From: Acidobacteriota bacterium
Lineage (GTDB): Bacteria > Acidobacteriota > Terriglobia > Versatilivoradales > Versatilivoraceae
Length of the DNA: 49,318 nt
NCBI GenBank assembly: GCA_022821775.1
Contig: JAJECY010000233.1
Span: 1 to 49,318, forward strand
Direction of reading: 5' to 3'
Shown here: piece by piece, positions 1-49,318 of the stretch
How the letters are laid out: each line of letters opens with the position of its first letter
Numbering within the stretch: position 1 is the first letter of the stretch
Program-made: the position numbers and the translations under genes
Notes under the pieces: generated by a model
Database searches by the model: none
Seen by the model: the letters and a program-made list of their open reading frames with translations, nothing else
Told to the model about the DNA's origin: nothing

Positions 1-398
1 CCGCCGAATCCCGGGTTGGTGGACTCCTTTCCGTCGGTGGCGAACCTGGATGTCCGGACCTGTTCTTCGCCCCCAAAATTCAGCGTTTGTCGGATGACGA
101 GCATCCCCTCCTTGTGATCGATGGTCAAGGGGCCCCTCATGCCTCCCCGGCCCATGCGACCCATGCCGCGCCCGCCGGGTCCGCCGCCCCGCTGGCGGCC
201 GCCCTCACGGGATCTGCCGGCGCCTCTTCCGCCACCGAAACGGCCGGAGCCGGGTCCGCGTCCTCCCCTACCCATTTCACTCCTCTCGGGATCCAGCGTC
301 CAGGTGCCGGAGAAGTTGGGTTTCTCACCCGCCAGCAGCACCAGGGACAACCCCGTAAACAGCATCAACGAAACCGCCATCGCTCTACTGGTTCCCAT
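1..398 (-). CDS. Secreted Gly/Arg-rich protein with NFSGTW motif (partial, 3' end outside window)
   Basis: The open frame runs from an ATG at 398 off the left edge, giving 132 codons without a stop. A strong Shine-Dalgarno (GGGGAGGA) lies just upstream. Residues 1-24 form a signal peptide (Met-rich hydrophobic core ending LLAGEKP). Then comes KPNFSGTWTLDPERS, a motif common at the mature N-terminus of secreted acidobacterial proteins. Residues about 43-90 are a low-complexity Gly/Arg tract with many GRG and GGR steps. A beta-rich segment follows (LTIDHKEGMLVIRQTLNFGG). The gene lies 163 nt downstream of the Spy-like gene on the same strand, and both carry a Gly/Arg tract after a signal peptide. 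Export is well supported, but the function is unknown. The C-terminus is missing, so a family cannot be fixed; a lipocalin-like fold is only a guess. Confidence 0.75.
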   Translation of the reverse strand, partial: MGTSRAMAVSLMLFTGLSLVLLAGEKPNFSGTWTLDPERSEMGRGGRGPGSGRFGGGRGAGRSREGGRQRGGGPGGRGMGRMGRGGMRGPLTIDHKEGMLVIRQTLNFGGEEQVRTSRFATDGKESTNPGFG

Positions 399-561
399 CT
401 CGTCCTCCCCTTTTTCGATTTCACTTCCGGTCAACCGACCATCATTCGCGGTCGATCGTCTCCAGTCCGAGCCCGCACCAAAAAGATTGAGCCCGACCTT
501 GCAGCCGGGCCCAACCCATCGCTTTCAGTATGACAAACCTGACCGAGGTGATGTCGCGGAA

Positions 562-1107
562 TCAGTCTCCGGCGGGGGGGCCGCCGCGACGCTGGTGTCT
601 CCGTTGCCTGCGCTCTTCCCAGCGGGCCTTCCGCTTTTCCTGAAACGAAGTCCACTTCTGCTGCTGCTCCGGTGTCAGGACATTCTTGACATCCACCCGA
701 GTCTTGGCGCCGATGGCCACCAACTGCCCCTGGAGCTTCCCATGCTCGGTGGCCAGGGTCTCGATCTTGGCCGTCTCTCCGGCCTTGACGGCTTCGCCCA
801 GCGCCTTGCGCTTGGACCGCAACTGCTTGCGGAGAGGTTGGGATTGATCCCGGGCAGCCGTTCGAATCTTCTTGATGTCGGCCTTTTGGGCTTCAGTCAA
901 CTCCAGAAACTCGGCCATCATCGCGCCCCGCATCCCGATCCTGCCCTTGCCACCGGGGCCCCTCCCGCGACCGCCTCCACCTCCGAAGCCCGCGAATTGG
1001 CCAAAGGCGGATTCCGCCAGGAGAATCGAGGCCAGTGCGAAGACCGAGACCACCATGCCTCTCGCCAGAATCCTTCCCGTTTTTGCTTGGTTTGAAACTT
1101 GAAACAT
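562..1107 (-). CDS. Spy/CpxP-family periplasmic protein (LTxxQ motif)
   Basis: This 181-aa protein has a signal peptide (hydrophobic VVSVFALASILLAESAFG, cleavage likely before QFAG), a short Gly/Arg-rich stretch (GGGGGRGRGPGG), and a helical body. The body holds two LTxxQ-type motifs, LTEAQ and LTPEQQ, the signature of the Spy/CpxP/CnrR/ZraP group of periplasmic chaperones and metal or stress sensors. The C-terminus is Arg-rich. I chose the ATG at 1107 because AGGAGGACA sits at correct spacing and the signal peptide then begins at once; the upstream extension of 31 codons has neither feature. It is divergent from a CpxR-like regulator and CpxA-like kinase, as cpxP is from cpxRA in Escherichia coli. 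A role as periplasmic feedback inhibitor or chaperone is inferred from that context. Confidence 0.85.
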   Translation of the reverse strand: MFQVSNQAKTGRILARGMVVSVFALASILLAESAFGQFAGFGGGGGRGRGPGGKGRIGMRGAMMAEFLELTEAQKADIKKIRTAARDQSQPLRKQLRSKRKALGEAVKAGETAKIETLATEHGKLQGQLVAIGAKTRVDVKNVLTPEQQQKWTSFQEKRKARWEERRQRRHQRRGGPPAGD

Positions 1108-1211
1108 TTGAGTGTCCTCCTTTTTTTTGGTTTTCAAGAGCCTCACAGCAACCTCGCTCCTCGCCTGACTCTTACCCATATATACGTCGCTCCCGGCCAA
1201 GGGGGTGTAAA

Positions 1212-1258
1212 GAATGCGTCAGCGTTCTGTAGAGTTTTGTCAATCGGTTTTCTTGACA
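1212..1258. promoter_or_regulatory. Candidate operators in the divergent spy-like / cpxR-like promoter region
   Basis: The 233-bp gap between the divergent starts holds two inverted repeats. One is GAATGC-N4-GCGTTC at 1212-1227 (one mismatch between arms). The other is a perfect 6-bp pair, TGTCAA at 1238-1243 and TTGACA at 1253-1258, separated by 9 nt. Either could bind the response regulator encoded next door. Neither matches the Escherichia coli CpxR box (GTAAA-N5-GTAAA). The TTGACA could instead be a -35 element for the regulator, but no good -10 is found at 16-18 nt. Confidence 0.3.
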
Positions 1259-1340
1259 GTTGAGGTCCACCGATCCAAAACAGTACCCTTAATTGTCCAG
1301 GGACACCCCGGACGGCGCCGTCCACCCCATCGAGGTCGCC

Positions 1341-2045
1341 ATGGATCGTTTGCTGGTCGTCGATGACGACACCGAGCTGTGTTCGCTGGTCACCAGATAC
1401 CTGGAAGCCGAGGGCTTTCAGGTGGATTCCGCAAACCACGGGCGGGAGGGCATCGAGCGAGCCCTCTCGGGCGATTACTCCCTGGTGGTTCTGGACGTGA
1501 TGCTGCCCGGAGTCAACGGATTCGACGTCTTGCGCCGCATCCGAGCTGAATCGCGCATCCCGGTAATCATGCTGTCCGCCAGAGCCGAAGACGTGGAGAG
1601 AATCGTGGGACTCGAGATCGGCGCCGACGACTACCTGGGCAAGCCCTTCAATCCACACGAACTGGTTGCGCGCATCCGGGCCGTTTCCCGCCGCTCCAAA
1701 CCCGGCAGAGAGCTCGAGCCTGAGAATGTTCGTCAGCCGCTCATGAAGGTGGGAGACATCGAGCTGGACAAGAATGCCTGGAAGGTGATGCGGGACGGCC
1801 AACCGGTGGTGCTGACCACGCTGGAGTTCAACCTCCTGGAGATGCTGCTCAGGTCGGCCGGACAGGTGTTGCCCCGCGAGGAGCTGGTTCAAACCCTGCT
1901 GGAACGCGAGTTCGACCCCTTCGATCGCAGCATCGACATGCATGTCAGCAACCTGCGCAAGAAGCTGGGTCGCCACGTCAATGGGGTCGAACGAATCAAG
2001 TCGGTCCGCGGAGTCGGCTACGTCTATCCCAACCCGGACACATAG
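1341..2045 (+). CDS. CpxR-like OmpR-family response regulator
   Basis: This 234-aa protein has a receiver domain (residues about 3-115) and an OmpR-type winged-helix DNA-binding domain (about 135-230). Acidic-pocket residues D8/D9, phospho-acceptor D52 (in VVLDVMLPG), S79 and K101 (GKPF) are all present. Several stretches closely resemble CpxR: LLVVDDDTELCSLV, the IVGLEIGADDYLGKPFN region, FDPFDRSIDMHVSNLRKKL and the C-terminal VRGVGYVY. I chose the ATG at 1341, with GAGGT upstream, because the receiver begins immediately; an in-frame TTG at 1293 would add 16 unlikely residues. The kinase gene follows on the same strand after 186 nt, and the likely target, the Spy-like gene, is divergent. Confidence 0.93.
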   Translation: MDRLLVVDDDTELCSLVTRYLEAEGFQVDSANHGREGIERALSGDYSLVVLDVMLPGVNGFDVLRRIRAESRIPVIMLSARAEDVERIVGLEIGADDYLGKPFNPHELVARIRAVSRRSKPGRELEPENVRQPLMKVGDIELDKNAWKVMRDGQPVVLTTLEFNLLEMLLRSAGQVLPREELVQTLLEREFDPFDRSIDMHVSNLRKKLGRHVNGVERIKSVRGVGYVYPNPDT

Positions 2046-2068
2046 AGGTGGTTGCCAGCTCCGGCTCG

Positions 2069-2148
2069 AAAAGAGATATCCACAAGGGGAGACGAAGAAC
2101 CACGAATGAACACCATTGATTCGTGTCTATTCGTGTTCATTCGTGGTT
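2069..2148 (+). repeat. CACGAA-family intergenic repeat with perfect 16-bp inverted repeat
   Basis: The left part (AAGAGATATCCACAAGGGG and what follows) matches the core of repeats at 27503-27567, 42433-42501 and 49213-49281. The right part holds a perfect inverted repeat: AACCACGAATGAACAC at 2098-2113 and its reverse complement at 2133-2148, with a 19-nt loop. TTCGTG recurs at 10-bp intervals in the right half. It lies between the regulator and kinase genes and could form a strong hairpin in their shared transcript. Confidence 0.7.
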
Positions 2149-2231
2149 CAACATCATTCCAGCCATCGGTCGTCTTTCCTTGAATGCCCCCGAGGCAGGG
2201 CGGCAACCCGGCCAAGCCGGTTACCGAAATC

Positions 2232-3683
2232 ATGCGCAGTCTCGTATTGAAAATCTTCATCTGGTTCTGGGCAGCCATGGCCCTGGTCGGCATGGCCCTC
2301 TATTTTTCGACTCGAGCCACCATGTCGGAGCAGGCCGAGCTTCGAGAGCGCCAATGGATCGAGATGACCATGCCCCTGGTCGCGCAATCGGCGGCCGACA
2401 TTTTCGAAAGGGTCGGCCCCCCGGGCCTGAGGCGATATATCAATCGACTCAATCGCCGGCGCCGCTTCAATGTCTCCTTCCTCAACGCAGAAGGGGAGCT
2501 TCTGGCGGGGCCCGTTCCATCAGCTCGGGTCAGGAACCTGGCGACCAAGGCCGCACAAAGTAACGATCGCCTGGTGGAGATCGTAGAGGGAGAACGCCTG
2601 GTGGCTCAGAGCGTGGCCTCACCGGCGGGCAGTCGATTCGTCCTGGCAGGCAACATCCGTGCCCGGTTCCCGGGAAACCCACCCGGACGCCCCCGGCGGC
2701 CGCCACCCATCCTGAGAGCCCTGGGCATTCTGGACGCCGACATCCAGACCCAGGTGCTACGCATCCTGGCCGTATTTCTGACGGCCGGACTGGTGTGCTA
2801 TGGCCTGGCCTGTTACCTGACCGCTCCCCTGAAGAAGCTTCGGGCCGCCACACGGAAACTGGCGGACGGGGACCTGGCGGCCCGGGTCGGAAAATCTCCC
2901 GGCGGACGCCAAGACGAACTTACCGAACTCGGCCACGATTTCGACCAGATGGCCGAGCGCATCCAGACCATGGTGGACGCTCAGCGTCGCCTGCTGAGCG
3001 ACATCTCCCACGAGCTGCGCTCGCCCCTGGCTCGCCTCAATGTGGCCTTGGCGCTGATTCGCCAACGCATGAAGGGTCGGTCCGACGATGAACTGGACCG
3101 TATCGAGCTGGAAGCGGGCCGCCTCAACGAGCTTATCGGCCACCTGCTGACTCTCAGTCGAATCGAAAGCGGCACGATGGCTCCTGCCCGCAGCGACATC
3201 GCCTTGGACCAACTGCTGGCAGAGGTGGCGGCCGATGCCGAATACGAAGCCCGCGGCTCGGGAAAGGCCGTGCGCATTCTCTCCAGCCAGGCCTGCGTCG
3301 CCGTCGGAAGTCGAGAGTTGTTGAGAAGCGCGGTTGAGAACGTCGTCCGTAACGCCGTCTACTACACCCCGGACAAGACCGCGGTGGAGGTTGAACTGAA
3401 ACTGGCTGGAGAGAACCGGGACACGGCCCTGATTACGGTTCGCGACCGCGGGGATGGAGTGCGCGAGTCGGAGCTCGGCGAGATCTTTCGCCCCTTCTAC
3501 CGGGTGGCCGCGGCCCGCGAAAGACAGAGCGGCGGCACCGGACTGGGGCTGACCATCACCCGGAAGGCCGTGCAGTTGCACAACGGCTCGGTGGCCGCTT
3601 CCAACGCCTCCGGAGGAGGGCTGCGAATTGAAATACGCCTGCCCGTCCGTCCTGGAGCCACAGATCCCCCCGAACCGCTGTGA
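2232..3683 (+). CDS. CpxA-like membrane sensor histidine kinase
   Basis: This 483-aa inner-membrane kinase has TM1 at about 3-25, a periplasmic domain of about 150 residues with a Pro/Arg-rich end (PGNPPGRPRRPPP), TM2 at about 175-196, then HAMP, HisKA and HATPase domains. Visible motifs are the H-box LLSDISHELRSPL with phospho-acceptor H260, N-box N374 (VVRNAVYY), G1 DRGDG at 405-409, F-box FRPFYR at 419-424 and G2 GGTGLGL at 434-440. The H-box, the F-box and the ARERQSGGTGLGL stretch are very close to CpxA. I chose the ATG at 2232 because TM1 follows directly; the frame stays open to an ATG at 2184. No strong ribosome site precedes either. It is paired with the regulator upstream. Confidence 0.92.
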   Translation: MRSLVLKIFIWFWAAMALVGMALYFSTRATMSEQAELRERQWIEMTMPLVAQSAADIFERVGPPGLRRYINRLNRRRRFNVSFLNAEGELLAGPVPSARVRNLATKAAQSNDRLVEIVEGERLVAQSVASPAGSRFVLAGNIRARFPGNPPGRPRRPPPILRALGILDADIQTQVLRILAVFLTAGLVCYGLACYLTAPLKKLRAATRKLADGDLAARVGKSPGGRQDELTELGHDFDQMAERIQTMVDAQRRLLSDISHELRSPLARLNVALALIRQRMKGRSDDELDRIELEAGRLNELIGHLLTLSRIESGTMAPARSDIALDQLLAEVAADAEYEARGSGKAVRILSSQACVAVGSRELLRSAVENVVRNAVYYTPDKTAVEVELKLAGENRDTALITVRDRGDGVRESELGEIFRPFYRVAAARERQSGGTGLGLTITRKAVQLHNGSVAASNASGGGLRIEIRLPVRPGATDPPEPL

Positions 3684-3767
3684 CCGCGGAGAATGTTTCA
3701 CTGAGCGGCCTCGCCGGCAGTTGCACCTTCTTGACAGTTCCGGTGCCGAAAGGATATCTGTAATTCG

Positions 3768-4544
3768 ATGGACATTCTTCTGACCCGGCGGGAAAAGGAC
3801 ATCGCAACGGTTATTCTCAACCGTCCGCAAAAGCTGAACGCACTCAGCCGTGAGTTGTGGCAGCGGGTGGGCAAGGCGATGCGGGAGCTCTCCTCGGATG
3901 AGACCCTGCGCTGCATTGTCCTGCGGGGAGCCGGCGAGAAGGCCTTCTCGCCGGGCGCCGATATATCGGAATTCTCGGCACACCGCTCCAATCGCCGGCA
4001 GGCGCGGGAATACGGAGCCCTGATCCAGAAGGCCATGCAATCCATCAGGGACTGTCAACACCCGGTCATCGCCATGATTCAGGGAGTTTGCGTGGGCGGG
4101 GGGCTGGAGCTGGCTTCCATGTGCGACCTCAGGATCTGCGGAGAATCCAGCCGATTCGGAGTGCCTGTCAATCGAATCGCCATCACCATGGCCTATCCAG
4201 AAATACGGGCCCTGATCGACCTGGTGGGTCGGGCGACCGCGCTGGAGATTCTCCTGGAGGGCCGGGTCTTCGGAGCCCTTGAAGCCAAGATCAAGGGTCT
4301 GGTCACCCGCGTCGTTCCCGACGGCGAGGTCGAAGAGGAAGCCTACGCCAGCGCCCGCCGCATCGCGGACGGGGCCCCCCTGGCCAACCGCCTGCACAAG
4401 AGATTCGCCTACCGCCTCCTGGATCCCAAGCCGCTGACCGAGGCTGAAGTGGACCAGGGATTCGAGATTGTCGGCACCGAGGACCACCGGGAGGGATACC
4501 GGGCCTTCCTCACCAAGACCAAGCCACGATTCAAGGCCCGTTGA
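3768..4544 (+). CDS. Enoyl-CoA hydratase/isomerase (crotonase) family protein
   Basis: This 258-aa crotonase-fold protein has the normal family length. CoA-binding and oxyanion-hole segments are visible: AFSPGADISEF at 59-69 and GVCVGGGLELAS at 106-117. Of the two catalytic glutamates of classical hydratases (E144 and E164 in mammalian enzyme numbering), the first is kept as E114. The second position, FGxPE in hydratases, reads FGVPV here, so it is Val134. A plain enoyl-CoA hydratase role is therefore doubtful; isomerase, lyase or CoA-hydrolase chemistry is equally possible. The next gene starts 2 nt after this stop, so the two are surely co-transcribed, and the substrate is probably a CoA ester handled by that CoA-transferase. 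Confidence 0.88.
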   Translation: MDILLTRREKDIATVILNRPQKLNALSRELWQRVGKAMRELSSDETLRCIVLRGAGEKAFSPGADISEFSAHRSNRRQAREYGALIQKAMQSIRDCQHPVIAMIQGVCVGGGLELASMCDLRICGESSRFGVPVNRIAITMAYPEIRALIDLVGRATALEILLEGRVFGALEAKIKGLVTRVVPDGEVEEEAYASARRIADGAPLANRLHKRFAYRLLDPKPLTEAEVDQGFEIVGTEDHREGYRAFLTKTKPRFKAR

Positions 4545-4546
4545 CC

Positions 4547-5791
4547 ATGAACCGGCAGCCAACCTCCAACCGCACCGGTCCTCTGCTCGGCATGAAAGTC
4601 CTGGAAGCCAGCCACGTCATGGCCGGTCCCACCTGTGGATTGATGCTGGCCGACCTGGGAGCGGACGTCGTCAAGGTGGAGCGCCTCCCCGGCGGCGACG
4701 ACACCCGGCGTGCCGTTCCACCCGAAATCCAGGGAGAGTCGGCCGCTTTCATGATGATGAACCGCAACAAGCGCGGCATTGGACTCAATCTGAAGTCCGA
4801 GAAAGGGCGGGAGGTCTTCCGCCGCCTGGCCGGAAACAGCGACGTCGTCATCGAAAATTTTCGCAAGGGCACGATGGAGGCGCTGGGCCTGGGTTATGAC
4901 CGGCTGAAATCGGACAATCCCGGACTCATCTACTGCTCCCTGTCGGGCTTCGGACAGACGGGGCCCTATGCCGACCGGGGGGGATTCGACCTGATTGCCC
5001 AGGGAATGAGCGGATTGATGAGCATTACCGGTGAAGGACCCGGCAGGGCTCCGGTAAAGGTGGGGGCGCCCATGACGGATATCACCGCGGGCATCCTGGC
5101 GGCCCTGGGGATCGTTGCGGCCTATGCTCACCGGCAGCGTACCGGAGAGGGACAACTGGTGGACACATCCCTGCTGGAGGCCGGAATCGTTCACACCTAC
5201 TGGCAATCGGCCATTTTTCTGGCGACGGGTGTCTCCCCCGCGGCAATGGGATCGGCCCATCCCCTGATGGCTCCCTACCAGTCGTTTGAAACACGGGATG
5301 GCTGGGTCAATATCGGCGCCGCCAACCAGGCCAACTGGGAGCGGCTGCTGGACGTTCTCGGAGCTTCCGAACTGGGACGCGATCCCCGATTCGCCGACAA
5401 TGCCGGACGAATGCATCACCTGGATGCGCTGGTCGAGCAGTTGACTCCCTATTTTCGATCTCGAACCACCTCTTCATGGCTGGAAAAATTCCAAGCCGCG
5501 GGGATCCCGGCCGGGCCGGTGCTCTCCATCGCAGCCATGCATGCCGACCCGCAGGTGAAAGCGCGCCGAATGGTGACCGAGGTCCCGCACAGCCGGTTGG
5601 GTCAGGTAAAGACCTTGGGGGCGCCGGTCAAGTTTTCGGCCACGTCGACCTCGTTGACCCGAGGAGCGCCGCTGCTGGGAGAGCACACCCGGGAAGTGCT
5701 GCGCGAAGTCGGTTACAGCGGCAGAGAAACCGAAATTCTCGAATCCGAAGGAGCCATTCTCAGCGACCGGACCCAACGTGAAAGCCGATAA
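4547..5791 (+). CDS. Class III CoA-transferase (CaiB/BaiF family)
   Basis: This 414-aa protein has the family N-terminus (VLEASHVMAGPTCGLMLADL, then ADVVKVERLPGGDDTRR), the NRNKRGIGLNLKSEKG and DVVIENFRKGTM blocks, and the glycine-rich LSGFGQTGPYADRGGFD segment. The catalytic aspartate that forms the acyl-anhydride is probably D178 in APMTDITAG. Family members move CoA between carboxylic acids such as formate/oxalate, carnitine derivatives or aromatic acids; the substrate cannot be read from sequence. I chose the ATG at 4547, 2 nt after the crotonase stop; a TTG at 4541 overlaps that stop. Its TAA overlaps the next ATG (TAATG), so the three genes form one operon. Confidence 0.93.
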   Translation: MNRQPTSNRTGPLLGMKVLEASHVMAGPTCGLMLADLGADVVKVERLPGGDDTRRAVPPEIQGESAAFMMMNRNKRGIGLNLKSEKGREVFRRLAGNSDVVIENFRKGTMEALGLGYDRLKSDNPGLIYCSLSGFGQTGPYADRGGFDLIAQGMSGLMSITGEGPGRAPVKVGAPMTDITAGILAALGIVAAYAHRQRTGEGQLVDTSLLEAGIVHTYWQSAIFLATGVSPAAMGSAHPLMAPYQSFETRDGWVNIGAANQANWERLLDVLGASELGRDPRFADNAGRMHHLDALVEQLTPYFRSRTTSSWLEKFQAAGIPAGPVLSIAAMHADPQVKARRMVTEVPHSRLGQVKTLGAPVKFSATSTSLTRGAPLLGEHTREVLREVGYSGRETEILESEGAILSDRTQRESR

Positions 5792-6648
5792 TGCCCATGA
5801 CCAAGCGAAAATTCGGCTGGACTGACGTCGAGGTTCCGATTATCGGGCAGGGGACCTGGATGATCGAAGGCAGCCAGGCCCAGGAACAGCGGGCGGTGGC
5901 GGCCCTGCGACTGGGGCTCGACCTGGGGCTGACTCACATCGATACCGCCGAGATGTACGGTAGCGGCCGGGCCGAGGAGCTGACGGCGGAAGCGATCGGG
6001 GCCAGAAGGAGCGAAGTCTTTCTGGTGAGCAAGGTGCTTCCCTACAATGCCTCCTACGACGGCACCTTGAGGGCCTGCGAGCGAAGCCTGAATCGGCTTC
6101 GAACGGATACTCTGGATCTGTACCTGCTCCACTGGAGCGGCCGTCACCCGATCCGGGAGACCATGAGGGCCATGGAAACCCTGGTCCAACGGGGCTGTGT
6201 CCGATTCATCGGAGTCAGCAACCTGGACCTGGAGGAATTGAAAGAGGCCCAGCGAGCGCTTCGCCATGAACGACTGGCCTGCAACCAGGTGCTCTACCAC
6301 CTGGGGGACTGGGGCATCGAGTACCGGCTTCTCCCCTACTGCGCCGAGCAACAGATCGCCGTGGTGGCTTACAGCCCCTTCGGCCATTCCGCCTTCCCCT
6401 CGCCGAACAGCAGAGGCGGGAGGGTGTTGGAGGCCGTTGCTCGAAAGAACGGCGCAACGGCCAGGCAGGTGGTTCTGCACTTCCTGACCCGCCATCCGGG
6501 CGTGTTCACCATTCCCAAGGCGAGCCGGGAAGAACATGTTCGGGAAAACAGCCGTTCCCTGGATTGGGAACTCTCCGCCGAGGACCTGAAAGCCATCGAC
6601 CAGGCCTTCCCCGCTCCCGACTACGAGGTGCCGCTCGGCATGCTCTGA
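5791..6648 (+). CDS. Aldo/keto reductase
   Basis: This 285-aa single-domain NAD(P)H-dependent oxidoreductase has a complete catalytic tetrad: D51 and Y56 (DTAEMYG), K81 (VSKVLP) and H114 (LLHWSG). The cofactor-binding end is recognisable in IPKASREEHVRENS. It resembles the bacterial 2,5-diketo-gluconate-reductase/YeaE-like group, but the substrate is unknown. Translation probably starts at the ATG at 5791 that overlaps the CoA-transferase stop; an ATG at 5797 is also possible. As the last gene of a crotonase/CoA-transferase/AKR operon, it may reduce an aldehyde or ketone made in the same pathway. Confidence 0.93.
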   Translation: MPMTKRKFGWTDVEVPIIGQGTWMIEGSQAQEQRAVAALRLGLDLGLTHIDTAEMYGSGRAEELTAEAIGARRSEVFLVSKVLPYNASYDGTLRACERSLNRLRTDTLDLYLLHWSGRHPIRETMRAMETLVQRGCVRFIGVSNLDLEELKEAQRALRHERLACNQVLYHLGDWGIEYRLLPYCAEQQIAVVAYSPFGHSAFPSPNSRGGRVLEAVARKNGATARQVVLHFLTRHPGVFTIPKASREEHVRENSRSLDWELSAEDLKAIDQAFPAPDYEVPLGML

Positions 6649-6674
6649 GCCGACCGGACGGCGGGCCGCATTCG

Positions 6675-7448
6675 TCAGCCGAGCACCCCCCTGAATGCAG
6701 ACAGCGATTCCGACAGCATCTTGCGCTTCAGGTTGACATCCACCCCCACGAAGAAGAGGCGGACCCCCAGCGCGCGATACTGCAATGCCTGTTGGGGGTG
6801 TCCTCCGCCCATCGCCAGGATCTTTCCGCTGCGTTGGCCGGCCTCCATCACCCGCTCGATTTTGGGAGCCAGGGCCCGCCTGGCTTCCGGACCGAATAGG
6901 CCCAGGCTGACCGACCAGTCCATTTCTCCCACGGTCAGCATGTCAATCCCTTCAACCTCGAGAATGTCATCCAGCGCCCGGTAGCCTTCATCGCTTTCGA
7001 TCATCACCATCAGGGAAGTCCTGAGGTCGGCCTCGCCAAGCGCACGCCTGGGATCGCTTCCAAGAGTGAAACCGGTGCCGGCCGAAGAACTCGACACGCC
7101 TCGCTCGCCCAAGGGCGGAAACTTGCCCAACTGCACCAGCCGGGCGGCCTGGGCGGCACTCCTGACATCGGGCAGGGTCAGAATTTCCATGCCGCCATCC
7201 AGAAGACGCTGCACCTGGGTCCGTGTCAGCTCGGGAATGCGGGCCATGGGTACCATTCCCAGATGAGCAATCGTCCGGCCCAGCCTGATCACCTCCGCCG
7301 TCGATTGCGGACCGTGCTCCAGGTCCAGAAAGACGACCGAGTAGCCCAACTGGGCCATCAGCTCCAGGTCGGTCATGGTGGTATCGCGGCAGATGACGCC
7401 GTAGAGAACTTCCTCTGTCTTCAACAACTCCTTCAAACGACTGCTCAT
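6675..7448 (-). CDS. HpcH/HpaI-family aldolase
   Basis: This 257-aa TIM-barrel protein of the class II pyruvate aldolase family cleaves or forms 4-hydroxy-2-oxo acids, giving pyruvate and an aldehyde, with a divalent metal. Visible key residues are H45 (LDLEHGPQ), R70 (MARIPE), E151 (MIESDEG) and D177. The loop around 174-182 reads GEMDWSVSLG where family members usually have GPxDLSxSLG, so the active-site rim differs. I chose the ATG at 7448, preceded by GGAAGGAAA; the open frame extends upstream but no homology does. It is divergent from the hydroxypyruvate-isomerase-like gene (216-bp shared upstream region) and convergent with the AKR gene (26 nt apart). Confidence 0.9.
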   Translation of the reverse strand: MSSRLKELLKTEEVLYGVICRDTTMTDLELMAQLGYSVVFLDLEHGPQSTAEVIRLGRTIAHLGMVPMARIPELTRTQVQRLLDGGMEILTLPDVRSAAQAARLVQLGKFPPLGERGVSSSSAGTGFTLGSDPRRALGEADLRTSLMVMIESDEGYRALDDILEVEGIDMLTVGEMDWSVSLGLFGPEARRALAPKIERVMEAGQRSGKILAMGGGHPQQALQYRALGVRLFFVGVDVNLKRKMLSESLSAFRGVLG

Positions 7449-7664
7449 CGATTTCCTTCCTTTCAGAAGCCCCTCATGTGGATTGACTCCGGCGGCGACT
7501 GGCGGAAGTGATCCTTGCATGCACGCCGGGGGCTGGCGTAAAGTCCATTCCACCGCGGTATCCGAGAACGCGTCCGACTGCCTGGATCGACCGGCTCCCA
7601 AGACCGGAGGCATCGTACGCCAGGAGCCGATCGACCCACAATCCGAGCACCGAAAGGAGCCAGC

Positions 7665-8438
7665 ATGTTCCAACTCTCCGTCTGCGAAGGCACCGTCTTT
7701 CCGAATCTCCCCTTCCTGCAGCGGGTCCGTGAAGTCGCGGCTGCCGGTTTCTCGGTGGAACTCTGGGGCTGGGAGGATGAGGCGCTGGATGCCATCGCGG
7801 CCGATCCGGACATTCAAATCGCTTCCATGCCTGGCTGGGGCCCGGGCAGCATGGTTCACCCCGACGGGGTGGAGACCTTCCTGGAGGGCGCCAGGAACAA
7901 CCTGGCCGTGGCTCGGAGGATCGGATGCAGGAACCTGGCCGTGGCCTCCGGCGAGCTCGACCGAAAGGGCCGGGTGGTGCACGCCATCGCCGAGCATCCC
8001 GCCGACCGGTGGATCACCGCCTACCGGTGCCTGTGCGAGCTGGCGGAAATCGCCGAAAAGGAGGATGTATCTTATAACTTCGAAGTGCTCAACACCAAGG
8101 TCGACCACGCCGGTTACCCCTTCCCCCACCTGGAAGACGGGGCTCGCCTGATCCGCCAGGTCGACAGCCCGCGCATCCGTCTCCTGGTCGATGTCTACCA
8201 CGCTCAGGTGGAGGAAGGCAACGTCGTCCAGGCGATTCGAGACCATCGGGAAATCATCGGGCACGTGCATGTGGCGGACGTCCCCGGGCGCCACGAGCCC
8301 GGTACGGGCGAGATCCATTACCCCCGGGTGGCTGCCGCTCTGCGGGAGATCTCCTATAACGGCACGGTGGGTTTGGAGGCCTTTCCGGAGGGCGACAGCC
8401 ACTTGGCCCTGGAGCGCTTTCGCCAGGTCTTTTCTTAG
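7665..8438 (+). CDS. Hydroxypyruvate isomerase-like TIM-barrel protein
   Basis: This 257-aa protein of the xylose-isomerase-like (AP endonuclease 2) superfamily has its closest visible resemblance to hydroxypyruvate/2-oxo-tetronate isomerase (Hyi/OtnI). The shared block is GHVHVADVPGRHEPGTGEIH and the YP that follows it. Putative metal or catalytic residues are E140 (NFEVLN), D176 (LVDVYHAQ), H202 and E238 (GLEAFPEG). It would interconvert hydroxypyruvate and tartronate semialdehyde or a related 2-oxo sugar acid. A good ribosome site (AAAGGAGCC) precedes the ATG. Its TAG overlaps the TAA of the convergent MBL gene. The divergent HpcH/HpaI aldolase may act on the same kind of oxo acid. Confidence 0.9.
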   Translation: MFQLSVCEGTVFPNLPFLQRVREVAAAGFSVELWGWEDEALDAIAADPDIQIASMPGWGPGSMVHPDGVETFLEGARNNLAVARRIGCRNLAVASGELDRKGRVVHAIAEHPADRWITAYRCLCELAEIAEKEDVSYNFEVLNTKVDHAGYPFPHLEDGARLIRQVDSPRIRLLVDVYHAQVEEGNVVQAIRDHREIIGHVHVADVPGRHEPGTGEIHYPRVAAALREISYNGTVGLEAFPEGDSHLALERFRQVFS

Positions 8439-9139
8439 CTTGCCTGATAGCCTGAGGGTTCCAGCACTACCACGGTGGGACGATCGGTGGATAGTCGGGG
8501 GGGCGGCAGCGGCACGGTATGGTGTCGCACCTGGACCAGGGGGTCTCGCGGGCGCCTTTTCAGAAAGACTTCCACCGGCGTCATGCCCCCGTCAATGGGA
8601 GGCAGGTAGTAGTGCATGGGGAGGATCCACTTGGGCCGGAGAATCTCGATCATCGGGTCCAACTCGTCCAGAGTGAGGGTGAGCGCCTCGCCGACGATGG
8701 CCAACAAGACATCGCAGCGACCGGCAAAGGGAGCCAACTGGCCGGCGCTCAGCCCATACCCGAGGTCTCCCATGTGCAGGATCCACAGGTCTCCGGCCCT
8801 GAAGGCATACAAGGCATTGTCGTCGGCGCCTTCCGGATGGTCCGGCGCCTCGGCCGCCTTGAGAGTCACGATCGGCTCTCCGTTCATCTCCGCCCGACCC
8901 CGGCCCTCGGCCAGTTCCAGGGCGTTGATCACCGGAGGATTCCCTTCCACCACCTGAATGCAGGCGTGCCCCCGGTCGGTGAGAGAGCTGACGATCACCC
9001 GGTCAGCCTGGAGGAAGGGGACATCCGGACCTCCCAGCCCCACGGCGGAAGGAGTATAGGGATCCATCACCAGCACCGGACGATTGCCCTGCCAAAGTCG
9101 GAAACAGGCCAGTCCCACCCACTCGATCGCCAGCGACAT
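8435..9139 (-). CDS. Metallo-beta-lactamase-fold protein with degenerate metal site
   Basis: This 234-aa protein resembles UlaG/UPF0173-type MBL-fold hydrolases. The start is MSLAIEWVGLACFRL, the mid-region LHMGDLGYGLS matches the conserved HxGDxG, and the late LPMHYYLPP matches the IPMHY block. The defining first metal motif HxHxDH is not intact: the expected place (VIVSSLTDRGH) keeps only a single His. It may be catalytically altered or a non-hydrolytic relative. I chose the ATG at 9139 because the domain begins there; a longer open frame reaches 9331 through a repeat-like region. Its ribosome-site region lies inside the left terminal repeat of the 9142-9390 element. Confidence 0.75.
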   Translation of the reverse strand: MSLAIEWVGLACFRLWQGNRPVLVMDPYTPSAVGLGGPDVPFLQADRVIVSSLTDRGHACIQVVEGNPPVINALELAEGRGRAEMNGEPIVTLKAAEAPDHPEGADDNALYAFRAGDLWILHMGDLGYGLSAGQLAPFAGRCDVLLAIVGEALTLTLDELDPMIEILRPKWILPMHYYLPPIDGGMTPVEVFLKRRPRDPLVQVRHHTVPLPPPRLSTDRPTVVVLEPSGYQAS

Positions 9140-9141
9140 CC

Positions 9142-9390
9142 CAAGCCCGCCTTTCTCACCAGGCCGCTGAATGTACTTTAGAAGGCCTTTTATATTCAGT
9201 ACTTTATCGGACCTATTGTGACTTCTTGCGACTACACACGGCGCTGGGCGCGCCCTGGCTTGTCCTTTCCTCCTCAGCGCGCACATGCTCGCTCGACCGT
9301 AGAAACCGCTATGCTCTTCGCTCACGAGCACGCGCTGAGGAGGAAATTACTGCGCCATGATCACGCCCCCTGGCGAGAAAGGCGGGCTAG
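9142..9390. mobile_element. MITE-like element: 22-bp terminal inverted repeats with inner 16-bp inverted repeat
   Basis: The ends 9142-9163 and 9369-9390 are inverted copies of each other with 20 of 22 positions matching; the shared core is GAGAAAGGCGGGCT. TCC directly precedes the left end and directly follows the right end, a possible 3-bp target duplication. Inside lies a perfect 16-bp inverted repeat, TTTCCTCCTCAGCGCG at 9266-9281 and its complement at 9331-9346, with a 49-nt loop. No ORF of note lies inside. It separates two minus-strand genes: the right end contains the upstream gene's stop codon and the left end supplies the downstream gene's leader. It could instead be a structured leader or terminator. 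Confidence 0.5.
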
Positions 9391-10394
9391 TCCTCCTTCC
9401 ACAAGCTGCCGGCATCGCTCATCCCGGCCAGCTCCCACCACTTCGGGCCCGGTTCCTTCTCGAAAACGATGGGCTTGAGGAAATCAATCGATTTCTTCAG
9501 CCCCTCCTCCACATTGAGGTATTCACACTCCATCTCGATCGACAGGACGTGGTCGTAGCCCGCAAACTGCAGGGCGGTCACAAATTCCTTCCAGTCGGAC
9601 TCCCCGTGCCCCCAACCCGGAATGGTGAAGTTCCAGGGACGCTGCTCGGGAGTCTCTACCGAGGCGGAGTCGTTGAAGCCCCTCAGCCGGACATTGTGCG
9701 ACTGAATATGGGCATCCTTGGCATGCACGTGCTGCACCAGGCTCCCGAGGTAGCGGACCGCTTCGCAGGGGTCGATGCTCTGGAACCACATGTGAGAAAT
9801 ATCGAAGTTGCAGGCCACCACCGGTCCGATTTCCTGGTGCAGCCTCTTGAGGGTCACCGGGTTGTGAACCAGGTCCCCGCCATGCATCTCGAAGCAGAGG
9901 GTCACCCCGTGATCGCTGGCGATCTTTCCATGCTCCCGCCAATAGGGAATCAATCGTTTTTCCCACTGCCACTCCACCGTGTCCCGTAGAAAGGGGAGAT
10001 CGGCAAAGGTCACCCAAACCGGGGTGCTGTCGCCTTCCGCACCTTCGGGCAGCCCTGACAGGAGAGTCATCCGGCGGACCCCCGCCCACTCCATGAGCTG
10101 GCAGGTCTGCCGGAACTGCCGGGAATACTCTTGCGCGATCGCCCTGTCCGGCATCAGCGGCGCCCCGTGTCCGATCAGCGCGCTGATTTCGAGTTGGTTG
10201 CGTTCAAAGGCCTCGAGCCAGCGCGGGATTTCGTCCCGGTGGGCCACCAGCCGTTCTCGATCGCAGTATTTCCGGTTGCTGGCCAATCCGCAGGCGCCGA
10301 CCTCGACGGCGCCCAACCCAAGCTCGCGGGCATGGCACAACCCCTCCTCGAACTCGTACTGCATCAGATTCGATGAAATGACCCCGAGCTTCAT
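9387..10394 (-). CDS. Xylose-isomerase-like sugar isomerase/epimerase
   Basis: This 335-aa TIM-barrel protein belongs to the sugar phosphate isomerase/epimerase (IolE/AP endonuclease 2) superfamily. The metal-ligand pattern is intact: E169 (CFEMHGG), D198 (NFDISHM), H224 (HVHAKDAH) and E287 (SIEMECE). Members isomerise or epimerise keto sugars and inosose derivatives; the substrate is not identifiable here. The ATG at 10394 has GGAGAAAA upstream. The permease gene ends 30 nt upstream on the same strand, so the propeller protein, permease and isomerase probably form one operon for uptake and processing of a carbohydrate-like compound. The stop codon lies in the right end of the MITE-like element. 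Confidence 0.9.
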   Translation of the reverse strand: MKLGVISSNLMQYEFEEGLCHARELGLGAVEVGACGLASNRKYCDRERLVAHRDEIPRWLEAFERNQLEISALIGHGAPLMPDRAIAQEYSRQFRQTCQLMEWAGVRRMTLLSGLPEGAEGDSTPVWVTFADLPFLRDTVEWQWEKRLIPYWREHGKIASDHGVTLCFEMHGGDLVHNPVTLKRLHQEIGPVVACNFDISHMWFQSIDPCEAVRYLGSLVQHVHAKDAHIQSHNVRLRGFNDSASVETPEQRPWNFTIPGWGHGESDWKEFVTALQFAGYDHVLSIEMECEYLNVEEGLKKSIDFLKPIVFEKEPGPKWWELAGMSDAGSLWKED

Positions 10395-10424
10395 GGCGTT
10401 TTCTCCATCTTGAGGATTGGGTTC

Positions 10425-11939
10425 CTAGCGGCTCCCGGTGGCCTCGTGGGGAGGCGCCGCACGATCGACAAACCGCAGCAGTCGGGCCAACGCGAAACAG
10501 AGAGCCAGGAACAGCGCCAGCACCAGGTAGCCCCGAAACTGATCGTAGTCCCAAAGCGCCTTGAGCCCGAAACTGGAAAGGGCTATGGCGGAGGCAACGT
10601 TGAGGGCCACCAGCCAGCTCCCCATTCGCAAGGGAAGGGGCAGAAAACGGCGGTCCACCCACAGATTGGCCAGGGCGTAGAACCCGCAGGAGAGGACACC
10701 GGTGTAGATGCCGGCCGGAGTCACGATATCCAACAGGCGAACTTCGGGATTGAACCGGCTCCACCAGAGAACCAGAATGCCCCCTCCCAGGGCCCAGAGG
10801 ATCCAGCCGGTTCTCAGCCCCCGCAGGGGCAGTCTGTTCCGGAATCGCGGCATGGACTTCAAGTATTCGAATAGAACTCGATAGCTGAGTTCGGGCCCCC
10901 CGTACAGGATTCCGAAGAAAGCCAGGAAAACGGCCAGGTGGTAGAGGGGCAGCAGCCAGGGATGGAGGGTGGTGAGGAAGGCCGCCTGGTAGGTCAACAT
11001 GCGCAGGCCTTCGGGCACCTGCTGGTCCGGCTGCAATATGACCGTCCCGAGAATGGCAAAGCAGGCCCCGATAAAGACGACCATGAAGAAGCTGGCGCCG
11101 GTATCGACCAGAGCCGCCCGGAGCCACAGCCGCGCCGGGTGATCCTTGCGTGCCGCAATCCCCTCAAGTTGCTCCGGCGTCGCCGTCTTGAGATGACTCC
11201 AGCCCCACTTCTTTTCCCTCAGGAATGAAAGGTATCCCAGGTAGTCGTAACTCTGCCCTCCGATGGCGGAGGAATAGACCACCACCTCGACCCAGACGGA
11301 ACGATCCCTCATCTGAGGCATCAATGAGTACAGCCAATCGGGATAGCTGAGCGTCTGCGGGAAAAAGCCCCGGAGCACCTGCAACCACGGCGGAGCCACG
11401 TAGAACACGGCCACGACGATACACACCACCATCAGTCCCAATATGATCGTCTGGGCCTTCTCCAGAAACTCGTAGCCGCCGAGCGACAAGAGGGCAATCG
11501 CCCCCACGACCGAAAGAGTCGCCCAGAGGTACTGGTCCCCGACCCCGGCGATGGCCGTGCAGATCTGGCCCGTCAGTCCGGTCAGAAACGAGAACCAAAG
11601 CGGCGTGGCCAGGACGACGATCACGATCAGAAAGAGAGGGAACCAGCCGCTGGGCCCCGGGATCTTGCGCCATCGCTCCAGCGGATGTCCCCCGCTGAGA
11701 ATCATGTGGCGAATGCTGGTGTAGACGAAGATCCATTTCAGGAAGGCCACGAACAGAATGACCCACAGTATGCTGAACCCGAAAATGGCTCCCCCTCGCG
11801 AGGGAAACAGGATTTCTCCGCTGCCGACGGTCACCGACGCCAGGATGGCGCCGGGCCCGAAAAATCGAATCCACTGCAGGGGGTTGGTTGAAATCAGCGC
11901 CCGCGGCGGCGCCGGAAGCTGCGGCTCGGTTGGTTTCAT
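10425..11939 (-). CDS. Nramp-related membrane transporter lacking the DPGN motif
   Basis: This 504-aa integral membrane protein has about 11-12 hydrophobic segments. The N-terminal repeat resembles Nramp transporters (FFGPGAILASVTVGSGE, then FGFSILWVIL), and SSAIGGQSYDYLGYLSF falls where the second unwound helix should be. The Nramp metal motif DPGN in TM1 is replaced by GSGE, and no MPH motif is seen. Such proteins are often labelled divalent metal transporters, but the changed ligands argue for another substrate. Its ATG overlaps the stop of the sialidase-like gene (ATGA), implying translational coupling, and an isomerase follows. An organic substrate is an inference from that context. Confidence 0.85.
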   Translation of the reverse strand: MKPTEPQLPAPPRALISTNPLQWIRFFGPGAILASVTVGSGEILFPSRGGAIFGFSILWVILFVAFLKWIFVYTSIRHMILSGGHPLERWRKIPGPSGWFPLFLIVIVVLATPLWFSFLTGLTGQICTAIAGVGDQYLWATLSVVGAIALLSLGGYEFLEKAQTIILGLMVVCIVVAVFYVAPPWLQVLRGFFPQTLSYPDWLYSLMPQMRDRSVWVEVVVYSSAIGGQSYDYLGYLSFLREKKWGWSHLKTATPEQLEGIAARKDHPARLWLRAALVDTGASFFMVVFIGACFAILGTVILQPDQQVPEGLRMLTYQAAFLTTLHPWLLPLYHLAVFLAFFGILYGGPELSYRVLFEYLKSMPRFRNRLPLRGLRTGWILWALGGGILVLWWSRFNPEVRLLDIVTPAGIYTGVLSCGFYALANLWVDRRFLPLPLRMGSWLVALNVASAIALSSFGLKALWDYDQFRGYLVLALFLALCFALARLLRFVDRAAPPHEATGSR

Positions 11940-12946
11940 TGGAAGCGAACCCTCGCCAGGTAGATGCTGGTCTTGCCTTCATGGGAGGAGTAGTAGCTGA
12001 TCCACAGCAGATCATCGTGCCACACCATGCCCGGGTAGCTGGTGTCTCCGCCACTGGGCAGGGTCAAGACCGGTTCGAAGCTCTCCGGAGTCATCTTCGA
12101 CAGGACCGTCTTGCCGTTGAGGCGACTGCCGGCCCACAAGCTTCCGTCCGGAATCCGAATGAAATTGGGACCACCGATGCTGTGCTCGATCTTGCGGAAC
12201 TGCCATTTCTCGTAGGGCGGCCGGCTCCTGCCCAGATAGTGCGGCCGAATCAAGGCGATCATCTCACCGTCCGGCATCACCCTCAGGGTCGTCTCGCTGA
12301 CTCCCTTGAGCTTGAATTCCGTCAACCAATGCCAGTTCAGGCCGTCGCGAGTCCAGTACAGGAAACCGCGGCGGGGATTGGGTGTTTCGCCCATTTTGGA
12401 GAGACTGAAGGCCTTGCCCTCGTGCCAGGTAGCCCTCCACAACCAATGGTCTTCGGCCAGCAATCTGCGAGTCGGTGTCCACCGGCGGCCGTCCTCGGAA
12501 AAGGCCACACGCGGCGCCCGCGTCACATAGCCCCATTGCTCCTCCTTGAGGGGATCATCGATACACCCTCCGGCCAGCAGCATCAAGCGGCCGTCCTCCA
12601 TGACCGAGAGCTTGGGATCGCGCAGATCCACGCCTTTTTCACTCAAGAGGGCCGCCGATTCCCATCGCTCGCCGTCCTTTGAAGCGATGACCCTGATCTG
12701 ACCGGGCCTGCCCGACTTCCCTTCGGGCATCACCTCCCGGGTTGGCCGGCTTCCATGGAAGTCGCCTTCACGAAAGGTGCAAAACCATCGATCATCGAAC
12801 CGAATCAGGTCGGTAAAGCCATTGTGAGGCGCCTTGTCCCAGATCCTTTTCACCGAGACGAGTTCCGGTTCGGCTCCGGTCAAAGTCAGGCTGGACGTTG
12901 CCAGAAGTCCAGCCACCGACATCAGCCTTAGAGCGAAATTCATCAT
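11936..12946 (-). CDS. Secreted sialidase-like beta-propeller (BNR/Asp-box) protein
   Basis: This 336-aa protein has a signal peptide (FALRLMSVAGLLATSSLTLTG) and a six-bladed-propeller sialidase/neuraminidase-like body. At least three Asp-box motifs are visible (SKDGERW, SEDGRRW, TRDGLNW). The C-terminus, DTSYPGMVWHDDLLWISYYS, resembles the last blade of exo-sialidase superfamily members. True sialidase activity is not established: the fold is common in carbohydrate-active and unknown secreted proteins. Start: tandem ATGs at 12946 and 12943 after GGGGGAAG; the open frame extends further but the signal peptide fixes the start. It is first gene of a probable operon with the permease and isomerase. 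Confidence 0.87.
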   Translation of the reverse strand: MMNFALRLMSVAGLLATSSLTLTGAEPELVSVKRIWDKAPHNGFTDLIRFDDRWFCTFREGDFHGSRPTREVMPEGKSGRPGQIRVIASKDGERWESAALLSEKGVDLRDPKLSVMEDGRLMLLAGGCIDDPLKEEQWGYVTRAPRVAFSEDGRRWTPTRRLLAEDHWLWRATWHEGKAFSLSKMGETPNPRRGFLYWTRDGLNWHWLTEFKLKGVSETTLRVMPDGEMIALIRPHYLGRSRPPYEKWQFRKIEHSIGGPNFIRIPDGSLWAGSRLNGKTVLSKMTPESFEPVLTLPSGGDTSYPGMVWHDDLLWISYYSSHEGKTSIYLARVRFQ

Positions 12947-13269
12947 CTTCCCCCGTTGAATGACCCGGCGCGGACACGGCCGCCGGCTCAGGCATTCTAT
13001 GTCTGCCGGCAGTGTTCTTTCAATAAGAGCCTTTGGCAAAATTCCGCAGGTGGGGGACGTCGCGGATAGGGGACGGCGCTCGACGACGAATTTTGCAAAG
13101 GGCTCAATAACTGTGCCTGGAAAATCCAAGCCAAGATCATTAGGATGTCTTCGGGGCACTGATGGCCCACGGCAACGGTTCGTTTCTGCCGGCGCCGGTG
13201 GGAGTGGGAAGCGAGCCACGCCAGCCAGGCGGCGAACAGAAACTCCCCGGCCGCCTCACACGAGAAGCC
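12947..13269. other. Intergenic region between sialidase-like gene and pdxJ (323 bp)
   Basis: This is the divergent upstream region of the two flanking genes. No convincing ORF or RNA gene is seen. Its main content is the inverted repeat described at 13027-13105. The sequence on either side looks unstructured. Confidence 0.5.
13027..13105. repeat. Imperfect 18-bp inverted repeat (REP-like)
   Basis: GAGCCTTTGGCAAAATTC at 13027-13044 pairs with the inverted copy at 13088-13105 (its complement reads GAGCCCTTTGCAAAATTC), with 16 of 18 positions matching. The spacer is 43 nt and GC-rich. The size and position suggest a REP-like or palindromic intergenic element rather than an operator, but only one copy is seen in this window. 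Confidence 0.5.
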
Positions 13270-13998
13270 ATGACCAAACTCAGCGTCAACCTGAACAAGT
13301 TCGCTCTGCTGAGAAACTCCCGAGGCAAGGACCTGCCGAACCTGGTCGCCATGGCTCGTCGCTGCATCCGGACCGGTGTTCACGGCATCACAGTCCATCC
13401 GCGCCCCGACCAGCGCCACACGAGATACCGGGACGTGTTCGATCTGGCCGCCGTAACCGCCGAGCAATCGGTCGAGTTCAATATTGAAGGAAATCCAACG
13501 CCCTTTTTCCTGGACATGGTGAAGAAGGCCAGGCCTACCCAGTGCACGCTGGTCCCCGATGCTCCCCAGCAACTGACCTCCGATCACGGATGGGACCTGC
13601 GCCGGGAGGGAAACCGGCTTCGGCCCATCATCGCGGACCTCCGGGAAGCCGGAATCCGCGCAAGCCTCTTCCTGGATCCCGACCCGGCTCAAGTGGACCG
13701 GGTTCCGGCAACCGGCGCCGATCGCATCGAGCTCTACACCGAGACCTACGCGGATGCGTTCGGAGGAGGGTCTCAGGACGACGTTCTGGACAACTACCGA
13801 AGAGCCGCGCTCCATGCCCGGCAACTCGGCTTGGGGGTCAATGCGGGACACGACCTGAACCTCAAGAACCTGGGCCTCTTCCTTACCATCCCCGGAATCC
13901 TGGAGGTTTCCATCGGCCATGCCATCGCGGTGGATTCCCTCGATTACGGCCTGGAGAATTGCCTCCACAGGTATCTCAAAATCGTTCAAGCCACCTGA
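13270..13998 (+). CDS. pdxJ: Pyridoxine 5'-phosphate synthase
   Basis: This 242-aa enzyme makes pyridoxine 5'-phosphate from 1-deoxyxylulose 5-phosphate and 3-amino-2-oxopropyl phosphate, the last ring-forming step of the DXP-dependent vitamin B6 route. The N-terminus LSVNLNKFALLRNSRG, H43 (TVHPRPDQRH), E73 (NIEGN), LVPDAPQ, SLFLDPD, H194 (VNAGHDLN) and IGHAIA all match PdxJ. The start at 13270 gives the usual family length; the frame is open back to 13162 without homology. No other B6 gene is in the window. The gene-poor region with DnaA-box-like sites follows. Confidence 0.96.
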   Translation: MTKLSVNLNKFALLRNSRGKDLPNLVAMARRCIRTGVHGITVHPRPDQRHTRYRDVFDLAAVTAEQSVEFNIEGNPTPFFLDMVKKARPTQCTLVPDAPQQLTSDHGWDLRREGNRLRPIIADLREAGIRASLFLDPDPAQVDRVPATGADRIELYTETYADAFGGGSQDDVLDNYRRAALHARQLGLGVNAGHDLNLKNLGLFLTIPGILEVSIGHAIAVDSLDYGLENCLHRYLKIVQAT

Positions 13999-14574
13999 TC
14001 GAGGCCGGTGACAATTCCGTGCTCTCTCAGGTCGGTTTCCCATTCCTGGCCCGAAAATGTCGGCCCACTCCAAGAGAGCCTGTAACATGAAAGACATCTT
14101 TCGTTCACATCGTTCCGGGCGAAAGCCCCACCGCTATTGGATCTTCACGGCCCGGACCGCCAAAACCCCCTCCCAGTGGGCCATTCCCTGAATCCGATTG
14201 TGGAAAACCCAGTTTTTGCGGGGCTTCCGGCGGAATGTCCTCCGGCGGGAAGGCCGATTTTGGCGAAATTTGTTAAAGTGTTTATTTTCAATAACTTAAA
14301 ACAATACACCCATTTGTGTGCAGCTTGGTCTTTTTCATTGCTAATCAACGAGTTCCGGTCTTCATACCCTGTTTTTCCACAGAGTTTTCCACAAGAACTG
14401 TGAATCGGCTCAACGGCCACCGCCTTGCCGGCCAAGCGGGTGCTCGAAAATCGAAAATTTCGAAACTCGACTCACCTGTTTTGTTGCATTCGGGAGTACG
14501 GCAACAGGGGGCGGGCGGGAAAAACAGGACCAGAAGCGGTTGCGCAGGCGGTATGGAGTGAGGGCGGGAAAATT
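13999..14574. other. 576-bp gene-free region with AT-rich core and DnaA-box-like sites
   Basis: No credible ORF or structured RNA is seen between pdxJ and tRNA-Gln. The middle (about 14270-14345) is clearly AT-rich against the GC-rich background, with runs such as TTTATTTTCAATAACTTAAA. TTTTCCACA occurs at 14373-14381 and 14385-14393 on the plus strand and at 14199-14207 on the minus strand. A short palindrome, TCGAAAATTTCGA, lies at 14451-14463. This combination can mark a replication origin or an AT-rich regulatory island; neither dnaA nor dnaN is in the window. Confidence 0.5.
14199..14407. promoter_or_regulatory. Candidate replication-origin-like cluster of DnaA-box variants
   Basis: Three copies of TTTTCCACA (one mismatch from the DnaA box TTATCCACA) lie around an AT-rich stretch: 14199-14207 on the minus strand, and 14373-14381 and 14385-14393 on the plus strand with 12-bp spacing. 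A weaker minus-strand site lies at 14399-14407 (CGATTCACA). The AT-rich block at 14270-14345 could serve as the unwinding element. No neighbouring gene is a usual origin marker, so this is only a candidate. Confidence 0.35.
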
Positions 14575-14648
14575 TGGCTGGGAGGCAGGGATTCGAACCC
14601 CGATAGGCAGATCCAGAGTCTGCTGTCCTACCGTTAGACGACCTCCCA
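14575..14648 (-). tRNA. tRNA-Gln (anticodon CTG)
   Basis: On the minus strand a full cloverleaf can be folded. The acceptor arms TGGGAGG and CCTCCCA pair perfectly. The anticodon stem GCAGA/TCTGC encloses the loop CTCTGGA with anticodon CTG (14616-14614). The T-loop is GTTCGAATC. The discriminator base is G, as in glutamine tRNAs, and CCA is encoded at 14577-14575. The 74-nt length includes CCA. It reads CAG codons. Confidence 0.96.
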
Positions 14649-14722
14649 GAAGGCAGGAACTGCCGGAACCAACTTGCATCCGACTTGACCCGGCGGTTTT
14701 AACATCTCCTCAAATCGTTGTC

Positions 14723-14763
14723 AACGTTCACCGACACGTTCGGGCACGTTCACGGGCACGTTC
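14723..14763. repeat. Short CACGTTC direct-repeat array
   Basis: CACGTTC occurs at 14735-14741, 14745-14751 and 14757-14763, preceded by a related AACGTTCA at 14723. The spacing is 10-12 bp, close to one helical turn. It lies between tRNA-Gln and the CYTH gene, upstream of both. It may be a degenerate tandem repeat or a set of helically phased protein sites. Confidence 0.4.
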
Positions 14764-14865
14764 CACGAGCAGGCTTCTCGGGCACGCCCCATGGGGTTTG
14801 GAGGGCGTTGACCTCTGAGCCATAATTAGGTTCGGCGTCGGTTGCCAACCCGGAGAGCCTTGCCA

Positions 14866-15459
14866 GTGAAATCCAAAGCCCATCAAAACGCGCCGGCCAA
14901 GTCCATCGAGACCGAAGTCAAGATCGAGTTGGCCGACCTCCCCAAGGTGCGTGATCGACTCGTTCGACTCGGTTTCCGGATCCAGACGCCTCGGGCCTTC
15001 GAGGATAACTGGATTTTCGATTACCCGGACCGGTCCCTGGCCAGCCGCCGCCAACTCCTGCGGGTACGATCCTTCGGCGACCGCGCCTGGATCACTCTGA
15101 AGACACCTTCCCGGCACTCCACCCGCTACAAGATACGACAGGAACTGGAAACGGAACTCGGGGATGCCCAGGTTGTCCGGCAGCTAATGGAAAATCTCGG
15201 CTTCGAAACCAGCTTCCGATACCAGAAGTATCGCACCGTCCTCGAACCCGAAAAGCCCTCCGGAAAGAAACTGACGGTGACCTTGGACGAAACCCCCATC
15301 GGCAACTTTCTCGAAATCGAGGGTTCTGCCCGAGACATCCTGGCGTTGTCGGCCAAACTCGGCTACAAACCGGCCGACTTCATCCAGGACAGCTATTGGC
15401 AGCTCTTTCAGAAGCGGCGCCCCAGGTCTTCCGGAACCTCCATGATCTTTAGAGAATAA
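14866..15459 (+). CDS. CYTH-domain protein (CyaB/thiamine-triphosphatase-like)
   Basis: This 197-aa CYTH (triphosphate tunnel) protein has the signature ExExK as ETEVKIEL near the N-terminus, further basic and acidic tunnel residues (RQLLRVRS, LKTPSR, RQELETEL), and the typical YRTVLE and LDETPIGNFLEIEG blocks. Family members act on triphosphorylated substrates with divalent metal: class IV adenylate cyclase, thiamine triphosphatase or inorganic triphosphatase. The exact substrate is not determinable. I chose the GTG at 14866 because GGAGAG lies at good spacing; a TTG at 14842 is the alternative. The 3' end overlaps the convergent HAD gene by 11 nt. Confidence 0.87.
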   Translation: MKSKAHQNAPAKSIETEVKIELADLPKVRDRLVRLGFRIQTPRAFEDNWIFDYPDRSLASRRQLLRVRSFGDRAWITLKTPSRHSTRYKIRQELETELGDAQVVRQLMENLGFETSFRYQKYRTVLEPEKPSGKKLTVTLDETPIGNFLEIEGSARDILALSAKLGYKPADFIQDSYWQLFQKRRPRSSGTSMIFRE

Positions 15460-16282
15460 ACCGCCCAATGGCCCGGGCGACACCCAGATCGTTATTGGAT
15501 GCCGTCTGGTAAAACCCGCGATTCTTGAGCGCCGCCACGCCGTTAGCCATTACCACACCCACCCCGGCATACTCCAGCATTTCCAGGTCGCTGTGATTGT
15601 CTCCAATGGCCATGATCTCGGTTGACCGAATGCCGCGAGAACGGGCCAAAAAGTCCAGGGCGGAACGCTTGGAGCAATCCTTGTTCAGCACGTCGATGAT
15701 TCCCAGGTCCTTTTCCCGGTAATAGGTCTTTGCCATTCTCACATGCCGCTCGAATCCGGATTCCTTGAGCCGCCCTTCGACGGCTTCCATCACTCTTAAC
15801 GGGCCGCTGAACATGATCTCGATCAGGTCACCGTCAATCTCGCTGTGGAGTGACTCCACTTGAATCGTCACCCCCGGAACCTTGTTCAGATAGTGGTGCA
15901 ACTGTCCGTTCGTCCGGGGTCGGGAACACACCACCATCTGTCCTGCGGCAGGCCTGTCCTTGTGCAAGACCGTGCAGTGGGAGTAGCCGGAAGTAGCCGA
16001 GAGTATGGCGGTCGCTACCTCGGGCGCCAGAAACCACCTGGCCAGCCGCCGCGACCGGGTCGGGCACACGATCATGGCCCCGTTGTTGACGATGAGCGGA
16101 GAGGACAATCCCAGGGCCTCGGCAACCCAGGCGGCAGCGCCGTAGCGGCGTCCGGTCACCAGAATCACCTCGACTCCACGTTCCCGAGCCTGGCGAATCG
16201 CGGTCACGTTTCCCGGAGGCAGTTGGCTGGTACTGTCCAGGATTGTGCCGTCAATATCTGCAGCGATCCATCTAAGGGTCAT
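15449..16282 (-). CDS. Cof-type HAD-superfamily phosphatase
   Basis: This 277-aa haloacid-dehalogenase-fold phosphatase has motif I as AADIDGT (nucleophile D9, D11), motif II in VILVTGR, a cap domain from about 85 to 195 (C2/Cof type), motif III at the Lys of CSKRSALDFL, and motif IV GDNHSDLEML. Cof-like enzymes hydrolyse small phosphates such as sugar phosphates, flavin precursors or pyridoxal phosphate. The ATG at 16282 with GGAGG upstream is favoured over longer starts whose sequence is repeat-derived. It overlaps the CYTH gene tail-to-tail by 11 nt. Confidence 0.92.
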   Translation of the reverse strand: MTLRWIAADIDGTILDSTSQLPPGNVTAIRQARERGVEVILVTGRRYGAAAWVAEALGLSSPLIVNNGAMIVCPTRSRRLARWFLAPEVATAILSATSGYSHCTVLHKDRPAAGQMVVCSRPRTNGQLHHYLNKVPGVTIQVESLHSEIDGDLIEIMFSGPLRVMEAVEGRLKESGFERHVRMAKTYYREKDLGIIDVLNKDCSKRSALDFLARSRGIRSTEIMAIGDNHSDLEMLEYAGVGVVMANGVAALKNRGFYQTASNNDLGVARAIGRFIL

Positions 16283-16354
16283 TGGGCCTCCGCACCTGTC
16301 CAATGACCCAAAATATACCATGAGGAACCCAGGGGGGATGCTGGTCGGGGGAAT

Positions 16355-16440
16355 GTGGGTTGTGGATTGTGGACTTGAGGCGAAATCAGTGGCCGAAATT
16401 CCCCGATCAACCATCAGAATTCCGGATTCGACGATCCACG
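16355..16440. repeat. Possible degenerate intergenic repeat (TTGTGGA units)
   Basis: A TTGTGGA motif is tandemly repeated near 16355-16374 (GTGGGTTGTGGATTGTGGAC). About 50 nt further comes an oppositely oriented, weakly similar stretch ending GACGATCCACG. It occupies the 275-bp gap between the HAD and anti-sigma genes. No ORF with support lies here. Confidence 0.25.
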
Positions 16441-16557
16441 GCGCTCGACCCCGGCTTCGAGCAGGGCAGATGGATTGATGTGGATCGACAGTACGGACAG
16501 GATGGATTCTCGTTAACCGGCTCCCCCAAAGAGGGCTTTGGCGGACCGGAATGCAGG

Positions 16558-17253
16558 CTAGCCCGGGACGTCGATCCTGTCCTGGGTGGTGGGGTAGAAA
16601 CTCAAGGTCATCACGAAGCTGCCGAGGGTGGGACGGCCAAGAAAGGTGGCAGGGTCCATGTTTACCCCGAAATAGAGGAATCGATCCAGGAATTCCAGAC
16701 TCCGTTCATCTCGCGGCCCGCTCAAGACCGTGTAGTCGATCACCCGACCATCCTCACCGACCAGAGTCTTCACGGTGACCGGCTGGGTTACAAACGGCAA
16801 ATCGGCGCCAAACACGACAGGCATCATGGTCAGAGACCTGGCGCGAGGCTCGGTGAACAATCCCAGGGCAGAGTCGGGGTCGCCGGAGCCCAGGCTTGCG
16901 CCGCTGAACAGGGTGCTCAACAGGACGATAAAGGTCAAGCAGGTCAGGAAGACGCCGCTGAAGGCCGGAACGGCCAGGGGATTCATCAGATCGCCCAGCT
17001 TGTTGACCAGTTGTTTCAGAGACATTCTCTCTCCGTGGATCGAGGCGGCCACCCTGATCCTCAACTCGAGGTCCGGTGGAGAAGGCCGGCGGTCCAGCTT
17101 TCGCATCATCTGCTGCAGTGCCCGAAACTCGTCCAACGCCTGCCGGCAGCAAGCGCAATCCGCCAGGTGGCGGTCGAGCTCAATCCTCTCCCTCCCGAAC
17201 AATCCATCATCCAGGTAGCTGTGAATCAATCTGAGGGCCTTCTTGCACGTCAT
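16558..17253 (-). CDS. Zinc-finger anti-sigma factor with membrane anchor
   Basis: This 231-aa protein has an N-terminal ZAS-type anti-sigma domain with the HxxxCxxC motif H29, C33, C36 (HLADCACC), one TM helix at about 93-117, and an extracytoplasmic domain of about 110 residues (SLTMMPVVFG to the end). The outer domain contains VKTLVGEDGRVIDYTVLSGP, which resembles the TonB C-terminal/energy-transducer fold; this is a pattern judgement. It is encoded 59 nt downstream of the ECF sigma gene with a GGGAGACAGGAA leader. It should hold the sigma factor inactive until an envelope signal acts through the outer domain. Confidence 0.88.
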   Translation of the reverse strand: MTCKKALRLIHSYLDDGLFGRERIELDRHLADCACCRQALDEFRALQQMMRKLDRRPSPPDLELRIRVAASIHGERMSLKQLVNKLGDLMNPLAVPAFSGVFLTCLTFIVLLSTLFSGASLGSGDPDSALGLFTEPRARSLTMMPVVFGADLPFVTQPVTVKTLVGEDGRVIDYTVLSGPRDERSLEFLDRFLYFGVNMDPATFLGRPTLGSFVMTLSFYPTTQDRIDVPG

Positions 17254-17312
17254 TTCCTGTCTCCCTCAAGGTCGACGCCTTGGGCGCTTCGGTTTCCCGT
17301 GAACACCCAGGT

Positions 17313-17927
17313 TCACTCTCGGATCAAGCCTCGCAACCGCTGCCTGAGCTGGCAGCGTGCTCGCCACAAACGCGATTTCACCGTGCCCATGGAGATCGCC
17401 AGGGTTTCGGCAATCTCCTCGTAGGTAAGTCCTTCGATGTCCCTCAAGACGATGACCGTGCGAAACTCCACGGCCAAGGCGGCCAACGCCCGTTGGACAG
17501 CCTGCTCTGTCTCTCTCCTGGCGAATGCCGCCTCCGGATCCTCTGCTGGATTGGGGACTTGCAGGAATCTGGGGCCTTCTGGGGACGAGGGCAGCGGTGC
17601 GTCCAGTGAAAAGGGAACGTGCTCCTTCCAGCGCTTCCACCAGCGACGGCGGTTGAGGCTGGCCGAGACGGCGATCTTGTAGATCCAGGTCTTGAGACCG
17701 CATTCTCCGCGGAATCGACCGATGGCCTTGTAGATCCGGACAAAAGCCTCCTGGGTCGCCTCCGAGGCTTCGGCCGAATCTCCCAGAATCCGGTAGGAAA
17801 GGTTGTAGATGGGGGCCTGGTAGAGGCGCACCAGCGTCTCGAATGCCTCCTCGGAACCCACCTGCAACCCGTCCACCAGGGACGGTTCGTCGTCCAGAAA
17901 GTCCAAGCCAAGCTCGCAATTGAGCAA
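17313..17927 (-). CDS. ECF-family RNA polymerase sigma factor
   Basis: This sigma factor has region 2 (LVRLYQAPIYNLSYRILGDS, then EASEATQEAFVRIYKAI, then CGLKTWIYKIAVSASLNRRR) and region 4 (LPxE-like ALAVEFRTVIVLRDIEGL, with helix-turn-helix TYEEIAETLAISMGTVKSRL). I chose the TTG at 17927 (204 aa) because AGGAGAG lies about 8 nt upstream and the protein then has normal ECF length. An ATG at 18002 gives 229 aa but has no ribosome site and would leave only 30 bp to the divergent fusion gene. Its anti-sigma factor follows. The target regulon may include the divergent gene at 18033. Confidence 0.92.
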   Translation of the reverse strand: MLNCELGLDFLDDEPSLVDGLQVGSEEAFETLVRLYQAPIYNLSYRILGDSAEASEATQEAFVRIYKAIGRFRGECGLKTWIYKIAVSASLNRRRWWKRWKEHVPFSLDAPLPSSPEGPRFLQVPNPAEDPEAAFARRETEQAVQRALAALAVEFRTVIVLRDIEGLTYEEIAETLAISMGTVKSRLWRARCQLRQRLRGLIRE

Positions 17928-17933
17928 GAGTCT

Positions 17934-17940
17934 CTCTCCT
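17934..17940 (-). promoter_or_regulatory. Shine-Dalgarno that favours the TTG start of the ECF sigma gene
   Basis: The minus strand reads AGGAGAG here, 6-7 nt before the TTG at 17927. No such site precedes the ATG at 18002. Using the TTG leaves about 105 bp for a divergent promoter. Confidence 0.5.
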
Positions 17941-18032
17941 GGTCCGCCTGATTTTCGGGTGTTTCCCCCAAGATACCAAGCATTCGGAGTGAAAGACAAC
18001 ATTCGACTCTACAGACCCCCGGGACACCGAAA

Positions 18033-20630
18033 ATGTTCCCCTTGAAAAGAGCTTGCCCCGCGAAAACGAAAACACTAAGATACCCAACCGCTCCAATCCT
18101 CCTGGAAACCCAACCTTTGTTCGATCTCCTTTGCCGCATTCGGAATCACCCAGCGCTCGCCCTTCTGTTGGCCGTCGGCCTTTCCCTCTTCTCATTCTCC
18201 GTTCGGTTGGCGGCCGGTCCCCAGGGCGCCGCGCCCCAATGGGCCAAGATCGACGGCGCCGTAGGAAGGGCCATCGACAATGGCCGGATACCCGGCGCGG
18301 TGGTGCTGGTGGGTCAGGCCGGCCACATCCTCTTTGAAAGGGCCTACGGCCATCGCAGCCTGGAACCCCGTCCGGAGCCGATGACCCTGGAAACCCGGTT
18401 CGACCTGGCTTCCCTGACCAAGGTGGTGTCCACCGCCCCGGCCGTTCTGAAGCTGGTTCAGGACGGGAAACTGTCGCTGGACGATCCGGTAGCCAAGCAT
18501 CTCCCGGACTTCGGCCGCCGCGGGAAGGAGACCATTACCGTCCGGCAGGTGCTGACCCACTATTCCGGATTGGCGCCCTTTTTCCGTCTCGAGGCCAAGA
18601 CCCCCGGAGCCGCTTCGGCGGTCATGGACAAGATCCATCATTCCGACTTGTCGGCCGCACCGGGAACCCGATTCATCTACAGCGATCTCGGATTCATTCT
18701 TCTGGGCAAGCTGATAGAGGTCGCCAGCGGAGAAACCCTGGACCGCTTCGTTCAGTCCCGGGTCTTTTCTCCTCTGAAGATGGCCGATACACGATTCAAT
18801 CCTCCCCCCGCTGACCGCCGCCATGTCGCTCCCACCGAAAAAGGGGATGACGGGACATTCCTGAGGGGTCGGGTTCATGATCCCCTGGCATCGATGATGG
18901 GCGGGGTTGCCGGTCATGCGGGTCTCTTCTCCAGCGTCCGCGACCTTTCCCGCTACTGCCGCATGCTGCTGAACGAGGGAACGCTGGAGGGCGCCAGGAT
19001 GCTGCAGCCCGGGCTGGTCCGACAAATGATCTCCCCCCAATCTCCGCCGGGCAAACCCGACGTTCGCGGATTGGGCTGGGACATTCAGTCCCGTTACTCT
19101 TCGGTCAAGGGTGAGCACTTCTCGCCGCGCTCTTTCGGCCACACCGGCTTTACCGGAACCTCCCTTTGGCTGGACCCTGAAAGCCAGGCCTACGTGATTG
19201 TTCTGACCAGCCGCCTCCACCCTGACGGCAAGGGCGACGTCCGAGCCCTGCGCAGAGAGATTGCAACCATTGTCGGCGAGGTGCTTTCCCCCGCAACGGA
19301 CCAGGCCTCAGGACACTCCGAACCCATCCTGATTCAACCCCAGATCCGGTTTCAGCGGGTAGACGGGTTTGGCGTCAGCGGTTCCAACGGCTGCGCCAAG
19401 GCAATTGAAAACCTCCCCTCGGCGGAGCGCCTCAGGCTCTTCGACCTGCTCTTCGGCCCCAAGGAAGCGGGCCTGAATATCCTGAGAAGCGAAATCGGAT
19501 GGACCGGACAACGAATCGCCATTACCGCCCGCTTGAGACTGACCGGCCTGACCTATTCGTTCGGTGGGGACAAGAGAGAGAACGCTCAATTCTCGTTGCT
19601 GCGGCAGGCCAGGAAACGCCAGGAAGTCCTGTTGAGCAGTTGCATCTGGACTCCCCCGCCCCCTTGGAAGAGCAATCAGGCGGTGGATGGCTCGGGGTCG
19701 CTCCTGGCCCGACATTACCAGGACCTGGCGGAATACGTAGCCGGTTACGTCGAGTACTACGAGAAGCTGCGCGGCCAACCCGTCCACCTGGTGAGCCTGC
19801 AGAACCGGCCCGACAGCAGCGACGCTCCGTTCGGCTGCCGGTATGAGACAGGCCAACTCAGGGACCTGGTCAAGATGGTCGGAGAGAGGTTTCGCGAGAA
19901 AAGAATCCGGACCCGACTCATGGTTCCGGAGGCCGGCTGGGGAGAGGCGCTACCCTTCCTGCGAGCCCTGTTGGACGATCGAGAGGTTCGGCCTTTTCTC
20001 TCGCATGTGGGAGTTCAATCTTCAGCGGGGCCGAACCCCGGGGCCGATGCCATCGACCAACTGGTGCGACGACACAATTTCAACCTGTGGCAGACCGAAT
20101 TCACGACTCCGGCCGGCAACGGAGACGAGATGGACGAGGCTCTGAACCTGGCCGAAGCCCTCATCAGCGACCTGTCGCGGGGCTGTCGGGCCTGGCTCTA
20201 TGGCCCGGTATTCGCCACCGAAGCTCAAGCGGGACGCCTGGGCCTGCTTGAACGCACCAGGACCGGATTCCGCGCTCCCAAGCGCTTCCGGGCTCTGACC
20301 CAATTCAGCCGCCATATCCCCAGGGGCGCCGTTCGGGTGTATGCAAGGGGAGGCGGCACACCGGCGGTGGCCTTCCGGAACTCTGCCGACCGTCAACTGG
20401 TGGTGGTGCTTGTCAATCCAAAGGAGGAAGCCGTCGAAGAGGAAATCGAGCTGCGCGGATTCAGGCTCGAAAGCATCGAGATGTTCAGAACTTCCGCGGT
20501 CGAGAACAATCGGGCTGCCGAACCCACTCCGGAAGCGGGGTCCAGGCTGAAACTCACCCTGGCTCCCAAGAGCATCACCACCATGCGGGCTTCCCTGCGA
20601 CCGGCATCCTCCGACCGGTCACGCCAATGA
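18033..20630 (+). CDS. Fusion of class-C beta-lactamase-like serine hydrolase and GH30-like domain
   Basis: This 865-aa exported protein has a hydrophobic signal or anchor at about 40-62. Residues 65-415 are a serine beta-lactamase/DD-peptidase fold with complete catalytic motifs: S127-LT-K130, Y216-SD and H370-TG. Residues 435-855 resemble GH30 glycosidases of clan [18 protein letters not shown]-type repeat, [18 protein letters not shown], the C-terminal beta domain with [15 protein letters not shown] and LAPKSITTM. The nucleophile-like E689 (WQTEF) is kept. The acid/base Glu expected in the NEP motif is Arg592 (LQNRPD), so normal retaining hydrolysis is unlikely. The start is uncertain: the ATG at 18033 lacks a ribosome site, and an in-frame TTG at 18117 would begin nearer the hydrophobic segment. 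It is divergent from the ECF sigma operon, and its 3' end overlaps proS by 12 nt. Confidence 0.85.
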
Positions 20631-22310
20631 AGCTTGAGCGTGGGGGACCAGGTCCGCCAGGTCGACCTCCGTGATCTTTCCGGTAGCCCGTTCCACCCAT
20701 TCCACCTTTCCCAAGGCCAGCTTGCGGCTGCCGAAATTGATCCGATAGGGAATCCCGACCAGGTCGGCGTCCTTGAACTTGACCCCCGGGCGCTCCTTCC
20801 GGTCGTCCAGCAGAACGTCGACTCCCAGTTCCTGCAACGTCCGGTAGGCCTTCTCGGCTTCCTGCATCACGGCGCCGTCCTTGGCGTTCACCACGCAAAT
20901 CAGGCAGTCAAAGGGAGCAATGGAAGGCGGCCAGACGATTCCGTCGTCATCGTGACCGCTTTCGACGGCGGCCGCCAGAATCCTTTCCACTCCAATCCCG
21001 TAGCTCCCCATGACGACCGGAACCTCCCGGCCCTGCGAGTTGAGCACGGTGGCTCCCATGCTCTCCGAGTACCTGGTCCCCAGCTTGAAGATGTGCCCGA
21101 CCTCCAGGGCCTTGTGAATTTTCAGCGAGGAACCGCATCGGGCGCACGCCTCTCCGGCCCGAACCTCCCGCAAGTCGAAATACTCGGCCTGGTAATCCCG
21201 TCCGGGTGTCACTCCGGAGAGGTGAAAATCATTCCGATTGGCTCCACAGGTCAGATTCCGTCTTCCCTTGAGAGCATGGTCGGAAAGAATACGCAGGCCC
21301 GCCACCTCCACCGGACCCAGGGAACCGGCGTCGGCCCCCGCCACTTCCGGGATTTCCTCCGGCCGAGCGGGACGGGCTTCGCCCCCCAGCACCGCATGCA
21401 GCTTGGCTTCATTGAGTTGGTGGTCCCCTCGAACCAGAACCAGCAGGGATTGGCTGCCAAACCGATAGACCAGGGACTTGATCTGGCGGGAAGCCGGGAC
21501 TCCCAAAAACCGGACAATGTCATCGATGGTCTTCTGGCCGGGAGTGGCGACCGGTTGTGGCGTCTCGGGCCCGGCTTCATCCTGCAGCGACTCCAGTTCC
21601 GAGGTCGCCTTCTCCAGATTGGCCGCGTAACCGCAGGCGCAGTGGACGACCATGTCCTCGCCGGCATCGGTCAGCACCATGAATTCATGGGACTGGCTTC
21701 CGCCCATCATGCCGCTGCTGGCCTCGACCACTCGATAGCGGAGCCCGCAGCGCTCGAAGATGCGGCAATAGAGGTCATAGTGCTTTCGATAGCTCCGGTC
21801 CAATCCCTCCCGGTCGACATCGAAGGAGTAGGAGTCCTTCATGGTGAACTGGCGCACCCGAAGCAACCCCGATTTGGGCCGAGGCTCGTCCCGGAACTTG
21901 GTCTGTACCTGGTACCAGATCTGGGGCAACTGGCGATAGGAGCGGAGCTCGTTGCGGGCGATGGATGCAAAGACCTCCTCATGGGTCATGCCCAGGCACA
22001 TGTCCCGGTCGGAGCGGTCCTTGAGACGAAACATGTTGGGCCCCATGCCCTCCCAACGGCCGCTTTCCTGCCAGATTTCAGCCGGGTGCAGGGCGGGCAA
22101 GGCAAATTCCTGGGCGCCCATGCGATCGAGCTCGTCCCTGATGATCCGGGTGATCTTGAGCATCACCCGCTGGGCCAGAGGCAGAAATGAATAAATCCCC
22201 GAGGCCAGTTGTCGAACGTATCCGCCGCGCAGGAGCAGGATATGGCTCGGCACCTCGGCCTCGGCAGGGGCTTCCCTCAGGGTGGGGATGAAGCTTTGAC
22301 TCCAGCGCAT
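20619..22310 (-). CDS. proS: Prolyl-tRNA synthetase (bacterial type)
   Basis: This 563-aa class II synthetase charges tRNA-Pro. Motif 1 lies near LQ(R)[17 protein letters not shown], motif 2 is [26 protein letters not shown], and motif 3 is [16 protein letters not shown]. Between motifs 2 and 3 is the editing (INS/YbaK-like) domain, about 225-385, as in bacterial enzymes. The C-terminal anticodon-binding domain ends in the [16 protein letters not shown] region. Length matches the family (about 570). The ATG at 22310 follows GGAG. Its 3' end overlaps the fusion gene. Upstream lies a CACGAA-type repeat. Confidence 0.97.
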
Positions 22311-22633
22311 TCCGACTCCTCAAAGGGAGATGGGAGGTGAACCACGAATGGACACCAGCGACTTGATTCGTGTCCATCGATGTGAACTGGCGGTTCGATT
22401 CCCCCTCCATGCTTGCCCGTGCAGGGCCCGACGCCGCTAGAAGATAGCATACTTGACGGCAAAAGATTCGGAGCCGGACTGAATTCCCCAAAACCCCCAC
22501 CGGAAGCGGGAAGAGAGCCGATCCCCTCCGATTATTGGTTTGTCAGCACCCGGTTTGTTGGTTAACATTTGACCTCCGAGTTGCCGGGACCGGCGGAGTG
22601 TGCGTCCGGGCAACCATCCTTTGCTCAGGGGGA
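22311..22633. other. Divergent proS/glyA intergenic region (323 bp)
   Basis: It contains the degenerate CACGAA-family repeat at 22339-22400 and the leader of glyA. No ORF is convincing. I looked for a glycine-riboswitch-like structure before glyA and saw none. Confidence 0.5.
22339..22400. repeat. Degenerate CACGAA-family repeat
   Basis: GAACCACGAATGGACACC begins this copy, matching the left arm of the hairpin at 2098-2113 with one change. The right half (GATTCGTGTCCATC and on to GGCGGTTC) is a decayed inverted arm. It lies just upstream of proS. Confidence 0.55.
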
Positions 22634-23920
22634 ATGTCCGTGGTGATCAACCCCGAACTCGAAAAGAGCCTTGCTCTGGTCGACCCGCAGGTGTCGGACG
22701 CCATCGACCGGGAAACTCGGCGTCAGGCCAACCAACTGGAACTCATCGCCTCGGAGAATTTCGTGAGCGAGGCCGTCCTGGAGGCCACCGGCAGCGTGTT
22801 CACCAACAAGTACGCGGAAGGCTATCCCGGTCGCCGCTACTATGGGGGCTGCGAGTTTACCGACGTGGTGGAGCAGTTGGCCATCGACAGGGCCAAGCAG
22901 TTGTTCGGCGCCGAACATGCCAACGTGCAACCCCATTCCGGAACCCAAGCCAACGTAGCGGTGTACATGACGGTTTTGAAGCCCGGGGAGACCGTTCTCG
23001 GCATGGACCTGTCCCACGGGGGACACCTCACTCACGGCCATCCGCTGAACTTCTCCGGCAGGATGTATGGATTCGTTCCCTACGGAGTCCGGAAAGACAC
23101 GGAAACCATCGATTACGATGCCCTGGCTGAACTGGCCCTGCAGAACCGGCCCAAGCTCATCGTGGCGGGAGCCAGCGCCTACCCACGCCAAATCGACTTC
23201 GAGCGAATGGCTGAGATCGCTCGGGAAAGCGGCGCCCTGCTGATGGCGGACATGGCCCACACTGCGGGCCTGGTCGCCGTAGGCGAGCACCCCAGTCCGG
23301 TTCCCCACTGCGACTTCGTCACCACCACCACCCACAAGACCCTGCGTGGGCCTCGCGGCGGCATGATCCTGTGCCGCCAGGCCCATGCCAGGAACCTGAA
23401 CCGCCTGCTGTTCCCCGGGACTCAAGGCGGTCCCCTGGTTCATGTCGTGGCTGCCAAGGCCGTCTGCCTTCAGGAGGCCCTGCAACCCGACTTCAGTCGT
23501 TACATCCGGCAGGTCAAGCGAAACGCCGCGGCGCTGGCCTCCAGCATCCTGGAGAGCGGCTACCGCCTGGTGTCCGGGGGAACCGACACTCACATGATTC
23601 TGGTCGATGTCTTTTCCAAGGGGATCACCGGCAAACAGGCGGAACTGGCCCTGGACCGGGCCGGAATCACCGTCAACAAGAACACGATCCCGTTCGATCC
23701 CCATCCTCCGCTGGTGACCAGCGGGATACGATTGGGCACTCCGGCGCTTACGTCCCGGGGAATGGGCGAATCCGAAATGCAACTCGTCGGCCGGTGGATC
23801 GGAGAGGTGCTGGACCAGGTCGAGAATGAAGGGGTTCAGAAGAAGATCCGTACTCTGGTCAGAGAGCTTTCGGAGCAATTCCCCCTCTACGCATCCAGAC
23901 TGGCTCCTTCGGCGGTCTGA
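22634..23920 (+). CDS. glyA: Serine hydroxymethyltransferase
   Basis: This 428-aa PLP enzyme interconverts serine and glycine with tetrahydrofolate and feeds one-carbon metabolism. Motifs include [17 protein letters not shown], the [16 protein letters not shown] block, [21 protein letters not shown], the PLP lysine K235 ([14 protein letters not shown]) and [10 protein letters not shown]. The ATG at 22634 sits right behind AGGGGGA; a GTG at 22640 has slightly better spacing. The frame is open to 22535 without homology. The hydrolase gene starts 13 nt downstream and is probably co-transcribed. Confidence 0.97.
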
Positions 23921-23933
23921 AGAAAGGTCGGAA

Positions 23934-24563
23934 ATGATCTTTGAACAGGTGGCCGTGGGGCCCCTGCAGTGCAACTGTTACATTCTGGGGTGCGAAGAAA
24001 CGCGAGAGGCCCTGGTGATCGACCCGGGGGACGAGGTGGAATTGATTCTTCCCCTGATCGAGAAGCACGGCTTGAGGGTCAGGTATCTGCTCAGCACTCA
24101 CGCCCACATCGACCACGTGGGAGATCTGGAGGCAATGAAGGAGCAGACCGGAGCCCAGGCCCTCCTGCACGAAAGAGACCTGCAGTTGTACCGGAACCTG
24201 CCGATGCAGGCCTCCTGGATGGGGCTGCCGGCGCCGCCCGCGACCGAGATAGACAATTTTGTCCACCAGGGCGACCGGATCTCATTCGGGCGGCACTCCG
24301 GGGAGGTTCTCCATACCCCGGGCCATACCCCCGGGAGCCTCTGCCTGCATCTCGCCCAGCAAACAGGCCGACTGTTTGCAGGAGACACCCTGTTTCAAAT
24401 GGGAATCGGAAGAACCGATCTCTGGGGAGGATCCTACAGCGACATCATCATGTCCATACGGGAATGCCTGATGCAACTGGACGACGACACCCTGGTCTAC
24501 CCCGGCCACGGTCCGCCCACGACCATCGGGGAGGAAAGACTCCACAACCCGTTCCTGAAGTAG
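23934..24563 (+). CDS. Glyoxalase-II-like metallo-beta-lactamase-fold hydrolase
   Basis: This 209-aa MBL-fold hydrolase has an intact dinuclear metal site: H56-x-H58-x-D60-H61 (THAHIDH), the third His in HTPGHTPGS, the bridging Asp in LFAGDTLF, and the final His in YPGHGPPTTIG. It belongs to the short glyoxalase-II-like group (YcbL type), which hydrolyses thioesters such as S-lactoylglutathione; low-molecular-weight-thiol use is not shown. The start at ATG 23934 has AAAGG upstream and follows glyA by 13 nt. It is convergent with the TlpA-like gene 86 nt downstream. Confidence 0.93.
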   Translation: MIFEQVAVGPLQCNCYILGCEETREALVIDPGDEVELILPLIEKHGLRVRYLLSTHAHIDHVGDLEAMKEQTGAQALLHERDLQLYRNLPMQASWMGLPAPPATEIDNFVHQGDRISFGRHSGEVLHTPGHTPGSLCLHLAQQTGRLFAGDTLFQMGIGRTDLWGGSYSDIIMSIRECLMQLDDDTLVYPGHGPPTTIGEERLHNPFLK

Positions 24564-24649
24564 ACACGACCGAGGTTGCCCCGCCCTGCCCCCGAATGGC
24601 AGCCACCCTACCCGTACTTCTCAGAGTTGGGCAAATGCGGGTTAAGCTC

Positions 24650-25564
24650 TCAAAGGACGGATCGGATTGCTTTTTCCAGAGTCGCCTGATCCTGGTAGTT
24701 GACGAAGTGGTGGCGGATCAACCCCTCCCTGTCTACCAGAAACAGACTGGGGAACAGTTGGATTCCTCCATAGGCCTCCTGAACCTCCGCGGTCAGATGA
24801 CCCACCGGGAAATTGATCTTGTGCTTGTCCAGATAGGCGGCTCGCTCCGAGTCCGGGTATCCCAAGTCCAGGACTCGGTCGGCATTCAGACTGATGACGG
24901 TAAAGTCTTGCGGTCCGAACTGCTCTTGCAGCGAGACCAGGTGGGGAGTGATCTTGACGCAGGGGGGGCAGTGGGTGAACCAGAAGTAGACCAGGCGGGT
25001 TCCCTGGCTGGAATCGAGGCTGAGCTGGTCCCCGTCCAGAAGCCGCATGGTGAATTGAGGGGCCTGCTTCCCTTCCCAACCGGCGATGGAGCGTTCGACG
25101 ACCTTGTTGAAGCGGGGATCCGCCTTGATTCGTTCCAGGTCCACCGAGGCAATCTCACCACTGTCCGGGTCTCTCTCGAAGAACCGGGGCACCCTCCGAT
25201 CGTACTCCACGATCCGGAGAATCACGTCGACCTCTCCCTCGATTCGCAAGTTGAATTGCTCGGCGATTTCGCGAAGCCGGGGCGGTTTACCGTGGGCGGC
25301 ATAGTATTGGGCAACGAAGTGAGGCACCTTGAAGAAGATGTTGTAGAGTCGACTGAGGACCCTGCGCTCCTCGGGTTCGGTGAAGCGCTGGTGCAGTTCC
25401 GTTATCAGGACGGCCTGGCCCGGCTTGAGATGGGTCTTCAGAAAGCCGATGATCCTCTCCTCGGCAGCCCGTTCCCGTTGCTGAATGTCGTCGGACGCCA
25501 GGGTTCCGGCCAGTAGGACAAGGCACAGGGCCAACGGCGTCATTTGCTTCAAGATCCCGATCAT
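24650..25564 (-). CDS. Exported TlpA/redoxin-like protein with N-terminal extra domain
   Basis: In this 304-aa protein the signal peptide is at 1-24 (PLALCLVLLAGTLAS). An unrecognised, mostly helical domain follows at about 25-160 (many charged residues, ALITELHQRF, VPHFVAQYY). A thioredoxin-like domain at about 165-304 has the redox motif C199-PP-C202 (FWFTHCPPCVK) and the cis-Pro region LFPSLFLVD. It is probably a periplasmic thiol-disulfide oxidoreductase or peroxiredoxin-like factor. The N-terminal domain is long for a TlpA and has no recognised function. A second, shorter TlpA-like protein is encoded at 45027-45566. Confidence 0.87.
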   Translation of the reverse strand: MIGILKQMTPLALCLVLLAGTLASDDIQQRERAAEERIIGFLKTHLKPGQAVLITELHQRFTEPEERRVLSRLYNIFFKVPHFVAQYYAAHGKPPRLREIAEQFNLRIEGEVDVILRIVEYDRRVPRFFERDPDSGEIASVDLERIKADPRFNKVVERSIAGWEGKQAPQFTMRLLDGDQLSLDSSQGTRLVYFWFTHCPPCVKITPHLVSLQEQFGPQDFTVISLNADRVLDLGYPDSERAAYLDKHKINFPVGHLTAEVQEAYGGIQLFPSLFLVDREGLIRHHFVNYQDQATLEKAIRSVL

Positions 25565-25674
25565 GTCGACCTCTTCGTTATCCTTGGGGCGTTGATGCTC
25601 AAACCCATCCCTGCCTGACCTCGGCGTCCTCCTTGATTATGCACCAAGGGCGGGTGCACCGCCAGCCCGGAAGG

Positions 25675-26067
25675 ATGTCTCCAGTGGACTCGGAAGGCAA
25701 GCCTCACCCCACAGATTTCTATCGGGGACTGGACCTGTTCAACCGCCGGTTCTACTACGAATGCCACGATCTGTGGGAGGAGGTTTGGGCCGAGGCCAAA
25801 GGGAAAGAGAAGCTCTTCTATCAGGCCCTCATCATGTCGGCCGTGTCACTCTATCACTATGGGAACGAGAACCTGGAAGGGGCCCTGAGCTGTCACCGCA
25901 AGGCTGAGGAGCGGTTCCGCCAGCTCCCCGACCGCTTTCTGGGCCTCGATATCTCGCAATTCGTGGCCGCAATGGAGGCTTTCTACCGCGGCCTGTCCGT
26001 CGAGCATACCCGTTGGACCCGGGAACTGCGAAACAGACCCCGCCCCACCATACAACTGGAAAGCTGA
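25675..26067 (+). CDS. DUF309 family protein
   Basis: This 130-aa all-helical protein matches the DUF309 pattern: an N-terminal FNRRFYYECHDLWEEVW segment with H31 and acidic partners, then a FYQALIMSAVSLYHYGNENLEGAL helix. The family is widespread and its biochemical role is unknown. The start is uncertain: the ATG at 25675 directly follows GGAAGG (too close for a normal ribosome site), and an ATG at 25639 is also in frame. It is divergent from the TlpA-like gene and convergent with mqnE across a gap holding repeats. Confidence 0.82.
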   Translation: MSPVDSEGKPHPTDFYRGLDLFNRRFYYECHDLWEEVWAEAKGKEKLFYQALIMSAVSLYHYGNENLEGALSCHRKAEERFRQLPDRFLGLDISQFVAAMEAFYRGLSVEHTRWTRELRNRPRPTIQLES

Positions 26068-26111
26068 GCCAGGACATCGAGGACGGTTCCGCGGGCCACG
26101 GCGAGAGGAAT

Positions 26112-26205
26112 GGCCACAAAAGGCACAAAAACACAAAAAGAACCACCGGGGCGGCAAGACTCCAAGTCAAGAAACTCAAGAATCACTCCCCCCTTGAGGG
26201 GGAGT
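26112..26205. repeat. CACAAAA mini-repeat followed by strong hairpin
   Basis: CACAAAA occurs three times at 8-9 bp spacing from 26114 to 26140. At 26185-26205 a perfect 8-bp stem (ACTCCCCC and GGGGGAGT) closes a 5-nt loop. The hairpin lacks a T-run, so it is not a classical terminator, but it sits between the convergent ends of DUF309 and mqnE and could block transcription or stabilise 3' ends. The sequence after it (GGAGTCGGAGAGGTCGAGCC) looks like a dispersed intergenic element. Confidence 0.45.
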
Positions 26206-26290
26206 CGGAGAGGTCGAGCCGAATGGCGAAGGCCGATCCGGTGGGGGGCAGACGCCGACGCCCGCGAACGGCAGCGCCGAATGCGGTCCT

Positions 26291-27376
26291 TCAGGCGGCG
26301 GCGACACGGTTGACCGGCCGGTAGAGCGTGTCTCGTTCAACCGGTTCCCGGCCGGCGTCCCGAATGAGATGCTCGATTTCAGGACGGGTCAGGCCAAGGG
26401 GCGTCTGGGCCCCGGCCATGTGAACGATCTTTTCTTCCACCACCGTCCCATCCAGATCATCGGCCCCGTAGTGGAGTCCGATTTGAGCGGTCTTGGCGCC
26501 GATCATGATCCAATAGGCCTTGATGTGGGGAAAGTTGTCCAGCAGGAGACGGCTGACCGCGATGGTTCGAAGGTCCAGCATGGCGGTAGGCGAGGGCAGG
26601 TGATCCAGTTGCGTGTTCGCAGGGTGGAAGGCCAGCGGGATGAAACACTGAAAACCCTGTGTCTCGTCCTGCAGTTCCCTCAACCGGACCAGGTGGTCGA
26701 CTCGATCCTCCACGGTTTCCACATGTCCGTAGAGCATGGTCGCATTGGACTTCAATCCGCAGAGGTGCACCCTCCTGGCGATCTCCAGCCAGCGATCGCC
26801 CGACACCTTGTGGTCGCAAATGAGGTTGCGGGGACGCTCGGCAAAAATTTCGGCCCCTCCCCCGGGGCAACTGTCCATTCCCGCTTCCCGAAGGGCCTGG
26901 ATGGTCTCGTCGATGGACAACTTGGCCCGGCGGGACAGGAAATCGAGCTCAACCATGGTGAAGGCCTTGAGATGAACCTTGGGGAATCGCTCCTTCAAGC
27001 CGCTGAGCAGGTCGGTGTAGTAGGAGAAGGGTAGATAGGGATGCAAGCCGCCCACGATGTGAAACTCGGTCACCGATTCGCTATACCCCATGGAGGCGTG
27101 ATGATAGGCCTCCTCCAGCGACATGGTGTAGCCGCCCTTGCCGGGTTTGCGGGCGAAACCGCAGAACTTGCAGTCGACCACGCAGACGTTGGTGGGGTTA
27201 AGGTGGCGGTTGACGTTGAAATACCCGACGTTCCCGTTCCATTTTTCCCGGACCCGGTTGGCCAGGGCCCCCACGGTATGCAGATCCGAAGTGCGATAGA
27301 GAGCGACCCCCTCCTCGAAAGACAATCTCTCCCCCGAGAGAACCTTGTCGCTGATCCGTGCAAGCTCGGAGCCCAT
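26291..27376 (-). CDS. mqnE: Aminodeoxyfutalosine synthase (radical SAM)
   Basis: This 361-aa radical SAM enzyme has a cluster motif C65-xxx-C69-xx-C72 (CVVDCKFCGFARK). The GGLHPYLPFSYY segment, LKAFTMVELDFLSRR, and SCPGGGAEIF are typical of MqnE, which joins 3-[(1-carboxyvinyl)oxy]benzoate with SAM to give 6-amino-6-deoxyfutalosine in the futalosine route to menaquinone. MqnC and CofH are relatives, but length and N-terminus fit MqnE. I chose the ATG at 27376; a TTG at 27391 is the only in-frame alternative and neither has a ribosome site. No other menaquinone gene is nearby. Confidence 0.93.
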   Translation of the reverse strand: MGSELARISDKVLSGERLSFEEGVALYRTSDLHTVGALANRVREKWNGNVGYFNVNRHLNPTNVCVVDCKFCGFARKPGKGGYTMSLEEAYHHASMGYSESVTEFHIVGGLHPYLPFSYYTDLLSGLKERFPKVHLKAFTMVELDFLSRRAKLSIDETIQALREAGMDSCPGGGAEIFAERPRNLICDHKVSGDRWLEIARRVHLCGLKSNATMLYGHVETVEDRVDHLVRLRELQDETQGFQCFIPLAFHPANTQLDHLPSPTAMLDLRTIAVSRLLLDNFPHIKAYWIMIGAKTAQIGLHYGADDLDGTVVEEKIVHMAGAQTPLGLTRPEIEHLIRDAGREPVERDTLYRPVNRVAAA

Positions 27377-27502
27377 TTGACGAGTGTTCAACTACCGACC
27401 CTCCCTTCCCGAACCGGCATCCTTCCGTCCCGGCCAGTCGAAAGCGATCATAGCCGAGGCTCGCGAGCGGTGTCAAACGGCCCGAGGAAGCTTCATTGGC
27501 CG

Positions 27503-27567
27503 TTGCTTCGTGGCCCTTCATGGTCCTTGGTGCCCCTTCGTGGATATCTTTTGGTCTTTTCCGAATT
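27503..27567 (-). repeat. CACGAA-family intergenic repeat
   Basis: The minus strand reads GGAAAAGACC, then AGATATCCACGAAGGGGCAC, then CAAGGACCATGAAGGGCCAC and GAAGCAAC. It aligns along its length with the copy at 49213-49281. It lies in the 295-bp divergent region between mqnE and the PSCyt1 gene; nothing else in that gap is recognisable. Confidence 0.65.
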
Positions 27568-27671
27568 GAGAGGCGGCGTTTCCGGCCACGGTCCGCAGAT
27601 GCGGGTTAGTGGTGGAAAACGGGCGCTCGCCAGCCTATAATTACGGCTGATTCCGACTCCAGGGGAACATC

Positions 27672-30284
27672 ATGCGAGGCTGTCTTCCGGTGCGAACGGT
27701 CCAATGTCTTGCAGGCCTGGCTGTGCTGGGAATCGCGTCCCTGGTCCAGGCCGCCGCCGATCCCACCTCCCAGGCGGCTCATGCCATTTTGCAGAAGCAC
27801 TGCCTCTCCTGCCACGGAGCCGGCCAGATGTCGGGCCTGGACCTCAGGCAAAGAGAGAGCCTGTTGAAAGGCGGCAGCCGCGGGCCGGCCGTGGTCGTCG
27901 GCGATGCCTCTCAGAGCCTCCTCTACCGTTCCGCCGCCCACCTCGGCGAGCCCAAGATGCCGCCCGGCAGCCGCAGGCCCCTGCCCCAGGGAGACCTGGC
28001 CATCCTGAAGGAATGGATCGAAGCGGGGGCCCCGTACCCCGAAGCGGGCGCGGCCGCCGGAGAGCCCTCCTGGTGGTCGTTGAAGAAGCCGCGCCGCCCC
28101 CAAGTGCCGCAATTGGATGAGAGCGCTCCCAATCCCATCGATGCCTTCATCCTGGCCAAGCTGCGGGAGAGGGATCTCGAACCGGCTCCGGAGGCCGACA
28201 AGGCCACCCTGCTTCGCCGGGCCTACTTCGACCTGATCGGTCTGCCGCCGACTCCGGCCCAGGCGGATCGATTCCTGCAGAATACGTCCCCCGATGCGTT
28301 CGAAGAGCTGATCGACGAGCTTCTGGCATCCTCCCACTACGGCGAACGCTGGGGGCGGCACTGGCTGGATGTCGTCCGCTACGCCGACAGCGCCGGGTTC
28401 GAAGGCGACGTCTTCTATCCGAACGCCTGGCGCTACCGGGACTATGTGATCAAGTCCTTCAACGAAGACAAGCCCTACGATCGCTTCGTCCAGGAGCAGA
28501 TCGCCGGGGACGAGCTGTTCCCCAACAACCTGGAGATGGAAGGCTTCTACGACATTGACCCGGAAAAGCTGGAACACATGGAAGCCCGGATCGGAACCAC
28601 GCTCTACACCTTCGGACCGGAAATCCAGGAATCCCACCTGGACGCGGAACGACTGCGCTACGAACGGCTCACCGACGCGGTCGATACCACCGCGGCGGCG
28701 TTCATGGGGCTGACCCTGGAGTGCTCGCGCTGCCACGACCACAAGTTCGATCCCTTCACCCAGAAGGATTACTTCCGGTTGCAGGCCGTCTTCGCCGCCA
28801 GTTCCCGCAAGACCATCCCCGTGGTCAGCAGCATGTCCACCGGTCATCGCCGCGAAGATTACCACCGCATGATCGCCCTGGCCGAAGCCAGAGCCTCCTA
28901 CCAGAGGTTCGAAAAGCAGGTCAAGGACCGGGTCATCGAAATCAAGAAGAAGGACTACCCCCCCGAGGTGGTGCGCGCCTACGAGGTGCCCATGGAGGAG
29001 CGCAGCGCCCGGGAGCTGGAGTTGGCCGCACCCCTGGCCCAGTTCTACATGGACATGAAGATCGAGGATCATCTCAGCGATGAGGAGACGAAACGCCACG
29101 GAAAGCACATCCGTAAGCTGGCCCGGGCCGTGCTTGACGTTCCCGTGGAGGACGCTTCGCACCGGGTGAAATACCAGGGGTTCTTCGACGTGCCCTCGGC
29201 CACGGTTCTGGGACACCTCAAGCCCGAGCTGGTTCCGGACACCTACCTGTTGAACCGCGGCGAGCTGTCGCTGAAAAGAGAGATCGTCCATCCGGGGCTG
29301 CCGGCGGCCCTGCGCGGCGGCAGTGTTCCCGACACGCTGTCCATGGATCCCTTCGGCCCGCGCTACCGCAAACAGTTCGCGCTCTGGCTGACGCGCCCCA
29401 CCCATCCCCTCACGGCGCGGGTCATGGCCAACCGAATCTGGCAGGGCCATTTCGGACACGGCCTCGTCCGCACCTCGAACGACTTCGGCCGCCAGGGCGG
29501 CCGGCCCTCCCACCCCGAATTGCTGGACTGGCTGGCCACCGAGTTTGTCGACCGGGGATGGAGCGTCAAGGCGATGCACCGGTTGATCATGCTCTCGGAC
29601 GCCTACCGGCGGGACAGCCGCTACACCACCGCAACCCACCGGCAACGGGATCCTGAAAACCGTCTCTTGTGGCGCATGAATCGCCGCCGCCTGGAAGGAG
29701 AGGCGGTGTGGGATTCGCTGCATGCGGTGGCCGGCAACCTGAACCCGGCCATGGGAGGACGGCCCACCATTCCCCCGCTCTCCAAGGTCGAAATGAGTTC
29801 ACTGCGCATCAAGCCCTGGTGGGCCGTATCGGAAGACCCTGCCGCCGGCAGGCGCCGCGGCGTCTACATCCTGGCCCGGCGCAACTTCACCTTCCCCATG
29901 TTCGACAAGTTCGACGTGCCCAACTCCTCGGTGAGTTGCGCCGGACGGGAAGTGACCACGGTCGCCCCCCAGGCTCTCTGGTCCCTGAACAACGACGCCT
30001 CCTTCAGGCAGGCCCGGGTGCTGGCGGACCGCCTGGTTCGCGAAGCCGGCCCCGGTCCCGAAGACCAGGTGGAGCTGGCCTGGAAGCTGGTGCTGGCCAG
30101 GCCGCCGACGGCCGACGAAAGGCAGGAGGCAATCACGCTGTTGTCAAGACTGACTTCGAGCAATGGAAGTCGGGCATCGCATCCCTCCGGCGAAGGTGCC
30201 GAACCCGCGACCGGGCAAAGGGAGGCCTTGACTCAGCTTTGCCTGGCGATGTTCAACTTGAGCGAGTTCTTCTACATCGATTGA
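27672..30284 (+). CDS. PSCyt1-DUF1549-DUF1553 heme-binding exported protein
   Basis: This 870-aa protein has a signal peptide (about 1-28, VLGIASLVQA) and a planctomycete-type cytochrome C domain with heme motif C44-LS-C47-H48. Residues about 128-360 are DUF1549 (PNPIDAFILAKLRERDL, HYGERWGRHWLDVVRYADSA) with a second CxxCH at C351-C354-H355 (CSRCHDHKFDPF). After a charged helical linker comes DUF1553 (RKQFALWLTRPTHPLTARVM, then RIWQGHFGHGLVRTSNDFG), ending in the conserved FDVPNSSVSC and VAPQALWSLNN. Family members are common in Planctomycetota, Verrucomicrobiota and Acidobacteriota and their function is unsettled. It is followed by its usual DUF1501 partner. A strong AGGGGAA precedes the ATG. 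Confidence 0.95.
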   Translation: MRGCLPVRTVQCLAGLAVLGIASLVQAAADPTSQAAHAILQKHCLSCHGAGQMSGLDLRQRESLLKGGSRGPAVVVGDASQSLLYRSAAHLGEPKMPPGSRRPLPQGDLAILKEWIEAGAPYPEAGAAAGEPSWWSLKKPRRPQVPQLDESAPNPIDAFILAKLRERDLEPAPEADKATLLRRAYFDLIGLPPTPAQADRFLQNTSPDAFEELIDELLASSHYGERWGRHWLDVVRYADSAGFEGDVFYPNAWRYRDYVIKSFNEDKPYDRFVQEQIAGDELFPNNLEMEGFYDIDPEKLEHMEARIGTTLYTFGPEIQESHLDAERLRYERLTDAVDTTAAAFMGLTLECSRCHDHKFDPFTQKDYFRLQAVFAASSRKTIPVVSSMSTGHRREDYHRMIALAEARASYQRFEKQVKDRVIEIKKKDYPPEVVRAYEVPMEERSARELELAAPLAQFYMDMKIEDHLSDEETKRHGKHIRKLARAVLDVPVEDASHRVKYQGFFDVPSATVLGHLKPELVPDTYLLNRGELSLKREIVHPGLPAALRGGSVPDTLSMDPFGPRYRKQFALWLTRPTHPLTARVMANRIWQGHFGHGLVRTSNDFGRQGGRPSHPELLDWLATEFVDRGWSVKAMHRLIMLSDAYRRDSRYTTATHRQRDPENRLLWRMNRRRLEGEAVWDSLHAVAGNLNPAMGGRPTIPPLSKVEMSSLRIKPWWAVSEDPAAGRRRGVYILARRNFTFPMFDKFDVPNSSVSCAGREVTTVAPQALWSLNNDASFRQARVLADRLVREAGPGPEDQVELAWKLVLARPPTADERQEAITLLSRLTSSNGSRASHPSGEGAEPATGQREALTQLCLAMFNLSEFFYID

Positions 30285-30338
30285 CACCGGGGTGGAACCG
30301 AATCGCGACCCGGATCTCCTCAGCTTGGGAGGAAAACC

Positions 30339-31793
30339 ATGAATCCCTACTCCTGCAACCGCCGCGCCACCGCCAGTTCGCGGCGTGAATTCCTGACCCG
30401 GTCCGGGCTGGGGTTCGGGGGACTGGCCCTCAACTGCATGCTGCAGGCGGAATCGGCCGGAGCCGATGCCCCGGCCGCCGCGGCCTACAATCCCCTGGGC
30501 GTCAAGCCCCCCCACTTCGCGGCCAAGGCCAGGAGCGTCATCTTCATCTTCCTGCAGGGTGGCCCCAGCCAACTCGAAACCTTCGATCCAAAGCCCGAGT
30601 TGCAGAAATATGACGGCCAGTATCTTCCTCCCAGTTACTTGAAAAAGGGCATCGGCCTGGCCCAGATCAAGGCGGAGGAATCCAAGCTGATGGGGACACG
30701 ACGTGTTTTCAGGAAGCACGGCCAATCCGGACTGGAAATCTCAGACCTTTTCCCGAAGCTCTCGGAATTCGCCGACGACCTCGCGGTCATCCGCTCCTGC
30801 TACCACGAGTCCTTCATCCACGGTCCCGCCATCACCATCATCCACACGGGGTCCCTGCTGATGGGACAACCCAGCATGGGGGCCTGGGTGCTTTATGGCC
30901 TGGGGAGCGAAACCGACAACCTGCCGGCCTACATGGTGATGGCCGACGACTACATGCGCAACAGCAAGTCGGTGATCGGATCCGGCTTCCTGCCGGCCGT
31001 CTACCAGGGAACCGTGCTTTCCACCCAGGGAGCGGCCCTGGAGAATCTGCAGCCTCCCGGTCCGGTCACTCAGGAGAACCAACAGGCCATCCTGAGCCAG
31101 CTCAAGCAATGGAACCAGCGACACCTGGCCGACCGCTCGGACGACAGCAGCCTGGCGGCCAGGATCAGGAACTACGAACTGGCCTTCCGCATGCAGATGG
31201 CCGGTCCCGAATTGATCGACCTGAGCCGGGAGCCCAAGCACATCAACAGGTTGTACGGCCTGGACACCAAGGAGACGGCCAACTTCGGACGGATGTGCCT
31301 GCTGTCACGCAGGATGGTCGAGCGTGGAGTTCGCTTTGTCCACCTCTACAACAGCGACTGGGACGGCCATGGAGAATGCGACAAGAATCATCGTGAAAAT
31401 GCCATAAAGACGGATGGCCCGGTGGCGGGTCTTCTGGCTGACCTGAAACAACGAGGCATGCTGGACAGCACCCTGGTGGTCCTCGCCGGCGAGTTCGGCC
31501 GCACCCCCATCATGCAGGGCAAGGAGGGACGGGACCACAGCCCCTACGGCTTCTCGGTGGTCATGGCCGGAGGAGGCATCAAGGGAGGCAAGGCCATCGG
31601 AGCCACCGATGAGCTGGGCTTCTACGCGGCCGAAGACAAGGTCCATGTCCACGACATGCATGCCACCATGCTCGAACTGCTGGGACTGGACCACCACAAG
31701 CTGAACGTCAAGGTTTCCGGACTGGAAAAACGCCTGACCGGCGTCGGAGAGGACGGGAACCACAGCGTGGCCAAGCGGCTGCTGGCCGGCTAG
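30339..31793 (+). CDS. DUF1501 family Tat-exported protein
   Basis: This 484-aa protein begins with a twin-arginine signal (SSRREFLTRSGLGFGGLAL), so it is exported folded. The body is the DUF1501 domain with a sulfatase/alkaline-phosphatase-like architecture: IFIFLQGGPSQLETFDPKP, a conserved H-rich YHESFIHGPAI, LAGEFGRTPIMQ, GRDHSPYGFSVVMAGGG and HMHATMLELLG-type (DMHATMLELLGLDH) segments. The enzymatic role is unknown. GGGAGGAAAACC precedes the ATG. It lies 54 nt after the PSCyt1/DUF1549/DUF1553 gene, the standard pairing of these families. Confidence 0.95.
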   Translation: MNPYSCNRRATASSRREFLTRSGLGFGGLALNCMLQAESAGADAPAAAAYNPLGVKPPHFAAKARSVIFIFLQGGPSQLETFDPKPELQKYDGQYLPPSYLKKGIGLAQIKAEESKLMGTRRVFRKHGQSGLEISDLFPKLSEFADDLAVIRSCYHESFIHGPAITIIHTGSLLMGQPSMGAWVLYGLGSETDNLPAYMVMADDYMRNSKSVIGSGFLPAVYQGTVLSTQGAALENLQPPGPVTQENQQAILSQLKQWNQRHLADRSDDSSLAARIRNYELAFRMQMAGPELIDLSREPKHINRLYGLDTKETANFGRMCLLSRRMVERGVRFVHLYNSDWDGHGECDKNHRENAIKTDGPVAGLLADLKQRGMLDSTLVVLAGEFGRTPIMQGKEGRDHSPYGFSVVMAGGGIKGGKAIGATDELGFYAAEDKVHVHDMHATMLELLGLDHHKLNVKVSGLEKRLTGVGEDGNHSVAKRLLAG

Positions 31794-31843
31794 CCGGCTC
31801 GGAACAGGCTGGCCGAGGCCCAACCGATTCTGCGGTTCATGTG

Positions 31844-32344
31844 ATGCGTTTTCTTCCCCTGACCTTACTGCTGCTCTTCCCGGCCGTGCTTCTCGCGGCC
31901 GACCAGGAGTCCCCTTTCTACAAGGGCAGGATGCGAATCCCCGTGGCCCTGGCCACGGTCGAGGGCATCCGGCTGCCGGCCGCCCGCTATCACCTGGAGG
32001 TCAAGGGAGAGGCTCCGGCCCGCAGGCTGATTTTCTCCTTGAACGGGACGGTGAAGGCCGAGGTCGGGGAGTCGGCCGGACAAGCCCTGGATGCCGCCGA
32101 GGTCCCGTTGGTGGGAACGCACCTGCTCCGTTCCACGGCGGTCAAGCTGGCTCCTGCCAAGGAGCGCCAGCACAGCCGGACGGGCCTGGCCCGCTACCAG
32201 GAGGAAAAGCATCTCTGGGACGGAACCATGAGGGTTTACCTGTCCCCGAAGGACGGCGTTGTGTACTTCGTTTTTCAGGAGCGGCGAAAAAAGCGGCACT
32301 GGAGCCGCTCCAACTTCAGGTTGCAGCGGACACCCTCCCCCTGA
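31844..32344 (+). CDS. Small secreted protein of unknown function
   Basis: This 166-aa protein has a clear signal peptide (MRFLPLTLLLLFPAVLLAA, cleavage before DQESPF). The mature part is beta-rich and basic, with YHLEVKGEAPARRLIFSLNG and YLSPKDGVVYFVFQERRKKRHW; no family is recognised. I chose the ATG at 31844; a GTG sits immediately before it at 31841. It stands between the DUF1501 gene (50 nt upstream) and the second DUF1549/DUF1553 gene (43 nt downstream), in the same direction, so it is probably co-expressed and may be a partner of these exported proteins. Confidence 0.72.
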   Translation: MRFLPLTLLLLFPAVLLAADQESPFYKGRMRIPVALATVEGIRLPAARYHLEVKGEAPARRLIFSLNGTVKAEVGESAGQALDAAEVPLVGTHLLRSTAVKLAPAKERQHSRTGLARYQEEKHLWDGTMRVYLSPKDGVVYFVFQERRKKRHWSRSNFRLQRTPSP

Positions 32345-32387
32345 ATTCGACCTGAAATCCCCTTTCCGAACCCAGGGAGCGCTCGGT

Positions 32388-34733
32388 ATGCGGTACGGCA
32401 CCTGCCGGCAGACAGTTGTGGCCGCGGCGACCATGATCCTGGCCGCCCTGCTCTTTCAAGGCCGGGCGGAATCCTCCACCCTCTCCGGCGCCTCCCGTCC
32501 TGAAGCGGACAAGGCCTCCTGGTGGTCGTTCGAGAAGCTCCGGCGGCCCCGGGTCCCCCGTCTGAAGGAAGGCAGCCAGCCTTCCAACCCCATCGATGCG
32601 TTCGTGCTGGCCAAGCTCCGGGAGAAGCGTCTCGAGCCCGCTCCCGCCGCCGCCAGGTCCGTCCTGCTGCGGCGCGCCACCTTCGACCTGTGGGGCCTGC
32701 CGCCGACTCCAGGCCAGGCCGAGCGCTTCCTGCGGGATGAATCCCCGGACGCTTACGAAAGACTCATCGAGGAACTGCTCGAATCGCCCCGATATGGGGA
32801 ACGCTGGGGGCACCACTGGCTGAACGTGGTCGGTTACGCCGACAGCAGAACGGACACCGACGACTACCATCCCAACGCCTGGCGCTATCGAGACTACGTG
32901 ATCAAGTCCTTCAACGAAGACAAGCCCTACGACCGCTTCGTTCAGGAGCAGATCGCCGGAGACGAGCTCTTTCCGAACAATCTCGAACTGGAAGGCTTCT
33001 ACGACCTCTCTCCCGAGAAGCTGGAGCACCTGGAAGCCTGGATCGGAACCACCATCTTCGCTCTCGGGCCCGCAGGCGGCCAGGCGGAACTGGACGCCGA
33101 AGCCGCCCGCTACCGCTGGCTGACAAGAGTCGTCGACAAGACGGCGTCTTCATTCCTCGGATTGACCCTGGAATGCGCCCGTTGCCACGACCACCGGTCC
33201 GACCCTTTCTCCCAGGAAGACTACTTCCGGCTGCAAGCGATTTTCGCCGCCAGCCGGCCCTCAACCATTCCGGTTGTGGCCTCGACCACCCTGGGCCACC
33301 GCGACGAAGCCTACCACATGGCGATTGCCCTGGTGGAGGCCAGAGACGCCTACCTGAGGTTTGCAGGGGGAATAAGGGATCGAGTCGTCCAAACCAGGAA
33401 ACAGGACTATCCCTCGGAGGTGGTGCACGCCTACGAGATACCCTTGGAAGCACGATCTGCCCGTGAGACGGAATTGGCGACTCCCTTGGCCCGGTTGCAC
33501 CGCGAGTTGCATATTGAAGACCACCTGACTCCCGAAGAGGCCGAGCGCCACCGGGAGCTGACTCGAAAACTGGCCAAGGCGGCCGTGCTCATTCCGGCCA
33601 AGGGGTTGGCGCACAAGGTCGACTACGACGGGTTTTACGACGTCCCTTCAGCCACGGTGCTGGCCGGATGGAAGACGGAGCTGATTCCTGAAACCCACCT
33701 CCTGAAACTCGGCGAGTTGGCGGGAAAGCAATTTCTCGTACACCCCGGATTGCCCCGGGCCCTCAGGCAGGACGCCGTCCCGGCCAGGCTGTCCCGGCAA
33801 CCCAACGGTCCCCACTATCGCAAGCAACTGGCCCTCTGGCTGACGGAGCCGACCCACCCCCTGACCGCCCGGGTCATGGTCAACCGCATCTGGCAGGGCC
33901 ACTTCGGACAGGGCCTGGTGCGCACCGCCGGGGACTTCGGCCGCCAGGCAGGCTCGCCCGTCCATCGGGAACTGTTGGACTGGCTCGCCTGCCGGTTGGT
34001 GGATCAGGGTTGGAGCATGAAATCGATGCACCGGCTGGTCATGCTGTCCGACACCTATCGGAGGGCCAGCCGGTTTACCTCGGGCAGGCACCGGCGGCGA
34101 GACCCCTTGAATCGCTACTGGTGGCGCATGAATCCACGCAGGTTGGAGAGGCGGGCCGTTTGGGATGCCATCCACCAGGTGTCGGGCACCCTGAATCTGA
34201 AGATGGGCGGTCGCCCGGCCATCCCACCCCTGGCGGAAGTGGAAGGGGCCACCCCTCGAATGAAGACTCGGTGGCCCGCCTCCGACGATCCGACGGAGGG
34301 CCGTCGCCGCGGGATCTACCTCTTGTCTCGACGGGCTCCTTCACGGTTCCACCATAAAATCGCCGGCCCGGCCTTGAACGGCTGTCCTGTCAAGAATGCC
34401 GGCAATGAAGACCCTCCAACGTCGTGGAAACTGAACCGGGAGGGCCTGTACCGCCAGGCCCGCAACCTGGCTTCCCGCCTGGTGCGGGAGGCGGGCAAGG
34501 ATGCGTCACGGCAGGTCGATCTGGCCTGGCGATTGACCCTGGCGCGGATGCCTACGGAACGGGAAAAGCGGGACGCGATGGGACTTCTGGAGGCGGCCGC
34601 GAGGAACGGCCCGGCCACCGAGACCTTGCCTCTTCAGAAGGATTCGGCGAGCTTGGATCCCCCAATAACCGATGCCCTGATTCGTTTTTGCGGGAGCCTC
34701 ATCAAAAAGGATGAATTCCTCCGGATCGACTAG
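32388..34733 (+). CDS. DUF1549-DUF1553 protein lacking the PSCyt1 heme domain
   Basis: This 781-aa paralog of the protein at 27672-30284 has long near-identical blocks (YRDYVIKSFNEDKPYDRFVQ and DELFPNN). It has a short signal peptide (VVAAATMILAALLFQGRA) and goes straight into the WWSFEKLRRPRVP segment, so the N-terminal cytochrome domain is absent. The internal CxxCH is kept at C263-C266-H267. Near the C-terminus, the family's conserved FDVPNSSVSC and VAPQALWSLNN region is degraded to HHKIAGPALNGCPVKNAGN. This suggests relaxed or changed function. The ATG at 32388 has AGGGAG upstream. Its stop is 5 nt from the convergent alcohol dehydrogenase gene. Confidence 0.93.
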   Translation: MRYGTCRQTVVAAATMILAALLFQGRAESSTLSGASRPEADKASWWSFEKLRRPRVPRLKEGSQPSNPIDAFVLAKLREKRLEPAPAAARSVLLRRATFDLWGLPPTPGQAERFLRDESPDAYERLIEELLESPRYGERWGHHWLNVVGYADSRTDTDDYHPNAWRYRDYVIKSFNEDKPYDRFVQEQIAGDELFPNNLELEGFYDLSPEKLEHLEAWIGTTIFALGPAGGQAELDAEAARYRWLTRVVDKTASSFLGLTLECARCHDHRSDPFSQEDYFRLQAIFAASRPSTIPVVASTTLGHRDEAYHMAIALVEARDAYLRFAGGIRDRVVQTRKQDYPSEVVHAYEIPLEARSARETELATPLARLHRELHIEDHLTPEEAERHRELTRKLAKAAVLIPAKGLAHKVDYDGFYDVPSATVLAGWKTELIPETHLLKLGELAGKQFLVHPGLPRALRQDAVPARLSRQPNGPHYRKQLALWLTEPTHPLTARVMVNRIWQGHFGQGLVRTAGDFGRQAGSPVHRELLDWLACRLVDQGWSMKSMHRLVMLSDTYRRASRFTSGRHRRRDPLNRYWWRMNPRRLERRAVWDAIHQVSGTLNLKMGGRPAIPPLAEVEGATPRMKTRWPASDDPTEGRRRGIYLLSRRAPSRFHHKIAGPALNGCPVKNAGNEDPPTSWKLNREGLYRQARNLASRLVREAGKDASRQVDLAWRLTLARMPTEREKRDAMGLLEAAARNGPATETLPLQKDSASLDPPITDALIRFCGSLIKKDEFLRID

Positions 34734-34738
34734 GGCAT

Positions 34739-35785
34739 TCAATCCTCAAAGACGATTACCGTCTTCAACGCCTGACTCTCTCCCCTGGCCAACGAAGTCA
34801 TGACCCGAGGCGTCTCGCTCAGGCGACAGCGACCCTCAATAAAGGTCGCCAACTCGGAATTGATGTCGGGCAGAACACTCACGGCCGCCTCAAAGTCGCT
34901 TCGATCGAAACCGTAGGTCCCGACCAGGCACACCTCGTCGCTGACCGCATCCTGCAGCGGCAACGGGACCTCCCTGGCCAGATTCCCGATGAGAAGCAGC
35001 GTTCCTCCGGCCTCCACCAGAGCCAGGCACAGGGAAAAGGATTCCCGCGTCCCCACGGCATCAATGACGACCTGCGGCGCCCCCGCCAGGCGGGATTCGA
35101 CCACTCCCGCTACCCTGCCCGGGTCTCCGGAGTCCACGTGAACGGCCCCAGCCCCGAACTCGGCCGCGCGATCGGCCTTCTCTGCCACCGTGTCCAGCAC
35201 GACCGTTCGGGCGAGTCTCCCGGCGCGCGCCATCAGGACCGCCGCCAGCCCAATGGTCCCGGCCCCGACGATGGCCAGCCGCGAGGGACGGACCCCAAGC
35301 CTGTCCAGCCGCCGCCACCCCCGGGTCACCACGGCCAGGGGTTCGGCCAGCAGTCCGATTTCGGGCGGAATTCCCGGGGGCAGCGGAATCGCATTCTCCG
35401 CGGGTACCGACAGAAACTCCGCCATGGCCCCGCGCTTGGCCAGGTTGACGCCAATCATCTTCTTGTTGAGGAAGGAGGGGTCTCCCTCATCGGGGTCAGG
35501 GGCCGAATGAGCGATGATGTTGTATAGGGTCACGGGGTCGCCCAACGCCGGAGAGCGCACGCCGGCTCCGCGCGCAACCACCTCTCCGGCAGCCTCGTGC
35601 CCCATGACCATGCCGGGCGCCCGACGGCCGCTCTCCCCGGTGAACCCATGGACGTCGCTGCCGCAAATGCCTACCGCCTTCATCTTGACCAGGACCTCTC
35701 CCGCCGCCGGTTCCGGTTTGGGCAGTCTCTCCAGCTTCATCTCCCAGGGAGCATGAAATACAACGGCTTGCATGGTTTCCGACAT
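34739..35785 (-). CDS. Zinc-type alcohol dehydrogenase lacking structural zinc site
   Basis: This 348-aa medium-chain dehydrogenase has catalytic zinc ligands C41 (VGICGSDVHG) and H63-E64 (MGHEAAGEVV), and a nucleotide-binding VGAGTIGLAA. The lobe that normally carries four structural-zinc cysteines is reduced to NIIAHSAPDPDEGDPSFLNK and has no cysteine. It resembles the threonine/sorbitol/galactitol dehydrogenase group; the substrate is unknown. The ATG at 35785 follows GGGGGTGCC; the long upstream open frame has no homology. A 14-bp tandem repeat lies in its promoter region. Confidence 0.9.
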   Translation of the reverse strand: MSETMQAVVFHAPWEMKLERLPKPEPAAGEVLVKMKAVGICGSDVHGFTGESGRRAPGMVMGHEAAGEVVARGAGVRSPALGDPVTLYNIIAHSAPDPDEGDPSFLNKKMIGVNLAKRGAMAEFLSVPAENAIPLPPGIPPEIGLLAEPLAVVTRGWRRLDRLGVRPSRLAIVGAGTIGLAAVLMARAGRLARTVVLDTVAEKADRAAEFGAGAVHVDSGDPGRVAGVVESRLAGAPQVVIDAVGTRESFSLCLALVEAGGTLLLIGNLAREVPLPLQDAVSDEVCLVGTYGFDRSDFEAAVSVLPDINSELATFIEGRCRLSETPRVMTSLARGESQALKTVIVFED

Positions 35786-35798
35786 CGGCACCCCCAGA

Positions 35799-35828
35799 GG
35801 CTCAACAGTTTGGAACCAACAGTTTAAA
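35799..35828 (-). promoter_or_regulatory. 14-bp tandem repeat upstream of the alcohol dehydrogenase gene
   Basis: On the plus strand CAACAGTTT occurs at 35803-35811 and 35817-35825, 14 bp apart, with partly matching flanks, 18-40 nt before the dehydrogenase start. The same block contains AGTTTAAACC. Direct half-sites here could be a regulator site, but no regulator gene is adjacent. Confidence 0.3.
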
Positions 35829-35985
35829 CCATAACGGCTTGACTCGCTCCCAGGATCACAGTAGCCTGAAACTCGGCAGGTGGCGGAGTTGCCGGCGTAC
35901 CTCACGCTCAGACCGCACGGACAGGTGCTCAACCCGAAAGGGAGATCGACTCTCCCCAAACCATAGTCCCCCAGGTGATCAAGGA

Positions 35986-36858
35986 ATGAGAAACGGAATG
36001 CCAAGGACAGTGACGCGGATGGCCGGTGTACTCGCGGTGACGGTGATCGCACTGGTCGGGACACTTCAGGCCCAGTTCGACTATCGAGCCACAGTGGTCA
36101 AGATCGAAGACCTGACCCATGATGTTCGCCGGGTCGGACTGGAGTTGAAAAAGTCCAAGGGATTCTCCTTCACGCCCGGTCAATACGTCTTTGTCAGAAT
36201 CCCGGAATACTACGTCAAGCAATGGAACCGGAAGTACGGCACCGATCACGAACTGGTCTTTCGTCCCTATTCCTTTGCCTCCAGCTCCAGCAAGCTGCCC
36301 CGGTTCGATGTGATCATCAAGTGGGCCCGGGCTCCTCGCGACAAGGACGTTCCCCCGGGGATCGCCTCCAGCTTCGTGCACCAGCACTTGAGGGTGGGGG
36401 ATGTGCTCGAAATCACCGAGCCTACGGGAGATCTCTACCTGCGCGCCGACACGGGCGAGCCCATCATCATCGTGGCCGGCGGCTCGGGGGCGGCGCCCTT
36501 CGTTTCCCTGCTGGAGTATTTTTTCGAAAGGGAATTCGACAAGAACAACGAGATCTACTTTTTCTTCGGCGTTCGAAGCAAGCGCGACCTCTTTCTTCAC
36601 GACCGCTTCCTCGCCTGGGACAAGTCCAAGCCCCGTTTTCACTACATCCCCGCGCTATCCCATCCTCGAAAGGAAGACAACTGGGAAGGGGAGACCGGTT
36701 ACGTCCAGATTCCCCTGGACAAGCGCATCAAGGGACCCACGGGAGCTCACGCCTACCTGGCAGGTCCCCCCATCATGATCAAGTTTGTTGAAGAGGTGCT
36801 CCGCTCCAAGGGAATTACCGAGGAACGGACACACTACGACGAAATCGAAGCCCGGTAG
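35986..36858 (+). CDS. Exported or membrane-anchored NqrF-like FAD/NAD(P)H oxidoreductase
   Basis: This 290-aa protein has an N-terminal hydrophobic segment (about 12-29, MAGVLAVTVIALVGTLQA) and an FNR-type reductase module. The FAD motif is R93-PYS96, VPPGIASSFVHQ is the phosphate-loop region, GGSGAAPF at 165-172 opens the NAD-binding domain, and YLAGPPIMI with a C-terminal HYDEIEA ends it. The order and segments (FFGVRSKRDLF, ALSHPRKEDNW) resemble the C-terminal half of NqrF, but the 2Fe-2S domain is missing. An electron acceptor is not evident. If cleaved, the signal would place a flavin reductase outside the cytoplasm, which is unusual. The ATG at 35986 directly follows AAGGA. Confidence 0.82.
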   Translation: MRNGMPRTVTRMAGVLAVTVIALVGTLQAQFDYRATVVKIEDLTHDVRRVGLELKKSKGFSFTPGQYVFVRIPEYYVKQWNRKYGTDHELVFRPYSFASSSSKLPRFDVIIKWARAPRDKDVPPGIASSFVHQHLRVGDVLEITEPTGDLYLRADTGEPIIIVAGGSGAAPFVSLLEYFFEREFDKNNEIYFFFGVRSKRDLFLHDRFLAWDKSKPRFHYIPALSHPRKEDNWEGETGYVQIPLDKRIKGPTGAHAYLAGPPIMIKFVEEVLRSKGITEERTHYDEIEAR

Positions 36859-36957
36859 CTCGAGCGGGAGCCGATCACCCAAAGCGGCAATTCTCGTCAG
36901 TCCCACCATTCGACCCGGTGCCGGGCAGCTCCCTCTTCCTCCATCCGCTTGGCGCCC

Positions 36958-38382
36958 GTGGCCTCTCCGTCCTACCACATCGAACCCATTGCCCTCTCCT
37001 GGGACCCTCTGCAGTTGGTCCGGGCGGCCGGCGCCGGTGGTGTCCTGCTCGATAGCGGACCCGGTTACGGATCCTTCGGCAGATTCTCCATTTTTGGCTG
37101 CGAGCCGTTCCTGACTGTGACGGCACAGGGTGCGGCGGTCCGAACGGTTGGAGAGCACCGCTCACAACTCACCCAGGGCAACCCGATTCAAACCCTCTCC
37201 CGATTGATCCGGGAACAGACCATTCCCATGGGGGAGCCTGCGAGCCACGTCTCCCACCTGCCCTTCCGGACCGGAGCCGCCATCGGGTTCCTTTCCTACG
37301 AGTTGAGCCGCTTCATGGAACCCTTTCCCCGCCGCTCCAAAGAGGAGCCGGGCCTGCCCGAACTGCAATTTTTCTTCTATGACGCTCTGCTGGCCCATGA
37401 CCACGACATGAACCAGACCTGGACCATCGTCCGCAACCAACCTCAGGCCGGAAAGCGGTTGCAATCCACCCTGGACAGAATCCGGCGGGCCGGACCGGAA
37501 CGCTCCAGGTTGTGCAGTGCGCGGCAACCGAGCCCGGAAACCTGGAAGAGCAGCCTGACCTACGAAGACTACTCGGCGGCGGTGAGAAAGGCTCAGCGCT
37601 ACATTGCCGATGGAGAGATCTACCAGGTCAACCTCTCGCAGCAACTGTGGTGCCGCTGTTCCCTGACGGCGCCGCAACTCTACCAGGAGCTGCGCCGGAC
37701 CGGAGCCTCGCCCTTCGGAGCCTACCTCCAGGGAAGGCAGTGGGCAGTGCTCAGTCTTTCGCCGGAACGGTTTCTGCGCTTTTGGCCGGGGCAACGCCGG
37801 ATTCAGACGCGACCCATCAAAGGGACCCGGCCACGCGGGGCTTCGTCCGAAGAGGACCGCGAACTTCGGCAAGCTCTGCTGCAGAGTCCCAAGGACGCCG
37901 CCGAGCATGTCATGATCGTGGACTTGGAACGCAACGACCTGGGACGGCTGGCCCGTTACGGAACGGTACGGGTTTCCGAATTCCGTCGCCTGGAGACCTT
38001 TCCGACCGTCCACCACCTCACCTCCACCGTCGAAGCCAGGCTGAGACCGAACTGCAGGTTGGATGATCTCGTGCAGGCCACCTTCCCCGGCGGATCCATC
38101 ACCGGGACTCCCAAGGTGCGAGCCATGCAGGTCATCGACGAACTCGAGCCGGGCCCACGGAGCGTTTACACGGGAAGCATCGGTTACCTGGCCTTCGATG
38201 GGAATCTCGACCTCAACATCGCCATTCGAACACTTATCCTGAAGGACGGCTGGGCCCGTTACTCGACGGGTGGCGCCATCGTTGCCGATTCCCGGGCGGA
38301 TGACGAATACCTGGAAACACTCCACAAGGCGCGCCCCTTTCTGGAAGCCCTGGATCTGTGCGAACCCTTTCCCTTAAACTAG
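36958..38382 (+). CDS. pabB: Aminodeoxychorismate synthase component I
   Basis: This 474-aa chorismate-binding enzyme converts chorismate with ammonia to 4-amino-4-deoxychorismate for folate synthesis. The motif PIKGT with K288 marks PabB rather than TrpE (PIAGT). Other conserved blocks are YIADGEIYQVNLSQ, SLSPERFL, EHVMIVDLERNDLGR, PGGSITGTPKVRAM and YSTGGAIVADS. The start is unclear: GTG at 36958 or TTG at 36949, neither with a good ribosome site. It ends 4 nt before relA/spoT, so the two are co-transcribed. No pabA or pabC is in the window. Confidence 0.92.
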   Translation: MASPSYHIEPIALSWDPLQLVRAAGAGGVLLDSGPGYGSFGRFSIFGCEPFLTVTAQGAAVRTVGEHRSQLTQGNPIQTLSRLIREQTIPMGEPASHVSHLPFRTGAAIGFLSYELSRFMEPFPRRSKEEPGLPELQFFFYDALLAHDHDMNQTWTIVRNQPQAGKRLQSTLDRIRRAGPERSRLCSARQPSPETWKSSLTYEDYSAAVRKAQRYIADGEIYQVNLSQQLWCRCSLTAPQLYQELRRTGASPFGAYLQGRQWAVLSLSPERFLRFWPGQRRIQTRPIKGTRPRGASSEEDRELRQALLQSPKDAAEHVMIVDLERNDLGRLARYGTVRVSEFRRLETFPTVHHLTSTVEARLRPNCRLDDLVQATFPGGSITGTPKVRAMQVIDELEPGPRSVYTGSIGYLAFDGNLDLNIAIRTLILKDGWARYSTGGAIVADSRADDEYLETLHKARPFLEALDLCEPFPLN

Positions 38383-38386
38383 GGCC

Positions 38387-40540
38387 ATGATTCGCTTTGA
38401 CGAGGTGTTGGCCAAAGTCGAGAGGTCCCATCCTTCCGACGACCTGGAAGTGCTGAGGAAGGCCTATCGCTTTTCGTCCAACAAGCACGACGGACAGTCC
38501 CGTGAATCGGGTGAGCCTTACTTCAACCATCCTCTGGCGGTGGCCGATATCCTGGCCGACATGAAGCTGGACGCCAGTTGTGTCAGTGTCGGACTGCTGC
38601 ACGACGTCGTGGAGGACACGGTCGTTCCACTGGAGGAGATCGAAGAGAATTTCGGCAGGGACATTGCCAACATCGTCAACGGGCTCACCAAGATCAACCA
38701 GTTCCGCTTCTACTCCAAGGAAGCCCGGCAGGCGGAGAATTTTCGCAAGATGTTCCTGGCCATGGTGGACGACATCCGGGTCGTCCTGGTCAAGCTGGCG
38801 GACAGGCTCCACAATATGAGGACTCTGGAGTTCCTCCCGCTGGAGAGACGGCAGCGGATTGCCCAGGAGACCATGGAGATCTACGCCCCCATTGCTCACC
38901 GCCTGGGCATGGGAAAGATCAGGGGTGAGCTCGAGGATCTTGCCTTCGCCACCTTGGACCCCGAGGCCCATCGCCAGATCAAGCAGGAAATCGAGCAGAA
39001 AAGAAGAGTTCGACAAAACCTGCTGGAGGAGATCAAGAACAGGCTGACCCATCAGCTCCAGGAACACGAAATTCCCTGCACCCTGGAATCCCGTATCAAG
39101 CGAATCTACAGCACCCATCAGAAGATCAAGCGACAGCGAATTTCCATCGAGCAGGTCTACGATCTGCTCGCCTTGCGCATCATTACCGGCTCGGTAAAGG
39201 ACTGCTACGCTGCCCTGGGCATCATTCACAACCTCTGGCAACCGGTGCCGGGACGAATCAAGGACTTCATTGCCATCCCGCGGCCCAACATGTACCAGTC
39301 GATCCACACCTCGGTCATTGGCCCCCAGGGACAACCCTTCGAGGTGCAGATTCGCACGGTCGAGATGCATCGAGTGGCCGAGGAAGGCATTGCCGCCCAC
39401 TGGAAATACAAGATGGGCCGGCGAATGGACGAAAAGGACGACCAGCGTTTTCTCTGGCTGCGGCACCTGGTGGAGTGGCAGCAGGAGATGCAGGATCCCA
39501 GCGACTTCCTGAGCACCCTCAAGATCGATCTCTATCCCGAAGAGGTTTACGCCTTCACTCCCAAGGGCAAGGTGATCATTCTTCCCCGGGACGCCACCCC
39601 GGTCGACTTTGCCTACGCCATCCACAGCGAGGTCGGGGAGTGTTGCGTCGGAGCCAAGGTGAATGGCCGCATCGTGCCCCTCAGATCTCGACTCAAGAAC
39701 GGGGACATCGTTGAGATCCAGACACAAACCGGCCACGTGCCCAGCCGGGACTGGTTGTCCTTTGTCAAGACCTCACGGGCACGCAACAAGATCAGGCACT
39801 TTCTGAACGTCAGTCGCAGAGAACGCGCCATAGAGTTGGGCAAGCGCATCCTGGAAAAGGAGGCCAAGCGACTCAAGCTCAACTTGAAGAAGCACATGGA
39901 AGACGGATCCCTACTGGCGGCCGCCCGGCCCTACCGGTGCGACAAGATGGAGAATATCTACTCCGCATTGGGCTTCGGCAAGATCTCCGGGCGAACGCTC
40001 CTGAGCAAGTTGGTGCCGCCGGGCGAATTGAATCGGGCGCAAAAAGACAAGCCCGGCAAGTTCACCTCGGCCGTGAAGAAAGTTCTCGGGCTGTCTTCGG
40101 ACGGTTCTCTCAAGGTCAAGGACATCGACGGACTTCTGGTCTATCGGGCCAAGTGCTGCAATCCGATTCGCGGCGAGCCCGTTGTCGGCTACATCACCCG
40201 GGGTAAGGGAGTCGCCGTCCATGCCAAGCGCTGCGCCAACGTGGGCAACCTTCTCTACGAAGCCGACCGCAAGATCGATGTATCGTGGACCGGAACGGTT
40301 GGAGGGATCTATGCCGTCAAGCTTTCCATCTCGGTAGACGACAGGCAGGGGATGCTGGCGGAGATCACTTCCCGCATCTCCGATATCAAGACCAACATCA
40401 AGAATATCGAAGCTCAGACCTTCGAGGACCGCCACGGACTCATTCACGTCACCATCGAAATCAGCGACCTCAAACACCTGGAGAAGGCCGTCCATTCGAT
40501 CAAGAAGATCAAGGGCGTCTACGAGATCGTGTGGCAATAG
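38387..40540 (+). CDS. RelA/SpoT-type (p)ppGpp synthetase/hydrolase
   Basis: This 717-aa stringent-response enzyme has an N-terminal HD hydrolase domain with H48 and H72-D73 (LLHDVVEDT), all needed residues being present. The synthetase domain contains GRIKDFIAIPRPNMYQSIHT and FEVQIRTVEMHRVAEEGIAA. A TGS domain is at about 385-450 (VYAFTPKGKVIILPRDATPV), a conserved-Cys region (VYRAKCCNPI) follows, and a C-terminal ACT domain ends it. Both activities are expected, as in bifunctional Rel/SpoT proteins. It starts 4 nt after pabB, and ridA follows 20 nt downstream. Confidence 0.96.
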   Translation: MIRFDEVLAKVERSHPSDDLEVLRKAYRFSSNKHDGQSRESGEPYFNHPLAVADILADMKLDASCVSVGLLHDVVEDTVVPLEEIEENFGRDIANIVNGLTKINQFRFYSKEARQAENFRKMFLAMVDDIRVVLVKLADRLHNMRTLEFLPLERRQRIAQETMEIYAPIAHRLGMGKIRGELEDLAFATLDPEAHRQIKQEIEQKRRVRQNLLEEIKNRLTHQLQEHEIPCTLESRIKRIYSTHQKIKRQRISIEQVYDLLALRIITGSVKDCYAALGIIHNLWQPVPGRIKDFIAIPRPNMYQSIHTSVIGPQGQPFEVQIRTVEMHRVAEEGIAAHWKYKMGRRMDEKDDQRFLWLRHLVEWQQEMQDPSDFLSTLKIDLYPEEVYAFTPKGKVIILPRDATPVDFAYAIHSEVGECCVGAKVNGRIVPLRSRLKNGDIVEIQTQTGHVPSRDWLSFVKTSRARNKIRHFLNVSRRERAIELGKRILEKEAKRLKLNLKKHMEDGSLLAAARPYRCDKMENIYSALGFGKISGRTLLSKLVPPGELNRAQKDKPGKFTSAVKKVLGLSSDGSLKVKDIDGLLVYRAKCCNPIRGEPVVGYITRGKGVAVHAKRCANVGNLLYEADRKIDVSWTGTVGGIYAVKLSISVDDRQGMLAEITSRISDIKTNIKNIEAQTFEDRHGLIHVTIEISDLKHLEKAVHSIKKIKGVYEIVWQ

Positions 40541-40560
40541 TCCCGGCTCGAGAGGGAACC

Positions 40561-40947
40561 ATGAAAACCACCATACATACCGGCGACGCGCCCGACGCCA
40601 TCGGCCCCTACTCCCAAGGGGTCAGAGCCAGGGCATCCGAATTCCTTTTTCTTTCCGGGCAGATCGGGCTGGACCCTCAAACCGGCGAATTGGTCCCGGG
40701 AGATATCGAGGTCCAGACCGAGCGGGTCTTGAGGAATCTGGAGGGGGTCCTGCGGGCCGCGGGCAGTTCACTGGACCAGGTCGTCAAAACCACCATTTAC
40801 CTGACCGACATGGAGGAGTTTCCGCGGGTAAACAAGGTCTACGGAGAATTTTTCGGTGAAAGTCTTCCGGCCCGGGCTACGGTTGGCGTTTCCTCGCTGC
40901 CCAAGGGGGCCCTGGTGGAGGTCGAAGCCCTGGCGGTGGTGGGGTGA
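40561..40947 (+). CDS. ridA: RidA family enamine/imine deaminase
   Basis: This 128-aa YjgF/YER057c/UK114 protein hydrolyses reactive 2-aminoacrylate and similar enamines released by PLP enzymes. The signature is complete: IGPYSQGVRA, LFLSGQIGLDPQTGEL, VVKTTIYLTDMEEF, the Arg of LPARATVGVSSLPKGALVEVEALA. The ATG at 40561 has GAGAGGGAA upstream; the longer open frame is a shadow of relA/spoT. It is last in a pabB-rel-ridA operon, convergent with rpmB (31 nt apart). The nearby thrC and glyA are PLP enzymes, a loose functional fit. Confidence 0.96.
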   Translation: MKTTIHTGDAPDAIGPYSQGVRARASEFLFLSGQIGLDPQTGELVPGDIEVQTERVLRNLEGVLRAAGSSLDQVVKTTIYLTDMEEFPRVNKVYGEFFGESLPARATVGVSSLPKGALVEVEALAVVG

Positions 40948-40978
40948 TCGCCCCCTCGAACGGGAGCGGATCAGCAGC

Positions 40979-41170
40979 TCAATGAGCCTTCACAACACGC
41001 CCGGACCGAATGCAGGCAGCACACACTCGAGCTCGCCTGCGCCTCCCGTCAATGACGATCCGCACGCGGTGCAGGTTGGGGTTCCATCGTCTCTTGGTCG
41101 CGTTGTTGGCGTGGCTGACATTATTCCCAAACATCGGACCCTTTCCACATAGTTCACACCGGGCAGCCAT
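40979..41170 (-). CDS. rpmB: 50S ribosomal protein L28
   Basis: This 63-aa protein matches L28: [29 protein letters not shown] and [18 protein letters not shown] segments. Two CxxC pairs (C5/C8 and C50/C53) make it the zinc-binding C+ form. GGAGGATTGTC precedes the ATG. It stands alone, without rpmG beside it, and is divergent from tsaD. Confidence 0.96.
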
Positions 41171-41343
41171 GACAATCCTCCTTCAAACCAAGTCGAGACT
41201 GCGAGAGGATAGCAAAAGCCCCGGGCAGGGTCAAATGCCGTCCAGTCGAATGCCGCCCAGCCGAAACCGTAGGCCTGGAACGTGCAGGATCTCAGACCAC
41301 CGATAGAGCCGACCAGGCCCGTTGGTTTCAGGAACCAACCTCC

Positions 41344-42435
41344 ATGTTGACACTTGGCATTGAATCCTCCTGCGATGAAACGGCAGCCTCCGTCCTGGAG
41401 AACGGCAGGCGGATCCTTTCCAATATCGTGGCCTCTCAAGAGGATGTCCACAAGCGATATGGAGGAGTGGTCCCCGAGTTGGCCTCACGGCGACACCTCG
41501 AAAACATTTCCCCCGTCGTCAAGGCAGCCTGTGGGGAAGCCGGAATCCAACCTCGGGATCTGGACGGCGTGGCGGTAACCCAGGGGCCTGGACTGGTCGG
41601 TTCGCTCCTGGTGGGGATCAACTACGCCAAGGCCCTGTGTTTCAGTCTCAACCTTCCCCTGGTATCCGTGCACCACCTGGAAGGTCACATCTTCTCGGTA
41701 CCGCTGACCCTCTGGCAGGAGCCACGGCAGGCAGAGGTACCTGACCTGAAGGAACTCCTTCCCGCCCTGGCCCTGGTTGTTTCGGGAGGACACACCAGCC
41801 TGTATTGGATAGACGGCCTGGGCCTTGGGATCCAGGAAGAGGCCGGCTACAGGCTCCTGGGTCGGACCCGGGACGATGCGGCCGGAGAAGCCTTCGACAA
41901 GGTCGCCAAGCTCCTCGGCCTCGGCTATCCCGGCGGAGCGGTAATCGAGCGCCTGGCCCGGCGTGGAGACCCCCATGCGGTCAAGCTGCCCATCCCTCGT
42001 ATCAACAACGGCAAGCTGGATTTCAGCTTTTCCGGACTCAAGACCGCGGTACTGCGCTACACCCAAAAACACCTCAGCCGCGTACTGTCCGCCAGGAATT
42101 GGGAGAGCGAAGAGGTCGTGCCCCGGTCCGTTCTCGACTTGGCCGCCAGTTTCCAGCACACCGCCATCAGGATCCTTGGGAAGACGCTGCTCGAAGCCAG
42201 TCGCGACCACCCACCCCGTTCCATCATGGTCTCCGGAGGTGTCGCCTGCAATCGAGCTCTTCGCAAACACTTGGAGAATCTCTTCGCGGAGCGTCGCTTG
42301 CCCGTTTTCTTTCCGACTCCCATCCTCTCTACCGACAACGCCGCCATGATTGCGGCGGCAGGCCATCCCAAGATGTTGAAGCAGCAGTTCGCCGACCTCG
42401 GCATCAACGCCGACGCCCGCTTGAAGCTAACCTGA
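41344..42435 (+). CDS. tsaD: tRNA N6-threonylcarbamoyladenosine transferase subunit
   Basis: This 363-aa ASKHA-fold protein transfers the threonylcarbamoyl group to A37 of ANN-reading tRNAs, with TsaB and TsaE. It has GIESSCDETAASV, the YGGVVPELASRRHLE region, GPGLVGSLLVG, the metal pair H111/H115 (HHLEGHIFS), SGGHTSLYWI, RTRDDAAGEAFDKVAK, FSGLKTAV and SGGVACNRALR. Length is slightly above the usual 340 owing to an insert near residues 120-140. Its TGA lies inside the start of the CACGAA-type repeat at 42433. Confidence 0.97.
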   Translation: MLTLGIESSCDETAASVLENGRRILSNIVASQEDVHKRYGGVVPELASRRHLENISPVVKAACGEAGIQPRDLDGVAVTQGPGLVGSLLVGINYAKALCFSLNLPLVSVHHLEGHIFSVPLTLWQEPRQAEVPDLKELLPALALVVSGGHTSLYWIDGLGLGIQEEAGYRLLGRTRDDAAGEAFDKVAKLLGLGYPGGAVIERLARRGDPHAVKLPIPRINNGKLDFSFSGLKTAVLRYTQKHLSRVLSARNWESEEVVPRSVLDLAASFQHTAIRILGKTLLEASRDHPPRSIMVSGGVACNRALRKHLENLFAERRLPVFFPTPILSTDNAAMIAAAGHPKMLKQQFADLGINADARLKLT

Positions 42436-42501
42436 AACAACAGAAAAAAGAGTTATCCACGAAGACACACGAAGGACGACCAAGACACACGAAGCGAGAC
42501 G
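42433..42501 (+). repeat. CACGAA-family intergenic repeat
   Basis: The copy reads TGAAACAACAGAAAAAAGAG, then TTATCCACGAAGACACACG, then AAGGACGACC and CACGAAGCGAGACG. It aligns almost end to end with 49213-49281, with only scattered differences. It begins at the tsaD stop codon and fills part of the gap before thrC. The rest of the gap (to 42643) shows nothing recognisable. Confidence 0.7.
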
Positions 42502-42643
42502 CCGAGGGGAGGCGGAACCCTTCCGTGCTCCCGATACGCCATCCGGGTCCCCTGTTTCTCTCTCGAATGATCCGCCCGTCGTGGGGGCGGGGGCTAACCT
42601 GAATGCAATTGAGTTTTCCATTCGAATTCAGTAGATTCGGGTC

Positions 42644-43972
42644 ATGGTCGCCTCTCTGAAGTGCATCGAGGAGAACTGCCGCGACATCGTCTCCCCCATG
42701 TCCAAGGCATACGTCTGTCCAACTTGCGGAGGACTGCAGGACGTGGTCTACGACTTTCAAATCGACGACCCGGAGGAGATCAAGCATCTCTTTCTGCAGC
42801 GGCGCCTTTCCAACCATCTCCTCGACCTCAGTGGCGTCTGGAGGTACCGGGAACTGCTTCCATTCTGCGAGGACGTTTCCAAGGTGGTGTCCATGCAGGA
42901 AGGAAACACTCCCATCTACGAGGCCCCGCGCTGCGCGGAATACGTGGGGCTGAAGCAGTTGCACCTCAAGCACCAGGGACTGAACCCCACCGGGTCCTTC
43001 AAGGACAACGGCATGACTGCCGGAGTCACCCAGGCCAACCTCCTGAACTCCAGAATGGTAGCTTGCGCCAGCACGGGAAACACATCGGCCTCCATGGCGG
43101 CCTATGCGTCCCGCGCCGGCATGAAGGCCGTGATCTTCATCCCCGACCAACAGATCGCTTTCGGAAAGCTGGCCCAGAGCCTGGACTACGGAGCGCTGAC
43201 CCTGCAGTTGGAGGGAGATTTCGACGAATCGATGAAGCTGGTGAAGGAAATCACCCAGGAGACCGACGTCTACCTGCTGAACTCGATCAATCCCTTTCGG
43301 TTGGAAGGACAAAAAGCCATCATCATCGAGATGCTGTGCCAGCGCGACTGGCAAGTGCCCGACCGGGTGGTGGTCCCGGGGGGAAACCTCGGCAACAGCG
43401 CCTCCTTCGGCAAAGCCATCAGGGAACTGCACGACCTGGGCTTCATCCGCAAGATGCCCATGGTCACCATCATCCAGGCTCAAAGGGCCAACCCTCTCTA
43501 CCAGACGCTGATCGACCATTCCCCCAGGCTGGTGCCCGTGGAGGCCCACACCCTGGCTACCGCCATCAAGATCGGCAATCCGGTCTCGTGGAAGAAAGCG
43601 GTCCGGGCCATGGACTGGACGCAGGGATGGTGCGATTTTGTCAGCGAGCAGGACATCGCCGACGCCAAGGCCATGATCGGCAGGGACGGCATCGGTTGCG
43701 AGCCCGCCTCCGCCACCACCGTAGCCGGAATCAAGAAACTGATCCGGACCGGGGAAATCGATCCCGAGGAAGACGTGGTGGCGGTCTTGACCGGCAACCT
43801 GCTCAAGGATCCCGACTATGCCACCAATTACCATCAGGATTCCCTCTACGAAGAGGCAACCTACAGAAACGAGCTGCTGGAGAAAAAGGACAAGGTGCGC
43901 TCCACCTTTGCCAACGCACCCATCAAGGTCCGAGCCGACAAGGAAGAGATCCTGAAGATTCTGAATCTCTAG
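42644..43972 (+). CDS. thrC: Threonine synthase
   Basis: This 442-aa PLP enzyme of fold type II converts O-phosphohomoserine to threonine. The Schiff-base lysine is K120 in NPTGSFKDNGM; SMQEGNTPIYE, ASTGNTSASMAAYASRAG and VPGGNLGNSASFGKA are conserved. The N-terminus carries a zinc-ribbon-like set C7, C12, C25, C28 (LKCIEENC and YVCPTCGG), as in class II archaeal/bacterial forms. The start at ATG 42644 is supported by this ribbon. The PpiC gene follows 33 nt downstream on the same strand. Confidence 0.95.
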   Translation: MVASLKCIEENCRDIVSPMSKAYVCPTCGGLQDVVYDFQIDDPEEIKHLFLQRRLSNHLLDLSGVWRYRELLPFCEDVSKVVSMQEGNTPIYEAPRCAEYVGLKQLHLKHQGLNPTGSFKDNGMTAGVTQANLLNSRMVACASTGNTSASMAAYASRAGMKAVIFIPDQQIAFGKLAQSLDYGALTLQLEGDFDESMKLVKEITQETDVYLLNSINPFRLEGQKAIIIEMLCQRDWQVPDRVVVPGGNLGNSASFGKAIRELHDLGFIRKMPMVTIIQAQRANPLYQTLIDHSPRLVPVEAHTLATAIKIGNPVSWKKAVRAMDWTQGWCDFVSEQDIADAKAMIGRDGIGCEPASATTVAGIKKLIRTGEIDPEEDVVAVLTGNLLKDPDYATNYHQDSLYEEATYRNELLEKKDKVRSTFANAPIKVRADKEEILKILNL

Positions 43973-44005
43973 TGTCCCATCTCAGTAATAGGCCAGAGAG
44001 GAACT

Positions 44006-45043
44006 ATGCCGACTCCATCGACCCCAACCGTTCTGGTGTCCCTCACCATCCTGTTCGGCCTCGCCTACGCCACTCCCCAGTCCGGTCACCCGGAAGGCGA
44101 GCCCTCATCCGGTGCCGACCAGCCCCTGATCACCATTGGCGATGAAACGCTGACCCGGGCGCAATTGGACACCATGCTCCGGCTGCTTCCGCCGCGACAG
44201 CGCTCCCTTTTCTCACAACCCTCGGGGAAAGAGGCATTTGCCGACTACATCATCCGTACCAGGCTCTTCAACCGGGAAGCGGGCAAGCGCGGCTGGGACG
44301 CTCGCCCGGAAATCCGGCAGACCATCCGACAGTTCCAGGCCAAGCTGGACAAAGACCAGGTGAGGGGACTGCCAATCGAAAATGATGAAGATCGGAAACA
44401 GGTTCTGCAACTCTTCAAGGAGAGCCTGCTCCGGGGAGTGGCGGAAAAGGAGTTGAAGGAGGAAATGGCGGTCTCGGCCGAGGAGATCGAGGGCTATTAC
44501 CAGAAACATGCCGCCGGCTATGACATGGTGAGAGGCCGCCGGCTGGTCATCCGTTCGGAAGCCTCCAACCATTTCTTCGGCGACAACAGACCGAAGGACC
44601 AGACGCTGTCCGACGAAGAAGCCAGGGCCAAGGCCGAAAAACTGCGCAGGGAAATTCAGGAGGGGGCGGACTTCGAGGAGATGGCCGCCAGGCACTCGGA
44701 AGATCCGCTGACTTCGGGCGTTGGCGGAGACACGGGTGTGGTGCGCCGCGGACTGCCCAACAAGACCCTGGTGACTCCTCCCGAGGTCGACCTGCTGTTC
44801 AGCCTGGAACCGGGGGATCTCAGCCCGATCGTGAGAACACCGATGGGATTTGCTCTGTTGAAGCTGGAGGAAAAGAGGAAGATCGGCCTGGCCGAAGCTC
44901 AACCCGAGATCGAGGCCCGCATCCGAAATCAGAAGCTGGAAGCCCGGTATCGGCAAATGCGGCTCGAGCACCACATTGTCATCGACCCCTCATTTTTCGA
45001 AGCCCCGGCCGATGAGTTCGTTCCGTTTAAAGAAGCGGAGTGA
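44006..45043 (+). CDS. Exported PpiC-type peptidyl-prolyl isomerase (SurA/PrsA-like)
   Basis: This 345-aa protein has a signal peptide at 1-22 (VLVSLTILFGLAYA), a SurA-N-like helical chaperone region at about 40-165 and a parvulin PPIase domain at about 165-285. Typical parvulin segments are LRREIQEGADFEEMAARHSED, GGDTGVVRRGLPN and LSPIVRTPMGFALLKLEEK. It would fold exported proteins. AGAGGAAC precedes the ATG. The 3' end overlaps the convergent TlpA-like gene by 17 nt. With Lon and two TlpA-like proteins nearby it forms a protein-quality theme. Confidence 0.93.
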   Translation: MPTPSTPTVLVSLTILFGLAYATPQSGHPEGEPSSGADQPLITIGDETLTRAQLDTMLRLLPPRQRSLFSQPSGKEAFADYIIRTRLFNREAGKRGWDARPEIRQTIRQFQAKLDKDQVRGLPIENDEDRKQVLQLFKESLLRGVAEKELKEEMAVSAEEIEGYYQKHAAGYDMVRGRRLVIRSEASNHFFGDNRPKDQTLSDEEARAKAEKLRREIQEGADFEEMAARHSEDPLTSGVGGDTGVVRRGLPNKTLVTPPEVDLLFSLEPGDLSPIVRTPMGFALLKLEEKRKIGLAEAQPEIEARIRNQKLEARYRQMRLEHHIVIDPSFFEAPADEFVPFKEAE

Positions 45044-45566
45044 TGCGTTCTTCCAGTTTCTTCAGATCGTGGGTCTCCTCGTTACTGCCCTCCACGAATC
45101 GACCGACGATGTTCCCCTTGCGATCTACCAGCACCAGGTAGGGAATGCTGAAGTTGGGGCGCTGGGGGGAAACCTTGACGTAATTGATCGCGATGGAAAT
45201 GTCGCCCAGGACGATCGGATAGGTCAACCCGTATTTCTTGATGTAGGGCTCGACATCCTTGGCCTTTCCCCGATCATGGGAGATGCCCAGGACCACAAAC
45301 CCCCGATCCTTGTACTTCCGATAGAGTTTTTCCAGAAGCGGGTTGGTGCGCTGGCAGTCCGGACACCAGGTCTGAAAGAAGGCCATCAACACGACCTTTC
45401 CTTTCAGGCTGGTTGACTTGATGACCTGCCCATCCCAGGTTGGCAAAATGAAGTAAGGGGCGGGCTCCGTCTCCACCTTCTTCTGCAGCGGCGCGGCAGA
45501 GGCGCCCGCTGCGGCGAGTACGGCAATCGCCAGCCAAATCGCAAGAAACCACCGGTTCCGCAACAC
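45027..45566 (-). CDS. TlpA-like exported thioredoxin
   Basis: This 179-aa protein has an N-terminal signal or anchor (WFLAIWLAIAVLAAAGASA) and an AhpC/TSA-thioredoxin fold with redox motif C68-PD-C71 (FFQTWCPDCQRTNP) and cis-Pro region FSIPYLVLVDRKG. It probably reduces disulfides in exported proteins or cytochrome maturation intermediates. I chose the GTG at 45566 because AAGGAGGT lies 4 nt before it; the open frame extends to 45797 without homology. The 3' end overlaps the PpiC gene by 17 nt. Confidence 0.92.
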   Translation of the reverse strand: MLRNRWFLAIWLAIAVLAAAGASAAPLQKKVETEPAPYFILPTWDGQVIKSTSLKGKVVLMAFFQTWCPDCQRTNPLLEKLYRKYKDRGFVVLGISHDRGKAKDVEPYIKKYGLTYPIVLGDISIAINYVKVSPQRPNFSIPYLVLVDRKGNIVGRFVEGSNEETHDLKKLEERITPLL

Positions 45567-45570
45567 TTCC

Positions 45571-45578
45571 ACCTCCTT
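45571..45578 (-). promoter_or_regulatory. Shine-Dalgarno fixing the GTG start of the TlpA-like gene
   Basis: The minus strand reads AAGGAGGT, 4 nt before the GTG at 45566. This strong site decides the start, since the frame stays open for another 77 codons upstream. Confidence 0.6.
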
Positions 45579-45805
45579 CCGATCAATCTCATAGCATAGC
45601 CCATCCCCTTGCCCCGGGCAACGCCGCCAGATGGTCCCGTGCCACTGTTCCGACGCGTCGGCCGTCCCACTCTCAACCCCTTGGCGCCAGACCCGTTGCC
45701 GGAGGCCCATGGTATACTCCCGGCGACGTACCCATCCCGGCCATGATGTGGATATCTCCTTGATCTTTCCATCCCCTCGTGGATTGAGAGCGGTCACTTC
45801 CTGTC

Positions 45806-46651
45806 TTGATCGAATCCGACTTCACCCTTAGCCACCCCAACCAACTGAAGGTGCGATGCACCCTCCGCATTCCCGCGGGCAAGGGGATCGTCACGCCGGT
45901 CGTTGTGGCGCACGGATTTCTGGGCTTCAAGGACTGGGGGTTCTTCCCTTACCTGGGGCGGCGCCTGAGCGAGTCCGGATTCGCCGCCATCACCTTCAAC
46001 CACGCGCTTTCGGGAATCGAAGACAACCCCTGGAAGATTGACGATGCGGAGGGATTCTCCAGGAATTCCACCACCCAGGAGCTACGGGATTGGGACCTGG
46101 TGATGGATGCGCTGTTGCTGGGAAGGATGCCGCTGGCGGACAGAATGCGTCTGAATGCCGTAGGAGCGGTCGGTCACAGCCGAGGAGGCAGCTACGCCAT
46201 TCTCCTTTCCCGACAGGTGCCGCAGATAGCCTCGATCGTCACTTGGGGAGCCATCCGCAGCTTTGACCGGTTCGATGCCGAAACACGTCGGCGCTGGCGA
46301 CACCAGGGATTTCTGGAGGTTCCCAGGGAGGAGCACGAGGCGCCTCTGAGAATGACCGTCGCAGCTCTGGAGGCGCTGGAGCGCAATGATCACCGTTTGG
46401 AGGTCCTGAAAGCGGTGAGAGAATCCACCATCCCCATCATGTTTCTGCACGGCCGCCGGGACCGCCGGGTACCGTTGTCGGAAGGTGAACGCCTGTGGCA
46501 ACGTGCCGATCCCCAACTCTGCCGATTCCATATCATCGAAAATGCCGGCCACACCTTTCAGACCCGCCATCCCCTGACAACCCCTTCCCTGCCCCTCCTG
46601 GAAGCGGTTTCCAGGACCATCGACTGGTTCAGGAATACGCTGCCACGGTAA
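45806..46651 (+). CDS. Alpha/beta hydrolase
   Basis: This 281-aa serine hydrolase of the dienelactone-hydrolase/esterase type has oxyanion-hole segment VVAHGFLGFKD, nucleophile elbow G123-H-S125-R-G-G (AVGHSRGGSY), acidic residue in FLHGRRDRRVP and the terminal His in ENAGHTFQT. The substrate is unknown. The start is a TTG at 45806, followed directly by the first beta strand; no ATG or GTG with a ribosome site is available. It is convergent with lon, with 11 nt between the stops. Confidence 0.88.
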   Translation: MIESDFTLSHPNQLKVRCTLRIPAGKGIVTPVVVAHGFLGFKDWGFFPYLGRRLSESGFAAITFNHALSGIEDNPWKIDDAEGFSRNSTTQELRDWDLVMDALLLGRMPLADRMRLNAVGAVGHSRGGSYAILLSRQVPQIASIVTWGAIRSFDRFDAETRRRWRHQGFLEVPREEHEAPLRMTVAALEALERNDHRLEVLKAVRESTIPIMFLHGRRDRRVPLSEGERLWQRADPQLCRFHIIENAGHTFQTRHPLTTPSLPLLEAVSRTIDWFRNTLPR

Positions 46652-46662
46652 CCCCTCATGGC

Positions 46663-49122
46663 TCACCCGTCCAAGGCCCATCGGCAGACGTCGTCGAAGT
46701 GGTCGGCAAAACTCACGGACAGACCCTTCCTCAAGTAGTCGGGGAGCTCCTCGTAGTCCTTGCGATTGCCTTCAGGAAAGATCAAATGCGCCAGGCCGGC
46801 CCGCCGTGCTGCGATCACCTTCTCCCTAACTCCCCCAATCGGAAGCACCCGCCCGGTCAGGGTCAACTCTCCCGTCATGGCCAGGCCTTGCCTGGCCGGC
46901 TTTTTCCGGATCAGCGAAACCAGGGCCGTGGCCATGGTGATCCCCGCAGAGGGCCCGTCCTTGGGAATGGCGCCGGCCGGAACGTGCAAGTGAACGAAGT
47001 GCCGGTCGAAAAATTCAACGTCATCCGACAGATCCCCCACTCGCGACATGACGTAGGAGTAGGCGATCTCGGAACTCTCAACCATCACCTCTCCCAGTTG
47101 TCCCGTCTGCTTGAACCCCTTGCGCCGGCTGGCCACGGCCGTTGCCTCCACCTGCAAGGTCACGCCGCCCAGGCTGGTCCAGGCCAGGCCTGTCACCACT
47201 CCGGGGGCATGCGGCGCCAGCTCGTCCGCCTTGTGGATGGGTTTCCCCAGGTAGGCTTCGATATTCCTTGGGGTGACGACAATCTTTCTTTCGGGGTCCC
47301 GAGACAACTCAAGGGCAGCCTTGCGGGCAATCTTCCTGATCAGGTTTTCCAGGCTGCGCACTCCCGCCTCGCGCGCATAGCCGTCGATCATGGAGCGGAG
47401 CGCCGCCTTTCGAATTCCGATCCGGGTCCGCGTCAGACCATGGTTGCGAATCGACTTGGGAATGAGGAAGCGCCTCGCGATCTCCAGCTTCTCTTCCAGG
47501 ATGTACCCGGAAAGCCGGATCACTTCCATGCGATCCAACAGCGGCAACGGAATCGTATCGGTCCGGTTGGCCGTCACCACGAACAGGACATTGGAAAGGT
47601 CGAAGGGAACATCCAGGTAGTGGTCGCGGAAGCTGGCGTTCTGCTCGGGATCCAGGACTTCCAGCAGGGCCGAGGCGGGGTCCCCCCGGAATGACACACC
47701 GATCTTGTCGATTTCGTCCAGCATGATGACCGGATTGGAGGTACCGGCGGTCTTCAGCGCCTGAATGAACTTCCCGGGCATCGCGCCGATATAGGTGCGC
47801 CGGTGCCCCTTGATCTCAGCCTCGTCTCTCATCCCTCCCAAAGAAAATCGATAGAAGCGGCGCCCCAGCGCCGCGGCAATGCTCTTCCCTACGGAAGTCT
47901 TGCCCACACCCGGAGGCCCTGCCAGGCAAATGATCGACCCCGAGATATCTCCCTTCATCTTGCCTACGGCTATGAATTCCAGGACTCGTTCCTTGACGTC
48001 CTCCAAACCGTAGTGGTCTCGATCCAGCACTCTTCGCGCCCGGCTCAGGTCATAGGAATCGCGACTCTGCCTCCCCCAGGGAAGCACGGTAAGCCAGTCC
48101 AGATAGTTCCGAGTGACCGTATATTCCGGTGAGGTGGTTTCCAGGATTTTCAGCTTGCCCAGTTCCTCCCCGATCACGCCCTCGACTTCGGGTGTCAGCT
48201 TGAGCGACCGCAGGCGTTCCTCGAACTTCTCGATCTCGGTAGTCTTCCCTTCCTTCTCCAGACCCAATTCTCTCTTGATCGCCTTCAGTTGCTCCTTGAG
48301 AAAAAACTCCCTTTGCTGAGCGGAAATCTTCTCTTCGATCTGCGTGGTGATCTTTTTTTGAAGCCTGGAGAGGTCCACCTCTCTGCGCAACAGGGTCAGC
48401 ACCCGATCGATCCGGCGGCGAACATCGAACGTCTCCAGAATCTTCTGCAGTTCCCGACCCTCGGCCGTGGTCAGATGAGCGGCAAAGTCAGCCAGTTTGC
48501 CGGGATCCTCCAGGCTGGATCGACTCAAAAACAGCTTGATGGCCTCGGATTGCAGCGGGTCCAGCTTGACCAGTTCCTTGAGACTGGAGACGATAGCCAT
48601 CGAGTAGGCCCTGAGTTCCAGGTTGACCGAAAGTTCCGTAGCATAGTGATAGTCCACCCGGGCAAACAGGCCCGTTTCTCCCAAATCCATCTCGCGGACA
48701 GTGAAACGCTCCAGGCAGTTCACCAGCACGTGGGTGACTTCCGGTTCGACCTGGACGGCCTTGACGATCCTGGCCGCCACACCGACCCTATGGAGGTTTC
48801 CCGGCTTTTCCTCGGCCTCCGGATTCTTGAGGAGCACCAACCCCATCGTCTGATCGGAGGATTCCACGGCTCTGTTCAGAGATGCCAGCGGAACATCACC
48901 CGTGACCTCCAGAGGAACGGGAAGCCCCGGGAAGAACGGCCGCGGCCTCACCCCCAGGATCGGGATCCTGGAGGGCAAGAGCTTGGTGGCGAGCACCAGT
49001 CCGGAATCCTCTTTCCCGGATGTCCCGGAGTCGGACTCTCTGTCCGAACCAGGTTCTCTGCCGGGGTGATCGTCGTTGGGAATGGCGTCCTCGGGATCGG
49101 ACTTCGGCTTCCCGTCGCTCAT
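46663..49122 (-). CDS. lon: ATP-dependent protease Lon
   Basis: This 819-aa Lon protease has an N-terminal substrate domain (about 50-240), coiled-coil (about 250-345), AAA+ module with Walker [10 protein letters not shown] (from 402) and Walker B VIMLDEID (465-472), and a protease domain with catalytic S725 ([10 protein letters not shown]) and K768 ([10 protein letters not shown]), 43 residues apart as in Escherichia coli Lon. An extra acidic, Ser/Gly-rich tail of about 40 residues precedes the N-domain and is not typical. The ATG at 49122 follows GGAGGAAG; an ATG at 49161 would add 13 residues. It degrades misfolded and regulatory proteins in the cytoplasm. Confidence 0.97.
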
Positions 49123-49212
49123 CGACTTCCTCCGCGCGTCAACTCTTGGATTCCCGGCCATCCACCGGATTTGGAGACAGTTCTCATCTTAGCAAGAAGT
49201 TCCCGGCTTGCT

Positions 49213-49281
49213 TGAAACAACCGGAAAAAAGAGTGATCCACGAAGGGACACCAAGGACGACGAAGGGCCACGAAGCGGGAC
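49213..49281 (+). repeat. CACGAA-family intergenic repeat
   Basis: This copy aligns with 42433-42501 from TGAAACAAC through GATCCACGAAGG to CACGAAGCGGGACG. It lies upstream of lon. The last 37 nt of the window show no feature. Confidence 0.7.
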
Positions 49282-49318
49282 GGATCTGCGTCAACGGCCC
49301 GCACTGCCACCAAACGGA

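Follow-up and report, generated by a model that had tools for sequence, protein, structure and literature searches.

A single open reading frame in this Acidobacteriota genome joins a serine hydrolase of the beta-lactamase fold to a second half that resembles glycoside hydrolase family 30 (GH30) and carries Arg at the site of the acid/base Glu. This arrangement raises the question of whether the second half is still an enzyme, perhaps with new chemistry, or a module that serves the hydrolase without catalysis of its own. On balance, we consider it probable that an exported muropeptide hydrolase and a dead GH30 acting as a sugar-binding module were once encoded by neighbouring genes and have been fused in two sister species. 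According to this proposal, the N-terminal serine hydrolase would be exported and would act in peptidoglycan turnover by hydrolysing peptide or amide bonds of muropeptides. Loss of glycosidase activity in the GH30 barrel would predate the divergence of the sampled family members, and the barrel would have been kept as a non-catalytic sugar-binding module that either anchors the hydrolase on a glycan or controls access of the substrate to it. The common ancestor of the genome studied here (G000) and its sister species (G005) would then have lost, in frame, the stop codon of the first gene and the signal-like segment of the second, leaving one chain. Several observations weigh against the proposal: the copy studied here keeps E689 at the nucleophile site, the hydrolase half matches esterases well and scores under the PBP4B cut-off, the flanking genes scanned include no peptidoglycan-recycling family, and the module is dispensable in one relative (G008).

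The locus lies in a window of 49,318 nucleotides, the term window denoting the whole stretch of DNA that was analysed. The features of the locus and its immediate neighbours, in the coordinates of that stretch, are as follows.

16558-17253, minus strand: zinc-finger (zf-HC2) anti-sigma-like protein, a neighbour.
17313-18002, minus strand: divergent ECF sigma factor, a neighbour whose link to the fusion is unproven.
18033-20630, plus strand: fused open frame, serine beta-lactamase-fold hydrolase plus GH30-like domain, 865 residues from ATG 18033.
18117-18218, plus strand: probable signal-peptide segment, residues 29-62, assigned by eye.
18258-19253, plus strand: serine beta-lactamase-fold (PF00144) domain, YfeW-like by profile match and sequence comparison.
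18411-18422, plus strand: SxxK motif SLTK, residues 127-130, found as SLTK in all nine family loci.
18678-18686, plus strand: YSD motif, residues 216-218, kept in all nine family loci.
19140-19148, plus strand: HTG motif, residues 370-372, kept in all nine family loci.
19281-19319, plus strand: fusion junction, the region that in split relatives holds the gene 1 stop codon together with the signal-like segment of gene 2.
19320-20627, plus strand: GH30-like barrel plus beta domain, predicted to be catalytically dead, from sequence, profile and fold searches.
19806-19808, plus strand: R592 (codon CGG) in LQNRPD, residues 589-594, at the GH30 acid/base site by alignment.
20010-20024, plus strand: GVQSS, replacing the x-H-x-Y stretch of control GH30s by alignment.
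20097-20099, plus strand: E689 (codon GAA) in WQTEF, residues 686-690, at the nucleophile site by alignment.
20619-22310, minus strand: prolyl-tRNA synthetase, convergent, a syntenic flank in several relatives, overlapping the end of the fusion by 12 bases.

The frame at 18033-20630 is uninterrupted and encodes complete SLTK, YSD and HTG motifs, as the initial annotation had described; the C-terminal 436 residues of its product constitute the GH30-like half. ATG 18033 is probably not the true start; a better candidate is TTG 18117 (residue 29), which immediately precedes the signal-like segment. The 5' stretch can be aligned across seven genomes of the genus, and the frame from ATG 18033 is broken by indels or stops in the relatives, in which the equivalent ATG either lies in another frame than the hydrolase or leads into stop codons. 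TTG 18117 is favoured because the hydrolase frame of two relatives (L042 and L044) opens only shortly before the signal-like segment. Between the first ATGs of the fusion and of the divergent sigma gene lie just 30 bases (18003-18032), a hint that one or both of these starts have been placed too early.

With a PF00144 match at E 2.4e-79 and the same three motifs in 9/9 family loci, the first half has the marks of the serine beta-lactamase/PBP fold. Among NCBIfam models its best match is PBP4B (NF002968; E 1.9e-47), at 162.1 bits below a curated cut-off of 385 bits, and the class C beta-lactamase model NF033085 yields 54.2 bits, under its curated cut-off of 415 bits. The half most resembles Escherichia coli YfeW (PBP4B) and a hydrolase domain of its own genome. 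YfeW is 31% identical across 365 aligned columns (E 2e-47), with corresponding motifs aligned, and differs in having other neighbours and no GH30-like partner. The sole other PF00144 match in the genome is a hydrolase fused to a GH3 (NagZ-type) domain (L002; 38% identity, E 1e-79), and a VHD...MGGV..HAGLF stretch is common to the hydrolase half, YfeW and this GH3-fused domain, which align over most of the domain.

The genome studied here also encodes a NamZ exo-muramidase; NamZ is the product of ybbC in Bacillus subtilis, and AmiE of that species has the beta-lactamase fold. In E. coli, yfeW belongs to the murQ-murP-yfeW operon, and the B. subtilis MurNAc recycling cluster includes amiE, nagZ and ybbC (PMC5061867). 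The comparison with AmiE (YbbE), a MurNAc-L-alanine amidase, draws on its place in that cluster and on the fold; the cluster description names no GH30-like partner. Similarity and genome content together suggest that the hydrolase half may carry out AmiE-like cleavage of peptide or amide bonds in muropeptides.

Alternatively, the hydrolase half could be an EstG-like esterase or glucan-active enzyme, tethered by the dead GH30 to a periplasmic or extracellular glucan or a xylan-like polysaccharide rather than to peptidoglycan. Among solved structures, this half is matched best by 4ivi, a family VIII carboxylesterase (E 8.9e-31), and by EstG (7uda, E 8.1e-29), whose substrate is a cyclic glucose hexamer (PMC11389396). 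Xylanases and an endo-beta-1,6-glucanase are among the GH30 relatives of the C-terminal half. Moreover, the ten flanking genes scanned in two relatives (G010 and G011) show no common theme and no peptidoglycan-recycling family, encoding RlmN-like, CBS, STAS, weakly TrbI-like, PSD1/PSCyt, Gfo/Idh, xylose-isomerase-like and rhodanese proteins; the six neighbours scanned in the window likewise include no such family. However, the stretch shared with YfeW and with the GH3-fused domain of the same genome argues for the muropeptide side, and NamZ and the GH3-hydrolase fusion point to muropeptide use. The esterase or glucan reading is thus possible but rather unlikely, and a muropeptide substrate is preferred.

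Does the second half truly descend from GH30? It scores under the Pfam gathering thresholds, with 18.7 bits for GH30C (22 required) and 13 bits for the GH30 barrel (23 required). As a single sequence in phmmer, it matches the GH30 enzyme AcXbh30A (7n6h) nearly end to end at E 1.6e-22, and a profile of nine family members matches solved GH30 enzymes at E 1.5e-43, spanning nearly the whole domain. Profile-profile comparison with 15 class-level GH30 sequences, drawn from the 21 controls described below, gives 100% probability and E 7.4e-42. A chance match is ruled out by these three sets of scores, which also back the barrel plus beta domain that the initial annotation had placed after the hydrolase. 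AlphaFold models are weak, with mean pLDDT 53.2 for the domain and 49.5 for the whole protein, below residue-level use for R592 or pocket geometry. With the domain model (pLDDT 53.2), GH30 structures rank first in Foldseek, and the best nine rows of VIA-align are GH30 enzymes (Z 18.9-19.7, 309-360 aligned residues). Fold searches with these models fit GH30 and the beta-lactamase fold at rmsd above 4 A. One structural match, 1nof, is titled as family 5 but has since been moved to GH30. The second half clearly belongs to GH30 by sequence and fold, though it stays under the Pfam gathering scores.

Close copies of this domain were found in nine genomes, including the one studied here, among 101 searched, and all nine belong to one Acidobacteriota family. 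The other eight copies are 43-85% identical to the window domain, with many invariant columns. A profile search of 396 genomes of the phylum gave a match in 44, at E 8.4e-245 in the genome itself and at best values of 2.1e-24 to 6.1e-4 in the other 43, with no further close copy among the matches listed (at most four candidates scored per genome). Beyond the phylum, the reach of the family was assessed by two scans of public genome contigs. The scan with the single domain as query gave no match; the profile scan recovered seven loci, those of G005, G002, G001, G006, G007, G011 and G010, all of them in metagenome-assembled genomes.

The domain and the hydrolase travel together. In all nine domain-bearing genomes the hydrolase either is fused to the domain or immediately precedes it on the same strand, with fusion in two (G000 and G005) and two adjacent co-directional genes in the other seven; in the split relatives the GH30-like gene has its own hydrophobic leader, as judged by eye. 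Measured between conserved anchors on either side of the joint, the gap is 123 nt in both fused genomes vs 187-681 nt in five split genomes, the anchor pattern not being found in G006 and G011. The two fused genomes are sisters in the trees of both halves (support 85/87 and 91/90). Because of this relationship and the equal gap, the one-piece protein most likely reflects a single recent event and is the derived state. The initial annotation had held that separate genes in close homologues, with an artefactual junction, would overturn its reading: separate genes are indeed what most relatives have, but an assembly artefact is ruled out by the identical in-frame joint in the separate assembly of G005. 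The fused gene of G005 also overlaps prolyl-tRNA synthetase, as at 20619-20630 here; in split relatives where both genes were seen they lie farther apart.

The hydrolase is distributed more widely than the pair. An orthologue at least 55% identical is present in 11 of the 12 genomes of the order, and the remaining one (G009) has neither the orthologue nor the GH30-like domain. One relative (G004) has an unfused hydrolase gene on a contig that ends soon after. In G008 the hydrolase occupies the same place beside prolyl-tRNA synthetase and has no GH30-like gene, so the module is not essential to the hydrolase.

This absence at a syntenic locus could be taken to mean that the GH30-like domain is a decaying remnant, without function of its own and heading for loss. 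The GH30-like half also evolves faster, the branch leading to the genus being 0.73 for this half vs 0.38 for the hydrolase half, and in one split relative (G001, L037) a premature TAG removes the last few codons of the GH30-like gene, with the domain core intact. Against decay, dN/dS is 0.20-0.37 for the GH30-like half in 15/15 within-genus genome pairs, compared with 0.20-0.32 for the hydrolase half over as many pairs; both halves are under purifying selection and maintained as proteins. Moreover, all nine copies are open through the domain core, many columns are invariant despite the divergence given above, and the in-frame fusion has been kept in two species. The remnant reading is already disfavoured on these grounds and appears improbable; a maintained module remains the preferred account.

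What the maintained domain could do is best approached through its catalytic residues. In the alignment to AcXbh30A, QNRP falls on QNEP and WQTE on WMTE, which assigns R592 to the acid/base site and E689 to the nucleophile site, exactly as first annotated. The acid/base Glu is missing from all nine family copies, replaced by Arg in seven and Ala in two. The Tyr of the H-x-Y motif, a stretch with an active-site role in GH30, is also missing in 9/9. At the nucleophile position, Glu is present in four copies (E689 and its counterpart in 3/8 relatives) and Gln in five, including the sister species with the same fusion. The conserved Asn ahead of the acid/base site is kept, as in GH30 enzymes. The acid/base Glu, the nucleophile Glu and H-x-Y are all kept in 21/21 control GH30s from other families of the class. 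These controls represent 21 of 25 matched non-family genomes with one match each and comprise 20 distinct sequences, two being identical; G042, G070, G080, G095 and extra matches within a genome were set aside.

The nine family copies form one group (support 100/99) in a tree of 30 sequences. Set against the 21 controls, this makes it most likely that the common ancestor of the nine already had a dismantled catalytic site, the acid/base residue having gone first. A long branch (L026) adjoins the group, and its placement is unsure. Judged by these residues, a GH30 that has lost catalysis is a better reading of the domain than new chemistry. The non-hydrolytic module beside a serine hydrolase that was initially proposed is thereby supported: the acid/base Glu and the Tyr are kept in 0/9 copies and the nucleophile is replaced in 5/9. 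The companion proposal of new chemistry lost its footing because E689, the presumed remaining catalytic residue, varies among relatives. Absence of the acid/base Glu is a family trait, but Arg itself is found in only seven of the nine, with Ala in two; E689 is kept in the copy studied here, but its retention is not a family trait, since 5/8 relatives have Gln.

The window copy might nonetheless still be an enzyme, using E689 as nucleophile without a classical acid/base residue on a leaving group that needs no protonation. Retaining glycosidases without the acid/base residue exist, for example plant myrosinase, and a nucleophile Glu is present here and in the three relatives noted above. Such a reading has to accommodate the loss of the H-x-Y Tyr in every copy and a Gln nucleophile in the majority, the fused sister included. 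The nucleophile codon, GAA here, is CAA (Gln) in all five other domain-bearing genomes of the genus. A hand count on the tree, carried out as a parsimony count rather than a statistical test, needs two changes if Glu became Gln at the base of the genus and was restored by a single base in G000, and three if the losses were independent. An active GH30 half is, on this evidence, very doubtful. A further reading, likewise very improbable, is that the nucleophile became Gln, the domain was then fused, and a one-base return to Glu beside Arg in the window species restored some chemistry; the domain might then, for instance, split a substrate whose self-leaving or anionic aglycone is held by Arg, in one chain with the hydrolase.

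If the domain is dead, binding may be what has been conserved. The replacements seen in the family resemble those made on purpose to inactivate such enzymes. A GH30 xylanase E188A mutant is present in the PDB, and its Ala falls at the Arg/Ala column of the family when aligned with the nine-member profile. A form of that xylanase with both Glu mutated, described in PDB titles as 'double mutant EE', was crystallised with xylo-oligosaccharides, from which it follows that a dead GH30 can still bind sugar. In the preferred reading, the exported hydrolase would trim muropeptides while the dead GH30 keeps sugar strands close to it.

Several known systems resemble the locus in part. AcXbh30A (GH30 subfamily 10) and other GH30 xylanases are alike in the full-length barrel plus beta domain and the Asn before the acid/base site, whereas the family copies replace the acid/base Glu, the H-x-Y Tyr and, in 5/9, the nucleophile Glu. 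Beta-lactamase domains joined to GH3 (NagZ-type) enzymes have been described before, as in Rhodothermus marinus RmNag3 (PMC6987092). RmNag3 and the GH3-fused protein of the same genome (L002) have a like type of serine hydrolase joined to a glycoside hydrolase domain. In these proteins the glycosidase is GH3 and N-terminal (active in RmNag3, as described in PMC6987092), whereas here it is GH30, C-terminal and predicted to be dead. Non-catalytic GH5 subfamilies, such as GH5_30, provide a precedent for glycoside hydrolase subfamilies without catalytic residues, although in a different family and, in the text of PMC3526467 as consulted, with no link to a serine hydrolase (PMC3526467).

Glycosidase-fold families turned into non-catalytic partners of other enzymes make up a known but thin class. 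Titles and abstract openings, in a survey that lay mostly outside subscription journals, described no GH30 example of a dead partner domain. The locus is a variation on known kinds, a lineage-specific, predicted dead GH30 paired, and lately fused, with a cell-wall-type serine hydrolase. Within a single bacterial family the series runs from split genes, through split genes in which a second catalytic residue is lost, to the fused gene, which makes the passage from an enzyme to a binding partner directly testable. The locus also offers a lead on peptidoglycan handling in these Acidobacteriota.

The GH3-fused hydrolase itself occupies L002 88-2589 (contig C11 of G000) and is followed by a NagA-like amidohydrolase (Pfam: Amidohydro_1). 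Ten of the 11 further genomes in the order have frames of 939-1007 codons with such a hydrolase domain, the GH3 part having been verified in G000; the match in the eleventh, G002, sits at the start of a contig.

The divergent ECF sigma factor had been singled out as adding interest to the locus. The sigma and anti-sigma pair is indeed beside the locus in 7/7 genomes of the genus, but it was absent from the sequence examined in G007, G008, G010 and G011, and its link to the hydrolase is weak for that reason. In two of these relatives a STAS gene directly precedes the hydrolase gene, at L046 3920-4423 in G011 and L047 4051-4623 in G010.
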